Assembly (NCBI GenBank): GCA_003242085.1
Contig: QBML01000002.1
Location: 1 to 64,000, forward strand
Direction: 5' to 3'
Length of the DNA: 64,000 nucleotides
DNA from: Pseudanabaena frigida
GTDB lineage: Bacteria > Cyanobacteriota > Cyanobacteriia > Pseudanabaenales > Pseudanabaenaceae
The position numbers and the translations under genes were made by a program. Shown here piece by piece: positions 1-64,000 of the stretch (position 1 is its first letter; each line of letters starts with the position of its first letter). The notes under the pieces were generated by a model that ran no database searches, was not told the DNA's origin, and saw nothing but the letters and a program-made list of their open reading frames with translations.

Positions 1-129
1 ATAAATACTTATATATTTAATATATATCTGCTAATGAATAAGCTTGATTAAAGCATCCCAATATTTTTTGTAGTTTCTTTATTAAAAAATAGATAAAATC
101 AAATATTCTCAACTTATCTTTTCTTTTAA

Positions 130-366
130 ATAGAAATCTCTTCGCTAAGGAGCGAACTACCCTTCACACCTATTCGGTCTGAGTTTGTAACGACTCGCCC
201 CTTGCTTGATTACCTTGACAGGGGAACGATTGATTTCTTGAATGAATTGATTAATTACTACACAAAATGTAATAAAGAGGATTTAGCACACTACTATTGG
301 ATACAGGAGATCGCAAGTGGTGATTTGCTATGTCTGCTGGTTTCTGTTTTTTGGCGATCGCCCTAG
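130..366 (+). pseudogene. possible remnant of a coding region, family unknown
   Basis: The 611 bases before the amylase gene hold no convincing intact gene. One frame is open from 130 to a TAG at 364-366 and reads protein-like in its second half, with LLDYLDRGTIDFLNELI followed by a stretch rich in Tyr, Asp and Leu. There is no ATG or GTG start in frame; only a TTG near 205 could serve, giving about 52 residues. I do not recognise the family. It may be the 3' end of a decayed gene or chance. Bases 1-125 are very AT-rich, and 367-597 look like ordinary upstream DNA for the amylase. Confidence 0.25.
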
Positions 367-597
367 ATATGAAATGTAGACCTGAATTGATTTGAGGTAG
401 ATATAAGACGCTTCGCAGTACACATTGTGTACTTATGGTTAAGACTGGATTAAAACTTAAATTTGCTAGGATAGTTCCAATTCTTTCCTAGATCGCTTTA
501 AAAGGGCTTCAGATTTGATTTTACGAAATTTATTCCTTAGACGATCTCGCAATTAAGCGGTGATTGTCTTGATATTAGTTTGTTTTAAACTTTACGT

Positions 598-603
598 GGA
601 GGA
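598..603 (+). promoter_or_regulatory. strong ribosome binding site of the amylase gene
   Basis: GGAGGA lies 8 bases before the ATG at 612. It is a near-perfect Shine-Dalgarno sequence and fixes the start codon. Confidence 0.7.
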
Positions 604-611
604 CGTAAACC

Positions 612-2087
612 ATGTCCGATCAGAATGGCGTGATGATGCAGTACTTTCATTGGTACTTGCCCGATGACGGCAGCCTGTGGAAGCAGGTAGCAGAAAAAGC
701 CGAGGAATTAGCAAAAGTTGGAGTTACTTCCCTTTGGTTACCACCTGCATACAAAGGAACAGGAGGGGGAATGGATGTAGGTTATGGCATTTATGATTTG
801 TTTGACTTGGGAGAATTCGATCAAAAAGGTTCTGTGCGGACTAAGTATGGAACTAAAAAGGAATACATTCACGCTATTAAAGTAGCGCAGAAGGCAGGAA
901 TTAGGATCTATGCTGATGTTGTCTTTAATCACAAGCTTGGGGCAGATGAGACAGAAGATGTCGAAGCGACTCCAATGAGTATGGAAAATCGCAATCAACC
1001 GATTGGCGAATACCAGACAATCAAAGCTTGGACTCACTTCACTTTTCCCAATCGAAAGGGCAAGTATTCCACGATGGAGTGGCACTGGTGGCATTTTGAT
1101 GCGATCGACTACAACGCATATAACGAAGGTGAAGATGCTGTCTATTTACTGAAAGGCAAGTCATTTGACAACAATGTCGATCTAGAGAAAGGCAACTTTG
1201 ATTACTTAATGGGTTGTGACCTTGACATGGATAATCCTGAAGTCAAAGGAGAACTCAAATATTGGGGGGAATGGCATCAAGATACCACCAATGTTGATGG
1301 CTTCAGATTTGATGCTGTTAAACATGTGTCAGCAGAGTTTTTCCAAGAATGGCTAGATCACGTGCGTCACCATGCAAAACGCGACCTGTATGCTGTGGGT
1401 GAATATTGGTCTTACGAAGTAGATGCTTTGCACTATTTCATTGAGGCGACTGAGGGCAAAGTTGATTTATTTGATGCACCTTTGCATTACAACTTCCATG
1501 TTGCCAGCCAAGCTGGAAAAGACTACGATCTAACCCAAATTTTTGAAAATACCTTAGTCAAGGATCAGCCTACGCTTGCGGTTACCTTAGTAGATAATCA
1601 CGACTCGCAACCCTTACAATCCCTAGAGTCAGTCGTAGAATCATGGTTTAAACCCCTTGCCTATGCACTCATTTTGCTGCGTCGGGAAGGATATCCTTGT
1701 ATTTTTTACGCTGATTACTATGGCGCACATTACAAAGATCATGGCAAAGATGGTAACGAGTATGAAATCTGGATTGATAGCCACCAATGGTTACTAGACA
1801 AGTTTCTTTTTGCTCGCCAAACCTATGCCTATGGCGAACAGTATGACTATTTTGACCATCCCAACACAATTGGATGGACGAGGTTAGGTGATGATGAGCA
1901 CGCTGGAGGCATGGCAGTGGTTCTCAGTAATGGTGAGGATGGTCGCAAATCAATGGAAATCGGACATCCCAACTGCACTTATATAGATCTCACTGAGAAT
2001 GTGAAAGAGTCTATTACGACTAATGATGACGGCTGGGCAGAGTTTCGTTGTAATGCTGGTTCTGTCTCAGTGTGGGTTAGACAATAA
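612..2087 (+). CDS. amyA: cytoplasmic alpha-amylase (GH13 family)
   Basis: This enzyme hydrolyses internal alpha-1,4 bonds of starch- or glycogen-type glucans. The 491-residue protein has no signal peptide, so it should act on intracellular storage glucan. The four GH13 regions are visible: DVVFNHK (about 102-108), FRFDAVKH with nucleophile D234, AVGEYW with acid/base E264, and LVDNHD with transition-state Asp 331. The length and the start MSDQNGVMMQYFHWY match the AmyA-type liquefying amylases (GH13 subfamily 5). A strong ribosome site precedes the ATG and a hairpin terminator follows directly, so it is probably monocistronic. Assignment as an alpha-amylase is secure; the exact product profile cannot be read from sequence. 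Confidence 0.93.
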   Translation: MSDQNGVMMQYFHWYLPDDGSLWKQVAEKAEELAKVGVTSLWLPPAYKGTGGGMDVGYGIYDLFDLGEFDQKGSVRTKYGTKKEYIHAIKVAQKAGIRIYADVVFNHKLGADETEDVEATPMSMENRNQPIGEYQTIKAWTHFTFPNRKGKYSTMEWHWWHFDAIDYNAYNEGEDAVYLLKGKSFDNNVDLEKGNFDYLMGCDLDMDNPEVKGELKYWGEWHQDTTNVDGFRFDAVKHVSAEFFQEWLDHVRHHAKRDLYAVGEYWSYEVDALHYFIEATEGKVDLFDAPLHYNFHVASQAGKDYDLTQIFENTLVKDQPTLAVTLVDNHDSQPLQSLESVVESWFKPLAYALILLRREGYPCIFYADYYGAHYKDHGKDGNEYEIWIDSHQWLLDKFLFARQTYAYGEQYDYFDHPNTIGWTRLGDDEHAGGMAVVLSNGEDGRKSMEIGHPNCTYIDLTENVKESITTNDDGWAEFRCNAGSVSVWVRQ

Positions 2088-2122
2088 AAAACAGAGAGGG
2101 TGCAAAGCACCCTCTCTGTTTT
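2088..2122 (+). terminator. hairpin terminator after amyA
   Basis: A 16-bp perfect stem (2088-2103 with 2107-2122) closes on an AAA loop, with apex GTGC-AAA-GCAC and a T-run in the 3' arm. It starts one base after the amylase stop codon and belongs to the hairpin family described in the findings. Confidence 0.85.
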
Positions 2123-2190
2123 CTAAGCGCTCTAAATCATCTATGATCTCTAAATAGTTTCATAGACATTGCTCTACAACAAGTTAATTT

Positions 2191-2625
2191 ATGGCTTTAT
2201 ATCGCTTAATTTATGTTAGTCAGGCTGTCGCAGGGCTAGAATATCCTGACTTGGTCAAAATCCTAGAAAAGTCCGAGCTTAACAACAAAAAAGTAGGTAT
2301 TACAGGGATGTTAAGTTTTGGAGACTCAATGTTTTTGCAGGTATTAGAAGGTAGTAGGCGGGTAATTAGCCAAACCTATAATCGCATTTTGCTAGATCCG
2401 CGTCATGTGAATGCTGAACTGATTGATTTCTCAGAAATTGAGCACCGTGATTTTGGGGCTTGGTCGATGAAGGTAGTACAGCTAGGTAATCAAGCTGGGA
2501 TACGCGATATCATTTTGAAATATTCAAGTTCAGAAACTTTTTCTCCAATCTCTATGACTGGCAAACAGAGTCTTAACTTCTTGCGCGAATTAACGGAACT
2601 CTATCAGAGAGGTACAACCTCGTAA
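2191..2625 (+). CDS. pixD: BLUF-domain blue-light photoreceptor (PixD/Slr1694 type)
   Basis: This is a flavin-binding blue-light sensor. The 144-residue protein is a BLUF domain plus the short C-terminal helical extension of the PixD subfamily. The key residues sit at the canonical positions: Tyr8 (LIYVS), Asn32, Gln50 (FLQVLEG), Trp91 and Met93 (AWSMKVV). Tyr8 and Gln50 form the hydrogen-bond switch around FAD, and Trp91/Met93 relay the signal. In Synechocystis PixD binds the PatA-type regulator PixE and affects phototaxis. No pixE lies next to this gene, although PatA-type regulators occur at 38956 and 40396. The gene stands alone between the amylase terminator and a GTPase gene. Confidence 0.9.
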   Translation: MALYRLIYVSQAVAGLEYPDLVKILEKSELNNKKVGITGMLSFGDSMFLQVLEGSRRVISQTYNRILLDPRHVNAELIDFSEIEHRDFGAWSMKVVQLGNQAGIRDIILKYSSSETFSPISMTGKQSLNFLRELTELYQRGTTS

Positions 2626-2860
2626 TTAATTGCTCTGTTTCTTGTCCTATTCATCCAACAGCGATCGCTATCTCAAAGCCAAATAGATAGCCATGTCATC
2701 CATATTTACATATCTAAAGTGAGTCTCATATTCTTTTTTAGATTCCACTTTAGAATGATATTTTTTTAATTTACAACTTAAAAACACAAAATTTGACGGG
2801 TAATTGAGTGATATATTCATGATGGAGTATTAAATCTTCTTAAATCAAGGATCTGCTTGT

Positions 2861-5350
2861 ATGACTCTCCAGACTCTTTTTCCACAATGTCAAGATTTAC
2901 AGTCACAAGTTGAAGCGATTTTACAACTTTTGCAACAAGAACCAAATTTGCGATCGCAGCAGGATGGCAGCGTCGTTCAGGCTTCCTTAAGGAAAGCGAT
3001 CGCACCCACCTTTGAGATTGTATTTGCGGGGGCTTTTAGCGCAGGTAAATCAATGTTGATTAATGCGCTCTTAGAACGTGAATTACTTTATAGCGCTGAA
3101 GGACACGCAACGGGGACGGAATGCAAAATTGCTTTTGCTATAGCAGGTGAAGAGCGGGTTGTGTTGACATTCCTCAATGAAGTGGAAGTACGCGAACAGA
3201 TTCAAGCGCTATGTCAGTTAATTGGACAAGTTCCGCCCACAAATATCAATCAAATTGAAGCGCTCAAACAGTTGCAAACTGTAACTCTTGCCGTGATCGA
3301 GCAGGAGGGAGGTAAGAGCAAATCAAAACGCGCCAAAGATGCCGATGCGTTAAATCTGTTGATCGAAGGCTTTATCAATAACCGCGATCGCATTAGTTCT
3401 TTGACCAATGCTACCTATTCAATGGAACAGTTTGGCTTTGATAATCTTAAAAAAGCGGCTGACTATGCAAGGCGAGGAGCAAACAGCGCTGTTCTCAAGC
3501 GGGTGGAATATTATTGCAATCACCCACTTTTACAAGATGGCAATGTGATTATCGATACTCCTGGAATTGATGCGCCTGTGAAGAAAGATGCAGCATTGAC
3601 CTTTGAAAAAATTCAGCATCCCGATACTTCAGCAGTGGTCTTTGTTCTCAAAACGGCAGCCACTGGGGAAATGACTTCGGAGGAAACAGAACTCAGTGAA
3701 AAGATGCAAAGCAATGCAGGAATACGCGATCGCGTGTTTTATGTATTCAATCGAATTGATGAGACTTGGACTAACGATCAATTACGCGATCGCCTACAAA
3801 ACACCATCAATACACAATTTCGCAATAGTTCTAAAATCTATAAAACTAGCGGATTGCTTGGTTTCTATGGCAGTCAGATTAAGAATACAAGTTCTAGCAA
3901 TCGCTTTGGCTTAGATTCTGTGTTTGCCGAAAGTGTTAAGTCTGTGGGTGGTCAAGAGGGGACACCACAATTTGTTAATGAATTTAATAGCTATTGTTTG
4001 GTTTCTGGAAAGCTTGATATTACTAAATTCCCAATTCCATATAGTGTTTTGGAAACAAATGTCAAGAATGAGAAATATGTTAGGCTGCTCAGTAGCTTGG
4101 GGACTGGACTAATCAATCAACTGATTAAAGATAGTGGCATTGAGGAATTTCGCACGGCGATTACACGCTATCTGACTACTGAGAAACGTCCATTGCTGTT
4201 TGCCGATCTTGCTGACGACTTGCAGCCAATTTGTATCGCTCTACGTCAGTCCTATCTGGAAGCATGGCACGCACTCGAAAGTCAACCTCGCGACATTGAA
4301 GCGATCAAGTCTCAAGAGTTACAGAAACTCAGTCAAGATCTCAAACAGATCGGCGATCGCCTACGCGAGAATATTGCTCATGAAGTAAATGTTGCCGTTG
4401 CTAGCGATCGCGATGAGCTTTTAGAGGCGGATTACTTGAGGCTAAAAACTAGGATGGTCAGGCGCTTAGACGAACTAATTGTCAGCTTCTCCGTAGCATT
4501 GGTACATCAACGCGCTCAGGCTAGTCATCGTCGTAACTCTGTAGTGCCCGTAATGGGGATTTTGACTGAGGGATTTTATCTCTTGGCAAATGAATTGGAA
4601 GATGTTTTGGTGGAATGCTCTAAGGAGATTATTACTAATTTCTTCCAAAATCTGATTGAGAAGATCAAGAAAGCAGATTACTACCGCGAACTCTACCGTT
4701 TGCTGGGTAACGATGGTGACACGGAGAGCTATTTACAAAGTTTGATGGTAAAAGCATCTGAGGCACTGGTGAATGAAGCGAAAACTGAATGCGATCGCTA
4801 TGTGCGCGAACGTCCGACCTTCTATGCAGAGGGTACTGCGGGATTTTGGCAGTTGCAGCAAACTTTGCAACAGGCTTGTCGTGGCTATGATTATCAAAGC
4901 ATGATCGAGTCTGAGCCTGCCATTCGTCAATTGTTAAAACTAGATTTTGAGTTTAAAGTCAAAGATACAGTAATTCGCACTTTCCGCCAGACGATCAATC
5001 AAACTCTCAACACGCATCTATTAGGTGGTGCTGATAAACAAGCAGATAAAATTTTGCAGCAATACGATCGCGCCCGCGATTATCTAGCCCAAACCCTCGA
5101 AAAAGAAGCGCAATCTAAAGTTGATAATAATCGCCGTTTACAAGGTGAGGTAAAGCAGAATATTGATACTTACAATAGCGCAGTTTCTAGTATTAACCAG
5201 TGTTTAGAAGCAATGCAATTGACTCGCAAAAAGTTGCCAATTATCAGCGAATCTGACTTGTCTGTGAGCACAGTGACGACTGATGTAATAGAAACAGAGT
5301 CTATTGTCATTGATGACACAACTAGCTCTTTATCTGACCCAGAATCATAA
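2861..5350 (+). CDS. bacterial dynamin-like GTPase
   Basis: This large GTPase of the dynamin superfamily (829 residues) probably remodels or binds membranes. The G domain shows G1 GAFSAGKS at 57-64, a likely G2 threonine in GHATGTECK (81-89), G3 DTPG at 232-235 and G4 NRID at 297-300. The rest is long and helical, as in dynamin stalks, and ends in a Ser/Thr/Asp-rich tail. I see no clear transmembrane segment. The long G1-to-G3 spacing and total length suit bacterial dynamin-like proteins rather than a small Era-like GTPase. It has its own upstream gap of 235 bases and its own terminator, so it is probably monocistronic. The cellular role is unknown. Confidence 0.82.
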   Translation: MTLQTLFPQCQDLQSQVEAILQLLQQEPNLRSQQDGSVVQASLRKAIAPTFEIVFAGAFSAGKSMLINALLERELLYSAEGHATGTECKIAFAIAGEERVVLTFLNEVEVREQIQALCQLIGQVPPTNINQIEALKQLQTVTLAVIEQEGGKSKSKRAKDADALNLLIEGFINNRDRISSLTNATYSMEQFGFDNLKKAADYARRGANSAVLKRVEYYCNHPLLQDGNVIIDTPGIDAPVKKDAALTFEKIQHPDTSAVVFVLKTAATGEMTSEETELSEKMQSNAGIRDRVFYVFNRIDETWTNDQLRDRLQNTINTQFRNSSKIYKTSGLLGFYGSQIKNTSSSNRFGLDSVFAESVKSVGGQEGTPQFVNEFNSYCLVSGKLDITKFPIPYSVLETNVKNEKYVRLLSSLGTGLINQLIKDSGIEEFRTAITRYLTTEKRPLLFADLADDLQPICIALRQSYLEAWHALESQPRDIEAIKSQELQKLSQDLKQIGDRLRENIAHEVNVAVASDRDELLEADYLRLKTRMVRRLDELIVSFSVALVHQRAQASHRRNSVVPVMGILTEGFYLLANELEDVLVECSKEIITNFFQNLIEKIKKADYYRELYRLLGNDGDTESYLQSLMVKASEALVNEAKTECDRYVRERPTFYAEGTAGFWQLQQTLQQACRGYDYQSMIESEPAIRQLLKLDFEFKVKDTVIRTFRQTINQTLNTHLLGGADKQADKILQQYDRARDYLAQTLEKEAQSKVDNNRRLQGEVKQNIDTYNSAVSSINQCLEAMQLTRKKLPIISESDLSVSTVTTDVIETESIVIDDTTSSLSDPES

Positions 5351-5377
5351 CTAATGTGAGCTTTAGCTAACTGTTAG

Positions 5378-5420
5378 CAGAAGTCTTAGACTCTAATAAT
5401 AATTGAGTCTAAGACTTCTG
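5378..5420 (+). terminator. hairpin terminator after the GTPase gene
   Basis: A 16-bp perfect inverted repeat (5378-5393 and 5405-5420) is separated by an 11-base AT-only loop. The loop lacks the GC-triloop apex of the other hairpins in this window. Confidence 0.7.
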
Positions 5421-5449
5421 TTGACGTACGGCAAACTGCCGTATATAAT
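5421..5449 (+). promoter_or_regulatory. promoter with operator palindrome filling the -35/-10 spacer of the DUF1778/GNAT operon
   Basis: TTGACG (5421-5426) and TATAAT (5444-5449) are separated by exactly 17 bases. Those 17 bases are a perfect inverted repeat, TACGGCA-AAC-TGCCGTA (5427-5443). A repressor bound here would block RNA polymerase. The antitoxin encoded 25 bases downstream is the obvious candidate, as expected for an autoregulated toxin-antitoxin operon. Confidence 0.7.
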
Positions 5450-5473
5450 CGATTAAAATATGGATAAATTAGT

Positions 5474-5761
5474 ATGACTAATTCAACTCCCTCAAAAGCG
5501 ATCGCTAGACTTGAAGCGAGAATCAGCCCAGAAACTAAGTCTTTATTACAGAAAGCTGCTGATTTAGAAGGACGGACGCTAACAGATTTCATTGTTGCTA
5601 GTGTCCAAGCAGAGGCTTATCGAGTCATTGAAAAACATCAAAAATTAAAGCTAAGTATTGATGACAGTGAAGCTTTTGTTTCTGCTCTGCTCAATCCTCC
5701 GCAGCCTAATGAAGCTCTAAGAAATGCTGCTTTTAGATATAAACAGGTGACTTCAGTTTAA
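5474..5761 (+). CDS. DUF1778 (TacA-like) antitoxin
   Basis: This is the antitoxin of a type II pair. The 95-residue protein has an N-terminal ribbon-helix-helix segment (about 10-50, with EARISPETKSLLQKAADLEG and a following TDFIVAS helix), typical of DUF1778 proteins. Its C-terminal tail would wrap the toxin. The ribbon-helix-helix part should bind the palindrome in the promoter spacer just upstream. Its stop codon overlaps the toxin ATG by one base (TAATG), which implies translational coupling. Family assignment is firm; repression of this promoter is inferred from the layout. Confidence 0.85.
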   Translation: MTNSTPSKAIARLEARISPETKSLLQKAADLEGRTLTDFIVASVQAEAYRVIEKHQKLKLSIDDSEAFVSALLNPPQPNEALRNAAFRYKQVTSV

Positions 5762-6270
5762 TGGCAATTAAGATTGAAGCCTTCGATACTCGTAAACACT
5801 ACCGCTCCAATTTTAGTTGTGGCAAAGACAGCCTAGATAATTACATCCATAAACAAGCATCTCAGGATATCAAGAGAAGAGTATCAACTGTATTCGTATT
5901 AATTGACAATTCCGATCCTACGCTAAATATTTTGGCTTATTACACGCTTTCTGCATACACTGTTGAAATTACTGAGCTAGATCAATCTCTATCCAAGCAA
6001 TTACCACGATATCCTCAATTGCCAGCTACTTTATTGGGTCGTCTTGCTGTTGACAACACTCAAAAAGGCAAAAGATTTGGTGAGTTAATGTTAGTAGATG
6101 CTCTTAAAAAAGCGATCGCAGTTTCTAGTCAAGTTGCATCCCTAGCAGTTATCGTCGAAGCTTTAGATGAAAGTGCGGTAAATTTTTATCTAAAGTATGG
6201 CTTTCAACAATTCAAACAAAATTCTATGAAGTTATATCTTCCTAAGAAGTCTATTAAAGATATTTTTTAA
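5761..6270 (+). CDS. GNAT-family acetyltransferase toxin (TacT/AtaT-like)
   Basis: This GNAT toxin most likely acetylates the amino group of aminoacyl-tRNA and so stops translation, as known for TacT and AtaT paired with DUF1778 antitoxins. The 169-residue protein shows the N-terminal FSCGKDSLDNYIHKQA segment, the core strand and acetyl-CoA loop LGRLAVDNTQKGKRFGE (92-108), and the catalytic tyrosine Y146 in NFYLKYGF. No truncation or missing motif is visible, so this appears to be the only intact toxin of the three toxin-antitoxin loci in the window. A 15-bp inverted repeat follows about 50 bases after the stop. Confidence 0.85.
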   Translation: MAIKIEAFDTRKHYRSNFSCGKDSLDNYIHKQASQDIKRRVSTVFVLIDNSDPTLNILAYYTLSAYTVEITELDQSLSKQLPRYPQLPATLLGRLAVDNTQKGKRFGELMLVDALKKAIAVSSQVASLAVIVEALDESAVNFYLKYGFQQFKQNSMKLYLPKKSIKDIF

Positions 6271-6321
6271 AATATTGGTATTGAATTATCTTGATCTACC
6301 ATTTCATAGCTTTATACATAA

Positions 6322-6364
6322 TTATTTGCAAAGTATCAACTTTAAGTGAATACTTTGCAAATAA
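6322..6364. repeat. 15-bp perfect inverted repeat after the toxin gene
   Basis: Arms at 6322-6336 and 6350-6364 (core TTTGCAAAGTAT) are perfectly complementary around a 13-base spacer. It has no T-run, so it could be a stabilising 3' hairpin for the toxin mRNA or an operator for the HNH gene 70 bases downstream. Confidence 0.5.
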
Positions 6365-6434
6365 CTCAAAAAAGAGAGAACTGATAAGATATTTTAGTAT
6401 TGTAGAAATACTAGATTTTGCAAAATATATACCT

Positions 6435-6686
6435 ATGGCTGACAAAACACCACGCACTTCAATCCCAACGGACGTTAGAGAAAAGATTTTTGAGCGTAAT
6501 AATTACCAATGCCAAAGCTGCCACAAAATCGACCTTACCGCTAAAAGCTTACATATCGATCACATTATTCCCCTCGCACAAGGTGGAGCTAATGACATGA
6601 GTAATCTGCAAACTCTTTGTGCAAAATGTAACCTTAAGAAAAGCTCCAAAATCGATCCACGCTTTCGCAGATTGTATAGTGATTAG
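6435..6686 (+). CDS. small HNH endonuclease-domain protein
   Basis: This 83-residue protein is little more than an HNH nuclease module. A zinc-binding pair CQSC is followed by HIDHIIPLAQGG, the Asn of NDMSNLQTLC, and the second pair CAKC. The same frame is open upstream to 6291, but the ATG at 6435 (MADKTPRTSIPTDVRE) is where family similarity begins, and the upstream residues look non-coding. Small stand-alone HNH proteins of this type are common in cyanobacteria. It could nick or cut DNA, but substrate and role (repair, mobile-element remnant, defence) cannot be read from the sequence. Confidence 0.78.
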   Translation: MADKTPRTSIPTDVREKIFERNNYQCQSCHKIDLTAKSLHIDHIIPLAQGGANDMSNLQTLCAKCNLKKSSKIDPRFRRLYSD

Positions 6687-6688
6687 TG

Positions 6689-6711
6689 AAGGCGGGACTA
6701 TGCGCCGCCTT
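6689..6711. terminator. imperfect hairpin between convergent genes
   Basis: AAGGCGG (6689-6695) pairs with CCGCCTT (6705-6711) just after the HNH stop codon. It looks like a worn copy of the GGCGGCGC-type hairpins elsewhere in the window. Confidence 0.45.
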
Positions 6712-6767
6712 TGTTCAAACTGGAATGGATTCTAGATAACATCTTTATCAAATAACAAAGCAACCTT

Positions 6768-7231
<464 letters not shown>

Positions 7232-7233
<2 letters not shown>

Positions 7234-8314
7234 AAACAGGTTGGAAGTAAAATGCAAAGCCTAGAATTGCGTAAGTTGCTACTAGCAAAGAGCCTTCTAG
7301 CCAATTCGATCGCCCATCTGAACTAATCGAATTGGCAATCAGAACTGCTACTGCCACGGCAACTAGCTCAAAGGGATTAAAGTTTAAATCCATTGGCTTG
7401 CCCATAAACCAACCGATAATTACTAATAAAGGTGCAACAAATAGCGCGATTTGCATACTGGAACCCACAGCAACTGATACAGAAAGTTCCATTTTGTTCT
7501 TCATTGCTACGGTAATTGCCGTCGTATGTTCTGCCGCATTACCAATAATTGGTAGCAAAATTACCCCAGTAAATAGTTCTGTTAATCCTAATTGTGCTGT
7601 TGCCTCTTCTAACGTTCCAACTAAAAGTTCTGACTCTAAAGCAACTAGTAAAGTTACACCAAATAGAACGGCAATCCATAATTTGAGATTTATCTTTTGT
7701 GGATGCCCATCCTCAGCCTCAGCGTCATCTGCCTCCGATTTACCCACATCATAGAGATAAGCATGGGTTTTCATCGAAAAAAGTAATGTCAAGCAATAGA
7801 CAACAATCAAAACGATCGCAACAGATATTGATAGTTTTTGTAAGACTTCTTCGCTGATACCCGCAGTCGTAAAATTAGCAGCCGTCGGCAACAAAATTGC
7901 AATTACTGCCAAATTCATCACTGAAGCATTTAACCTCGCCATTGTTGGCTGAAATTCTTGCTCTTTGTAGCGTAGCCCACCCAAAAACATTGAGAGACCC
8001 ATCACTAGCAAAAGGTTGCCAATAATTGAGCCTGTAATGCTAGCTTTTACAACGCTCGTAAATCCTGCATTTAAAGCAACGATCGCAATAATTAGCTCGG
8101 TCGCATTCCCAAATGTCGCATTTAATAAACCACCCCAAGATGGTCCCAACACTACCGAGATTTCTTCAGTTGCGGTGCTTAACCAAGAGGCTAAGGGCAA
8201 AATCGCGATCGCGGAAGTCACAAACACGACCGTAGAATTCCAACCAAGTAAGTGACCAATTACTGAAATCGGCACAAACACAAGTAACCCAAAGGAGAAG
8301 ATTTTCTTAACCAT
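7232..8314 (-). CDS. cax: calcium/proton antiporter (CaCA family, Cax/ChaA type)
   Basis: This inner-membrane antiporter exports Ca2+ in exchange for protons. The 360-residue protein is almost entirely hydrophobic, with about ten to eleven membrane helices. It shows the two alpha-repeat signatures that form the ion path: GNATELIIAIVAL in the first half and GNAAEHTTAITVAMKNK in the second. An acidic cytoplasmic loop (SEADDAEAEDGHPQK) separates the halves, as in Cax proteins. The stop codon lies inside its own terminator hairpin. It is transcribed away from the corrinoid adenosyltransferase gene, with a 313-base divergent gap between them. Confidence 0.9.
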
Positions 8315-8431
8315 AAACCAGCCGTAGTAGAGTCAAGGGTAAATATACCAACGTAATGCTAGTGATAATAGAGCAAGTTTGCTGTATTGCATTTGTCGCA
8401 ATGTTTTTAATCCAAATAGATTGGGCAAATC

Positions 8432-8478
8432 AAAAACCAACTAAAGGCGGCGCTTCGCGCCGCCTTTAGTTGGTTTTT
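8432..8478. repeat. long GC-triloop hairpin between divergent genes
   Basis: A 22-bp perfect stem (8432-8453 with 8457-8478) closes on a TTC loop, with apex GGCGGCGC-TTC-GCGCCGCC. It lies in the gap 8315-8627, upstream of both the antiporter gene (left) and the adenosyltransferase gene (right), so it terminates neither. I see no other gene in this gap. Confidence 0.8.
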
Positions 8479-8627
8479 ATGTCCTAAGCAAAATTTGCAT
8501 TGCTATATTTTGAATAGGGCTACGACAGATTCATGATGCTAAGTACTCTCCGCTATTGCGATAAAATAAGCGCAAGTGAAACATCCAAATAAAAAATCGT
8601 TTTGCCGCAACTCCGTAGGAAATCTCT

Positions 8628-9236
8628 ATGACAGAACTTACCGCCGAACAACACCGCACCAAAATGCAACGCCGCCAAGAGGTACAACATCAGAGGATTG
8701 CGGAGCGTAAGCTCGAAAAAGGGCTGATCATTATCAATACGGGTGACGGTAAAGGTAAAACTACTGCTGCATTGGGGATGGTATTGCGATCGCTGGGGCA
8801 TGGATATAAAGTGGCGATCGTGCAATTTATCAAAGGTGCATGGGAGCCTGCGGAAAAGAAAATTTTTGAAATGTGGCAAGACCAACTCGTTTTCCAAGCA
8901 TTGGGAGAAGGCTTTACTTGGGAAACCCAAGACCGCGATCGCGATATCGCTAAAACAAAGGAAGCATGGGAAGTCGGATTCAGCTACATCAAAAATCCTG
9001 AATACAGACTTGTCTTACTTGATGAAGTAAATATTGCCTTAAAGCTTGGTTATCTTGATGTCGAAACTGTGATTGCTGGACTAAAAGATAAACCTGCCGA
9101 TTCGCACGTCATTCTCACGGGTAGGGGCGCACCTGCTGAGTTAATCGAAGTCGCTGACTTAGTAACGAGAATGGAACTCGTCAAACATCCATTTAGAGAA
9201 CAGGGTGTCAAAGCTCAAGCAGGAATAGAGTTTTAG
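8628..9236 (+). CDS. cobO: cob(I)yrinic acid a,c-diamide adenosyltransferase
   Basis: This enzyme transfers the adenosyl group of ATP to Co(I) corrinoids in cobalamin biosynthesis and salvage (CobO/BtuR/CobA family). The 202-residue protein has the family P-loop GDGKGKTT at 39-46, the substrate-binding VQFIKGAW segment, and the VLLDEVNIAL and VILTGRGAPAELIEVADLVT motifs. The length is normal. It is followed after one base by an oxidoreductase gene, so the two are cotranscribed. No cobalamin riboswitch is obvious in the 313-base upstream gap. Confidence 0.92.
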   Translation: MTELTAEQHRTKMQRRQEVQHQRIAERKLEKGLIIINTGDGKGKTTAALGMVLRSLGHGYKVAIVQFIKGAWEPAEKKIFEMWQDQLVFQALGEGFTWETQDRDRDIAKTKEAWEVGFSYIKNPEYRLVLLDEVNIALKLGYLDVETVIAGLKDKPADSHVILTGRGAPAELIEVADLVTRMELVKHPFREQGVKAQAGIEF

Positions 9237-9237
9237 T

Positions 9238-10350
9238 ATGTCGAAGAATGCATCAAAAATAGGTGTTGGTATTGTCGGGACAGGCTTTGGACAGATTATT
9301 CATATTCCTGCTCTGCAAATTCATCCTGATACTGAAGTTGTAGCGGTTTATCATCGCGATCGCCTTAAAGCTCAACAAATTGCTGATAAGTTTGGGATTA
9401 CCCATGCTTGCGATCGCCTAGAGGATTTACTTGCACTTAAAGAAGTTCAAGCCGTAACAATCTCTACGCCACCAAGCTTTCACTACGAACAGGTAAAAAT
9501 GGCGATTGAAGCAGGCAAGCATATTTTGCTAGAAAAGCCTGTGACGATGAATGCTCAAGAAGCGATCGCGCTATATCGTCTTGCCCAAGAACGCCAAGTA
9601 ATTACTGCCACTGATTTTGAATTTCGTTGTGTTCCACAATGGAAGTATTTCAAACATCTGCTCGATCTCAATCATGTTGGCAAAAAGCGGCTGATTCAAA
9701 TTGATTGGTTGGTGCAAGGTCGTGCCGATCCAAAGCGTGTTTGGAATTGGTATAGCCAAAAAAAATTTGGTGGTGGGGCATTAGGTGCGATTGGTTCCCA
9801 TGCTTTTGATTATGTGCGTTGGCTATTTGGCGACATAAAAAGTCTATCTGGACAACTCAGTACTGGCATTACCGAACGTCCCGATGCTGATGGGATTCTG
9901 CGCCCCGTGGATGCTGATGACACTTGTAACATTTTATTGGAACTTGCCGACGGCACTCCTTGCAATATTTCTCTTAGCACTGTCACCTATCGCGGTCGCG
10001 GTCATTGGCTCACTGTATATGGCGAGAATGGAACGCTAGTACTAGGAAGCTCTAATCAAGCCGATTACGTGCATGGTTTCAGCTTGAGACAAGGCAAACT
10101 CGATCGCTCAGAAATGGAAATCGTACCGATACCGCCCGAATACGATTTGCCGAAAACCTATACCGATGGTCGTCTCGCGCCCGTACTAGTCATATGCGAT
10201 CGCTGGATCAAGTCAATTCAAACGGGAAAGTCTATGACACCAAGTCTTTATGAAGGCGCATGGTCACAGTTACTTATGGACTTAACGCAGGAGTCTCACC
10301 ACCATAAGAAATGGATCGACGTAGCATCATATAGCGATCGCTACCTTTAG
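9238..10350 (+). CDS. Gfo/Idh/MocA-family NAD(P)-dependent oxidoreductase
   Basis: This 370-residue dehydrogenase has an N-terminal Rossmann fold (GVGIVGTGFGQIIHIPAL) and the family EKP motif (LLEKPVTMN) that positions the catalytic lysine, followed by the alpha/beta substrate domain with GGGALGAIGSHAFDYVRW. Such enzymes oxidise or reduce sugars, inositols or bilin-like compounds; the substrate here cannot be told. It begins one base after cobO and ends in a hairpin, so it forms a two-gene operon with the corrinoid enzyme. That link is positional and need not be functional. Confidence 0.85.
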   Translation: MSKNASKIGVGIVGTGFGQIIHIPALQIHPDTEVVAVYHRDRLKAQQIADKFGITHACDRLEDLLALKEVQAVTISTPPSFHYEQVKMAIEAGKHILLEKPVTMNAQEAIALYRLAQERQVITATDFEFRCVPQWKYFKHLLDLNHVGKKRLIQIDWLVQGRADPKRVWNWYSQKKFGGGALGAIGSHAFDYVRWLFGDIKSLSGQLSTGITERPDADGILRPVDADDTCNILLELADGTPCNISLSTVTYRGRGHWLTVYGENGTLVLGSSNQADYVHGFSLRQGKLDRSEMEIVPIPPEYDLPKTYTDGRLAPVLVICDRWIKSIQTGKSMTPSLYEGAWSQLLMDLTQESHHHKKWIDVASYSDRYL

Positions 10351-10357
10351 CTAAAAC

Positions 10358-10399
10358 TCATAAAGAGAGATGCGGCGCTTCCCGCATCTCTCTTTATGA
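10358..10399 (+). terminator. hairpin terminator of the cobO operon
   Basis: An 18-bp perfect stem (10358-10375 with 10382-10399) has a six-base loop CGCTTC, a degenerate form of the GC-triloop apex. Confidence 0.75.
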
Positions 10400-10453
10400 A
10401 TTGGTTACTTTTTAGCTTAAGCAAGGGCAATCCAACTAAAATATTAAAACCCC

Positions 10454-10483
10454 TTGACATTCAAAGGGCATCTACGCTAGAGT
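10454..10483 (+). promoter_or_regulatory. possible promoter of the rpoB-rpoC1-rpoC2 operon
   Basis: TTGACA (10454-10459) is followed 18 bases later by TAGAGT (10478-10483), about 70 bases before the rpoB ATG. The -35 is perfect and the -10 is weak. Confidence 0.45.
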
Positions 10484-10550
10484 TATGTGCTTATGTCTAG
10501 AATTAAAACTATACATATACTCCGCCCACTAAAACTGCAGTCATTAGTGC

Positions 10551-13500
10551 ATGAATAAGTCTACTCTTGTTACTCCTGCCTTCGTTCTACCAGATCTTGT
10601 AGAAATCCAGCGGGAGAGTTTTCGATGGTTCCTAGAAGAAGGACTTATTGAAGAGCTTGAGAGTTTCTCGCCGATTACAGATTATACGGGCAAAATGGAA
10701 CTCCATTTTATTGCCAAAGATTACAAACTCAAGCGACCAAAGTACAGTGTTGATGAGTCCAAGCGTCGGGATGCCACCTATGCCGTACAAATGTACGTTC
10801 CCACGCGGCTTATTAATAAAGAGACAGGAGAAATAAAGGAGCAAGAAGTTTTTATTGGCGATCTGCCTCTGATGACAGATCGCGGAACATTTATTATCAA
10901 CGGGGCTGAACGAGTCATCGTCAACCAGATTGTCCGTAGCCCTGGCGTTTATTATAAACAAGAAATCGATAAAAATGGTCGTCGTACCTACAACGCCAGC
11001 CTGATTCCTAACCGAGGCGCTTGGCTAAAGTTTGAAACCGACAAGAACGATCTAGTCTGGGTACGCATTGACAAAACTCGCAAACTTTCCGCGCAGGTAT
11101 TACTCAAAGCGATCGGCTTAAGTGATGCCGAAATTTTGGACGCGCTCACCCATCGTGAGTATTTCCAGAAAACAATTGATAAAGAAGGTCAATTCGACGA
11201 AGACGAGGCACTCAAAGAGCTATATCGTAAGCTCCGCCCAGGTGAGCCTCCAACCGAGTCTGGTGGTCGTGAACTATTGCGATCGCGCTTTTTTGACCCC
11301 AAACGTTACGATCTCGGCAAGGTTGGACGCTACAAGCTCAACAAAAAATTGCGCTTGAATACCCCTGACACGATGAGGGTATTAACCGAGAAAGATATTC
11401 TTACCGCAATTAATTACCTAATCAATCTCAAGTTTGATATCGGTGAAATTGATGACATCGATCACCTAGGCAACCGTCGCGTGCGCTCTGTCGGTGAATT
11501 GTTGCAAAACCAAGTTCGTGTTGGTCTAAACCGTCTAGAAAGAATCATTCGCGAGCGGATGACTGTTTCTGATGTCGATGCGCTGACTCCTGCATCCTTG
11601 GTTAACCCTAAACCACTAGTAGCAGCGATTAAAGAGTTCTTTGGTTCCAGCCAACTATCGCAGTTCATGGATCAAACCAATCCTCTCGCGGAGTTAACGC
11701 ACAAACGTCGTCTTAGTGCTCTTGGCCCTGGTGGTCTAACTCGCGAACGTGCTGGCTTTGCGGTTCGGGATATTCATCCGAGCCACTACGGTCGTATTTG
11801 CCCTATTGAAACTCCAGAAGGACCTAACGCAGGGCTGATCGGTTCCTTAGCAACCCACGCTCGCGTTAACCAATATGGATTCATCGAGACACCTTACTAT
11901 GCGGTCGAGAATGGTCGCGTACGTAAGAACGAAGAACCTGTCTACATGACAGCCGATGAAGAAGATGAATTTCGTGTAGCCCCTGGTGATGTAGCTACCA
12001 ATGATGAAGGCTATATTTTTAGCGAGATTGTTCCGATTCGCTATCGCCAAGAATGGGGTACTGCATCTCCTGAAGAAATCGATTATGTTGCTGTTTCGCC
12101 CGTACAGATTATCTCTGTTGCGACATCATTAATTCCTTTCCTTGAACACGATGATGCCAACCGTGCCCTCATGGGTTCGAATATGCAACGTCAAGCTGTT
12201 CCACTACTACGTCCTGAGCGTCCTCTGGTTGGGACTGGGCTAGAGGCTCAAGCCGCAAGAGACTCAGGGATGGTGATCGTGTCGCGAGTCACAGGAGAAG
12301 TCTCCTACGTGTCTGCGGATGAGATCCGTGTTAAGGCTGATGATACGGGACTAGAAAGCATCTATCGTCTGCAAAAGTATCAGCGATCGAACCAAGACAC
12401 ATGCTTAAATCAACGCCCTCTAGTATGGGTTGGCGATAGTGTAGTTTCGGGACAAGTTCTTGCCGATGGATCTGCCACTGAAGGTGGTGAAATTGCACTT
12501 GGACAAAATATCCTTGTTGCCTACATGCCTTGGGAAGGCTACAACTATGAAGACGCAATTCTCATTAATGAGCGTCTTGTAATTGATGATGTTTATACTT
12601 CAATTCACGTTGAGAAGTACGAAATTGAAGCTCGCCAAACCAAGCTAGGTCCCGAAGAAATCACCCGTGAAATCCCTAACGTTGGCGAAGACTCCCTTCG
12701 CAACCTTGACGAGCAGGGCATTATCCGCATCGGCGCTTGGGTAAGTTCTGGAGAGATTCTCGTCGGTAAAGTCACACCTAAAGGTGAATCCGATCAACCT
12801 CCCGAAGAAAAACTCCTTAGAGCAATTTTTGGCGAAAAGGCGCGTGATGTAAGAGATAACTCTTTACGTGTACCAAACGGTGAAAAGGGTCGTGTCGTTG
12901 ATGTCCGTGTATTTACCCGCGAACAAGGCGATGAGTTACCCCCTGGGGCAAACATGGTCGTCCGCGTTTACGTTGCTCAAAAACGCAAGATCCAAGTTGG
13001 TGACAAGATGGCAGGTCGCCATGGCAACAAGGGCATTATTTCTCGAATTTTACCGAAAGAAGATATGCCTTTCTTGCCTGACGGTACTCCTCTTGACATC
13101 GTGTTGAACCCTCTGGGTGTGCCTTCACGGATGAACGTTGGACAGGTGTTTGAATGCTTGCTCGGTTGGGCTGCGGAAAACTTGAATGCTCGTTTTAAGA
13201 TCGTACCTTTCGATGAAATGTATGGTGCAGAGGCTTCGCGAGAGTTAGTGCACGGTCAGCTAGCCCATGCTCGTAATCACACTGGCAAAGATTGGGTATT
13301 TAATGATGACTTCCCAGGCAAGTTGACAGTGTACGACGGGCGGACAGGTGAGCCATTCGATCAGCCTGTGACCGTTGGTAAGGCTTATATGCTGAAACTT
13401 GTTCACCTTGTCGATGACAAGATCCATGCGCGTTCAACTGGTCCTTACTCTCTAGTTACTCAGCAGCCTCTTGGTGGTAAAGCTCAACAGGGTGGTCAGC

Positions 13501-13853
13501 GCTTCGGAGAAATGGAAGTATGGGCCTTAGAAGCTTTTGGTGCTGCCTATATTCTTCAAGAGCTACTCACAGTCAAGTCTGACGATATGACTGGACGGAA
13601 TGAAGCGCTCAATGCGATCGTAAAAGGCCATGCAATTCCTCGTCCTGGCACACCAGAATCTTTCAAGGTATTGGTGCGCGAGCTTCAGTCTCTTTGCTTG
13701 GATGTGTCAGTTCACAAACTTTCTGAGGATGGTAGTAACCAAGATACAGAAGTCGATCTAATGGTGGATACAGGCTCTCGCCGTACACCTAATCGCCCAA
13801 CCTACGAGTCAATTTATCGAGGCGACATCAACTTTGATGAGGATGATGACTAG
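10551..13853 (+). CDS. rpoB: DNA-directed RNA polymerase beta subunit
   Basis: This is the beta subunit of RNA polymerase (1100 residues, normal for cyanobacteria). The sequence runs in register from the N-terminal lobes through the rifampicin region ([23 protein letters not shown], then [21 protein letters not shown]) to the C-terminal segments [14 protein letters not shown] and [20 protein letters not shown]. The rifampicin-pocket residues look wild type. It is the first gene of rpoB-rpoC1-rpoC2, separated from rpoC1 by 107 bases that contain a small hairpin. The C-terminus ends in an acidic tail (NFDEDDD). Confidence 0.98.
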
Positions 13854-13859
13854 TTCCTA

Positions 13860-13888
13860 AGACAAGCGTCGCTTGGCGACGCTTGTCT
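13860..13888. repeat. hairpin between rpoB and rpoC1
   Basis: A 13-bp perfect stem (13860-13872 with 13876-13888) has a TTG loop. It lies inside an operon, and no T-run follows, so it is more likely an mRNA processing or stability element than a full terminator. Confidence 0.65.
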
Positions 13889-13960
13889 AAACCTCTAAAT
13901 TTTTATCGATCAATTAAGCAATCAATTAGCACGCATTCAAAATTAAGGACGTTGTAACGT

Positions 13961-15997
13961 ATGGCGAAAGTGGAACAGCGATTTGACTATGTCAAGATTG
14001 GCTTGGCATCACCCGATCGCATTCGTAAGTGGGGCGAGCGCGTTCTGCCAAACGGTAGTTTGGTTGGCGAAGTCACAAAACCTGAAACTATTAATTACCG
14101 CACTCTGAAGCCAGAAATGGATGGCTTATTTTGTGAGCGAATTTTCGGTCCCGCAAAGGACTGGGAATGCCATTGCGGTAAATATAAACGCGTGCGTCAT
14201 CGCGGTATTGTCTGTGAGCGTTGCGGTGTAGAAGTAACGGAATCGCGCGTACGCCGTCACCGTATGGGCTTCATTAAGCTGGCTGCTTCAGTTACCCATG
14301 TATGGTATCTCAAGGGTATTCCTAGCTATATGGCAACCCTGCTCGATATGCCTTTGCGTGATGTCGAGCAAATCGTTTACTTTAACGCCTATGTTGTCCT
14401 TAATCCAGGCATTGAATCTGAAGTTGATGGTGAAGTTACTGTAGTTAATAGCCGCGAAATTCGTATTCGTGGAATTGATGGTATTGAGCGTGCTTATCAT
14501 CTGCATCCGAAACATACTCCTAATGTGTCGGAAGGCAAGACCGTTGAGGCGGGAGAGCCGATCGCTAGTGCTTATAACCTCTCTTACAAGCAATTACTTT
14601 CTGAAGATCAATGGATCGATCTTGAAGATCAGATCTATGCCGAAGATCCCGTATTAGATGGTATTGAGGTTGGTATTGGTGCGGAAGCAATTAAACAATT
14701 ATTGCAAAACATTAATCTTGAAAAAGAAGCGGAGCGCTTGCGTACAGATATTGAAAACTCAAAGGGGCAAAAACGCGCCAAATTAATTAAACGTTTGCGT
14801 GTAGTTGACAACTTTGTGGCGACTGGCTCTAGACCAGACTGGATGGTATTGGATGTAATTCCTGTAATTCCTCCTGACTTGCGCCCGATGGTACAACTTG
14901 ATGGCGGACGTTTTGCAACTAGCGACTTAAACGATCTTTATCGTCGCGTAATCAATCGTAATAATCGTCTTGCCCGTTTGCAAGAAATCCTCGCACCTGA
15001 AATTATCGTCCGTAATGAAAAACGGATGTTGCAAGAAGCAGTTGATGCGCTGATCGATAATGGTCGTCGCGGACGTACAGTAGTGGGTGCAAACAATCGT
15101 CCCCTCAAGTCGCTGTCTGACATCATTGAAGGCAAGCAGGGTCGTTTCCGCCAAAACTTACTCGGTAAACGGGTTGACTACTCAGGTCGTTCGGTTATCG
15201 TGGTTGGTCCTAATCTGAAGATCCATCAATGCGGTCTGCCCAAGGAAATGGCGATCGAGCTATTCCAGCCCTTTGTAATTCATCGTCTAATTAAAACTGG
15301 TCTAGTAAACAATATCAAGGCTGCGAAAAAGCTAATTCAGAGGAACGATCCAGCCATTTGGGATGTCTTAGAGGACGTAATTCGCGATCATCCTGTGATG
15401 TTGAACCGCGCTCCAACGCTTCACAGACTTGGTATTCAGGCATTTGAGCCTTTGCTAGTAAGCGGTCGTGCTATTCAATTGCATCCGCTAGTATGTCCTG
15501 CGTTTAACGCCGACTTCGATGGTGACCAAATGGCGGTTCACGTTCCACTATCGATTGAAGCCCAGGCAGAAGCTCGTCTGCTAATGCTTGCCTCAAATAA
15601 TATTCTCTCACCTGCAACAGGTCGCCCAATTGTCACACCTAGCCAAGATATGGTCTTGGGTTGTTATTATCTCACCACCGAAAATCCTTACAAGCAGAAG
15701 GGATTAGGACGTTACTTTGCTAACTTCAATGACGTGGTGATGGCATACGAACAAGCTGAAATTGATATTCATGCCAACGTTTGGGTGCGCTTTGAAGGAG
15801 TAGTTGAAGGTCAAGGCGAAGAGAAGGAAAACGAAGAACCCAAAATCACGATTCTCGAAGATGGTTCTAAGGTTAAGGAGTTTGATTTCCGACGCATTCG
15901 TGAAGATGCCGAAGGTAATTTGATTTCTCAATATATCAAAACAACACCAGGGCGCGTGATTTTCAATCAAGCAATTTATGCATCTCTAGCTAGCTAG
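13961..15997 (+). CDS. rpoC1: RNA polymerase gamma subunit (N-terminal half of beta')
   Basis: Cyanobacteria encode beta' as two proteins, and this 678-residue protein is the N-terminal part. Near the N-terminus a zinc site is formed by [20 protein letters not shown]. The catalytic Mg2+ loop [12 protein letters not shown] is intact. The C-terminus carries an acidic stretch ([13 protein letters not shown]) within an otherwise conserved region, and the protein may be a little longer than many cyanobacterial homologues. It ends LAS, followed by 123 bases with a hairpin before rpoC2. The split is strong evidence for the cyanobacterial origin of the window. Confidence 0.98.
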
Positions 15998-16038
15998 GGT
16001 ATAGACTGCTCCTCACTAGTTCCCTAAAGAGTGATATG

Positions 16039-16067
16039 GAGATTTCGATGCTTTACATCGAAATCTC
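16039..16067. repeat. hairpin between rpoC1 and rpoC2
   Basis: A 12-bp perfect stem (16039-16050 with 16056-16067) has the loop CTTTA. It is the second hairpin inside the rpo operon and has no T-run. Confidence 0.6.
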
Positions 16068-16120
16068 TAACCATAAAACGAAGATTAATTACTCAAAAGA
16101 TCATTTAACAGCTTAATACC

Positions 16121-19100
16121 ATGGCAGATTTCACGATTAGCAGCACGGATTCGCCTATTGATAACAAGCCTCAGCGCTTTATCAATCGCACGATTGACAA
16201 GGGGCAACTGAAAAAGTTAATTGCTTGGGCTTTTACGCATTACGGAACAACTAGCGCAGCTAATGTTGCAGACCAATTAAAAGCTTTAGGATTCCGCTAT
16301 GCTACACAAGCAGGTGTATCGATTAGCATCGAAGACTTGCAGGTTCCTGCTAGTAAAAAAGCTTTGCTTGCAGCAGCCGAGCTAGAGATCGAAGAAACTG
16401 AAAGCCGTTATACAAGAGGCGAGATCACTGAGGTAGAGCGGTTCCAGAAAGTTATTGATACGTGGAACGTTGCTAATGAAAACCTTAAGGATGAAGTAGT
16501 AAAGAACTTCCGTAGTAACAATCCTCTCAACTCTGTTTACATGATGGCGTTCTCTGGCGCTCGTGGCAACATCTCACAGGTGCGACAGTTAGTTGGTATG
16601 CGCGGTTTGATGGCCGATCCACAAGGGGAAATCATCGATTTACCAATTAAGACTAACTTCCGTGAAGGTCTGACTGTTACTGAGTATATTATTTCGTCTT
16701 ATGGTGCGCGTAAGGGACTCGTAGACACAGCACTACGGACTGCTGACTCTGGCTATCTAACTCGTCGTTTAGTCGATGTATCGCAAGATGTGATTGTACG
16801 GGAAAATGATTGCGGCACAACCCGTGGTATTCGCTTGAAAGCGATGAAAGATGGGGAGAAGACCTTAATCAAGCTCTCCGATCGCCTATTCGGTCGTGTG
16901 GCAGCAGAAGATATTGTCGATCCAAAGACAGGTGAAGTAATTGTACTTCGCAATCAAGAGATCTCGGAAGATCTGTCCTTAGCAGCACAAAAAGCAGGTG
17001 TCGAAGAAGTATGTGTACGCTCAGCCTTTACTTGTGAATCGACTCGTTCTGTTTGTCAGATGTGCTATGGCTGGAGCTTGGCTCATGCTGAATTGGTAGA
17101 TATTGGCGAAGCAGTAGGCATTATCGCCGCACAGTCTATCGGTGAACCTGGTACACAGCTAACCATGCGTACTTTCCACACAGGTGGTGTATTTACTGGG
17201 GAAGTTGCCGAACAGCAACGTGCTCCCCATGATGGCACAGTCAAATATAGTAAAAAGCTGAAAGTTCGTCCCATGCGTACCCGTCATGGGGAAGATGCAT
17301 TTATCGTGGAATCAAATGGTGATTTTACGCTTGAAACTTCTGAAGGTAAGAAGGTTTACGCAATCACCCAAGGTTCGACATTATTAGTGCGAGATGGTCA
17401 GAAAGTTAGCCAAAACCAATTGATGGCTGAGGTTTCGATCACAGGTAAGACTTCACGTAAAACAACAGAAAAAGCAACTAAAGCGCTTAATACTGGTTTG
17501 GCAGGTGAAGTTTTGTTCTCAGATTTGGCGATCGAAGAGAAAAAAGACCGTCAAGGTAACACTAGCTATGTAGCTCGTGGTGAAAAAGGACGGGTTTGGG
17601 TACTAGCTGGCGAAGTTTACAATTTGCCACCTGGTGCGGAGCCAACGGTCAAGAATGAGACTCAAGTAAAAGAAGGTGACGTACTTGCTGAAACACGTCT
17701 AATTACCGAGCATGGTGGTGTTGTACGTCTTAACGAAGAAGATAGTCGTCATAGCCGTGAAGTGGAAATCATTACTGCCTCAGTGGTACTCGATCAGGCT
17801 ATCGTTAAAGAAGAAAGCTACCAAGGTCGCGAGCACTATATCCTTGAAACTCAAGGTGGACAAAGCTTCTCGCTTAAGGCTTCCCCAGGTACCAAGCTGA
17901 CAAATAATCAGGTAGTAGCCGAACTGATTGATGATACCTATCACACTAAGAGTGGTGGGATTATCAAGTTTGCTGGTGTGGAAGTTGCTAAACGCAGCAA
18001 GGGCAAGCAAGGCTATGAAGTAGTCAAGGGTGGTACTTTGCTTTGGGTCCCTGAAGAAACCCATGAAGTGAACAAGGATGCTTCGCTCTTGATGGTCGAA
18101 GAAAATCAGTTCATTGAAGCTGGGACAGAAGTTGTCAAGGATATCTTTAGCCAAACCGCAGGTGTGGTGGAAGTGTTCCAAAAAAATGACATTTTGCGCG
18201 AAATTGTGATCAAACCAGGCGACTTACACTTAGTTGACGATCCACAAACGGCAATGCAAAAGAACGGTTCCTTGGCTTATCCAGGCACGGAAATTATGCC
18301 AGGGTTGACCTCACCTGAATTGCGCTACGTGGAATATTTAGATTCGACTGAGGGGCCAGCTCTACTGTTGCGTCCTGTAGAAGAATACCAAGTGCCTGAC
18401 GTGCCAACAGTTCCTAGCCAAGAGTCTGTCAATCAAGAAGGTCGTTCAATCGGTCTACGTGCGGTTCAACGCATTCCTTACAAGGATGGCGATCGCGTTA
18501 AGGCGATCGATAGCGTTGAGCTACTCAAAACCCAACTTTTGTTAGAAGTTGACACTGATGCCCCTCAATTGGCAGCTGACATCGAGTTTATTCCTAACGA
18601 TAAAGATGCAGGTAGTCTGCGCTTGCAATTGGTAATTCTGGAATCTTTGGTAATTCGTCAAGATACGTCTGGAGATCCTGCCCATAGCAACTCGCGTACT
18701 CGTCTGCTTGTAAATGATGGCGATCGCATTGATCCAGGTGCGGTTGTAGCACGAACAGAAATCCTCTGTAAGCGCCCAGGACAAATCCGAGGTATTCGTA
18801 AAGGTTCAGAAGTTGTGCGCCGCTTGCTGGTTGTAACTGAAGCCGATTGCATTACTACAGCTTGCCCTAACCCCACAGTACAAGCTGGTGATCTATTGCG
18901 ATCGGGTGACGAAATTGGCGAAGGTGTAATTACTGAAGAGTCTGGACAAGTACTTAAGGTTGAAGGCGGTAATGTCGTATTTCGGATCGGTCGTCCTTAC
19001 CTTGTATCTCCTGGAGCATTGTTGCAAATTCACGATGCTGACCTTGTTCAGCGTGGTGACAACATTGCGCTTCTCGTATTTGAGCGTGCCAAAACAGGAG

Positions 19101-20098
19101 ATATTATCCAAGGTCTGCCTCGGATTGAAGAACTGCTCGAAGCCCGTAAGCCCAAAGAAATGTGTGTTCTTGCGCGTACCGCAGGTACTGCTCAAGTTAC
19201 CTACGACTCTGACGATAACCCTGAAGTGAAAATTCTCGGTAATGATGGCACGCTTGATGACGATTATTCGTTTAATGCGGGTCAAAGCGTGATCATTTCT
19301 GATGGTCAGAAGATATCGGCTGGTGAAGCTCTCACCGATGGTCCCGCCAATCCTCATGATATTCTCGACATTTATTTCCATGCTTATAAGGAATCTCTTG
19401 GTGTCAGAAAAGCTGCCCTAATTGGTTTGCAGAAGGTACAAGAGTTCTTGATGAACGAAGTTCAGTCTGTTTACCAATCACAAGGCGTAGATATTTCCGA
19501 TAAGCACATTGAGGTAATCGTTAAGCAGATGACCTCGAAGGTGCGGATCGAAGATGGTGGCGATACGACTCGTCTGCCTGGCGAGTTAGTGGAACTCCAT
19601 CAAGTTGAACAAATCAACGAAGCGATGGATATCACAGGTGGTGCGCCTGCGGACTATACGCCTGTGTTGATGGGTATTACTAAGGCAAGTTTAAACACCG
19701 ACAGCTTTATCTCGGCGGCTAGTTTCCAAGAGACCACTCGTGTACTCACGGAAGCCGCGATCGAAGGTAAGTCTGACTGGTTGCGTGGCTTGAAAGAGAA
19801 CGTCATTATCGGTCGTCTAATCCCTGCGGGTACTGGCTTTAATGCTTACGATACGCCAATCGTTGAAGTCGATAATGGTTATGAGCCAGATCTCGGCTAT
19901 AATGAAGAAGCTGATGATGTGATCATTGACGATAATACTGCTCGCAATTATCAAATCATTGAACCGAGAATTGAGCCACTTCGCACTATAGATACTCCAC
20001 GTAGTCGTCGTAGTTTTGACGATGAGCTGGTGGATGATGATGTGGAGTTTGATGACGATGACGAAGATGATGATGATGAATTCGATGATGAAGAATAA
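16121..20098 (+). CDS. rpoC2: RNA polymerase beta' subunit (C-terminal part)
   Basis: This is the C-terminal part of the split beta' subunit (1325 residues). Early on it carries the trigger-loop and bridge-helix region ([20 protein letters not shown]) and the second zinc site ([17 protein letters not shown]). The long middle is the beta-rich insertion (SI3) typical of cyanobacterial RpoC2. The clamp end follows ([20 protein letters not shown]). The extreme C-terminus is an unusual tail of almost only Asp and Glu (about 25 residues after [14 protein letters not shown]). A perfect 20-bp terminator hairpin begins 3 bases after the stop. Confidence 0.98.
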
Positions 20099-20100
20099 CT

Positions 20101-20143
20101 AAAAAAGGATAGAGGAGCGCTTCGCGCTCCTCTATCCTTTTTT
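20101..20143 (+). terminator. hairpin terminator of the rpo operon
   Basis: A 20-bp perfect stem (20101-20120 with 20124-20143) has a TTC loop and a 3' arm ending in six T. The apex is GAGCGC-TTC-GCGCTC. Confidence 0.9.
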
Positions 20144-20216
20144 GGGATATGATCGATCGCGTTGGTCATCTAGACATATCTAAAAGTATTTCGCATCCAA
20201 ACATTTCACAGCAAGC

Positions 20217-20483
20217 ATGAAGTATCAAGCCCGTATATTTGTTACCTTACGTCCATCAGTTCTCGATCCCGCAGGTACTGCTGTTCAGTCCGCACTTAAG
20301 CAAATGGACTGTCACGTTGATTCGGTTCGCATTGGTAAGTATGTCGAAATCGTTTTAGATGCCGCAGACGAGAATGAAGCATCTCAAAAGCTTGATGAAA
20401 CCTGCGATAAGTTATTAGCAAATCCTGTAATTGAAAATTATCGCTTTGAGTTAACTCCGATCGCACAGGAGGTAAAAGCGTGA
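20217..20483 (+). CDS. purS: phosphoribosylformylglycinamidine synthase subunit PurS
   Basis: This is the small bridging subunit of the three-part FGAM synthase (PurS-PurQ-PurL) of purine biosynthesis. The 88-residue protein shows the family pattern: a start YQARIFVTLRPSVLDPAGTAV, a middle VRIGKYVEIVLDA, and the NPVIENYRFEL ending. It overlaps purQ by four bases (GTGA). purL is not in this window, so ammonia from PurQ must be passed to a synthetase encoded elsewhere. Confidence 0.95.
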   Translation: MKYQARIFVTLRPSVLDPAGTAVQSALKQMDCHVDSVRIGKYVEIVLDAADENEASQKLDETCDKLLANPVIENYRFELTPIAQEVKA

Positions 20484-21190
20484 AATTTGGCATGAAATTT
20501 GGCATTCTAGTTTTTCCCGGCTCCAACTGTGATCGCGATGTTGCCACAGTCACTAGTGGAATTTTAAAGCAACCAACAAGGCTGATTTGGCACACAGATA
20601 CTGATATTAGTGATTGTGATGTCGTTGTGGTTCCAGGGGGATTCAGCTATGGAGATTATTTGCGATGTGGCGCGATCGCCCGTTTTGCACCCGTAATGCG
20701 ATCGCTACAAGAGCATGTCGCCAAGGGAAAATATGCGATCGGCATTTGTAACGGGTTTCAGATTTTAACTGAGTCGGGCTTGTTGCAAGGAGCCTTAGTG
20801 AGAAATCGCGATTTGCATTTTATTTGCGATCGCGTACAATTGCGAGTTGAGCGCAATGATTTAGCATTCACTCAAAAATACCAAAAGCAACAAATTATTA
20901 CTTTGCCGATTGCCCATGGTGAGGGCTGCTATTTTGCCGATGCAGACACGCTCAAAGAACTTGAAGACAACAATCAAATCGTCTTTCGTTATTGTGATGC
21001 GATCGGCAATGTTTCTGACGATTCAAATCCTAATGGTTCACTGGGCAACATTGCAGGTATTTGCAACAAACAAGGTAATGTGATTGGCATGATGCCCCAC
21101 CCCGAACGCGCTGCCGAAGGAATTCTGGGCGGAACTGACGGTAAAGCCTTATTTGAAGGATTACTAGAAGGATTGTTAGTCAATGCCTAG
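20480..21190 (+). CDS. purQ: phosphoribosylformylglycinamidine synthase subunit PurQ (glutaminase)
   Basis: PurQ releases ammonia from glutamine for FGAM synthase. It is a class I glutamine amidotransferase of 236 residues, with the nucleophile elbow GICNGFQIL (catalytic Cys) and the His/Glu pair in MMPHPERAAE. I favour the GTG at 20480 because AGGAGG (20467-20472) lies 7 bases before it; the ATG at 20492 would be 19 bases away. The first 24 bases are a tandem 12-base duplication (TGAAATTTGGCA twice), so the protein starts MKFGMKFG. The 3' end overlaps the next gene by 8 bases. Confidence 0.94.
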   Translation: MKFGMKFGILVFPGSNCDRDVATVTSGILKQPTRLIWHTDTDISDCDVVVVPGGFSYGDYLRCGAIARFAPVMRSLQEHVAKGKYAIGICNGFQILTESGLLQGALVRNRDLHFICDRVQLRVERNDLAFTQKYQKQQIITLPIAHGEGCYFADADTLKELEDNNQIVFRYCDAIGNVSDDSNPNGSLGNIAGICNKQGNVIGMMPHPERAAEGILGGTDGKALFEGLLEGLLVNA

Positions 21191-21689
21191 TCTTTATTTA
21201 ATTCGTCATGGCATTGCTGAAGAGCGCGGAACTTATGAAGATGATTCGCAACGTCCTCTATCTGACGAAGGACGCAAAAAAACTAAGCAGGTTGCCAAAC
21301 GCCTTTATGATTTGGGTTTACGCTTTGACTTGCTACAAACTAGCCCGTTAGTTCGCGCTCAGCAGACATCGGATATTTTTGCTAATGTCTTTGGTAACTG
21401 TCCTGTTCAGACATCATCGGAACTCTCCCCCGAAGGTGATTTTGAGAAGTGGTTGTCTGGGGTTTCTGAATGGTTGTCTCAACATCCACAACCTGCTAAA
21501 GCTTCTCTAGGTATCATTGGTCATGAGCCTGATCTCAGTAGTTGGGCAGAAATGTTGATTTGGGGAGAGTCTAAAGGTGTATTGGTTTTAAAAAAAGCAG
21601 GCATTATTGGTTTAGTTTTACCTGAAACTCAACCTTGGACTAGTAATGGAATTTTATTTCTATCAATTCCACCGAAATTACTAATTTAG
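21183..21689 (+). CDS. sixA: SixA-like histidine phosphatase
   Basis: This 168-residue protein belongs to the histidine phosphatase (phosphoglycerate mutase-like) superfamily and most resembles SixA, which dephosphorylates phosphohistidine in signalling or phosphotransfer proteins. The catalytic RHG sits at 8-10 (LIRHGIAEERG). The second half carries the TSPLVRAQQTS arginine motif and the second histidine in GIIGHEPDL. It starts inside the end of purQ, so purS, purQ and sixA form one operon. Its partner could be one of the histidine kinase or CheA proteins elsewhere in the genome; nothing here identifies it. Confidence 0.85.
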   Translation: MPSLYLIRHGIAEERGTYEDDSQRPLSDEGRKKTKQVAKRLYDLGLRFDLLQTSPLVRAQQTSDIFANVFGNCPVQTSSELSPEGDFEKWLSGVSEWLSQHPQPAKASLGIIGHEPDLSSWAEMLIWGESKGVLVLKKAGIIGLVLPETQPWTSNGILFLSIPPKLLI

Positions 21690-21740
21690 CCCAAAATAGA
21701 GAGAGACGGCGCTTTGCGCCGTCTCTCTCTATTTTGGGCT
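21688..21740. terminator. bidirectional hairpin terminator between convergent genes
   Basis: A 25-bp perfect stem (21688-21712 with 21716-21740) has a TTT loop and apex ACGGCGC-TTT-GCGCCGT. It overlaps the sixA stop codon and ends 8 bases before the stop of the convergent gene. Confidence 0.9.
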
Positions 21741-21748
21741 TAGTGGGC

Positions 21749-21937
21749 TTAACTTTCTGGCTCACTACTAATTTCAATATCTAGAGTATCTTCGTCAATC
21801 TGCACAAATAACACGTTAGGCTGACAGCAAACTTGACAATCCTCGACATAGGACTGTTGCGATCCTGCACTTATATCAATAAATGTCGTATTGGTCTCTC
21901 CACAGAAAGCGCAGGTATAGTCGGCAGTATCTTGCAT
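21749..21937 (-). CDS. CPXCG-type cysteine-rich small protein
   Basis: This 62-residue protein has two CxxC zinc knuckles, TCAFCGETN and CQVCC, followed by an acidic C-terminal half. It matches the CPXCG motif-containing family (Cys-rich CPXG), whose function is unknown. In this copy the proline of the name-giving motif is replaced (CAFCG). A zinc-ribbon fold is likely. It is a single gene between two hairpins. Confidence 0.8.
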   Translation of the reverse strand: MQDTADYTCAFCGETNTTFIDISAGSQQSYVEDCQVCCQPNVLFVQIDEDTLDIEISSEPES

Positions 21938-21977
21938 GTTTTAAGAACTTAGTAGCTTTGATAGTATAGCCATAGAA

Positions 21978-22024
21978 ACCAAGTATTGTGAGGCGGCGCT
22001 TTGCGCCTCCTCACAATACTTGGT
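21978..22024 (-). terminator. hairpin terminator of ruvC
   Basis: A 22-bp stem with one mismatch (21978-21999 with 22003-22024) closes on a TTT loop. It begins 8 bases after the ruvC stop in the direction of transcription. Confidence 0.85.
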
Positions 22025-22032
22025 CTTTCTAA

Positions 22033-22500
22033 TCAGGCAATCAGCCAGCAAGTGAGAGCTGCCGCGATCGCATCGGCAGCATCATCAGGACGGGGAATCG
22101 CATCAAGACTTAATTCACGCTTAACTGCTTCCTGCACATCACTTTTATCAGCATTACCATGACCAGTCAGTGCTTGCTTGATTTGTGGCGGTGAAAATTC
22201 GATCGGTTCGATATTGTGTTGGTTTAGCACTAGGACAATTACGCCCCTAGCCTGTGCCACATTAACTAAGTTTCCCATGCGATAAAAGAACAGCTTTTCC
22301 ATTCCCACTACTTGCGGTTGAAACTGCTCGATCAGCGTATGCATATCTTCATAAATAGTCTTAAGGCGATCACCTATCGGTGTTTGCTTCGGCGTAACGA
22401 TCGTGCCAAATTCTAATAGTTTTGGGGACTTAGGTTTTTCGACCTCAATTAAGCCAAATCCAACAATTGCTAACCCTGGGTCAATTCCTAAAATTTTCAT
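22033..22500 (-). CDS. ruvC: Holliday junction resolvase RuvC
   Basis: RuvC cuts Holliday junctions during recombinational repair. With the ATG at 22500 ([16 protein letters not shown]) the protein has 155 residues, and the four acidic catalytic residues fall where expected: D7, E68 (GMEKLFF), and D139/D140 with D143 ([13 protein letters not shown]). The frame is open 16 codons further upstream, but those residues are not part of the family. It is monocistronic with its own terminator. Confidence 0.95.
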
Positions 22501-22746
22501 GCGAACGATCTTACCAGAAGTTAAACCTGTGAGCTTGTCCAAATGCATTAGGGTTAAAAGAACCGATTTTTTGTGGCGCGTCTCCTACGGCAGCTACTTA
22601 CAAGACCCTTGACTAAGCTCAAAGTTTTTTAAGACGCTAGCATTTACTACAAATGGGGGTAGCATTTCATATATGGAAATAGTAACGACACATCTCAGCT
22701 AAAACACCAAGAGTAAAACTCACAATATCTAAAATTTGGAGAAATT

Positions 22747-23103
22747 ATGAAAAAGTATCTAGGATTTATTGCAGCCACTTTTCTTTTAGTTGAGGGCTTT
22801 GGGGCGGGAGCAGCATTTGCTGGGGATAAGTATGGCGCGGTAGCCACTGGCTCTAATGATGCTTATGGTTATGCTTACAACTATAATAGTCAAGCCGAAG
22901 CAGAAGATGCGGCAATGTCTCAGTGCGGTAGCAACTGTTCAGTCAAAGTTTGGTTTGCTAATGCCTGTGGAGCGGTAGCTAAAGGCGGAGGTTCTCTAGG
23001 TTGGGCTTGGAATGTTGACGAAACAGCCGCTAAAGCTAACGCACTCTCAAGTTGTGGTAATGCTAGTTGTGAGATTGCAGCTTGGGCTTGTACGGATCGC
23101 TAA
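22747..23103 (+). CDS. secreted DUF4189-domain protein
   Basis: This 118-residue protein has a clear signal peptide (positive start MKKY, hydrophobic stretch, probable cleavage after AAFA at residue 25) and then one DUF4189 domain. The domain contains six cysteines in the repeating pattern of the family (SQCGSNC, NACGAVA, SSCGNASC, AWAC), which suggests three disulfides in the periplasm. Function is unknown. The same domain forms the C-terminal part of the split kinase gene at 54035-55654. GGAG 5 bases before the ATG supports the start. It is followed by a conserved hairpin element of about 100 bp. Confidence 0.82.
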   Translation: MKKYLGFIAATFLLVEGFGAGAAFAGDKYGAVATGSNDAYGYAYNYNSQAEAEDAAMSQCGSNCSVKVWFANACGAVAKGGGSLGWAWNVDETAAKANALSSCGNASCEIAAWACTDR

Positions 23104-23109
23104 ATCATT

Positions 23110-23206
23110 ACAGCTCTTTACGCTCAAACCAATAAAAATTTTAAAAGCGTTGCTTCGCAACGCTTTTAAAATTTTTATTGTGGTTCGTTCGTTCGGTATT
23201 TGCTGT
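23110..23206 (+). repeat. conserved ~100-bp hairpin element, copy A
   Basis: The element starts ACAGC and ends TGCTGT. Its 5' flank (CTCAAACC) and 3' flank (GTGGTTCGTTCG, then TCGGTA) match copy B at 34688-34790. In the middle lies a 23-bp perfect hairpin (23131-23153 with 23157-23179, loop TTC). The arms differ from those of copy B in their outer half. Confidence 0.7.
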
Positions 23207-23207
23207 G

Positions 23208-23256
23208 AGTCATAAAAAAGGAGGTGGAACTTTATGCTATCTCTTTTTTTATGACT
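23208..23256 (+). terminator. stem-loop upstream of gyrB
   Basis: AGTCATAAAAAAGGAG (23208-23223) pairs with 23241-23256 through a 17-base loop, with a seven-T run in the 3' arm. It could terminate the DUF4189 transcript. Confidence 0.55.
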
Positions 23257-23317
23257 TAATGAGACATATAAAAGCTTAATCTGAGATGGTTTTGATATAT
23301 CTGTAAGGCTTTTAAGC

Positions 23318-23323
23318 TATAAT
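23318..23323 (+). promoter_or_regulatory. possible -10 element of gyrB
   Basis: TATAAT stands about 105 bases before the gyrB ATG. No good -35 lies at 17 bases; TTGATA at 23292 is 20 bases away. Confidence 0.35.
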
Positions 23324-23363
23324 GGCAGAGTGTTTTTGAATCGCTAATCAAAACACATCCTAA

Positions 23364-25364
<2,001 letters not shown>

Positions 25365-25368
25365 TAAT

Positions 25369-25399
25369 AGTAAAGGCGGCACGAAGTGCCGCCTTTACT
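25369..25399 (+). terminator. hairpin terminator of gyrB
   Basis: A 14-bp perfect stem (25369-25382 with 25386-25399) has a GAA loop and apex GCGGCAC-GAA-GTGCCGC. Confidence 0.85.
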
Positions 25400-25456
25400 T
25401 TATTTGTAGTTGCGATAAAATTAGCTCATAAGCCCTGACAAAATTTCAGGAAAATT

Positions 25457-26134
25457 GTGAAATATTCAACTGACACTGACTACATCAGTTTTCTTCCTCG
25501 CCTTCGAGCAGGCGATCGTGTTACCTATGGTGGAACACAATGGGAGATTAAGGACTTTAGTACCTACGATGATGCTAATGGCTATGAAATGATGGAGTGG
25601 TTACTCCAGTCTAATAGTTCTAGTTATTACTTATTACGGGAAGTCGATCCTGACAATCCTGAAACTAATGTCAACTGGTATTTGTCAGAGGAAATAGGTG
25701 TTAATCGCATATCAGGCGAACATGTTGGTGATAATGTACAGTTTGCTCTTTGGGAGTCGATGTACGCTCATCAAGAGCCTTATCCAAAATTACGAGCTTT
25801 GGGGAGGCTCTATTATTTTGAATCCCAAACTGAAGGAACTTATAAAAGCGAAGAGGGCGAAGAATCGCGGACTACTTGGGACTATTGGGATGAGCCACAT
25901 CTTTGGAACCTAGCAATTGAGGCATGGCAAGATCGCGAACTTCATGTTTATTCCACTAAGAAAGTTAGTCCTGAAGACTTTGCGATCGCTGAGAAATCTG
26001 CAAAGCCGCAAAGCTTTGTGGCTTCAACATCCTCAAAACGTAATGTAATCAAAAAAGATCGTACTTGGGAATGGGTTTGTGCTTGGGGACTGGTGATCGT
26101 GGGCTTTATTTTGATGACATCTGGAGATTGGTAA
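25457..26134 (+). CDS. DUF4178-domain protein with a C-terminal membrane helix
   Basis: This 225-residue protein starts with GTG (25457, preceded by AGGA). Its first part, LRAGDRVTYGGTQWEIKDFS, is the opening beta-hairpin of the DUF4178 domain, and the middle (LREVDPDNPETNVNWYLSEE ... RLYYFESQTEG) continues it. The C-terminus is one transmembrane segment (VCAWGLVIVGFILMTSG). DUF4178 has no established activity, but in many bacteria it is encoded beside spermidine-synthase-like genes, and that is the case here: the next ATG is 3 bases after its stop. The two products probably work together at the membrane. Confidence 0.75.
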   Translation: MKYSTDTDYISFLPRLRAGDRVTYGGTQWEIKDFSTYDDANGYEMMEWLLQSNSSSYYLLREVDPDNPETNVNWYLSEEIGVNRISGEHVGDNVQFALWESMYAHQEPYPKLRALGRLYYFESQTEGTYKSEEGEESRTTWDYWDEPHLWNLAIEAWQDRELHVYSTKKVSPEDFAIAEKSAKPQSFVASTSSKRNVIKKDRTWEWVCAWGLVIVGFILMTSGDW

Positions 26135-26137
26135 GTT

Positions 26138-27658
26138 ATGCCTATTTCTTTGTTTGTCGAAAAACAACCCAATGGAATCGCCTTTTATATTAATGGGGAA
26201 TTGCAATTTCATACTGCTGATGAAGCCATCTATCACGAATATTTGACTATTCCCGCGATCGCCTTAGCTGCCAAGCGATTTCCCAATCAACCTTTGCGCG
26301 TTCTCATATGCGGTGGTGGTGATGGACTAGCAGCAAGAGATATTTTGCGATGTCCGCAAGTTAGCCAAATTGATTTAGTAGACTATTCTCAAGAAGTTAT
26401 CGATTTGGGTAAACAGGATTTTGCATTTTTCAATCAGGAGAGCTTATCTAATCCTAAAGTTACTCTGCATATTCATGAAGCTTTTGCCTATTTGAATAGA
26501 CTGACGCAGGAGTTTATCACAGCAGATAATCTAACTCACAAATATCATGCGATTATCTGCGACTTCACCTATCCAGCCTCAGTTGGAGACACACAAATTT
26601 ACTCCTTGGAATGGTTTGATTTACTCAAGCAAACTCTCATTCCTTCAGGGATTATTGCCACTAATGCGGTTTCTCCCGATCGCGATACTCTTGCATTTTG
26701 GTGCATCTATCAAACGATACTAACCGCAGGTTTAGATGTGAAACCAATGCAACTACAGATTCCTTCTTTTGTGAATCATGACTACGGGAATTGGGGATTT
26801 CTATTAGCTTCAGAAATATCGATCTCGCGTTCAGAAATTGAGACTCTCGATCTACCGTCAGAATTGCGAGAATTAAGTTTAAAAAATTTACTACAAGTCT
26901 TCATTTTTGATCGGGCGATCGCTAAATTACGACATTCTGTAATTCCTCATAAAAAAGATTCTTCTCAACTACTTTTCTATCTATTAAATCGACTAAATCA
27001 ACTCAATTGCTCAAGCCAAAATCAAGAAAATTTAGAACAGAAAATTGATTTTCTTGATTTTTGCGAACCTCGACAAGCGATCGCAATTACAAAAAATATC
27101 GATCCGATGAGCTTAGATTCTCTAGCTAAAGCTTGGTTAAATCAACTTGAGTCAAATCCTGAACAGCTATTAATTCCTGCACAGCACCACTCGCATACAC
27201 CAGAGATTTCTCAAGAATGGATCGGACGAGTAAAGCAGTTATTGACCCAAATTGATTTGTCGCGCCTAATTGCCAAGTTGCTTGAGCGATCGCAAGAACT
27301 ACCCCACGAGATTACCGTCGATTTACGAGAATTACAAACCAAGTTAAGCAATTTCCAATTATCTAATAAATTGATGGATAAACTTCCTCAAAATGCTTCT
27401 CAATCAATTTATACAGATTCTGCGACTCGACCTTCCTTTAATCTTACTACTGCTAAAGTGATTGCTATTCTCTCTCTAACTCTACTAGTTGCTAATTTAG
27501 CGGCTCCAGATGCTGTATTTGCCAAGGGTTCAACCTCTTCATTTGGTAGTTTTGGTGGTTCCGACGATGGTAGTGGCGTAGGAGTTTTCGGGTTAATGAT
27601 GACTATTGGTGGTGTTTTTTGGTTGATTAATCTTGCTAACGACAGTAATCAAAAGTGA
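26138..27658 (+). CDS. membrane-anchored spermidine-synthase-like protein
   Basis: This 506-residue protein has an N-terminal polyamine aminopropyltransferase domain. The decarboxylated-AdoMet site appears as VLICGGGDGLAARDIL, the acidic strand end as IDLVDYSQEVIDLG, and the catalytic-loop equivalent as ICDFTYPASVGDTQIYS. After about residue 430 comes a tail not found in SpeE: a hydrophobic helix (AKVIAILSLTLLVANLAA), a Gly/Ser-rich linker, and a second hydrophobic helix (GVFGLMMTIGGVFWLINLA). The enzyme is therefore probably tethered to the membrane. The substrate may not be putrescine. Its last codons overlap the GTG of the FemAB-like gene (GTGA). Confidence 0.78.
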   Translation: MPISLFVEKQPNGIAFYINGELQFHTADEAIYHEYLTIPAIALAAKRFPNQPLRVLICGGGDGLAARDILRCPQVSQIDLVDYSQEVIDLGKQDFAFFNQESLSNPKVTLHIHEAFAYLNRLTQEFITADNLTHKYHAIICDFTYPASVGDTQIYSLEWFDLLKQTLIPSGIIATNAVSPDRDTLAFWCIYQTILTAGLDVKPMQLQIPSFVNHDYGNWGFLLASEISISRSEIETLDLPSELRELSLKNLLQVFIFDRAIAKLRHSVIPHKKDSSQLLFYLLNRLNQLNCSSQNQENLEQKIDFLDFCEPRQAIAITKNIDPMSLDSLAKAWLNQLESNPEQLLIPAQHHSHTPEISQEWIGRVKQLLTQIDLSRLIAKLLERSQELPHEITVDLRELQTKLSNFQLSNKLMDKLPQNASQSIYTDSATRPSFNLTTAKVIAILSLTLLVANLAAPDAVFAKGSTSSFGSFGGSDDGSGVGVFGLMMTIGGVFWLINLANDSNQK

Positions 27659-28656
27659 TACTCAGACAACTATTAAGTAGCGATCGCTTGAAATGGGATC
27701 AGCTTACGCAATCATGGGAGCATGGATGCTTTATGCAATCTTGGTCATGGGCAAATTTCCGCGAACTCGATGGCTATCAAACCTTTCGCTATGGTCTTTT
27801 TGATGAATTCCATCAATTAATTGGCGGCTGCATTTTCTACTTCTATCCTCAACGTAGTTCTGCAAACATTATCTTTGCACCTGCTGCTCCCATATTGCCA
27901 AAAAAATATCAAGTAGAAGGAATACAAGTTTTGCTGGCTGAAGCGGCAAAACTTGCTAAGAATTTGGAGATAAGTGGTGGGGCGATCTCCTTACGCATTG
28001 AGCCGTTGCTATTAAAAAAACCTGAATGGTTAAATCAAGATTTTCGGCGATCGCCTGCTGACCTCATGCCTTCAGAAACGCTCTGGATAGATTTACAAAA
28101 AAGTGAATCGGAATTGCTTGCAGAAATGCTCCCCAAGGGACGTTACAATCTCCGCCTCAGTCAACGGTATGGGGTGGAAACTTTCTTTACCAGCGAGGAT
28201 GCTGCAATTCCGCATTTTTATGATTTGTTTTACGAAACAGCTCAACGTCAGAGATTTTTGAGTGAACCCTATGGATTTTTCATTAAGTTGTGCCAAACTC
28301 TATTTCGTGCAGGAATGGCGGAAATTGGCTTTGCAAAGTATGATGGCGAGATTTTAGTGGCGATTTTATTAGTCTATTGGGGCGATCGCTGTACTTATCT
28401 TTACGGAGGACGCAGTGAGAGAGATCGGCAGGTGATGCCTGTCTATGCATTGCATTGGGCAGCAATGCAACGGGCTAAGCAGCACGGTCACAAAATTTAT
28501 GATTTCTATGGCTACAGCGACGATCCAAACCATGCCTACTACAAGTTTTCACGATTTAAGCGACAATTTGGCGGTAAAGTCGTAAAAACTATCGGTGCTC
28601 ACGATTATTTCTTTTACGATCGACTAGCAGATACCATTATTAGCTTGTTAAAGTAG
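27655..28656 (+). CDS. FemAB/FemX-like aminoacyl transferase
   Basis: This 333-residue protein resembles the FemAB family, double-GNAT-fold enzymes that move amino acids from aminoacyl-tRNA onto peptidoglycan precursors. Typical features are the early FMQSWSWANFRELDGY, the PAAPILPKKY segment, a central MLPKGRYNLRLSQRYGV (compare the K.R..IRKA region) and the late GDRCTYLYGGRSERD followed by YDFYGYSDDPNHAYYKFSRFK. It starts with GTG overlapping the preceding stop. Its own stop lies inside a 23-bp hairpin, only 4 bases before the next ATG. In cyanobacteria, which lack Fem-type bridges, the acceptor is unknown. Confidence 0.75.
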   Translation: MILRQLLSSDRLKWDQLTQSWEHGCFMQSWSWANFRELDGYQTFRYGLFDEFHQLIGGCIFYFYPQRSSANIIFAPAAPILPKKYQVEGIQVLLAEAAKLAKNLEISGGAISLRIEPLLLKKPEWLNQDFRRSPADLMPSETLWIDLQKSESELLAEMLPKGRYNLRLSQRYGVETFFTSEDAAIPHFYDLFYETAQRQRFLSEPYGFFIKLCQTLFRAGMAEIGFAKYDGEILVAILLVYWGDRCTYLYGGRSERDRQVMPVYALHWAAMQRAKQHGHKIYDFYGYSDDPNHAYYKFSRFKRQFGGKVVKTIGAHDYFFYDRLADTIISLLK

Positions 28657-28700
28657 ATTATATTGCTAGAGCGCAAAGCGCTCTAGCAATATAATCTACT
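28652..28700 (+). repeat. hairpin covering a stop codon and the next gene's ribosome-binding region
   Basis: A 23-bp perfect stem (28652-28674 with 28678-28700) has an AAA loop and apex GAGCGC-AAA-GCGCTC. It includes the FemAB-like stop codon and ends 4 bases before the LD-carboxypeptidase ATG. As RNA it would hide the ribosome-binding region. Confidence 0.75.
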
Positions 28701-28704
28701 CATT

Positions 28705-29604
28705 ATGCAGCAACTCCAATCTCCTCCAAGTATTACGACTTCTCAAAAGGTACGTGTCATCGCCCCTAGTGGTGACTTGCGAGAATGGGAACGCTTTGAG
28801 CAAGGTATTAAAGTATGGCGCGATCGCGGTTATGAATTAGTAATTCCAGAAGATCTAAGTCAACCTTGGGGATATCTTGCGGGAACTGATGAGCAACGCT
28901 GTCAGCAATTGATCGAAGCATGGAACGATCCTGACTGTGTAGCGATCGCCTGTGCAAGAGGTGGTTATGGTTCCACTCGGCTATTGGAAAAACTCGATTG
29001 GTCACAACTCAGCGATCGCCCCAAGTGGTTAATTGGCTTTTCAGATATCACTGCCTTACTTTGGGGATTAGCTAAATACAAAGGAATTGGTGGCCTACAT
29101 GCACCTGTACTGACGACCTTGGGTAATGAACCAGAGCGATCGCAACAGCAGTTATTTGATTGGCTAGAGGGGAAAGTTAACTCGATTACACTATCAGGTG
29201 AAGGATGGGGCAATGGAAAGGCTACAGGTATTCTTTTGCCTGCTAATCTAACCCTTGCTACTCATAGCATCGGCACGGCAATTTGTCCTGATTTAGAAAA
29301 TGTAATTTTGGCGATCGAAGATATCGGTGAAGCGCCCTATCGAGTCGATCGCATGTTAACCCATTGGCGATGGTCGGGACATCTCCAAAAGTTAAAGGGT
29401 GTGGCGATCGGTCGTTTTAGTCAATCTGAAGTATCTACACCGAGTTTCACAATGGAAGAAGTTTGGCGCGATCGCCTATCTGATTTAGGAATTCCCATAG
29501 TGATGCATCTACCCTTTGGCCATGATGGCGAAAATACGCCTTTACCTGTTGGCTGTATAGCCGAAATTGATACAGATAGTGGAACGCTTAGCTATCGCAG
29601 ATAA
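28705..29604 (+). CDS. ldcA: LD-carboxypeptidase (peptidase S66, LdcA/MccF family)
   Basis: This family cleaves the L,D bond before the terminal D-alanine of muropeptides during wall recycling, or degrades peptidyl-nucleotide toxins (MccF). The 299-residue protein has the nucleophile Ser113 in LIGFSDIT, the glycine-rich CARGGYGSTRLL region, and the Glu of AIEDIGEAPYRVDRML. The C-terminal histidine region is GRFSQSE and the later HLPFGHDGEN. There is no signal peptide, in keeping with cytoplasmic LdcA. It follows the FemAB-like gene by 48 bases, most of them a hairpin. Together they suggest handling of wall-type peptides. Confidence 0.85.
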   Translation: MQQLQSPPSITTSQKVRVIAPSGDLREWERFEQGIKVWRDRGYELVIPEDLSQPWGYLAGTDEQRCQQLIEAWNDPDCVAIACARGGYGSTRLLEKLDWSQLSDRPKWLIGFSDITALLWGLAKYKGIGGLHAPVLTTLGNEPERSQQQLFDWLEGKVNSITLSGEGWGNGKATGILLPANLTLATHSIGTAICPDLENVILAIEDIGEAPYRVDRMLTHWRWSGHLQKLKGVAIGRFSQSEVSTPSFTMEEVWRDRLSDLGIPIVMHLPFGHDGENTPLPVGCIAEIDTDSGTLSYRR

Positions 29605-29628
29605 ACATCATAAAATTTTGCTTGTCTT

Positions 29629-30903
29629 TTACATAAATGGCAAAAAGATTGTCAGAATTTCACCATCATAGGCAGCACTACTAGAATGCATCCTTACCGT
29701 GAGCTTCCCACCTAAAGCCTTTAGCAAAGTTTTGGTAGTTGGTAAACTCAAGCTTAATGTTCCTGTCTCAGGTTGTAACATCAGCCATTGTCCCACTGCC
29801 TTGAGTAATGGCAAATCCCCCTCGCCTCGTCGCGTTACTTGCGATTGGAATTGTAGCTTTAGATATTCGCCAGCACTAGTGAGAATCAATTGGATATGGC
29901 TATCAGGCGGAAAACTGCGGACAAGGCGATCGACTAGACCATTAAGAACTTGAGATAGAAGTAACCCATTACTTAAAATGGCAGGGATTTGCGTTGGTAA
30001 AATCATTTCTAAAGAGATTTGTCGCCGCCCTGCATTTTCTTGCCAACGCATAAACCCATCACTCAAAATCTCTTCTATTTGTGTCGCTTCTAATAGAATT
30101 GGATAACTGTCGAGTTGCGCTGCCTCAAAAATCAAATTAAATCTTTCTATCTGTTCCGTACATTCTGCATCCACCCTATCTAATCGCGTTTTGACTTCTG
30201 CTGATATATCCTTACGGCGTTTGAGCGATCGCACCAACATCCGAATCGTCGTAAGCGGTGTTCTTACTTCATGGGTAATTGCCTTAATAATATCGACTTC
30301 TTGAATTTCGGGGATTGGCAATTCTTGATGGATTGAAGATTGTGCCATTAAAATTGCGCCAAACCTTGCCATGATTTGATAGGGTGGCGTTTTTAGCTCA
30401 AATTTTTGTAAGTTAGCTTGAAGTAAAGCTAGTTGCTCAGTGCGACGAACGCGAGGCAGTAAAACGTCAAGCGCTGTTTGAATCGCAATAGGATGGAAAG
30501 ACCATAAACAGCTATGACTTTTTAGTGAGGACACCACTAAGACACTAAAAGTCTCGGTGATTAAAACACAAATCCACTCCTGATTGAGCGCATCGGATTT
30601 TGGGATTGATACGACATGCGTATCGCCAATCGGTAAAGTATCTGTAGGAAATAATGAGGATTTACTGGTAGTAAATACCCAAGTCTGTAATTCTGTTTGG
30701 TGGAAAGCAGTATTTGCAAAAATGTAAGGATAATGCGTAAGCAACAAACCGCTTAAAGGCATCTGCATTGAAAATTGGCGGAGAATAGCGATCGCCCGAT
30801 GCCAAAATTCTTTTGCATCAGTTTGATGCAACTCTTCGACAAACTCATGGGTTTGTGGGTCTTGGCGCAATGCCTCGTATATTGTTGCCAATCCTGTCGC
30901 CAA
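29629..30903 (-). CDS. histidine-kinase-like protein with degenerate ATPase domain
   Basis: This 424-residue protein has an N-terminal sensory region without membrane helices (about 1-190), a HisKA dimerisation helix with the phospho-acceptor motif at His211 (THEVRTPLTTI), and a C-terminal HATPase-like region. In that last part the N box reads QVLNGLVDRLVRSFPP, lacking the usual second Asn, and no DxGxG box is present. Its own catalysis is therefore doubtful, and it may be phosphorylated by another kinase or act as a scaffold. The start is a TTG at 30903: an in-frame stop lies two codons upstream and the next ATG is about 45 codons further in. No response regulator gene adjoins. Confidence 0.72.
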   Translation of the reverse strand: MATGLATIYEALRQDPQTHEFVEELHQTDAKEFWHRAIAILRQFSMQMPLSGLLLTHYPYIFANTAFHQTELQTWVFTTSKSSLFPTDTLPIGDTHVVSIPKSDALNQEWICVLITETFSVLVVSSLKSHSCLWSFHPIAIQTALDVLLPRVRRTEQLALLQANLQKFELKTPPYQIMARFGAILMAQSSIHQELPIPEIQEVDIIKAITHEVRTPLTTIRMLVRSLKRRKDISAEVKTRLDRVDAECTEQIERFNLIFEAAQLDSYPILLEATQIEEILSDGFMRWQENAGRRQISLEMILPTQIPAILSNGLLLSQVLNGLVDRLVRSFPPDSHIQLILTSAGEYLKLQFQSQVTRRGEGDLPLLKAVGQWLMLQPETGTLSLSLPTTKTLLKALGGKLTVRMHSSSAAYDGEILTIFLPFM

Positions 30904-30984
30904 TGTTTACCATCCTCAGGCTATAGACCCTTTTAGGAAACTGCTTTAGATGCAACTCTTAAATGCAGTTCCCTAAAAATAAAA

Positions 30985-31494
30985 TTAACGACCTTGAGCG
31001 AGAGAAGCTTCGGCGCGGTCAAATTCTTGCAATAGGCGATCGCGTGTTTTTGCAGGAACTGCACGCTTGGTGGAACCGTTATAGTATCCTGCCAAAGTAT
31101 TTAACGCTGTCAACATTGTTGTATAGGAATACAAACCACTTTTATCGCGATCGGCACGGTAACGCGACACATAAGCATTAATTTTATATCTTGCCGATGT
31201 TTTCACCGCAACACGATTTTCAGCATCTTCGGGGAGATTGATTGCTTCACGTAAAGTTTGGATTGTATCGGTAGTATCAGCAATGTAATTACCTGTCAAA
31301 CCTGCATTAACAAGGGTTTGAATCTCTTTTGTAGTTAAGCTATCACCTTTTTTGCTAAATAATGCTGCATTTGCATTCGGGGTAAAGCTCCCAAATACCA
31401 CCAATACAACTAATACAATTGCGATCGCTGAACGACCTAAGTCTTGTAAAGAATCTTTTAAAGACTTATTTAAAAACCCGAACCTTGCCTTCAT
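30985..31494 (-). CDS. psb27: photosystem II assembly/repair protein Psb27
   Basis: Psb27 is a lumenal factor that binds CP43 during assembly and repair of photosystem II. The 169-residue protein has a long N-terminal region with a hydrophobic export signal (AIAIVLVVLVVFGSF, probable cleavage after NANA near residue 43). The four-helix Psb27 domain follows, including AYVSRYRADR, SYTTMLTALNTLAGYY and the ending KTRDRLLQEFDRAEASLAQG. Known cyanobacterial Psb27 is a lipoprotein anchored through a Cys, but this protein contains no cysteine at all. The gap to the next gene (31495-31912) is a divergent promoter region in which I see no gene. Confidence 0.88.
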   Translation of the reverse strand: MKARFGFLNKSLKDSLQDLGRSAIAIVLVVLVVFGSFTPNANAALFSKKGDSLTTKEIQTLVNAGLTGNYIADTTDTIQTLREAINLPEDAENRVAVKTSARYKINAYVSRYRADRDKSGLYSYTTMLTALNTLAGYYNGSTKRAVPAKTRDRLLQEFDRAEASLAQGR

Positions 31495-31912
31495 ACTTAT
31501 GCCTTTGTATTTATAAATTTATAAAATTACACATTAGTTGTCCTTCTAATCTTATGGCTTTTCGGACAACCTCCCCTAGTATCCAAAGGAAGGGATCACA
31601 ATGTCATAGAACCATAACATTATGATCCCCCAGATCAAATCACCCTCAAAAACACCGCAACAATTACAGGAGTTTACTTTTGACGATGATTTTGCACCTT
31701 GAAATCGCGATCAACTAGCCTAAACCCATAGAAGATAAATCTCCCAACCATTGACCAACCAAATTTTTTTGGCAGAATGTACTTAACTACAAACAAAATC
31801 TTTAGTTCACCAAACTACGTATCTCAATTATTGAAACAATTTTCATAGTTTAGAACTATTAGGTAAGTGTAACTGGGATCAATATGATTACAAGCAGTTG
31901 GAGGTTAATTGT

Positions 31913-33193
31913 ATGGCGAGGGAACGTCCTCCCCTAGAAGAGATGACCTTGCGTCAACTTCGTAAAGTAGCAGCAGAGCTAGAAATTTCTCGCTATAGTC
32001 GAATGCGAAAATCTCAGCTATTAGCTGACATACAAACTATTCTTATGGCTCAAGGATCGGCCTCTTCCCAAGTAGATAGTAGTAATTCGGAGACACAAGA
32101 AAACGTGGAAGCATCAAAGTTTAATTTAGGTAGTGAAGAAACAGAAGAGAACCTAGAAGCACTTGCCGCGATTGACAAGAGTATCGGTGATTTGCCAAGT
32201 GGTTATGGTGAGAGCAGAATAGTGCTATTGCCTCGCGATCCTCAATGGGCATACGTCTATTGGGATGTACCCAATTCTCAAAAAGAAGAATTGAGACGGC
32301 AGGGTGGACAACAGTTGGCATTACGTCTATACGATGCAACTGATATCAACTTAGACTATCAAACTCCTAATAACCTACAAGAGTACAATAGCGACGAACT
32401 TGCTCGTGAATGGTACTTGCCTATTCCTATTAGCGATCGCGACTACGTAGCCGAACTCGGCTATCGCTGTGCTGATGGTCGTTGGCTAGTATTGACCCGC
32501 TCTAAAGTTGTTCATGTTCCACCTGTATTCCCATCTGAATGGGTGGAAGACAACTTTATTACCGTACCTTGGGATCAAACCCTCAAAGGTCAAACCTTCT
32601 TTACCCTTGTGCCGCCAAGCAAGAAGTCGGAGCCTGAACCTGAAGTAGCAGCAAGTTCTAGCGACGACTCCTACGATGAGATCTTCAATATTGCTCGTGA
32701 AGCTGAAGTGCAGAGAATTTCTGGCTCTCTCTACGGCTCTATGCAGCATGAGTCGGGGATTGGAATGGTTCCTGAGTCTATCAGCTCCTACATTTTCCCA
32801 TCTGGTGCAGGTTTATTTGCGGGTGCAGCAGGTGCAATCGGTGCTAGTGGGATCAATTATTCTGGCATTGGCATGTCCAGCTACAGCTTCTTCTCTAGCG
32901 AAGCTCCCATCCGCCCTCGTCAGTTCTGGTTAGTTGCTGATGCTGAATTAATTGTGTATGGCGCAACTGAGCCTGATGCATCCGTCACTATTGGCGGTCG
33001 CCCAATTAAGCTCAATGCTGACGGCACATTCCGATTCCACACCTCTTTCCAAGATGGTATTCAAGATTACCCAATTTTTGCAGTAGCCGCTGATGGTGAG
33101 CAAAATCGGGCAATTCACATGAAGTTTGAGCGTCAAACCCTCGAACGTCGGACTAACACCAAGGAAGAAGCAATTCCTGAGTGGATTAGCTAA
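31913..33193 (+). CDS. DUF4912-domain protein with Rho-N-like N-terminus
   Basis: This 426-residue protein starts with a short SAP/Rho-N-like helical module (EMTLRQLRKVAAELEI...RKSQLLADI), which often binds nucleic acid. A linker and a DUF4912 domain follow (LPRDPQWAYVYWDVP ... RDYVAELGYRCADGRW). A low-complexity Gly/Ser/Ala stretch and a C-terminal beta domain (GATEPDASVTIGGRPIKLNADG), reminiscent of DUF4912 tails with Ig-like folds, complete it. GGAGG at 31900-31904 stands 8 bases before the ATG 31913, which decides the start over an upstream TTG. The function of DUF4912 proteins is unknown. Confidence 0.78.
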   Translation: MARERPPLEEMTLRQLRKVAAELEISRYSRMRKSQLLADIQTILMAQGSASSQVDSSNSETQENVEASKFNLGSEETEENLEALAAIDKSIGDLPSGYGESRIVLLPRDPQWAYVYWDVPNSQKEELRRQGGQQLALRLYDATDINLDYQTPNNLQEYNSDELAREWYLPIPISDRDYVAELGYRCADGRWLVLTRSKVVHVPPVFPSEWVEDNFITVPWDQTLKGQTFFTLVPPSKKSEPEPEVAASSSDDSYDEIFNIAREAEVQRISGSLYGSMQHESGIGMVPESISSYIFPSGAGLFAGAAGAIGASGINYSGIGMSSYSFFSSEAPIRPRQFWLVADAELIVYGATEPDASVTIGGRPIKLNADGTFRFHTSFQDGIQDYPIFAVAADGEQNRAIHMKFERQTLERRTNTKEEAIPEWIS

Positions 33194-33245
33194 AACACAT
33201 AAAAAAAGAGGAGGTGCAAAGCACCTCCTCTTTTTTTATGTGTTT
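33193..33245 (+). terminator. hairpin terminator of the DUF4912 gene
   Basis: A 25-bp perfect stem (33193-33217 with 33221-33245) has an AAA loop, apex GGTGC-AAA-GCACC and a T-run in the 3' arm. Confidence 0.9.
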
Positions 33246-33320
33246 GTTTCAATACCTAGCGATCGCAGTTGGACAGCAAGACGTTCAGCACGCTGAGATT
33301 CTTGTAATGCAAGTTTTGCT
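33236..33320 (-). pseudogene. C-terminal remnant, probably of a Uma2-family gene
   Basis: On the minus strand, 27 codons read AKLALQESQRAERLAVQL then RSLGIETNT and a TAA at 33236-33238, with a stop codon directly upstream in frame. A heptad-like ERLA.QLRSLGI ending is common at the C-termini of cyanobacterial Uma2 (DUF820) proteins. A complete Uma2 gene lies 1.5 kb away at 34842. The fragment is wedged between two hairpins. Confidence 0.4.
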
Positions 33321-33323
33321 TAG

Positions 33324-33403
33324 AATAAATAGAGGCGGCGCAAAGCGCCACCTCTATTTATTTGGGTTTTGATTTGTCCTAGCTATCTCTTTCATTGCTA
33401 TAG
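33324..33403. repeat. hairpin plus conserved flank, copy 1
   Basis: An 18-bp stem with one mismatch (33324-33341 with 33345-33362, AAA loop) is followed by a flank (to 33403) that recurs almost unchanged after the hairpin at 48987-49039. The shared stretch 33357-33403 corresponds to 49027-49073, with only a few differences. Bases 33404-33571 hold nothing else I can identify apart from upstream DNA of leuB. Confidence 0.65.
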
Positions 33404-33571
33404 ATGAATGGGTTGTGACTAGGTTAGCGCTGATATCATCGGACAAAATCTTAATGACGGTTAATTGAATATAGCTAGGAAGTAGAGGAGCAGAGCCATT
33501 GTCACTTCTGGTTATCGGTAAACCGAAAATGGTATTTTAAGAAATCTGTCTTTAAAATATTTGATTTTGTA

Positions 33572-34654
33572 ATGTCTAAGAACTATAAAATTACGCTGCT
33601 CCCTGGTGACGGGATTGGTCCTGAAATCATGAAGGTAGCTGTATCGGTGCTACAGGCGATCGCCCCAAAATTTGATATTACTTTTGCTTTCGAGACGGCT
33701 TTGGTTGGTGGTGCAGCGATCGATGCAACGGGTCATCCCTTACCTGATGAGACTTTGCAACTTTGTCAAAGTAGCCATGCAGTTTTGTTAGCAGCCGTGG
33801 GTGGCGACAAATGGGACATTATGCCATCACACCTGCGCCCAGAACAAGCATTACTAGGATTGCGTAGTGGTATGGGACTATTTGCTAACCTGCGTCCCGC
33901 TCAGATTTTACCTCAATTAATTGATGCATCGACCTTGAAGCGTGAAGTGGTTGAAGGTGTCGATATTCTGGTAGTGCGCGAACTGACGGGAGGGATTTAT
34001 TTCGGTAAGCCCAAGGGGATCGTTGCCGATGAAAATGGGGTGCGGCGTGGCTTTAACACAATGGCTTATACCGAGCCAGAAATCGATCGCATTGCTAGGG
34101 TTGGCTTTGAAGCTGCCCAAAAACGCCGTGGTGCAGTTTGCTCGGTGGATAAGTCGAATGTCTTGGAAGTGTCACAACTATGGCGCGAACTGGTGACTAA
34201 TATTGCTAGCGAATATCCTGATGTGAAGCTATCGCATATGTATGTTGATAATGCAGCGATGCAGATTATTCGTAATCCCAGACAGTTTGATGTAATTCTC
34301 ACCAGTAATCTCTTTGGCGATATTCTCTCCGATGCAGCGGCAATGTTGACAGGTAGTATAGGCATGTTGCCATCGGCTAGCCTCGGTGAAGCGGGCAAAC
34401 CAGGTGTGTTCGAGCCTGTGCATGGTTCAGCCCCAGACATTGCGGGTAAAGACTTGGCAAATCCCTTAGCCCAAGTCCTGAGTGCAGCGATGATGTTGCG
34501 CTATGCCTTTAATGAAGGAGCGGCTGCCGATGAGATCGAGGCAGCAGTGAATAAAGTCCTTGACTCAGGCAAGCGCACGGGCGACATCATGGCAGATGGT
34601 TGCGAAAGGTTAGGATGCATAGCGATGGGAGAAGCATTGCTAGCCGTAATCTAA
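33572..34654 (+). CDS. leuB: 3-isopropylmalate dehydrogenase
   Basis: LeuB oxidises and decarboxylates 3-isopropylmalate with NAD+, the third step of leucine synthesis. The 360-residue protein shows [12 protein letters not shown] at the N-terminus, the substrate loop [14 protein letters not shown], the catalytic [10 protein letters not shown] (Tyr) and DKSNVL (Lys), and the metal- and NAD-binding NLFGDILSD and [14 protein letters not shown] segments. The length is standard. It is a single gene with its own terminator; leuC and leuD are not in the window. Confidence 0.96.
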
Positions 34655-34687
34655 AAAAGAAGCGGCACACTGTGTCGCTTCTTTTTT
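34653..34687 (+). terminator. hairpin terminator of leuB
   Basis: A 16-bp stem with one G-T pair (34653-34668 with 34672-34687) has an ACT loop, and the 3' arm ends in six T. It overlaps the leuB stop codon. Confidence 0.85.
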
Positions 34688-34790
34688 ACAGCGCTTTGCG
34701 CTCAAACCCAAACCAAGACAAATCTTGAAAGCGTTGCAAAGCAACACTTTCAAGATTTGTCTTGTAGTTTGTTCGATCGGTAAATGCTGT
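34688..34790 (+). repeat. conserved ~100-bp hairpin element, copy B
   Basis: The element runs ACAGCGCTTTGCGCTCAAACC ... GTTCGATCGGTAAATGCTGT, so its ends form a short inverted repeat. It contains a small hairpin AGCGC-TTT-GCGCT at the 5' end and a main stem at 34714-34764 (24 bp, one mismatch, AAA loop). It matches copy A at 23110-23206 over both flanks and abuts the leuB terminator. Confidence 0.7.
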
Positions 34791-34841
34791 AAGAGAGATA
34801 ATACAGAGACCTAATGATTCTTTTAAAGGCAGGTGAAATCC

Positions 34842-35423
34842 ATGACGATCGCCTTAGAAAAAGCTCAATCTTCGACCATGACTCTTGAGGAGTTTTTTAA
34901 CTATGACGATGGCACTGATGCCATGTATGAGCTTGAAGATGGAGAATTGATCTTAATGACAGCTGAAAGTGAGATTAATCGCAGAATTGCTTGTTTTCTG
35001 TTCGCTTGTTTTTTGCAACAGGGAATTCCTGCCTATCGCCTATCGATGAAAACGGAAATAGTAACTACTGGATCGCGGGTACGAGTTCCAGACTTAGTAG
35101 TGTTTTCAGAAGATTTAGCGATCGCCTTAGAAGGAGCAAAGCGATCGACAGTAATGGCGGAAATGCCTTCGCCTTTGTTAGTGATTGAGGTGGTGAGTCC
35201 CAATCAAAGTAGCAGGGATTATCGCTACAAACGTTCTGAGTATGGAGCTAGGGGAATTGCCGAATATTGGATTGTGGATCCGATATCCGAACGGGTAACA
35301 GTATTGGAATGGGTCGAAGGTTTGTACGAGGAGCAGGTATATATAGGTGAACAGGCGATCGCTTCTTTGGTATTTCCCGATCTCCATTTGACTGCCGCTC
35401 AAGTTTTGCAAAGAGCTTACTAA
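34842..35423 (+). CDS. Uma2-family (DUF820) PD-(D/E)XK-fold protein
   Basis: This 193-residue protein belongs to the Uma2/DUF820 group, very abundant in cyanobacteria and predicted to have a restriction-endonuclease-like fold. The catalytic pattern is visible as RVPDLVVFSED (Asp), LLVIEVVSPNQS (Glu of the ExV variant) and RYKRSEYGARGIAEYWIVDP. I use the ATG at 34842 (MTIALEKAQSS), 8 bases after GGCAGG, instead of the in-frame GTG at 34833. No biological role is established for the family. Its stop lies 6 bases from the stop of the convergent NACHT gene, with no terminator hairpin between them. Confidence 0.8.
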   Translation: MTIALEKAQSSTMTLEEFFNYDDGTDAMYELEDGELILMTAESEINRRIACFLFACFLQQGIPAYRLSMKTEIVTTGSRVRVPDLVVFSEDLAIALEGAKRSTVMAEMPSPLLVIEVVSPNQSSRDYRYKRSEYGARGIAEYWIVDPISERVTVLEWVEGLYEEQVYIGEQAIASLVFPDLHLTAAQVLQRAY

Positions 35424-35429
35424 GTCTAG

Positions 35430-37745
35430 CTAGGCGGTGGGTAATAGCAAACTTTGTTCGATCGCCTGCCTAACAGGTTGATGCACATAGCAATCACTTT
35501 CGAGGCATTCTACTAAGAGGCGATTTGCCTCAAAGTATTGACTTAACTGATCGAGTTGATGGGAAGTGAGATCCCAAATTTGTCCGATATTCCGATGGTT
35601 GATTGCCTCTTGGCGCAGATTATTTGCCCAATATTGCCATTTGATATCACTATCCGCATCTTCAGGGCAGGTCTCGATCAATTCCATTAAGGCATTTACC
35701 AAATTAGTGTCGGACATCTCTTGGGCATATTCCAGTGCCAGACTAAGATCGAGTTCGAGATCGAGCCCCAGATCTTCTCCTTCTTTGGTTTCTAGAGCAC
35801 GGGCAAGATCAAAGGCAAAATCGAGATTCAGATTGCGGTTTTGGCAAAGATCGAGATCGAGGACGAGCGTACGTGCTAACACGTTTGCCAAATTAATCGG
35901 ATCGCATTGAGCGATCGCCCGACCGAGAGTTAGATAGAAAGCACGAACTGATTGAATGCGATCGGGAACTTGGGCAGATTCAGATTTTTGGTTAACCCAT
36001 TGAAGTAGATTTTGTAATTGGCGATCGCCAACCAATAAGCGATCGCATTGAGCTTTCATGAGCCGTAATAATTCATCAGCCGAGCGCATCATTCCCACTG
36101 CAAGGCGCAAAATATCATGCCAACGGCGATCGGTAATCTTATTAGCCAGCAATACTAGCGTATCTTGGTTGCCATTATAAACAAGCTCACGCGCCGCTAA
36201 ATATTCCTGAAAAGTTAAATGGGAAAAAGAATAAATTCCCTTTGCTCTCTCCACAAATAGTCCATGCTGCGATTCAATAGCTTTAATAATCGCCTCGCTA
36301 TCAAGTTGCAGTGCATCCTCATCAGTATGCGCTTTAGGCAAATTGCGAATGTAATCGGTAATATAACGTTCGAGATCGACTTGCCGAAAAAAGTAATCCC
36401 CTTGATAAAACGTCGTACAGGCAACCTGTGCCAATAAATCTTCTTTGCGTTGCATCGACAAATTTTTATAAATTTGATGCCGCTCGATATTGCGTTTGGC
36501 ATCCCATTTTTTGAGCAGTACGTCTAATCCTTCGCGATATAGTTCCGATCGATTAGTGGGAAAATCGCCATATTCATCAAAGACCAAACACAATAGGGTA
36601 AGTAGTAATGGATTTGTAGCTAATTCTTGAATGGGACGATTATCTTCTATTTTTCGTAAAAAAAGTTCAATATGTCGGGAATTGCCAGCAAACCAACGCT
36701 GAGCAAAATGGGAAATCTGCAATGGCTGAAAGTTAGCCACCTCAACTTCGGTAAACTTCTCAAAAACATATTCTTGCGCTCCCAGTCGGCTCGTTATTAC
36801 AAAGCGATTGTTGTAGTATTGCTCCGAAAAACGCCTTAAATCTTCGAGAACCCGATGTAAATCCACTTCCCGAACTTCATCAAGTCCATCTAAAAATAAT
36901 ATTGCTCGACCCCGTTGCAAAAGTTGTTTGATCATTTGCTCGTCGCCAATGCTATAGGTGCGGAAGTCTTGAGCAATGTAATCTAATATTTTGGGTTGTG
37001 ACTCCGAACCTGCGTACTGACGCAATGTGACAAAAATTGGCACTGAATCGCTAAAAATGTCACCTTGAGAGCATTTTAAAGCCGTATATTTTAATAATGT
37101 GGTCTTCCCTGCTCCTGGTTTGCCTAGAAGCATCAGTTTACGATAGCGAGTGAGCGCATCTATGCTTGAGACTCTACCTTCATCGATCGCCGACATCCCA
37201 ATGCGATCGCGCCCATGATAAGTAGCTAAAAGTTCGGCAATTCCCAAACGACGGCGGCTAGTAATCTTTTCTAATACATCGGTTCCTGTATAGATTTCTT
37301 CAAGATTAATGGGGTGCGACATGTCTAAAACTCGCATGGTGGCACAGCGCTCTTGAATAATTTGACGGCTGCGATATCGCAATTGCTGCACGATTTCTTC
37401 GATATCAATATCTAAGGGTGCGAATTCTAACGTAGATGTAGTCTGATTAGCAACAATTAAATTCTGTTCGCCAGAAAAGTTAGACAGCGAGTTTGTCTCG
37501 GCATCCAAATAATTTTGCAAAATATGCAAGAGGCGATTATTTTTGCCAGGTCCTTTGCCACCAATATCAAACTTACGATAAATTTCCCCCATCCGCTTGC
37601 GATAAGCTTCTTCAGAAATACCTAAGAAACTAGCAACTTCACGATCTTCACGGGTTTCCCCAAATCTCAGTAGAAAAACATTTTCCTGATCGGCTGAAAG
37701 TTGATGGATTTGCGCCATTCGCATCAAAAATTTTTGGGGAAACAT
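35430..37745 (-). CDS. NACHT-family STAND NTPase with N-terminal helix-turn-helix
   Basis: This 771-residue protein is a signal-transduction NTPase of the STAND class. Residues 1-80 form a sigma-region-4/LuxR-like helix-turn-helix (LSADQENVFLLRFGE...EVASFLGISEEAYRKRMGEI). The NACHT domain has Walker A GKPGAGKTT at 208-216 and Walker B ILFLDGLDE at 282-290, with FVITSRLG as sensor. The C-terminal third is helical and carries a striking Leu/Asp alternating stretch (LVLDLDLCQNRNLNLDFAF, then LGLDLELDLSLALEYAQ). Bacterial NACHT proteins include anti-phage sensors (bNACHT, Avs), but others are transcriptional regulators; the sequence alone does not decide. It is a single gene, convergent with the Uma2 gene. 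Confidence 0.82.
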   Translation of the reverse strand: MFPQKFLMRMAQIHQLSADQENVFLLRFGETREDREVASFLGISEEAYRKRMGEIYRKFDIGGKGPGKNNRLLHILQNYLDAETNSLSNFSGEQNLIVANQTTSTLEFAPLDIDIEEIVQQLRYRSRQIIQERCATMRVLDMSHPINLEEIYTGTDVLEKITSRRRLGIAELLATYHGRDRIGMSAIDEGRVSSIDALTRYRKLMLLGKPGAGKTTLLKYTALKCSQGDIFSDSVPIFVTLRQYAGSESQPKILDYIAQDFRTYSIGDEQMIKQLLQRGRAILFLDGLDEVREVDLHRVLEDLRRFSEQYYNNRFVITSRLGAQEYVFEKFTEVEVANFQPLQISHFAQRWFAGNSRHIELFLRKIEDNRPIQELATNPLLLTLLCLVFDEYGDFPTNRSELYREGLDVLLKKWDAKRNIERHQIYKNLSMQRKEDLLAQVACTTFYQGDYFFRQVDLERYITDYIRNLPKAHTDEDALQLDSEAIIKAIESQHGLFVERAKGIYSFSHLTFQEYLAARELVYNGNQDTLVLLANKITDRRWHDILRLAVGMMRSADELLRLMKAQCDRLLVGDRQLQNLLQWVNQKSESAQVPDRIQSVRAFYLTLGRAIAQCDPINLANVLARTLVLDLDLCQNRNLNLDFAFDLARALETKEGEDLGLDLELDLSLALEYAQEMSDTNLVNALMELIETCPEDADSDIKWQYWANNLRQEAINHRNIGQIWDLTSHQLDQLSQYFEANRLLVECLESDCYVHQPVRQAIEQSLLLPTA

Positions 37746-37794
37746 AAGCTACAGATAATTACGCAAGCCAACACAGTTAACTTAAATTATCATT

Positions 37795-37835
37795 TGCTGA
37801 TGTATTTTGACGCTTAGTGTCAAAATACATCAGCA
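37795..37835. repeat. hairpin upstream of the NACHT gene
   Basis: A 17-bp perfect stem (37795-37811 with 37819-37835) has a seven-base loop GCTTAGT. It lies about 50 bases upstream of the NACHT start codon and downstream of the hydrolase gene. Confidence 0.6.
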
Positions 37836-37856
37836 TTTATGTAGCAAACCTAAATT

Positions 37857-37897
37857 GTTTGTGGAAGCTCACCCCAAGGGGATGCACTTCCACAAAC
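37857..37897. repeat. second hairpin in the NACHT-hydrolase gap
   Basis: GTTTGTGGAAG (37857-37867) pairs with 37887-37897, and an inner CCCC-AA-GGGG extends the structure. It is of a different type from the GC-triloop hairpins. Confidence 0.5.
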
Positions 37898-37954
37898 CCC
37901 AAAATCTAACAATATTTTAGGACTGCTATATCTATCGCAAAGTTTGTCAGGATA

Positions 37955-38007
37955 AAAAAACACAAGATAGTTGCGGCGCAAAGCGCCGCAACTATCTTGT
38001 GTTTTTT
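37955..38007 (-). terminator. hairpin terminator of the alpha/beta hydrolase gene
   Basis: A 25-bp perfect stem (37955-37979 with 37983-38007) has an AAA loop, apex GCGGCGC-AAA-GCGCCGC and A/T runs at the outer ends. Confidence 0.9.
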
Positions 38008-38032
38008 GCATTTGTCTTACTAGTGGCAGCAG

Positions 38033-38917
38033 CTATATTTTGAAATGTCGATCGCACCAATTATCAATATCTGCTAACAAGCGATCGCCAATTTCCCAAG
38101 GTAATAAATGTGCTGTATTCGGATAACAGATAAACTCACAATTAGGTAATAATTTGGCAGTTTCTGCCGTTGAAGCCGATGTAATATGTCGATCCTGTTC
38201 GGCTGCGATCGCCAAACAAGGAATTTGAATTTCACCTAAATCTTGAGTGCGATCGTATCCTCGTCTGAGCGCTTGGACGAGAGCCCTTTGAGCAAAACGC
38301 GAAGTTTGAAAATAAGCTTTTGCGCCAGTAGTACAAATACGCTCGTACGCTTCTGGAGTATGTTGCTGGATCAAATACTTGATCAGCGATCGCTTGCCAA
38401 ACCAATCGATATGCCAACGTGGTTTTGCAGAACTACGGACTGAAACTTTCCGCAAAATCCGATGCAAAATTACAGCGATCGCCAGATTCACATATTCCCA
38501 CCAGGCGACTGGTGGCAGACTACTGCGAGGCTTGGCAGCCGTGGCAATTAAAATTAAACCTGTAATTTTAGGATTTGTATTATCTGGGGATATGGAATTT
38601 TGCAACTCGACAGCTCGAAGTGCTAATTCCATTGCTAAAATCCCTCCTAAAGACCAACCCAAAATCAAATATTCAGTATCTAGTGAATCTTGGCGATCCG
38701 ACTGGCAATCACTTTCTAATAAATTCCAGAGATCCTGTATGTGATCTAACATTGTAAAAGCAGAAATTGCCTTAGAATTTCCATATCCACGCAGGTCGGG
38801 TGCGATCGCATCTATGCCACGATCTTGAAACTTTTGGATAAAAATCTGCATTGCTTCGCTATTTCCGGGATGTCCGTGCAAGCAAAGAACTTTGAGCCTG
38901 CGACCACTACTCATCAA
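38033..38917 (-). CDS. alpha/beta hydrolase
   Basis: This 294-residue protein has an alpha/beta-hydrolase fold. LCLHGHPGNSEAMQ is the oxyanion strand-loop, APDLRGYGNS the following turn, and LILGWSLGGILAME the nucleophile elbow with Ser. The acid is probably in AIAAEQDRHIT, and the catalytic His is in NTAHLLPWE. It is soluble, with no signal peptide. The substrate is unknown. It is transcribed away from the chemotaxis-like locus, with a 38-base divergent gap, so its promoter overlaps that of the first PatA-type gene. Confidence 0.85.
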   Translation of the reverse strand: MMSSGRRLKVLCLHGHPGNSEAMQIFIQKFQDRGIDAIAPDLRGYGNSKAISAFTMLDHIQDLWNLLESDCQSDRQDSLDTEYLILGWSLGGILAMELALRAVELQNSISPDNTNPKITGLILIATAAKPRSSLPPVAWWEYVNLAIAVILHRILRKVSVRSSAKPRWHIDWFGKRSLIKYLIQQHTPEAYERICTTGAKAYFQTSRFAQRALVQALRRGYDRTQDLGEIQIPCLAIAAEQDRHITSASTAETAKLLPNCEFICYPNTAHLLPWEIGDRLLADIDNWCDRHFKI

Positions 38918-38955
38918 AGTATTATTGGGGATAATTAAGTTTTACTTACCTTAAC

Positions 38956-40170
38956 TTGGCAATGATGCAGCTTCCACATGAGAATGATGCTTACAATCTA
39001 CCCACAGATAAAGGTAGCAACAAGCTAATAAATGTTATCCCCATAGGTCAAGTTATACCTAACTTGACCTACTCCAGTCTCATGGTAATGCTGAAATTAC
39101 TGATGAGACATACAGGGATTGCCAAGGTCGAAACAGCTCACTTCAGTTGGAAGATCTTCATTCACAGTGGGAGTATCGCTTTTATTGAGGATAGCAGTGA
39201 ATTTTTGCCAACTTTAATCCGCAAACTAAAAATTCAAAAAATCCAGACTCAACCCGATCTAATTCAAAGCCTTAACCAAAAGCCAATCAGTAGTCTTGCA
39301 ACTTATCATTTGCTAAGTGAAATTTATACTCAAGATCGCGAAAACTGTCTATCAGTTTTTAAAGAAATCTTATTTGAAAACCTCTTAGCAATTGCTTTAG
39401 AACAAAATTTTTCACTACTATGGAAGCCATTACCATCAGAAGTAAAAATTCTTCTCCCCATTTGGCAACTAACCGACCTAGAAAAGGCGATCGCCAAAGT
39501 GGTGGCACAGTGGCGCAACTTTAACTATGTGCACCATCCTTATCAGACAATAAAACTATTAGATCCTGAATGCGCGATCGCTCAAGTTCCGCTTTTTAAT
39601 CAAGTTATAAATGGGAAATATCGGATTGGTGAAATAGCCGACCGCTTTCAGCAACATATCACGCGGACAGCTCTCAAACTCGATAAACTGGCAGAAAATC
39701 GCACGGTTGCCATTTTGCCATTGCCATTACAATCTCCTAGTTTTAAGAATTTCCTACCTTTTGATGACGGCATTGAAAAGCGATCCCAACCCAAAGTCAT
39801 GATTGTAGACGACTCACCTATCTTACTCAAACAATTTGGTGATTTGCTTGCAAGCTGGGGATATCAGCTGAGTTTAGTTAATGACTCAGCCAATGCCACC
39901 AAACTAATATTGAGCGAAAAACCCTATATTGTGTTTATGGATATTAATATGCCAAACTTAAATGGGTTTGATTTAATCAAGCAAATTCGTCGTCAACCAT
40001 CATTAGCCAATACGCCGTTAGTATTAGTAACATCTGAGAATAGTATTACCAATAACTTTCGAGCCAAGTGGGCAAATTGTCGATTTCTCAGTAAACCCCG
40101 CACATCCAATGACCTTCAAGAATTTCGCGAACAAGTGCTTGCAATTTTGCATGAATTTGCTCCTACTTGA
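38956..40170 (+). CDS. pilG: PatA-type response regulator (PilG-like), copy 1
   Basis: This 404-residue regulator has an N-terminal PATAN/DUF4388-type domain (about 20-260) and a C-terminal receiver. The receiver is complete: MIVDDSP (acidic pair), MDINMP (phospho-Asp), VTSEN (Thr/Ser) and LSKPR (Lys). PatA-type proteins stand first in the pilG-pilH-pilI-pilJ-pilL (Hmp/Tax) loci of cyanobacteria, which steer type IV pili and phototaxis. A second full copy of equal length starts 225 bases downstream. The two differ in most of the N-terminal domain but share the receiver core GFDLIKQIRRQ. The copies are thus old paralogues. Confidence 0.85.
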   Translation: MAMMQLPHENDAYNLPTDKGSNKLINVIPIGQVIPNLTYSSLMVMLKLLMRHTGIAKVETAHFSWKIFIHSGSIAFIEDSSEFLPTLIRKLKIQKIQTQPDLIQSLNQKPISSLATYHLLSEIYTQDRENCLSVFKEILFENLLAIALEQNFSLLWKPLPSEVKILLPIWQLTDLEKAIAKVVAQWRNFNYVHHPYQTIKLLDPECAIAQVPLFNQVINGKYRIGEIADRFQQHITRTALKLDKLAENRTVAILPLPLQSPSFKNFLPFDDGIEKRSQPKVMIVDDSPILLKQFGDLLASWGYQLSLVNDSANATKLILSEKPYIVFMDINMPNLNGFDLIKQIRRQPSLANTPLVLVTSENSITNNFRAKWANCRFLSKPRTSNDLQEFREQVLAILHEFAPT

Positions 40171-40176
40171 CTCCTA

Positions 40177-40266
40177 ATGGCACAATTTAAGGCTATTGTT
40201 AATGGCGCCGACAATTCCCACAATGCTCCTATAGGCAGAATTGCTGACTTGTTTTACAGTAATTAA
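40177..40266 (+). pseudogene. short PatA-like fragment between the two PatA genes
   Basis: The 29-codon frame MAQFKAIVNGADNSHNAPIG continues with RIADLFYSN and a TAA. It resembles the segment F..V.NG...IG.IAD.F near the end of the PATAN domain in both flanking PatA proteins (for example VINGKYRIGEIADRF in copy 1). It may be a scrap left by an unequal duplication of the region. Low complexity of the match keeps confidence modest. The remaining 130 bases before copy 2 hold nothing recognisable. Confidence 0.35.
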
Positions 40267-40395
40267 CTAAGCTAAAGTTGAATTAATGTATCTGAGACAA
40301 CCAATCTAATTTGTCTGAGGTTGCTACGATCAACTATGGAGTAATCCGTTTTTTGTAATGATTTTTTCTGTCCAAGTGCCTCTCAGTCAAAAAAC

Positions 40396-41610
40396 ATGAT
40401 TGCTATGACAGGTTCCCTGCCTAATTCAGACATTGTGTCTACCAATTTAACGGACGGACAGGTAGTGAGGCATGCCACATTACATATCCTACTAGCGGCT
40501 ATGCGCGTTATGAGTCGTTCTACTGGAGTGATTCAGGTAGAGACTCCGCATCATCGATGGAAATTATTGCTCACGGGTGGAGGATTAGTATTAGCAGAAG
40601 AGGAAGGTCAAGTTATACCCACATTGGTTCGCAAATACAATAACAAAGGTATTAGTTTTTCTCGGATTCCTGAATGGGAACAGCGTCAAACAAATCGACC
40701 TTATTGTTATCCTTTCGTTAATAATGTCTATAAAAAGTATGCAGAGATTACGAAGGAAGTTTTAAGAGAGATAATCTTAGAAAATTTGCTGGCATTACAC
40801 CTAGAGGATGATTTTTCTTTTGTCTGGCAACCAGCTAGCGATCTGCAAATCACTCTCCCAGTGTGGCAATTATCAATGCTTGAAAATACAATTGCCAATG
40901 AAGTACGTCAATGGCAAAAATTTGAGTGTGTCAAGCATCCTTTTCAATTAGTACAACTTGTCGATGCAGCCAACTTGCTCGCAAGGGTAGGTAATGATAA
41001 CTTCCCACTCTTTGCTAAGGTGACAACTGGTCAAGATCGTATTTGTACGATCGCTGATACCTTTAAACAGCCAATTTATCGCACAGCGCTTTTGTTGGAT
41101 AAGTTAGCTCAAAAAAATATTGTGTCAATATTACAATTACAAGAGCGCAAATCAGACAACGAAATTGGTGCTCAGCCTACAGTAAATACTCCAGTAGTTG
41201 CTAAGGATGAACCCAAAGTATTTATAGTTGATGATTCTCCTGTCTTGCTTCAACAAATGCAGCGGTTACTTGTAAGTTGGGGCTATCAAGTTGATTTTAC
41301 CGATGATGCCGAAGCAGCCACAGATAAAATTTTGCACTATAAGCCGACGATTGTATTTATTGATATCAACATGCCAAGTTTAAATGGCTTTGATTTAATT
41401 AAACAAATCCGCCGCCAAAGGGAATTAGCATCTCTTTCTCTTGTCTTAGTTACAGCCGAGAATAGTATGACCAATAATTTTAGAGCGCGGTGGGCAAGTT
41501 GCCGGTTTCTTGCAAAGCCACGCTCGTCAACAGACACACCCAAATTCCGCGACGAATTGCGTAACTTATTGAGAGAACTTGCACCTTTATCTACGGATAC
41601 ACTAGTCTAG
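40396..41610 (+). CDS. pilG: PatA-type response regulator (PilG-like), copy 2
   Basis: This 404-residue paralogue of the preceding regulator has a PATAN/DUF4388-type N-terminal domain (RVMSRSTGVIQVETPHHRWK, TTGQDRICTIADTF) and an intact receiver (FIVDDSPVLL, FIDINMPSLNGFD, LVTAEN, FLAKPR). Two PatA-type inputs in one locus could let the kinase drive opposing outputs, for example pilus extension and retraction or the two cell poles. That is inference. It is followed after 219 bases by the stand-alone CheY. Confidence 0.85.
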   Translation: MIAMTGSLPNSDIVSTNLTDGQVVRHATLHILLAAMRVMSRSTGVIQVETPHHRWKLLLTGGGLVLAEEEGQVIPTLVRKYNNKGISFSRIPEWEQRQTNRPYCYPFVNNVYKKYAEITKEVLREIILENLLALHLEDDFSFVWQPASDLQITLPVWQLSMLENTIANEVRQWQKFECVKHPFQLVQLVDAANLLARVGNDNFPLFAKVTTGQDRICTIADTFKQPIYRTALLLDKLAQKNIVSILQLQERKSDNEIGAQPTVNTPVVAKDEPKVFIVDDSPVLLQQMQRLLVSWGYQVDFTDDAEAATDKILHYKPTIVFIDINMPSLNGFDLIKQIRRQRELASLSLVLVTAENSMTNNFRARWASCRFLAKPRSSTDTPKFRDELRNLLRELAPLSTDTLV

Positions 41611-41829
41611 AATTTAACTGTTTTCTCTTCAAAGAAAGCAAATTCTTCTAGCATCAAAGAATGTTGGGGTATACATTCGTAATTTATTTGATTCTGCCAC
41701 CAAGAAATGCTGAATATTTGAAAATACTGAATAAAGTATCTAAAGTCTTCTAAAACCTTAATCACTTTATTTGTAATCACATCAAAGCAACTGCATTCAA
41801 GTAACCACACAAAGTTTAAGTCTGAAATT

Positions 41830-42207
41830 ATGAGCGAGCGTTTTTTAATAATTGATGATTCTGCAACTCAGAGACATTTACTAAGCTCTTTCCTACAGGA
41901 TTTGGGTCATACCGTTGATGTCTGCGAATCGACTACAGGCGCTTTGGAAAAAATTATTCAAAATCGCTATGCGGCAATTCTTTTGGATATTGTTTTGCCA
42001 GACCAAGATGGATATAAGTTTCTACGAGAGTTAAGATCGCATAATCAGCTTGCCGATCAGTATGTGATTTTATGCTCGACTAAAAGCACAAAGTTGGAAA
42101 TTGATTATGGTTTAAAGCGTGCTAAAGCTAATGATTATTTGACGAAACCTGTGAGTCGTGAGTCTTTATCTGCTGTCTTACAGAAACTGCCACAACAAGT
42201 TAAATGA
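41830..42207 (+). CDS. pilH: CheY-like response regulator (PilH-like)
   Basis: This stand-alone receiver has 125 residues, with the acidic pair in FLIIDDSA, the phospho-acceptor in LLDIVLPDQDGY, the Ser of LCSTKS and the Lys of LTKPVS. There is no output domain, so it acts by protein contact or as a phosphate sink. Its stop overlaps the ATG of the CheW-like gene (ATGA), which makes translational coupling likely. Confidence 0.9.
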   Translation: MSERFLIIDDSATQRHLLSSFLQDLGHTVDVCESTTGALEKIIQNRYAAILLDIVLPDQDGYKFLRELRSHNQLADQYVILCSTKSTKLEIDYGLKRAKANDYLTKPVSRESLSAVLQKLPQQVK

Positions 42208-42788
42208 GCACTCCTGAGATTAGTAAAGTCAATATAGCAGAGCGGCTTGATGGGCTAATTGCACCGAGCAATCGCTATATTGTGACAAAAGTTGGCGATC
42301 GCTCAGTTACTTTCCCAGATGTTTTAGTCTCGGAAATTATGATTGTCGAGCGTAATGCAATTTTGGCTTTACCTTTTTATGAAATAGCAATTATGGGTGT
42401 AATCCATCACCAAGCCAGTATCATGCCATTGCTATTGCTGCGCCTAGTAATGGGCGAGCAACGCGCTTTAATAACTGAGTCTTTGACAGTAGTGCGGCTG
42501 AGTAAAGTTGCCGACGAATTGAGTGATACAAAACTTAGTGGAGTAGGTGTAGTCGTCGATCGGGTCTTTGGAAGCTTCACTACTGAAGAATATCAGGACA
42601 TAAGTCAGCGTAACTCATCCGACATTACCGATCCGTATGTTGAGTCGGCCAGTTTGACAAACTCAACAAAAAAAATAAATCAAATAGTAGCGAATATTAG
42701 GAAGAACGAGTATACTCCCATTGAAATTATCTTATCGAGTATTCCTACCCATATTTGGCAGCCACAACGTTGGCAACCTTCTAGATAA
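42204..42788 (+). CDS. pilI: CheW-like adaptor protein (PilI-like)
   Basis: This 194-residue CheW-domain protein would link the chemoreceptors to the CheA kinase. The double-SH3-like core includes VLVSEIMIVERNAILALPF, YEIAIMGVIHHQASIMPLLL and GVGVVVDRVFGSF. It overlaps the CheY gene by four bases and precedes the giant receptor gene. It is somewhat diverged from classical CheW, as is usual for the Pil-type systems. Confidence 0.8.
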   Translation: MSTPEISKVNIAERLDGLIAPSNRYIVTKVGDRSVTFPDVLVSEIMIVERNAILALPFYEIAIMGVIHHQASIMPLLLLRLVMGEQRALITESLTVVRLSKVADELSDTKLSGVGVVVDRVFGSFTTEEYQDISQRNSSDITDPYVESASLTNSTKKINQIVANIRKNEYTPIEIILSSIPTHIWQPQRWQPSR

Positions 42789-42919
42789 TAAATTTAGGCT
42801 AGTAATCAACCTAAGAAAATTAGTTTTGACTATTAGGGTTAACAATTCACCTGAATTATTATGGTAGCTATAATGTAGGATAACTCTCGCAAAAATATCC
42901 GATTCTTTCCCTATAGCGA

Positions 42920-45900
42920 ATGCATATGGCAAGCACATCTAACAAAAAAAGAGCAACTTCTGTAGGCAAAAGCGTGAAGGAATCTTCAAAGCGATCGCCT
43001 AAGCCCCAACCAAAAAGCCCTCAAAAACCGAGCAAACCGAAAGGCTCTTTGGGGTTAGGGTTGCTACTGATTGCGATTGGGACATCGTTAATTGGTCTGG
43101 GTGGCTTGGGATATTTTCTTTATCAAGAATTTTTAGGTAGCTCTAAACGAGAGGTCGATCGCTCAGTCGAAGCTAAAACCCAACAGTTTGAGAGCAAATT
43201 GGCTAGCGTTCAGAGTACTGTTGATGGAATTGCTAATTCAGCAAAAACAATAGCTCAACAACAACCTAAGCCTAAAAATGTCGAACCATATCAAAAGCTT
43301 TTAGTTGATGGATTGCAAAAGTCCGAGCATATCATCGGTGTGGGGATTTCCCAGAATGAAAATTTACTGTTTACCACAGTAAAACCAACTGCGCCTTATA
43401 TTTGGAAAGAGAAATCTGGCTTAAAGCTAGAAGCAACTGAACTGAAACTTGCTGGTACAAACTCCACTGATAAATTTTTATCCAGCAATCGTTCGGACAT
43501 TCAAAATACTACTTCTTACAAGACAGCTATTGCTAAGGGCAAAGAATCTTGGTCAGAACCATATAACTCTTTAGGTAAGACACTGATTGCTTATAGCTCT
43601 CCAATTAGTGATGGTCAGAAAACCGTTGGAGTAGTTAGTGCTGATGCGATCGCTAGCAATATCTTGTCTTTAGCGGATACATCTACCAATCCCAATCTCA
43701 GCAGTGAAAGCAAAATTGGCTTTGTTATTGTTAATGGTAGTGGCAAAGTAATTACCGCATCCTATGAGTTTCAAGCAACTCAGACACAGAATCCAGCCTC
43801 TACAGAAGCTCTAGCGGCACTCGCTCAGCAAACTAAAACTCAACCATCAGGAATTGCTCAATCAGGTGGAAATCTCTGGGCATATCGCAAAATTGATAAT
43901 AGTGATTTGTTCGTTGTTGCCTATTTGCCAGAAGCGGAAATCACTAATAAGCTCCTAGTTTTAGTTGGTGGTGCGGCTGTTGGTATTAGTGCAATTTTGG
44001 CGATCGCGGTACTAGCATTTGTTAATTCCTTGAAAAATCGTCTCAGACCGCTTACCGAGGAATGCGATCGCTTTTTGACTCAACAAGGAAGTAACGATCT
44101 AAATCTTGCAGGTAAAGATGAAATCGATCGTCTCAGTCTTTCACTCAAAAGTACTCTGCAACAAGTCAAAACTAATGAAGTTCGCTTGCGGAGCGAGCTA
44201 AGCCAAAACAGCTCATTGGAAGATGTGTCAGCCGCACAGATACAGGTGCAGCAAAGTTTTGCTGAGACAGAATTAATGGAAGCAGAGGTCGGTGACTTAC
44301 TTGACGTCGTATCGTCTATGGAAGAGGGCGATCTTACGATTGAAGCACAAGTAAACGATCGCGCTACAGGATTAGTTGCCGATACTCTCAACCGCCTGCG
44401 AGAGAAGCTAGTTGAAATTATTTCTAGTGTATTAGGAACGGCACGACAAGTTGCACAAGGTGCGTCCGATCTAGAAGAACTAGCGAAGACCGTTGTGCTA
44501 AATACCGCCGAACAAGCCCAGTCGGTTACTCAAGGACAGGCACTAACCGAGCAAGTAGCCGCGATCGCTTCGCGATCGGCAGCACAGGTTAATGTTGCCA
44601 ACCAATCTCTCCAAGAGGTTCGCGACACAGTTACTTCTGGTCAAATAGCTATTAATAATTTAACCGAGGGTATTAGTGTATTGCAAACAGGGTCGGCACA
44701 GATCGTGCAGCGGATGAAAACGCTGGGTGAATTTGTAGGTCTAGCTGAGCAATTCGTGCAAGATCAAGGTCAAATTGTTTCACTAACTCAAGTTCTAGCA
44801 CTTAACGCTACTCTTGTTGCTGCTCGTGCCGCCGAACAAAAAGATCCTAAGCAATTTGCTGGCGTAGCTCGTGAATTTGAATCGATCGCAGGTCAAGTGA
44901 ACGATCTGGCAACCCAGACTAACGATGGTCTAACAGTGCTACAACAGCGCACATCACAGATTCAAACTGTTGTAACCGCAATTGATGCCGAAGTTCAGAG
45001 TCTGAGCGGACTGGTTGCTGGTTTTACATCAGGTGTAGAAGCATCGCAATCTGCATTTGATAGCATTCAAATGGCAACCGAAGAAGTTGTGCAAATCGGG
45101 CAAACCATTACTGAATCAAGTACAGAAATTGCTGAAGCGGCGGGATCTACAGCTAGTTACATTAGCGAAATCGCGCAGCTAGCCGATCGCACTGCTAACT
45201 TGACACGCTCTGCTCGTCAACAGGCGGAAGCAATGGGAAATCAGGCTCAGCAATTATTGCAAGGCATTCAGTTCTTCCGATTGCCCGAAAATTCTGGCTC
45301 ACTTGCTCCTAGCATCACGACTAATCCAACGGTCGATACATCTGGCTCTTCTGCGAACAGTTTATTTGACTCATCTACCGAGACAAATAATATTGGCGTT
45401 GCCGTACCAGCGATCGCAGTTGCGGCAGCAGCAACAGCAGTTACTATTTCTCAATCAGGACAAGATTATTTAGAAGAAGACGTTGTAACTAACTTTGATA
45501 GCTTAGATAACAGCACAAATCAAATTGAAGAAAATCCAGATACTCTGTTTGCTTTGGATTTGAAATCCGAACAAGTTGGAGAATTTACTCCTACTTCAGA
45601 ATCTTTAATGTCATTAGAGCAGGTTGAAGCTTTTATCGACGGTGGTGATATCCAAAATCAAGCTTCAGAATCGTCATACTCGCAGCTAACAGATATAACT
45701 GCGATCGAAGAATCTTTACTTGCCGACCTCAGACAAGAAATATATGAAGAATCTACATCTGATGGTACTGAAGAAAACCTAGGCGAAGAAGCTCAGCCAA
45801 CTTTGGAAGAGCCAATGGAGGGAGTAGACGAATCTGCGATCGTTTCAGCCTCTATCGATCCAATGATACTATCAGCTACTTCTTCATTCTTAGAAGATAC

Positions 45901-48900
45901 TGCCTTTGGAACACCATCTCCGCTTTCAGAAGAAGCTCTTGCCAACTTGCCAACATCTGTAGATTTCACAATCCCAGATCTTGATTATGACGAAGATTTT
46001 AGTATTCCAAAAATCGATATAGAATCGACATTAGATAATTCAAATTCATTTTATGATGCAACTTCATTTCAACAAGTTGAAGCTGGCAGTTCTGAAGCGA
46101 ATTCTGATGATTTCTATGCCGAACAACCTACAACAGACTCTAATGATTACTCTGAGCTTGACGGTATATTTGAATCAAACTCTTTTGCGGAAATACCTCC
46201 TGAGAATTTTGCTTCTAATGAGTCTGAAGATTACAACGATTATGTATCCCATGAAGAACTTAATGTTTCATTGGAAACCTCTTTAGAAAGTCCATCTAAC
46301 GAAGCTTTTAGTGATACGTTTAGCATGTCTTTTGATGAGTCTCCCTTTGATGTGGCTCTTGACGAGGCACTTAATGGTTCTCAGGACGATACATTCGACG
46401 AGTTTGCGCAAGAAATTTATCATGATGAACTTCCCGCACAAAATCCTCAAGATACTGATGATGTAATTAATCAAAGTCCACAAGTCGATTTTGATTCTGA
46501 TTATCTTGAAACTAGCGATTATCTGGCGGAAATACCAAGCCAAATACCTGATATCTATCTTGAAGAATCGACAGACGATTCATTGCCAGAAGAGTTCTCT
46601 TTTGAATTTACAGAAGGGTTTTCGATGGATAATTCAGGTTTAGCTGAATCTAATTTAGTTGAAACCGATAACTTCTTTGATGAGCCCGATCTCGTTCAAG
46701 ACAGTAATGAACTTGTCGATGCTGAAGATGCTTTCAATCTGTCTGAAACTTCGCAAGTATCAGATCTAATACCAGAATCAGCGATCACTTCTGAGTCTGA
46801 CATGCAAGGTCTAGAAGTAGTAGAGGCGCAGCCAGACGAATTTTCCTTTGAATTCACCGATAGTTTGTCGGATGGATCTCCTGCCTTGACTGAGGCTAAT
46901 AACGTCTTTGACGAAGCCAGTTTTGTTGGAGACAGTAATGAGCTTATCGATACTGATAACGTCTTTAACGAGACTAGTTTCGTTCGAGATAGTAATGAAC
47001 TTATTGATGCTGAAGATGCCTTCGATCTGTCTGAAGCTTCTCAAGTATCAGAGGTGATCGCTTCAGAGCCTGACATGCAAGGATTAGAAGTAGTAAAGGC
47101 GCAGCCAGACGAATTTTCCTTTGAATTTACCGATAGTTTGTCGGATGAAGCTCCTGCTTTGACTGAAACTGATAACGTCTTTGACGAGACTAGCTTTGTT
47201 CGAGATAGTAATGAACTTATCGATGCTGAAGATGCCTTCGCTCTGCCTGAGACCTCTCAAGAATCACAGGCGATCGCTTCTGAGTCTGACATGCAAGGTC
47301 TAGAAACAGTAGAGGCGCAGCCAGACGAATTTTCCTTCGAATTCACCGATAGTTTGTCGGATGAAGCTCCTGCCTTGACTGAAACTGAAAATGTCTTTGA
47401 CGAGACTAGTTTTGTTCGAGATAGCAATGAACTTGTCGATTCTGAAGATGCCTTTGATGTGTTTGAAGCCCCTCAAGAATCGCAGGCGATCGCTTCTGAG
47501 TCTGACATGGAGGATTTCCAAATAATAGAGACGCAGCCAGACGAATTTTCCTTTGAATTTACCGAAGATTTGTTAGAAGATCCACCAGATTTATCTGAAG
47601 CTAACAATATCTTTGATACTCCTAGTCTTACCCAAGATAATAATGAAATTGGACAAGATACTTTTGAGATATCTGAGGATACTCAAGAACCAGATGCTTT
47701 GATTTTAGAATCAGCGATCGCTCTAGAATCAGAAATGTCAGAGGTTCCAACACTCGATTCTTCGGACGAGCAGTTAGAAACTAATTTTCCTTCATTATTT
47801 GATTACAGTTTGGAAGATGAGGATGGGTTTACTGCTTCAGCTTGGCAACCTGAAGAAATTACTTCTAGTCTGTCTGAAACATCCGAAGAATTACCTCAAT
47901 CTGAACTATCAGACACTACTAACTTGATTAATAGCTCTAATTCAAGTTTCGAGTTACCAAATTTCTCAGAGATGATTGATGCTGATGATGTTCTATTAGA
48001 TGAAGTATTTAACGTTGATGAATCTGATGACTTCAGTTCTTTGTCGAACTTATTTGCCGCCGAAGAGTTATCTTTACCCTCTGCAGACATTATCTTGAGC
48101 GATTCAGCAACTGATAACGTTTCTGTGGATGCCTCTGAAGATTTTGTGGGAGGGGTAGGATTTGTGCAAGATATAGAATCTGCTATGGGAATAGGCGACT
48201 TCAGCGAAACAAGTATTTTGGATGATTCTACTTCGTCAGATGGACTGGACTTTGAGGAGTCAGTTATTTTTGAGTCATTATCAAACGATCTAGATTCTGA
48301 ACTTTCAGACAATTCTATTGACATTATGCAGTCTGAAGTCAATGACTTACAATTATCAAGTGAAAATACTGAACCGACACCTGATTTTTCTCTAGATTTT
48401 TCAGATGACTGGTCTAAAGATATTTCTGGTGATGAAGATGCCACCGCCGATAGTTTTTCCGATCTTTTGATCGCTTATCCATCGGAAGATAATGCATCTT
48501 CCGATGATACGATGGAATCAACTTATGGCTTTGCTGATAACTTATTAGATAGTTTAATAGATGAGTCTAGCCAAGAAGTGAGAGATTTATCAGAATCCTT
48601 AGATCCAGACTTTTCATCTATAAGTGAATTTGAACCGACTAATCTTAATAATCAAGAGTACGAGACTGATGTCAATGCATCAGGAAATAGTGAATCTCAA
48701 TTTGACCTTGACTTTTCGGCTTTTGCGGATCTAGATGATTCATCTGATAGTTTAGAGAATTCTGATAGTTTAGAGAATTCTGATAGTTTAGAGAATTCAG
48801 TTGTTACAGCCCGTGCCGAAATTGATGACTTCCTGTCAGGCACATTAGGTATAGAGGAACTTGATGATGAGACTTCTAAAGCGTTAGAAGACGGTACTTT

Positions 48901-48976
48901 AAAAACTGATAGAGATCGCCCTAAGGCGAATAAATCAGATACCAAAGATCAAGCTGAGACTAAAGACCAAGTATAG
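42920..48976 (+). CDS. pilJ: giant methyl-accepting-chemotaxis-type receptor (PilJ-like) with a ~1200-residue acidic repeat tail
   Basis: The 2018-residue protein begins as a normal transmembrane receptor. A basic Lys/Pro/Ser-rich cytoplasmic start is followed by TM1 (about 43-66), a periplasmic CACHE-like region (70-340), TM2 (344-370) and HAMP-like segments. The signalling hairpin reads LTQVLALNATLVAARAA and GVAREFESIAGQVNDLATQ, and the domain ends near residue 790 at FFRLPENS. About 1230 residues of Asp/Glu/Ser/Asn-rich, probably disordered sequence follow, where related PilJ proteins stop. Within it the motif EFSFEFT occurs five times (1225, 1307, 1398, 1470, 1542), and the last copies repeat exactly every 72 residues. 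The reading frame is open throughout, so the tail is translated unless misassembled. Confidence 0.85.
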   Translation: MHMASTSNKKRATSVGKSVKESSKRSPKPQPKSPQKPSKPKGSLGLGLLLIAIGTSLIGLGGLGYFLYQEFLGSSKREVDRSVEAKTQQFESKLASVQSTVDGIANSAKTIAQQQPKPKNVEPYQKLLVDGLQKSEHIIGVGISQNENLLFTTVKPTAPYIWKEKSGLKLEATELKLAGTNSTDKFLSSNRSDIQNTTSYKTAIAKGKESWSEPYNSLGKTLIAYSSPISDGQKTVGVVSADAIASNILSLADTSTNPNLSSESKIGFVIVNGSGKVITASYEFQATQTQNPASTEALAALAQQTKTQPSGIAQSGGNLWAYRKIDNSDLFVVAYLPEAEITNKLLVLVGGAAVGISAILAIAVLAFVNSLKNRLRPLTEECDRFLTQQGSNDLNLAGKDEIDRLSLSLKSTLQQVKTNEVRLRSELSQNSSLEDVSAAQIQVQQSFAETELMEAEVGDLLDVVSSMEEGDLTIEAQVNDRATGLVADTLNRLREKLVEIISSVLGTARQVAQGASDLEELAKTVVLNTAEQAQSVTQGQALTEQVAAIASRSAAQVNVANQSLQEVRDTVTSGQIAINNLTEGISVLQTGSAQIVQRMKTLGEFVGLAEQFVQDQGQIVSLTQVLALNATLVAARAAEQKDPKQFAGVAREFESIAGQVNDLATQTNDGLTVLQQRTSQIQTVVTAIDAEVQSLSGLVAGFTSGVEASQSAFDSIQMATEEVVQIGQTITESSTEIAEAAGSTASYISEIAQLADRTANLTRSARQQAEAMGNQAQQLLQGIQFFRLPENSGSLAPSITTNPTVDTSGSSANSLFDSSTETNNIGVAVPAIAVAAAATAVTISQSGQDYLEEDVVTNFDSLDNSTNQIEENPDTLFALDLKSEQVGEFTPTSESLMSLEQVEAFIDGGDIQNQASESSYSQLTDITAIEESLLADLRQEIYEESTSDGTEENLGEEAQPTLEEPMEGVDESAIVSASIDPMILSATSSFLEDTAFGTPSPLSEEALANLPTSVDFTIPDLDYDEDFSIPKIDIESTLDNSNSFYDATSFQQVEAGSSEANSDDFYAEQPTTDSNDYSELDGIFESNSFAEIPPENFASNESEDYNDYVSHEELNVSLETSLESPSNEAFSDTFSMSFDESPFDVALDEALNGSQDDTFDEFAQEIYHDELPAQNPQDTDDVINQSPQVDFDSDYLETSDYLAEIPSQIPDIYLEESTDDSLPEEFSFEFTEGFSMDNSGLAESNLVETDNFFDEPDLVQDSNELVDAEDAFNLSETSQVSDLIPESAITSESDMQGLEVVEAQPDEFSFEFTDSLSDGSPALTEANNVFDEASFVGDSNELIDTDNVFNETSFVRDSNELIDAEDAFDLSEASQVSEVIASEPDMQGLEVVKAQPDEFSFEFTDSLSDEAPALTETDNVFDETSFVRDSNELIDAEDAFALPETSQESQAIASESDMQGLETVEAQPDEFSFEFTDSLSDEAPALTETENVFDETSFVRDSNELVDSEDAFDVFEAPQESQAIASESDMEDFQIIETQPDEFSFEFTEDLLEDPPDLSEANNIFDTPSLTQDNNEIGQDTFEISEDTQEPDALILESAIALESEMSEVPTLDSSDEQLETNFPSLFDYSLEDEDGFTASAWQPEEITSSLSETSEELPQSELSDTTNLINSSNSSFELPNFSEMIDADDVLLDEVFNVDESDDFSSLSNLFAAEELSLPSADIILSDSATDNVSVDASEDFVGGVGFVQDIESAMGIGDFSETSILDDSTSSDGLDFEESVIFESLSNDLDSELSDNSIDIMQSEVNDLQLSSENTEPTPDFSLDFSDDWSKDISGDEDATADSFSDLLIAYPSEDNASSDDTMESTYGFADNLLDSLIDESSQEVRDLSESLDPDFSSISEFEPTNLNNQEYETDVNASGNSESQFDLDFSAFADLDDSSDSLENSDSLENSDSLENSVVTARAEIDDFLSGTLGIEELDDETSKALEDGTLKTDRDRPKANKSDTKDQAETKDQV
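46589..47620 (+). repeat. in-frame tandem repeats in the giant receptor tail
   Basis: Five degenerate units begin PDEFSFEFT and contain NVFDE.SFVRDSNELID.EDAF and ASESDMQGLE. Copies starting near 47111, 47327 and 47543 are spaced 216 bases apart, while the first spacings are 246 and 273 bases. Nucleotide identity between neighbouring units is high, which points to recent duplication. Confidence 0.85.
48743..48796 (+). repeat. 18-bp triplicate (Asp-Ser-Leu-Glu-Asn-Ser repeat)
   Basis: Three identical 18-base copies, TCTGATAGTTTAGAGAAT, stand in frame near the 3' end of the giant receptor gene. Identity at the base level suggests slippage. Confidence 0.9.
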
Positions 48977-48986
48977 ATCTTGCGTC

Positions 48987-49073
48987 AAACCCAAATAAAG
49001 AAGAGCGGTGCGAAGCACCGCTCTTCTTTATTTGGGTTTTGATTTGCCCTAGCTATCTCTTGCATTGCAATAT
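48987..49073. repeat. hairpin terminator plus conserved flank, copy 2
   Basis: A 25-bp perfect stem (48987-49011 with 49015-49039, GAA loop) lies 10 bases after the giant receptor stop. The flank 49027-49073 matches 33357-33403 near leuB. The rest of the gap up to 49282 is upstream DNA of the second receptor gene, and I see no gene in it. The hairpin may end or attenuate the transcript between the two receptors. Confidence 0.75.
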
Positions 49074-49282
49074 ATAAAGAAAGTAGAAATTAGAGGAATT
49101 CTCGATATCTCTCTAATTTCTACTTTCTATTATTTTTGACATTGTCGCCAAGCACACTCAAAGCGCAATACACAAAGCTGTATGGTGTTAACATCACAGG
49201 TAAAATAGTTGATGATTTGGTAACAGATCGATCGTAAAGCATTTTATCTGTGACATTCTTACATTGTTAAACATCGAGAGAT

Positions 49283-50878
49283 ATGGCAAACAAACCTCCC
49301 TTTTCGCGAAAAAAAGCGAACGCAAAAAAAAAGAGGAAGGCTGCCGTTAATGCTGCCCCAATATCCAGACAGGCTTCTAATCAGAGTAGTTGGTTAAATA
49401 ATTTACCAATTAGTGCCAAAATTCTCTTTGCAATTGGTTTGACCAGTTTTTTATCCCTAGCTGGGTTCGCGATCGCATCCATATATTTAAGTAACAGTCT
49501 TACGCCGATTGTGAATCAGACGGCTCAACAAGAGTTATCTAATGCCATATTGTTTGTATTTGGCTTAGGTTTTATTCTGATCGTAATCAGTTCCCTGTTT
49601 GGTTTAGTTGTTGGTAGTACTCTCAGTAAGCGGATTCGCAGACTTGAGGAGATCGCCAGACAATATGCCGCAGGCAACTTTGACTTAAAAGTAGAGGTTG
49701 GGGCTCGCGACGAGATTGGTAAGCTTGCCGATGTGTTTAATCTGATGACTTTTAATCTTGCTCAAAACAGACAAGACCAATCAACAGCACAGCTTGAGGC
49801 AGAAGTCCAAAACAACATTTTCCAAGATGAAATTTCACATCTGCTAGATGTCGTATCAGAGCTTGAATTAGGAGATCTGACTGCAAAGGCTGAGGTTAGT
49901 CCTCATGCAACGGGGCTAATTGCAGATACCCTCAATCGTCTATCAGAGCAGCTAGCTGAAGTGCTTGCAGCAGTTTTGCAAACAGCAAAGCAAGTAACTC
50001 TGAGAACTGAACGCCTCGAACAGTTGGCGATCGCTGTATCTCAAAATGCTGAGCAGCAAGAAGCACTGGTGGTTCAAGCCCGTTTGGGAATTGAGGATGT
50101 AAACCAATTGGCGCAAGATGCGTCCAAACAAGCGATCGCCGCAAATAAAGCCGTACAAAGAGTAAGATCTGCGGTTCGACAAGGGGAGGAGCAAGTTATT
50201 TACCTGACTGCTTCGATTGAGTCTCTACAAGCCGCGACAGTACAGATGGTGCAAAGAATTAAAAATCTTGGCGAATTCGTAGCCTTGGCAAAACAGTTTG
50301 TATTAGATCAAAAACGTCTGGCATCTTTGACTCAAGTTTTGGCAACTAATGCTTCAATGGTCGCTGTACGGGCGTTAGAGCAACGAGACCCAGATCAGTT
50401 TGTCTCGGTAGCACGGGAATTTGAAGCGATCGCAGCACAGGTTAACACCTTAGCGACGCAAACCAATCAGGGGCTGGTAGTACTGCAACAGCGCACGGGA
50501 TTTGTGGATGTGGTTGTATCAGGTATCGATCAAGATGTCCGCGATGTGAATAGCCTTGTATCAGACTTTACAAATAGTGTTAATAGTTCTGAACAATCAT
50601 TCACAAATATTTCGACTGTAACTGAGGAATTAGCTGAAATTGGGGCTTCAGTGACCGAGTCCTCTAGTTTAATCGCTGAAGCCGTTACGTTTAGTTTGGC
50701 ATCGATCCAAGATATCGAAGCAATCGCCGAGCGTTCTGCTTCTCAAGCGCAATTTACCCGCGATCAATCTGGGAAAATGGGAATGTTGGCTCGCCAACTG
50801 TTAGAAAAAGTGCAATTTTTCCGATTGCCATTAATGATGCAACCTGATAATGCCGAAATTGAAGAGATAGCAAAATAA
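49283..50878 (+). CDS. methyl-accepting-chemotaxis-type protein lacking a periplasmic sensor domain
   Basis: This 531-residue receptor starts with a very basic segment (RKKANAKKKRKAA), then TM1 (about 49-70) and TM2 (86-112) separated by only some 18 residues. HAMP (RIRRLEEIARQYAAGNFDL) and a full signalling domain follow (LTQVLATNASMVAVRALEQ, SVAREFEAIAAQVNTLATQ). The signalling domain closely parallels that of the giant receptor, so they are paralogues. With no external sensory domain it may sense through its membrane segments or serve as a partner for the other receptor. Its stop overlaps the CheA start by one base (TAATG). Confidence 0.88.
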   Translation: MANKPPFSRKKANAKKKRKAAVNAAPISRQASNQSSWLNNLPISAKILFAIGLTSFLSLAGFAIASIYLSNSLTPIVNQTAQQELSNAILFVFGLGFILIVISSLFGLVVGSTLSKRIRRLEEIARQYAAGNFDLKVEVGARDEIGKLADVFNLMTFNLAQNRQDQSTAQLEAEVQNNIFQDEISHLLDVVSELELGDLTAKAEVSPHATGLIADTLNRLSEQLAEVLAAVLQTAKQVTLRTERLEQLAIAVSQNAEQQEALVVQARLGIEDVNQLAQDASKQAIAANKAVQRVRSAVRQGEEQVIYLTASIESLQAATVQMVQRIKNLGEFVALAKQFVLDQKRLASLTQVLATNASMVAVRALEQRDPDQFVSVAREFEAIAAQVNTLATQTNQGLVVLQQRTGFVDVVVSGIDQDVRDVNSLVSDFTNSVNSSEQSFTNISTVTEELAEIGASVTESSSLIAEAVTFSLASIQDIEAIAERSASQAQFTRDQSGKMGMLARQLLEKVQFFRLPLMMQPDNAEIEEIAK

Positions 50879-53514
50879 TGGCAAATTCTGAGTTTGACGA
50901 TTTACAGCTGCAAGAAGAACTGCGGACTCTATTTGAATTAGATACCCAGAAATATCTGCAACTATACGTGCAGACAGTTGGTCAACTGAATGCACCTAAT
51001 TGGCGAGAAGATATTCAGCAGCTCTACCGTTGCGTACATACAATTAAAGGTGGCTCGGTAACTGTAGGCTTTCAGGCTGTCCTGCAAGTCTCAACCGTAC
51101 TAGAGGATTTACTGTCCGATTTGCGCTATCTCGAAGTTGCGCCTCCTTTAGCTGATGGCGAATTATCTAAGTCTTTAATCGAAGCTGGCGAATTATTAAT
51201 CGGCAGCGTGCAGATGGGAGAGAGCAGTAACCCCGAAGCGGCTGTACGTTATATTCGAGGGTTACGCGATCGCATTCAGGCTGAGTATTTACCTGAATGG
51301 AATGAAATGCGCCAAGTTCAGCAAGAATTTGCCGATCAAGGTTTCGATCTGGTGACGCTTGATTTAGAAATGGCGATCGAGGATTTGCCATTAACGGGAG
51401 TCGTGCCTCCAGAAGCCTGTGAAGCTGCACAGCAAACTATTACCCAATTGCAGGAAATTGGTACAGAAATAAATTTGGCTGGGGGATGGCATAAGTTTTT
51501 GCAAAAAGGTTTAGAGCTTTGCGATTGCCTTGATTGTGAAATATGGCATGTTGAATGGATGCCATTTTTACGAAAGCTCAAAGAGAGTGCCCGTCAAGGT
51601 GGGCTTATAGAAATTGAGGAAGAGGTAACTCGAACCTCATCAACTAAATCCTCACCAACAGTTGGGAATGAAGTCCAAATATTAACTAACTCCTCTCTAT
51701 TACCTACTACTGATATTCAAATTCCCGTTCCGCTCGATCGACTAGAGCGATCGTCGCAGTATTTAGTCGAAACTTTAATGGCAACCCGCGCCACTCAAGG
51801 ATTTTATCAATCAGTTTATGCCAATCTCTTGCCTCTAGTCTCGCTTGCTCAAAACAGCGTGCAATATATTACCCAATTGCGTGAAGTCCAAGATGACTAT
51901 GCCTTGTTAGATGCTTCAGGAGAACAAGATGGGCTTAAGGTTGAGCGCTATCGCCAAGGCTATACTGCAATCAACCGATTATTGGAAATTAGTTTGCGTT
52001 TAATCGAACTAGGTTCAGAAACTGGTGAATCGGCAAGACGTACTGCCGACAGCATTCAAGTCCTCGATCGCAGTTTACGCAATCTGCAACAAACCATCGA
52101 AGAGAGTCGCCTAGTTCCCTTTGAAAGTTTAGCCTTTAGATCGAGAGGGATTCTCCGAGACTTGATGACTCGCGTTGGCAAAGCTGTTCAGTTGATAATT
52201 ATTGGCGAACAGTTAGAGCTTGATGCAGGGACGCTACGGAGTTTAGAACCCGTTCTATTACATTTATTGCGCAACTCCTACGATCATGGCATTGAAGAAC
52301 CTACTGAAAGAGAAAAGCTCGGAAAACCCTCTCAGGGAAGAATCGAGCTTTCGCTGAAGCGACGCGGTAGTATGTTCGATCTGAGTGTTCGCGATGATGG
52401 CAAGGGAATTGATCCCGATCGCATCAGTCAAATTGCCAAGTCTAAGGGATTGCCTCTGGTAGATACCAGCACATCCGAGCGCTTACTGAGCGTATTATGT
52501 CAATCTGGTTTCACTTCCGCAAAGGCTGTTAGTGATATTTCTGGTCGAGGGGTGGGGATGGATGTAGTAGCGAGCCAAGTTGCCTTAATGAATGGCAAAC
52601 TTAGCCTGAATTCCCAAGTTGGTAAAGGGACAACTTTTACAATCCAGATTCCCGTACCACATCTATTTGTACGTTGTATGCTTTTGCAGGCAGGTGAACG
52701 GACTTTTGCAGTTCCCACTTCTGAAATCTATACAACTATGTTAGTTGAGAGCTTGTTGTGGCAAATGACCGATCGCTCTGACTATACAATTGAAGTTCGC
52801 GAAGAGAAGGGAACAGTTCCTGCGATCGATTTATCACAATATTGGCAAGGGCAACCTGAAACAAAGTCCATTTTACCAACTGCGATCGCTGTACGTACTA
52901 AACAATTAGAAAGCGATCTCGGAGTTTGGCTAATTGCAGATACATTGATCGGGCAGAGCGATTTATTGGTCAACCCAATTCCATCGCCACTGGTCGCGCC
53001 GCTCGGATTAATTGGTATGAGCTTGATGCCTGATGGCAAGTTGATCCCCGTAATTGATGCGCTCTCATTTGTAGAAGCTTTCTTCTCTACCCAGCCTGAC
53101 TTTATTACAACTAGTTCCCAATCAAATACATCTGTTTTAGATTTATTGGGCGATCGCCAAATTCTAGTCGTTGATGATGCTGCCTTGATGAGACGTAGAA
53201 TTGAGAGCAGTTTGTCACCACAGGGTTATGAAATTACTACTTGTGATGATGGCATGGAAGCTTGGCAATGGCTACAACGTCACAACCAACCTGCATTGCT
53301 GATCACTGACATTGAGATGCCGCGTATGGATGGATTTACCCTCATCGATCGCTGTCGCCAAGCAGGATTTGACATGCCAATTTTAGTGATTTCTTCGCGC
53401 CTAGCTGAAGAATGGTCTCGGGAAACAAATCGTCTTGGAGCAAACGATTATCTGACCAAAGGGTTCTCAACTGCCGAGCTGGTCGATAAAGTAAGTTCTC
53501 TAATCAAAGTATAG
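50878..53514 (+). CDS. pilL: hybrid CheA histidine kinase with C-terminal receiver (PilL-like)
   Basis: This 878-residue kinase is the core of the locus. An N-terminal HPt domain carries His54 (LYRCVHTIKGGSV). After a linker come the dimerisation region, the CheA-type ATPase (LLHLLRNSYDHGIE N box, VRDDGKGIDP and GRGVGMDVVASQV glycine boxes), a CheW-like domain (IPVPHLFVRCMLLQAGERTF), and a receiver (LVVDDAALM, TDIEMPRMDGF, LTKGF). All catalytic motifs are present. The fused receiver may act as an internal phosphate sink. Phosphate should flow to the CheY-like and the two PatA-type regulators upstream. Hairpins follow at once, so this is the last gene of the run. Confidence 0.93.
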   Translation: MANSEFDDLQLQEELRTLFELDTQKYLQLYVQTVGQLNAPNWREDIQQLYRCVHTIKGGSVTVGFQAVLQVSTVLEDLLSDLRYLEVAPPLADGELSKSLIEAGELLIGSVQMGESSNPEAAVRYIRGLRDRIQAEYLPEWNEMRQVQQEFADQGFDLVTLDLEMAIEDLPLTGVVPPEACEAAQQTITQLQEIGTEINLAGGWHKFLQKGLELCDCLDCEIWHVEWMPFLRKLKESARQGGLIEIEEEVTRTSSTKSSPTVGNEVQILTNSSLLPTTDIQIPVPLDRLERSSQYLVETLMATRATQGFYQSVYANLLPLVSLAQNSVQYITQLREVQDDYALLDASGEQDGLKVERYRQGYTAINRLLEISLRLIELGSETGESARRTADSIQVLDRSLRNLQQTIEESRLVPFESLAFRSRGILRDLMTRVGKAVQLIIIGEQLELDAGTLRSLEPVLLHLLRNSYDHGIEEPTEREKLGKPSQGRIELSLKRRGSMFDLSVRDDGKGIDPDRISQIAKSKGLPLVDTSTSERLLSVLCQSGFTSAKAVSDISGRGVGMDVVASQVALMNGKLSLNSQVGKGTTFTIQIPVPHLFVRCMLLQAGERTFAVPTSEIYTTMLVESLLWQMTDRSDYTIEVREEKGTVPAIDLSQYWQGQPETKSILPTAIAVRTKQLESDLGVWLIADTLIGQSDLLVNPIPSPLVAPLGLIGMSLMPDGKLIPVIDALSFVEAFFSTQPDFITTSSQSNTSVLDLLGDRQILVVDDAALMRRRIESSLSPQGYEITTCDDGMEAWQWLQRHNQPALLITDIEMPRMDGFTLIDRCRQAGFDMPILVISSRLAEEWSRETNRLGANDYLTKGFSTAELVDKVSSLIKV

Positions 53515-53540
53515 AAAATTCGCAAAGCGAGTTCTCTATA
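53510..53540 (+). terminator. short hairpin overlapping the cheA stop codon
   Basis: A 14-bp stem with two mismatches (53510-53523 with 53527-53540) has an AAA loop and apex TTCGC-AAA-GCGAG. Confidence 0.6.
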
Positions 53541-53542
53541 CA

Positions 53543-53577
53543 AATAAAGAGGAGACGCTTCGCGTCTCCTCTTTATT
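53543..53577. terminator. bidirectional hairpin terminator between cheA and hisI
   Basis: A 16-bp perfect stem (53543-53558 with 53562-53577) has a TTC loop and apex GACGC-TTC-GCGTC. It overlaps the stop of the convergent hisI gene. Confidence 0.88.
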
Positions 53578-53911
53578 ATGGAATTTCAACTTCTGTAAAG
53601 AAACAACTTCTCTGTCCTGTATGGCAGGCAATATCGCCAATTTGCTCAATTTTGACCAAAATCACATCTCGATCGCAATCGTAATATAGTTTTTTAAGTT
53701 TTTGGATATGCCCAGAAGTAGCACCCTTGTGCCATAGTTCCTGACGCGATCGACTCCAATAATGCACTTCGCCAGTTGCCACTGTTAATTCTAGGGCTTG
53801 TTGATTCATCCAAGCCATCATCAAAATTGTGCCGTCTTGGTAGTCTTGAGCGATCGCAGGAACCAATCCTTTCTCGTCATATTTAAGATTTTCAATCCAA
53901 TTATCAGACAT
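53576..53911 (-). CDS. hisI: phosphoribosyl-AMP cyclohydrolase
   Basis: HisI opens the adenine ring of phosphoribosyl-AMP in histidine synthesis. The 111-residue protein is the single-domain form, without a fused HisE. It shows MMAWMNQQAL, HYWSRSRQELWHKGATSGH, the zinc- and metal-site YYDCDRDVILVK and the ending ACHTGQRSCFF. No other his gene adjoins, which is usual for cyanobacteria where his genes are scattered. Confidence 0.95.
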   Translation of the reverse strand: MSDNWIENLKYDEKGLVPAIAQDYQDGTILMMAWMNQQALELTVATGEVHYWSRSRQELWHKGATSGHIQKLKKLYYDCDRDVILVKIEQIGDIACHTGQRSCFFTEVEIP

Positions 53912-53948
53912 GTTTTTAGTTTTAAGTATTCCAATGATTTAAGACTAA

Positions 53949-54031
53949 CCGAACCACAAAAGCTTTTTGAAAGTTTTGCTAAGCAAAACTTTCAAAAAGC
54001 TTTTGGTTCTCATTTCAGCGCAAAGCGCTGT
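53949..54031 (-). repeat. conserved hairpin element, copy C (minus orientation)
   Basis: Read on the minus strand it begins ACAGCGCTTTGCGCT and its main hairpin is followed by GTGGTTCG, as in copies A and B. The far end diverges, so the copy seems truncated. The main stem is 23 bp and perfect (53957-53979 with 53983-54005, TAA loop). It lies between the DUF4189/kinase tail gene and hisI. Confidence 0.6.
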
Positions 54032-54034
54032 AAG

Positions 54035-54901
54035 TTATTCACGAACTGGTAAACAAATTGTACGTGCGATTTCGCAGTTTGTTCCTTGATATTTCCGACA
54101 AACTTGCTTGGCAGTATTTTCAGCTTCAGTAAGATTTGCTGACCATCCTGAACCAGCAGCCCCATTAGAACCCTCAGCCAGAGACATACAAGCATTTCGT
54201 GTCCATATTAATATTCGACAATCCCCAGAATTAGAAGTGTTTTCGCATTCACTTAATGCTCTAGTTTCTGCTGCTTTTTGCGTGGGGTAGTTCCAAGAGT
54301 AGCCTTTAGATTGTGTGGTAGGCGAACGGGCGATCGCACCAAAACTCACTGAGCTAGGATTGGGTTTAGGATCGGGAATTGGTGTAGTCTCAGTTGGTGT
54401 AGGTGTGGGTTCAGGAGTCTCGACATTAGCAGGATTGGTTGGAGAGCTGATTGGTGTAGTTGAGACTTCGGGCTTGGGGCTATTTTCGGCTTGGCGATTA
54501 TTTAGTTTGGGTAATATCAAGGCGGCAGCGATCGCACTAGAAATTAATATCAATCCAATCGATGCAGCCACTATAATTGGCTGCATCGATCTAGAAGATG
54601 GTGTAGGTGCAGAAATCGTTACATGCGGTGTAGTCGCAGGGACTTGGGGAGTAGTTGGCGGTGTTTGAGGAGTAGTTGGCGGAGATATAGGTACGTTCGC
54701 TCCATTTGAATTTACAGAATTTGTAATAATCGTTGAAGAGGAATTTGGCTCAAATGGAGGGTTAGCGATCGATTCGGTTGGCGCAATATTTACAAAGCGT
54801 TCGCTTGTAGCGTTATTAATTTTTGTAGGAGAGAGTGATTGAACTGCATGTAATGCTTCGATCGCCGATTTATATCGCTGGCTAAAATGATAAAACACCA
54901 T
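54035..54901 (-). CDS. C-terminal part of a split Ser/Thr kinase: membrane helix and periplasmic DUF4189 domain
   Basis: This 288-codon frame is in the same phase as the kinase gene directly upstream and is cut from it only by a TAG at 54905-54907. It starts MVFYHFSQRYKSAIEALHAV, which is the last helix of a PknB-type kinase domain rather than a natural protein start. Then come a Pro/Thr-rich stretch, one transmembrane helix (IIVAASIGLILISSAIAAAL), a second Pro/Thr-rich linker, and a DUF4189 domain with six cysteines (SECENTSNSGDC ... CEIARTIC). An ATG one codon after the amber would allow re-initiation. Either this is a pseudogene half or the two parts are made as separate proteins. Confidence 0.7.
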   Translation of the reverse strand: MVFYHFSQRYKSAIEALHAVQSLSPTKINNATSERFVNIAPTESIANPPFEPNSSSTIITNSVNSNGANVPISPPTTPQTPPTTPQVPATTPHVTISAPTPSSRSMQPIIVAASIGLILISSAIAAALILPKLNNRQAENSPKPEVSTTPISSPTNPANVETPEPTPTPTETTPIPDPKPNPSSVSFGAIARSPTTQSKGYSWNYPTQKAAETRALSECENTSNSGDCRILIWTRNACMSLAEGSNGAAGSGWSANLTEAENTAKQVCRKYQGTNCEIARTICLPVRE

Positions 54902-54904
54902 ATT

Positions 54905-55654
54905 CTACAACACTTCAGCAAACGTGTCGCTCACTTCTGCATAATTGCGCCACAAAATTTCACCCGTATTTGCATCTTCTTGTAAGCTATCGGGAGTAAT
55001 GCCAGTCAGAGCCTGAATCCCAATCATCCCCACTGCATAGACATCACTGCTTAAGCGAGGCTTTCCTCTTGCCTGTTCGCTAGGCATATACCCAGGTGAA
55101 CCAATGCTAACGGTTACGTTCGTATTTCCTTGAGAATCGGTTCCCAATACGCTAATATCCTTGACTGCCCCAAAGTCAATTAGAACGATTTTTCCGTCTT
55201 GACGACGACGCATGAGGTTAGCGAGTTTGATGTCTCGATGGATCGCATTATGCTGATGGACAAAAGCTAGAACTTCTAAAATCTCTAACAACAGATTAAT
55301 TGTGGCTGGTTCTGATAGTTTCTGTCCAACCAGAATTTCTTCCGCTAAACTATGACCGTCGATAAATTCTTGCACTAAAAAGAATTCACGATTTTCTTCA
55401 AAGTGGGCATAAAGTTTGGGAATTTGAGAATGAGCGTTGCCCAACTTGTAAAGATACTCGGCTTCTCGTTCAAATAGACTTTTGGCGATCGGCAAAATGT
55501 TAGAACTGGTATCTTTGGGTTTGAGTTGCTTAACTACACAGGCTGGATGTCCTGGCAGGTCAATATCCTGTGCCAAGTAGGTGTCGCCAAAACCACCACT
55601 TCCAATAACTTGAAGGATTTTATAGCGATTCTTTAATGTTTTACCCACTAACAT
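54905..55654 (-). CDS. Ser/Thr protein kinase, truncated by an in-frame amber codon
   Basis: This 249-residue product is a PknB-type kinase with the glycine loop IGSGGFGDTYLA, the ATP lysine in ACVVKQL, catalytic loop HRDIKLANLM, DFGAVKD, and the activation-segment end GSPGYMPSEQ. Translation stops at codon 250 (TAG), in the middle of the last helices of the domain. In the unbroken relatives the frame continues DKMV.YHFSQRY, and here it does so after the stop. The intact ancestor would be a 539-codon membrane kinase with a periplasmic DUF4189 sensor. Catalytic residues are all present, but the missing final helix may destabilise the fold. Confidence 0.8.
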   Translation of the reverse strand: MLVGKTLKNRYKILQVIGSGGFGDTYLAQDIDLPGHPACVVKQLKPKDTSSNILPIAKSLFEREAEYLYKLGNAHSQIPKLYAHFEENREFFLVQEFIDGHSLAEEILVGQKLSEPATINLLLEILEVLAFVHQHNAIHRDIKLANLMRRRQDGKIVLIDFGAVKDISVLGTDSQGNTNVTVSIGSPGYMPSEQARGKPRLSSDVYAVGMIGIQALTGITPDSLQEDANTGEILWRNYAEVSDTFAEVL

Positions 55655-55776
55655 AATTTACCTACCAATTTACAGGGCTTTACACTGTGATATTTATCCT
55701 TATGCAGTTTGCGATATCGATCTAAAATAGTTTGTTTGGCTACGGCTTCAAATAAACTTAGCCAGCGTAAATTCAT
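55648..55776 (-). CDS. possible 42-codon leader ORF before the kinase gene
   Basis: On the minus strand an ATG at 55776 opens a 42-codon frame (MNLRWLSLFEAVAKQTILDR... ending VGKLC) whose stop overlaps the kinase start by 7 bases. The overlap would permit translational coupling. I do not recognise the peptide and no clear ribosome site was seen, so it may be chance. Confidence 0.25.
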   Translation of the reverse strand: MNLRWLSLFEAVAKQTILDRYRKLHKDKYHSVKPCKLVGKLC

Positions 55777-55904
55777 ATTTAAAAATAGACTAAGCCATCA
55801 CAAAGCATTTAGGGGTTATATAAATCTAAGCTTAACAAACAGCGATATGATTGAGCTACAGTGCTGAAATAAATACTGAATTAACATCTGAATTCAAAGA
55901 GTGA

Positions 55905-56552
55905 ATGCAAAATAAACGAGCGATTGTGTTAGGGATTTCTGGGGCATCAGGCATGATTTATGCTGTGCGATCGCTTAAATTTTTATTAAATAATCACTAC
56001 AATGTCGATCTGGTAGCGTCTAAGGCGGCAATGATGGTTTGGCAGTCGGAAAACAATATAGCGATGCCGAGTAATTTGCGATCGCAAGAACAATTTTGGC
56101 GCGATCGAAGCGAAACTGCAAGCGGTAAGCTAATTTGTCATCAATGGGCAGATGTGGGGGCAACGATCGCGAGTGGTTCATTTCGGACTTTGGGAATGTT
56201 GGTAATTCCTTGCAGCATGGCAACGGTGGCAAAAATTGCCCATGGACTAAGTTCGGATTTATTGGAACGAGCTGCTGATGTGCATCTTAAGGAAGGGCGA
56301 AGATTGGTAATCGTTCCGCGTGAAACTCCGTTGAGTTTGATCCATTTGCGAAATTTGACCACCTTAGCGGAAGCAGGAGCGAGAATTGTGCCAGCGATTC
56401 CTGCTTGGTATCACAATCCGCAAACGATTGAGGACTTGGTGGATTTTGTCATTGCAAGAGCGCTCGATCAATTGGATATTGATGCAGATTTAATCCAACG
56501 CTGGCAGGGTAGAATGCCTTCTAATATCGCCGCAGGAGATTTAGAATTATGA
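55905..56552 (+). CDS. ubiX: UbiX/Pad1-family flavin prenyltransferase
   Basis: UbiX makes prenylated FMN, the cofactor of UbiD-type decarboxylases. The 215-residue protein shows the flavin-binding start VLGISGASGMIYAVRSL, the GSFRTLGMLVIPCSMATVAKIAHG block and the conserved RLVIVPRETPLSLIHLRNL and PAIPAWYHNPQTIEDLVDF segments. In cyanobacteria this probably serves plastoquinone synthesis. The lapA gene starts within its stop codon (ATGA), so both are cotranscribed. Confidence 0.92.
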   Translation: MQNKRAIVLGISGASGMIYAVRSLKFLLNNHYNVDLVASKAAMMVWQSENNIAMPSNLRSQEQFWRDRSETASGKLICHQWADVGATIASGSFRTLGMLVIPCSMATVAKIAHGLSSDLLERAADVHLKEGRRLVIVPRETPLSLIHLRNLTTLAEAGARIVPAIPAWYHNPQTIEDLVDFVIARALDQLDIDADLIQRWQGRMPSNIAAGDLEL

Positions 56553-57139
56553 AGAGATCGTCATTTGCCTCTAAGACTCAACCTGCCAATTCTGCTCGCA
56601 AAAAATCTTTAGGTGCGATCGCGATAGTTCAGTTTGCGATTTTGGTTCTCACAATCACGATAATTGCCGCTATCGTTGTCCAAAATTTACAACCTGAGGT
56701 ACATATTTTCTTTTTAGGTCAAAAGACTTTGCCAATTCCCTTAAGTGTGGCAATGCTTGTGGGTTTTGTCGGTGGTGGAGTTCTAGCATTTGTGATTAAT
56801 GCGATCGCCTCTTGGCGACATAACCTCTTAATTCGTCGGGCAGTGATTGAGGCTGGATATGGCAAAGAGGAAAGAAAGGAACAGGCTAAGTCTAGTAATC
56901 CTTCTACTCAACAAACAACTTTTCAGAAAGATATTAAAGAAGATTTTGAGGAGGAAGAGGAGTATGACGAGGAAGATGAATATGATGATGAGTTAGAGGA
57001 GGAAGAAGAAGAGCTTTATGATGAAGAAGATGACGATCCTGATACTGTTCCCTATGGCGATCGCCAAAATCTAAAATCTGCAAAACCTAAGCAACCAAAG
57101 CGCGATCGACCTCCCCTTGATGCAAAATTTATCAAGTAA
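56549..57139 (+). CDS. lapA: LapA-domain membrane protein with acidic tail
   Basis: This 196-residue protein has two transmembrane helices forming a LapA (DUF1049) domain: FAILVLTITIIAAIVVQNL, the typical VHIFFLGQKTLPIPLSVAML, and GFVGGGVLAFVINAI. A cytoplasmic tail contains a run of about 40 mostly Glu/Asp residues and ends with a basic Lys/Pro/Arg patch. LapA-type proteins take part in lipopolysaccharide or envelope homeostasis in Escherichia coli; the acidic tail is not part of that. It overlaps ubiX by four bases. Confidence 0.82.
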   Translation: MKRSSFASKTQPANSARKKSLGAIAIVQFAILVLTITIIAAIVVQNLQPEVHIFFLGQKTLPIPLSVAMLVGFVGGGVLAFVINAIASWRHNLLIRRAVIEAGYGKEERKEQAKSSNPSTQQTTFQKDIKEDFEEEEEYDEEDEYDDELEEEEEELYDEEDDDPDTVPYGDRQNLKSAKPKQPKRDRPPLDAKFIK

Positions 57140-57149
57140 AAATCTGAAT

Positions 57150-57186
57150 GCGATCGCCTATCCACCAAAAATCAAAATAAGGTGAT
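57150..57186 (+). repeat. HIP1-containing dispersed repeat, partial copy
   Basis: GCGATCGCCTATCCACCAAAA and the following AATCAAAATAAGGTGAT match the second half of the fuller copies at 57879 and 58606. Confidence 0.6.
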
Positions 57187-57202
57187 TTTAGATCTTAATA
57201 AT

Positions 57203-57607
57203 TTAAGACTTAGGCTTAATTTCAAACTCTGACTTGGAACGGTAGAAGCAAACATCAAATTCAAGAAAAAAATTGGTTTGACCAAGAATTAATGGGGCAT
57301 TTGGGCTATTTGTCCAAGCGAACACTAATTTGACTGGTTCAAATTCTCCAATTTGAGCGATTAAAGAAAACGGTATTGCTTGCTGATTACCAAGATTACC
57401 TGTTAATCGAACGATAGCCTTGCGCTCATCCCATACACTTCCTAATTGCAAACCAATCTCATAGGGCAAGACGTTAATCGTAGCGCCACTATCAACTAAG
57501 CCAACTGTATCAACTACGCGATCGCCTTGCTGTAATATCAGAGGAATTCTTGGAAGGCTATCAAACTCGTTTTGACTGGGGCTAGTGGTGGAATACTGGA
57601 AGCGCAT
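57203..57607 (-). CDS. retropepsin-like aspartyl protease family protein
   Basis: This 134-residue protein has the single-lobe aspartyl protease signature VGLVDSGATINVLPYEIG, with the hydrophobic-Asp-Ser-Gly-Ala active-site motif, and ends with LVFAWTNSPNAPLILGQTNF (the flap-like and LILG segments). One lobe means it must dimerise to form an active site. The family is frequent in cyanobacteria but has no known target. It lies 3 bases after the stop of a 71-codon gene, so the two are cotranscribed and probably work together. Confidence 0.75.
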   Translation of the reverse strand: MRFQYSTTSPSQNEFDSLPRIPLILQQGDRVVDTVGLVDSGATINVLPYEIGLQLGSVWDERKAIVRLTGNLGNQQAIPFSLIAQIGEFEPVKLVFAWTNSPNAPLILGQTNFFLEFDVCFYRSKSEFEIKPKS

Positions 57608-57610
57608 AGA

Positions 57611-57826
57611 TTATTGATGAGTTGTGTCTGACTGTTTAAGTGTTTCCATTAAAATTGCACCAGCACCAAACATATCGTAAGGAGTCGGCAGGTCATAGGT
57701 TTTAAATGGTTCTAATGGTGCAATATCTTCAGCAATGCCTAAGTCTTCTACCAGAACACGAATTAGTTTTAGCTTTTCGATCGCACTAAGTCGTCGTGCT
57801 GCTGGAATTACTTCGGCTAATGTCAT
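57611..57826 (-). CDS. conserved small protein upstream of the aspartyl protease
   Basis: This 71-residue protein starts MTLAEVIPAARRLSAIEKLK, an amphipathic helical pair like the N-termini of many small antitoxins, followed by a Pro-rich segment (PLEPFKTYDLPTPYDMFGA). Small proteins with this layout recur before such aspartyl proteases in cyanobacteria. It could be an inhibitor, substrate or antitoxin; nothing in the sequence decides. GGAG about 7 bases upstream supports the start. Confidence 0.65.
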   Translation of the reverse strand: MTLAEVIPAARRLSAIEKLKLIRVLVEDLGIAEDIAPLEPFKTYDLPTPYDMFGAGAILMETLKQSDTTHQ

Positions 57827-57878
57827 GTTAGTGTCTCCATAATTTGAGATCTTGTTCTTCTAGCTTACTCGATCAAAT

Positions 57879-57948
57879 GCGATCGCCCAATCAATCAAAC
57901 TACTAAACAGCGATCACCTATTCATCAAAAATCAAAACAACGCGATCT
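57879..57948. repeat. HIP1-containing dispersed repeat, full copy 1
   Basis: The unit runs GCGATCGCCC.ATCA.TCAAA, then about 10 variable bases, CAGCGATC.CCTATTCATC and AAAAATCAAAA. It aligns with 58640-58710 over about 70 bases. Confidence 0.7.
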
Positions 57949-57949
57949 C

Positions 57950-58295
57950 TCAAGTTTCTTCTGATTCTGGATCTTCACCAATTGTTTGCTGGTATGCGTG
58001 GCGAATGTGAAGAATGCGAACTGTTGAAATATCTTATCCTTCCAAAATAGTGAAAATTACTCGGTATGAGTTACGTCCCCGACCATAAAGTAGTTGACGG
58101 AGTTCTTGGCTAAAATGGTCGTTCTCTCTTGCCAATGGACAACGCTTAGACATTTGAGACAAAGAGGCGATCGCTTCTAGCAACCCTGAATACCATTGAC
58201 TTGCTTTTAATAGGAGAAGAGATTTGAGATAGTCGTAAAAATGCTTTATCTGCTTCAGCTTCAGCAATACTTGAGATTTCGATGCGGTAGTTCAT
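57950..58295 (-). pseudogene. parE: ParE/RelE-family toxin, broken by a frameshift and a nonsense codon
   Basis: The ATG at 58295 overlaps the antitoxin stop (ATGA). The frame reads MNYRIEISSIAEAEADKAFL and RLSQISSPI, then shifts at a run of four A: removing one A restores KASQWYSGLLEAIASLSQ. This continues to SYRVIFTILEG and a TAA, after which the same frame carries on with DISTVRILHIRHAYQQTIGE and ends at 57950-57952. These are the conserved blocks of a ParE/RelE toxin, so at least two lesions have inactivated it. The total length fits a 115-residue ancestor plus one inserted base. Confidence 0.82.
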
Positions 58296-58546
58296 GAATT
58301 GGCTGGCAGATTGTACTTATGGCGCTTTTCTTCAGCAAAATCTTGAAAAGACCGATATCGTCCTGACTCAAAATCATCTAGTCCTGTTTGAATGCCTTTA
58401 ATAGCTTCTTCTGAGTCTTTTTCTTCCCAATCTAAGATACTCGCTAACAATTCAGATGCAACAAAATTAATATCTTGACCTTGTTTTGCAGCTCTGCTAT
58501 GGAGCAATGCTTCTAATTTGGGATTAAGGGTAACAACTATTGACAT
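58292..58546 (-). CDS. antitoxin of the broken ParE/RelE locus
   Basis: This 84-residue protein (MSIVVTLNPKLEALLHSRAA...) has the short strand-helix start of a ribbon-helix-helix DNA-binding antitoxin, then ASELLASILDWEEKD and an acidic linker, and ends in a toxin-binding type helix (RSFQDFAEEKRHKYNL). It is intact although its toxin partner is doubly mutated. A 9-bp perfect inverted repeat encloses the -10 element upstream, suggesting that it still represses its own promoter. Confidence 0.75.
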   Translation of the reverse strand: MSIVVTLNPKLEALLHSRAAKQGQDINFVASELLASILDWEEKDSEEAIKGIQTGLDDFESGRYRSFQDFAEEKRHKYNLPANS

Positions 58547-58569
58547 AGAATGCCTCTTCTAGCGCAAAG

Positions 58570-58596
58570 TTTCTAAAGTAATTATAGCTTTAGAAA
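58570..58596 (-). promoter_or_regulatory. operator palindrome enclosing the antitoxin -10 element
   Basis: TTTCTAAAG (58570-58578) and CTTTAGAAA (58588-58596) form a perfect 9-bp inverted repeat. The 9 bases between them contain TATAAT on the minus strand (58581-58586), 35 bases upstream of the antitoxin ATG. No good -35 is visible, as expected for a weak autoregulated promoter. Confidence 0.6.
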
Positions 58597-58605
58597 ATTA
58601 ACCTC

Positions 58606-58710
58606 AGCGATCGCCTATTCATCAAAAATTAAAGATAAGGCGATCGCCCCATCACTCAAATCATCAACAGCGATCGCCTATTCATCAAAAATAAAAATAA
58701 TGCGATCACC
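58606..58710. repeat. HIP1-containing dispersed repeat, one and a half copies
   Basis: Two units of CAGCGATCGCCTATTCATC plus AAAAAT stand at 58606 and 58669, joined by the GCGATCGCCC-type first half at 58640. Such repeats flank both ends of the toxin-antitoxin remnant. Confidence 0.7.
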
Positions 58711-58746
58711 TTATTTTTAGGCTTAATTGGGTTTCAGTCCTAATGT

Positions 58747-60159
58747 TTATTGAACTTTTGTCCTAAATGTACGGTATAACTTTTGAACATGTCTCATAGG
58801 ATCATTTCCTTGGCATTTCATATCCAACATATTGCAAAGATCTTCATCTGAAAGTGTCAGGATGATTTTTCGAGGTTGTGAATCATTAAATATAGAAAAA
58901 GATTTTCTCTGTTGAGCTTCTTCTAGAGCCCTTCTCGTTACTATAAAACCTAATCGACCCAGCCGATCGCCTAGATAAGTTGCCACTTGATTTAGATAGA
59001 AGTTATTAATATCATCTGTATTTTTTACTTCAAACATAATGAAGATAGATGAGTGTTCAGTACGAAGATATGCCCAAAATGATTGATCTGAGTCATTAGT
59101 GAAAATAATATCACGACGTTCAGTTCCATCTACTGTTGCCACCTCCAACTCACCATCAATTAATTCTGGATTAAATAAAAAATTAAGTATTTCAAGAACG
59201 ACACGTTGATATTTTCCTGCATCTTCACGTCCAGTTTTTACTTGATTCAGTTTTTCCTTTAGTTCTTCAGCCACTATAGAAATCTTGCTTGCATCAATGT
59301 AATTTAAACTCGGCTGAGCTTGTTCATACGCCTTTTCTTTAGCTAAAACATATCGATCTATTCGCTCAATTTCTGTTCGATTTAATGATACTACTTTTTC
59401 CTTTTCTTCTTTTTTAATTTGAGCTGGGGCAATATTTTTTGTAGCAAGACGACCTTTTACACGTTTGGCTCTCAAGTAAGTCGAAAATTCCATTTTGAAA
59501 AAATCATCATAATTAATCCAAGGAAGTACTCTAACAATTCGCCGAGGAACTAAAAGAATAGGAGAATTATCAATTGGACTTATTGGCAACTCAAAGTAAC
59601 CGTCATACCAAGTTAACGTATCAAAGTCAAAGATATGACTCAATGGGACTCCAGAAATGAGTGGAATATTCCATAGTAGACATTGTTTCTGAGTGTATTC
59701 AATTAAATACTGTTTAAGAAGGTTAGCGGCAATATCACTAATACGGTCTGCCCCAATACCAACTGACACCAACTGCATTTCTTCAATGTGTTTAACCCCA
59801 CGCTCTTGCAAAGCAGGGGAGTCAATAAGAGTCTCAATAATTAATTGAGAAAGAAAATTTCCTACACCTGATCCTTGCTTACTCTTTTTTGAATAGCCTA
59901 GACCAATCTCTGCAACTTCAGGAAAATCAAAAAGTTGTTGTGCTTCACTTAGTTTTCTCTCTCTAACAAGCTCAATACCTTTATTAAATACTTTCAAAAT
60001 TGAAGTGTGGAGATTTGCGAGAATATTATCTCGACTTTTAAATAGCAAAAAAGGATCAATCCCAATAGGTAAGTCTATACCTAAACGGGGAATAACAAAA
60101 TCCACCTCAAATTGAGATGTGTCAGTCAAAAGTTGAGTATTAGGAGCTATATTAATCAT
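58747..60159 (-). CDS. unrecognised protein with C-terminal PD-(D/E)XK nuclease domain
   Basis: This 470-residue protein is the second gene of a two-gene module. The last third carries a restriction-endonuclease-like core: RRDIIFTND (Asp), then IFIMFEVKN (the ExK pair), then NQVATYLGDRLGRLGFIVTR. The N-terminal two thirds are unfamiliar; they include LGIDLPIGIDPFLLFKS and a conserved-looking DRISDIAANLLKQYLIEYTQ. A charged, coiled middle (IKKEEKEKVVSLNRTEIERIDRY) links the parts. I take the ATG at 60159, which overlaps the upstream stop by 8 bases; a TTG at 60183 is the alternative. No membrane helix or ATPase motif is seen. Nuclease activity is predicted from the motifs, and a defence role is inference only. 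Confidence 0.7.
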   Translation of the reverse strand: MINIAPNTQLLTDTSQFEVDFVIPRLGIDLPIGIDPFLLFKSRDNILANLHTSILKVFNKGIELVRERKLSEAQQLFDFPEVAEIGLGYSKKSKQGSGVGNFLSQLIIETLIDSPALQERGVKHIEEMQLVSVGIGADRISDIAANLLKQYLIEYTQKQCLLWNIPLISGVPLSHIFDFDTLTWYDGYFELPISPIDNSPILLVPRRIVRVLPWINYDDFFKMEFSTYLRAKRVKGRLATKNIAPAQIKKEEKEKVVSLNRTEIERIDRYVLAKEKAYEQAQPSLNYIDASKISIVAEELKEKLNQVKTGREDAGKYQRVVLEILNFLFNPELIDGELEVATVDGTERRDIIFTNDSDQSFWAYLRTEHSSIFIMFEVKNTDDINNFYLNQVATYLGDRLGRLGFIVTRRALEEAQQRKSFSIFNDSQPRKIILTLSDEDLCNMLDMKCQGNDPMRHVQKLYRTFRTKVQ

Positions 60160-60805
60160 TGGAGATTTGAAAGTAATCAGCAATATTAATTTTATCTAGC
60201 TTGACAAAGTTAAATTCGCTATCATCAGTTATGAAAGCTGATCGATCATTATACCAGTGACTAGAAAGATTACCATTATGATCATCTAAATCAGCTTTGG
60301 TAACATTTAACCTACCCTCCAGATAAATTTGTATTGCTATTTCAATTCCCTTTGCGTCATCTAGCTTGAATTTTACTCGCTCGATCAAGGGATAAAGTTC
60401 AGCACGAAAACGATCTAGACCTTGACGAACTTGACGCATTACGACCACTGCATCTCGGTGCTGTGTATTATCCCCAGCCGATATAAATTCTTTAAGTCTC
60501 TGTACATAAGTGTCTTGCTTTATTAGTTCTTTTGTCTCTCTAATAACCTCATTCATTTGAGTTAGAACAAGATCTGTTACTGGTTCTGCTGGAGCTTTTT
60601 TAGATAATTTATCTATTTCTTCATAGAGACCAAGTGAAACGCTGTCAAGTAACTTAAGCTGATTTTTTTGATACCCAGACGCATTACGCAAAAGCGGCTC
60701 AAGCGTAGCAATGATGTTACTAATTTGCTCAAGTTGCTCTGTTCGTTTTTGTCTGAGTTGTGTAGATTCATTAGAAAGACTAGGGTTATTTTTTCGTGTT
60801 GCCAA
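60152..60805 (-). CDS. helical partner protein of the nuclease gene
   Basis: I do not recognise this 217-residue protein. It begins with TTG (60805), preceded at a suitable distance by AAAGGTGAT. Residues 15-160 look like long amphipathic helices, probably coiled coil (LEQISNIIATLEPLLRNASG, LTQMNEVIRETKELIKQDTY, VRQGLDRFRAELYPLIERVK). The C-terminal 55 residues look more strand-rich (HNGNLSSHWYNDRSAF, FNFVKLDKINIADYF). It ends inside the start of the nuclease gene, so the two are translationally coupled and their products very likely interact. Its chemistry, if any, is unknown. Confidence 0.62.
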   Translation of the reverse strand: MATRKNNPSLSNESTQLRQKRTEQLEQISNIIATLEPLLRNASGYQKNQLKLLDSVSLGLYEEIDKLSKKAPAEPVTDLVLTQMNEVIRETKELIKQDTYVQRLKEFISAGDNTQHRDAVVVMRQVRQGLDRFRAELYPLIERVKFKLDDAKGIEIAIQIYLEGRLNVTKADLDDHNGNLSSHWYNDRSAFITDDSEFNFVKLDKINIADYFQISND

Positions 60806-60833
60806 TTGATCACCTTTAATTTTTTGCCAGTAG

Positions 60834-60883
60834 CTTATACAGTTATTACTTTCTTGTTACCAGTTTAACCGATGTTACAAGAA
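60834..60883 (-). promoter_or_regulatory. possible promoter and operator of the two-gene nuclease module
   Basis: Read on the minus strand, TATAAG (60839-60834) could be the -10, with TGGTAA 17 bases upstream as a poor -35. An inverted repeat TTCTTGTTAC (60851-60860) / GTTACAAGAA (60874-60883), 9 of 10 matched, overlaps that -35. This is the layout of a repressible promoter; no regulator gene is adjacent. Confidence 0.35.
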
Positions 60884-61000
60884 GTATCAGACCCCATAAA
60901 TACTTACCCAAGAAATCATAATGTTGTATTAGCATTCACTGTTAGATTATGTAGGCAAGCTATAAACTTAAGCAGAGATTTATCTAGAAAAATTTAGACA

Positions 61001-61034
61001 ATAAAAAAGAGGGCATATGCCCTCTTTTTTATTA
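61001..61034 (-). terminator. terminator of the ATP synthase operon segment
   Basis: AATAAAAAAGAGGGCAT (61001-61017) pairs perfectly with 61018-61034, with a six-T run on the exit side. It lies 14 bases beyond the atpA stop. Confidence 0.88.
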
Positions 61035-61047
61035 GCTTATTTGTGGA

Positions 61048-62574
<1,527 letters not shown>

Positions 62575-62712
62575 TTACCAGTTATCAGCGATCGATTTGT
62601 TTTTAATATTTGGGGGATTAGCTATTAGCATTTAGCCGATAGCTTTTTGGTGATTGGATCAGTAATGCGTAATTCGTAATTTCTAATTACCTTACCTTTT
62701 ACATTTTTCCTT

Positions 62713-63270
62713 CTAAACGCCAGCAGTAAGGCTGCTCTTCAAACGACGTAACTGTCCACGAATGCTGGCATCTACGACTTGAGAACCAACTTTAATGATT
62801 ACACCACCAATTAGTTCAGGATTGACAGTTACGTCAAGTTCGACACTCTTAGACTTTGTCATCGCTTTGACGCGATCGCGAATGCTATCTTCTTGTGATC
62901 TGCTTAATTTCAGAGCAGTTGTGATTTCGGCAAGAGCAACTTCATCAATCACACGCAAAAGCGCTTGAAACTGTTTAACAATCTCACTTAAGAAGGCAAT
63001 ACGTTTGCGATCGACTAACAGAAGTAAAAAGCTTTTGGTTACAGTATTAACTTGAGGACCAAATACACTTTCAACAACTCCTTTTTTGACATTTGCGCCA
63101 ATTAGGGGACTAGCAAAAAGTTGTCTTAAATCAGCTGAATCGCTAAGTGTGTTACCAATTAAGCGCACATCTTTGGCGATCACGTCTAAATTATTTTGCT
63201 CTTGAGCTAAGGACATCAAAGCCTCAGCATAGGGAGCAACTACTGCTTGACTAACAGAACTAGATTTCAT
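62713..63270 (-). CDS. atpH: ATP synthase F1 subunit delta
   Basis: Delta joins the F1 head to the peripheral stalk. The 185-residue protein has the N-terminal helical bundle (VVAPYAEALMSLAQEQN), the QLFASPLIGANVKKGVVESVF region and the conserved C-terminal strand-turn VNPELIGGVIIKVGSQVVDAS. It starts 8 bases after atpF. Confidence 0.96.
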   Translation of the reverse strand: MKSSSVSQAVVAPYAEALMSLAQEQNNLDVIAKDVRLIGNTLSDSADLRQLFASPLIGANVKKGVVESVFGPQVNTVTKSFLLLLVDRKRIAFLSEIVKQFQALLRVIDEVALAEITTALKLSRSQEDSIRDRVKAMTKSKSVELDVTVNPELIGGVIIKVGSQVVDASIRGQLRRLKSSLTAGV

Positions 63271-63278
63271 GTTTTCTC

Positions 63279-63812
63279 CTAGTCAGAACTCAAAAGGGCA
63301 ATACTACGGTCGATCAACTCGACTTGAGTGGATTCACTCAAACCGCGATCGAAATAAGACTGCACGCTAGCAAGGGCTTTTTCAGCGACTTGTTGGCGCA
63401 ATTGCACGATTACGCGCTCTTGCTCTGTAGCAATCTCTTGATCGGCAGCCTCACGCAAACGCGCAATGTCTGCGTCAACCGTTGCCAAAATCACATCAGC
63501 CGCATGTTTTGCATCAGCTTCTGCTTGTTTACGCAAGTTATCTGACTCAGTTTTGGCTTGAGCTAGCTTTTCTTGCTGTAATGCCAGTTTTGCTGCTGCA
63601 TCTTTTTGGCGCTTTTCTGCATCAGCGATCGCGGATTGGATAGATTCCAAACGCGCTGAGAGAATTTTGCCTAAGAAACCGCGACCTGCGTAGATCAAAA
63701 GACCGATAACGATTACTAAGTTAATCAGGTTAGTTTCCAGAATATCGGAGTTAATCCCGAATCCTGAATGTTCGCCTGCTTCACTAGCAAGTAAGACGAA
63801 ATTTCTAATCAT
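63279..63812 (-). CDS. atpF: ATP synthase F0 subunit b
   Basis: This is the peripheral-stalk subunit b (177 residues), with a single N-terminal membrane helix (LINLVIVIGLLIYAGRGFLG) followed by a long alpha-helical coiled coil rich in Ala, Gln, Lys and Glu. It pairs with b' (atpG), whose gene end lies 65 bases upstream. Confidence 0.95.
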   Translation of the reverse strand: MIRNFVLLASEAGEHSGFGINSDILETNLINLVIVIGLLIYAGRGFLGKILSARLESIQSAIADAEKRQKDAAAKLALQQEKLAQAKTESDNLRKQAEADAKHAADVILATVDADIARLREAADQEIATEQERVIVQLRQQVAEKALASVQSYFDRGLSESTQVELIDRSIALLSSD

Positions 63813-63877
63813 AAACGTTACTTCTATTACTCAATATCGGCAAGAAGCCAGACAAGAACTATGTAGGACTATAAAAA

Positions 63878-64000
63878 CTAGGATCTTACTAAGTTACCTA
63901 ATAGCTTTTCTAGAACTTGGCGACTGAGTGATTCCACTTCTGCGTCCAGCGATGCTGTAGCATCTTGTTTTTGCTTTTCAATTTCGGCTTTAGCACTAGC
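63878..64000 (-). CDS. atpG: ATP synthase F0 subunit b', C-terminal 40 codons (cut by window edge)
   Basis: The minus strand reads ASAKAEIEKQKQDATASLDA followed by EVESLSRQVLEKLLGNLVRS and a TAG at 63878-63880. This is the helical C-terminal end of b', in the expected operon place before atpF. The 5' part lies outside the window. The ending QVLEKLLG agrees with the cyanobacterial b' family. Confidence 0.85.
   Translation of the reverse strand, partial: ASAKAEIEKQKQDATASLDAEVESLSRQVLEKLLGNLVRS

Follow-up and report, generated by a model that had tools for sequence, protein, structure and literature searches.

What do two overlapping genes beside atpA in Pseudanabaena frigida encode, and what might they do for the cell that carries them? 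The pair lies in the window analysed here, the first 64,000 nt of contig QBML01000002.1 (assembly GCA_003242085.1), and the initial annotation had described it as an unrecognised module of a helical protein and a PD-(D/E)XK nuclease. We found that both genes match the PADLOC candidate system PDC-M36: gene A aligns with PDC-M36A (E 6.7e-82) over residues 14-468 and profile positions 16-454 of 457, and gene B aligns with PDC-M36B (E 3e-9) over profile positions 14-103 of 117, only 91 of its 217 residues, a match that hhalign supports. Because both genes are homologous to this family, the pair is a layout variant of PDC-M36 and, as judged from homology, a rearranged form of a computationally listed candidate rather than an unrecognised system. 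PDC systems are candidates proposed by association ("guilt by embedding"), most of them without validation (PMC12988326), and two other PDCs assayed in the native host gave no defence (PMC12409345). PDC-M36 was named in no paper found in our literature search, and the main text of the DefensePredictor paper holds nothing relevant on FokI or two-gene systems.

Table 1. Coordinates of the gene pair and surrounding features in the window
Feature	Position	Strand	Description
Gene B	60152..60805	-	217 aa, TTG start, AAAGGTGA upstream; predicted all-helical partner, long variant of PDC-M36B
Gene A	58747..60159	-	470 aa, ATG at 60159; N-module and predicted FokI/BspD6I-like nuclease domain; PDC-M36A
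A N-module, residues 1-230	59470..60159	-	undescribed domain; nine invariant residues
A C-domain, residues 288-470	58750..59298	-	predicted PD-(D/E)XK nuclease; D350, E377, K379, Q391
Inverted repeat	60851..60883		weak; possible operator lying 46 nt upstream of B
Bidirectional terminator-like hairpin after atpA	60999..61034		right boundary of acquired segment
Two copies of dispersed HIP1-rich repeat	58600..58720		left boundary; many congener matches
ParD/ParE-type pair	58034-58546	-	toxin frame (about 58034-58300) frameshifted
134-aa protein	57203-57607	-	aspartyl-protease-like DSGAT motif; PADLOC PDC-M52B, E 2.2e-44

Both reading frames were recovered as first annotated, with the start of A overlapping the end of B by eight bases (ATGATTAA). 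The same 8-base overlap is present in the closest complete relatives, L005 and L007, from Leptolyngbyaceae-type cyanobacteria, and a relative in a provirus (L026) has a gap of one base between B and A. Ratios of dN/dS against three relatives were low (0.09-0.16 for A and 0.19-0.24 for B) and support coding, though the values are indicative only since synonymous sites are near saturation.

Searches of Pfam, NCBIfam, and PDB sequences with A gave no credible match, and a viral structure library gave no useful one. The D...ExK...Q nuclease core that had been proposed at the C-terminus of A was borne out as D350, E377-V-K379, and Q391: among 14-18 diverse relatives of the C-domain the aspartate, the lysine, and the asparagine that follows it (N380) are invariant and the glutamate nearly so, and the columns of D350, E377, K379, and N380 are conserved even where the N-termini of the relatives differ. 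The model of A is moderate overall (pLDDT 70.5), and in VIA-align its C-domain superposed on residues 376-580 of Nt.BspD6I (Z 11.8, 156 aligned, 3.2 A), on the small subunit of R.BspD6I (Z 10.8), and on residues 396-576 of FokI (Z 10.7), scores that clearly exceed most others, which lie near 7-8. RPB5, the top Foldseek match for A (E 3e-3), was rejected, as it covers the same C-terminal stretch at a Z of 7-8, below that of BspD6I. As modelled, the C-domain is a PD-(D/E)XK nuclease of FokI/BspD6I-like fold with its catalytic residues intact. The initial annotation had raised the prospect that the pair would match a described restriction system: among known restriction systems a resemblance was found for the C-domain only, to type IIS cleavage domains.

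The partner had been called a long-helix protein, and the AlphaFold2 prediction agrees, with B all-helical (pLDDT 86) and its helices at residues 8-70 and 116-162. A conserved core at about residues 56-138 carries the motifs GLYxEIDKLSKKxP and D118...Q125 and aligns in hhalign with the two short families B1 and B2 found in other PDC-M36 loci (probability 94% and 90%, E 1e-7 and 1.6e-6, respectively), which in turn align with each other at a probability of 99%. Searches of Pfam, NCBIfam, and PDB sequences with B returned nothing credible. Fold matches (Bpa, flagellin, prefoldin, and PspA among them, with Z up to 9.1) were given no weight because any helical bundle would score likewise.

The N-module of A is the least known part of the pair. 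It is marked by the motifs IDPFLLFKS, PEV.EIGLGYS...G.G, HIEE, and GIGxDRISD, and D35, P36, E81, G88, G96, D138, S141, D142, and P192 are invariant in 21 diverse members, across which we found no consistent Pfam match and no PDB sequence match. In other bacteria it is fused to a different C-terminus or to unassigned regions: proteins such as L083, L082, L021, and L092 share the N-module with A but end in a different ExK-like domain (GPVDFK...EFKLAKN), and no B was seen in the flanks read. Conversely, the A-type nuclease domain, with its conserved D, E/D, and K, occurs without N-module or B as a standalone protein beside a TIR-Mrr protein (L084), in a WD40 fusion (L085), and in an Mrr fusion (L090). 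Each module is thus also found without the other, and A unites the two in one protein. We tentatively suggest that the N-module may be an undescribed domain that senses infection or produces a signal, possibly as an enzyme (invariant D35, E81, D138, and D142), and that bacteria couple it to interchangeable nucleases and partners, with the window pair as one configuration, in which a dedicated helical subunit gates a FokI-type cutter.

Several further loci show these modules in other settings. The Mrr fusion is encoded in the source genome itself, where a second M36A-type nuclease domain (G000:C13:9313-9717, within L090 8770-9819) is fused to Mrr_cat, giving two nuclease domains in one chain. 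An M36A-type nuclease domain also follows an apparent response-regulator receiver domain, recognised by eye only, at L093 31-735. At two loci (L080 6188-6661 and L088 7381-7854) a helical-looking protein of about 158 aa precedes an N-module protein; it is unlike B and is a possible alternative partner.

Taken with the cleavage domain, the N-module could instead point to a restriction-type enzyme, in which it would recognise a modification or structure of invader DNA, A would cut in the manner of type IV or IIS enzymes, and B would be a structural subunit that pairs two cleavage domains rather than an inhibitor. FokI and the two-subunit nickase/restriction enzyme BspD6I, which the cleavage domain resembles, cut both strands only with the help of a second cleavage domain, and both the long helices of B and the lack of a methyltransferase gene in the unit would suit such an enzyme. 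Against this, no similarity of the N-module to any DNA-binding family was detected, and the module is acidic (pI 5.0); we regard this alternative as possible but doubtful.

The pair was absent from all 25 congeners searched, and in 11 compared base by base nothing of it was present. On the right, similarity to most of these 11 stops at the atpA terminator (60999-61001), and in two at 61049; on the left, one congener (G024) matches the window at 91% over 57909-58661 before similarity breaks off at the HIP1-rich repeat, whose matches end at 58714-58718. The pair has a GC content of 34.5-36%, against 42% for the window. The site beside atpA holds a methyltransferase and a restriction enzyme in four congeners (profile-typed in one) and a VapBC-like pair in two; because this cargo differs, the site is variable and repeatedly receives defence or toxin-antitoxin genes. 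The two-gene unit is recently acquired and mobile. The varying cargo downstream of atpA in congeners (L067-L077) marks a genus-level integration hotspot. A housekeeping role with ATP synthase was rejected because all the congeners examined keep atpA and lack the pair.

The pair's immediate neighbourhood in the window does not amount to a rich defence island. Its neighbours are atpA and toxin-antitoxin remnants, and no methyltransferase gene lies beside it, so the cognate methyltransferase of a type II restriction-modification system was not found here. The toxin-antitoxin debris noted initially is real: the ParE-type frame is frameshifted relative to an intact ParE-family copy in G024 (L072). 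Some 1.1 kb from the pair, the PDC-M52B-type gene is preceded by a 71-aa ORF with no match, together a second candidate unit. Relatives of the pair have defence-type neighbours, with HmaA (1,678 bits) downstream in L007, ShosA and ShosT upstream in the provirus locus L026, a type II restriction enzyme and methyltransferase upstream in L027, and a PaeR7I restriction-modification system beside an M36A fragment in L097.

The initial annotation allowed that homologues of the nuclease might mostly lack the partner, and we found the reverse: B adjoins A in 11 of the 12 loci whose A has both modules, a count that overstates the independent cases because one locus (L006, with a split B) is nearly identical to L007. 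The exception is the two-module A of L079, with no detectable B. Among 386 cyanobacterial genomes, 10 have a match to an A module and two have both modules (the source genome and G174); B occurs in exactly these two and is absent from the other eight, each of which has one A module only. The presence of B therefore tracks the joint presence of the N-module and the FokI-type domain, and this conserved pairing, together with the neighbours of the relatives, upholds the view of a genuine coupled unit of nuclease and partner. We also looked for B on plasmids, for two-module relatives among phage records, and for the provirus relative among E. coli genomes, each time with no hit.

A tree of A (ten sequences and one outlier) separated the B-A layout of the window, L005, L007, L026, and L008 from an A-B1-B2 layout in L009, L018, L019, L027, and L028, with support of 0.998-1.000; the tree is unrooted, and the direction of the layout change therefore cannot be read from it. 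A-B1-B2 is the commoner layout, and in the window clade, whose members come from cyanobacteria, an acidobacterium, and a provirus contig, B comes first, single and long. Two of the A-B1-B2 units (L018 and L019), carried by a cyanobacterial and a Methylobacterium plasmid, lie directly downstream of umuDC-type genes. Their occurrence in different phyla might indicate a nuclease that acts in DNA damage or repair and is tied to SOS mutagenesis, yet umuDC is frequent plasmid cargo, and no umuC was recognised by eye in the flanks of the window pair, L005, L007, L008, L026, L027, or L078; we consider this link very improbable.

Upstream of B we found the inverted repeat that had been said to overlap the likely -35. 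The repeat exists, with 10-nt arms at 60851-60860 and 60874-60883 and one mismatch, but it is weak; because 8% of Markov shuffles give one equally good and no sigma-70-like -35 or promoter was found there, the proposed overlap is unsupported. L005 has a repeat with 9-nt arms at a similar distance, and the core GTTAAACTG common to these two loci is suggestive of a shared operator. Such an operator-like repeat, weak as it is, would also fit an addiction or abortive unit of toxin-antitoxin type, in which A would be a self-toxic nuclease, B its antitoxin, and maintenance rather than antiviral defence the main benefit. Translation of B precedes that of A, with an 8-base overlap between the genes, and relatives were found on plasmids and in a provirus; against this, B1 and B2 come after A in the other clade and most neighbours belong to restriction and defence systems, and we judge a unit of this kind unlikely.

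We suggest, with a probability of roughly 0.55, that the pair is a mobile, rearranged PDC-M36 variant in which A acts as a nuclease against phages or other mobile genetic elements under the control of the dedicated helical partner B. This reading builds on what is established for the pair: the families of both genes, the nuclease fold of the A model, intact catalytic residues, near-strict pairing of A with B, mobility, and defence neighbourhoods. What we infer is that A and B bind, whether B inhibits or activates (the initial annotation had it sensing or restraining the nuclease), what triggers the unit, what it cuts, and that it protects the cell. In an uninfected cell, B would bind A and hold it inactive or correctly assembled. 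The N-module may receive an infection-related signal or bind some unusual feature of DNA or protein. On entry of a phage or other mobile element B would release or organise A, whose C-terminal domain would cut DNA and thereby destroy the invader or stop the cell. B may be an inhibitor, an activator, or an assembler of A, all three being compatible with its sequence. Since the unit has no methyltransferase, either A must be kept in check or the N-module must be selective if the DNA of uninfected cells is to escape cutting.

These results give concrete anatomy and testable roles to a listed defence candidate, and they add a second gene layout with partner dependence conserved across phyla. They also bring to light an unannotated domain found joined to various nucleases, and a FokI-type domain under a natural protein switch may be of interest to enzyme engineers.

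Compared with known systems, the pair resembles PDC-M36 along the whole of A, in the conserved core of B, and in the adjacency of the two genes. Canonical PDC-M36 loci place A before two short B paralogues of about 115-134 aa; the window locus does not have this layout, and its single 217-aa B precedes A and carries extra N- and C-terminal parts. With Nt.BspD6I, R.BspD6I, and FokI, A shares the predicted fold of its C-domain and the placement of that domain C-terminal to a different N-terminal domain. It differs from these enzymes in having no sequence-level match to them and no methyltransferase partner, and in its unassigned N-module and dedicated helical partner B.
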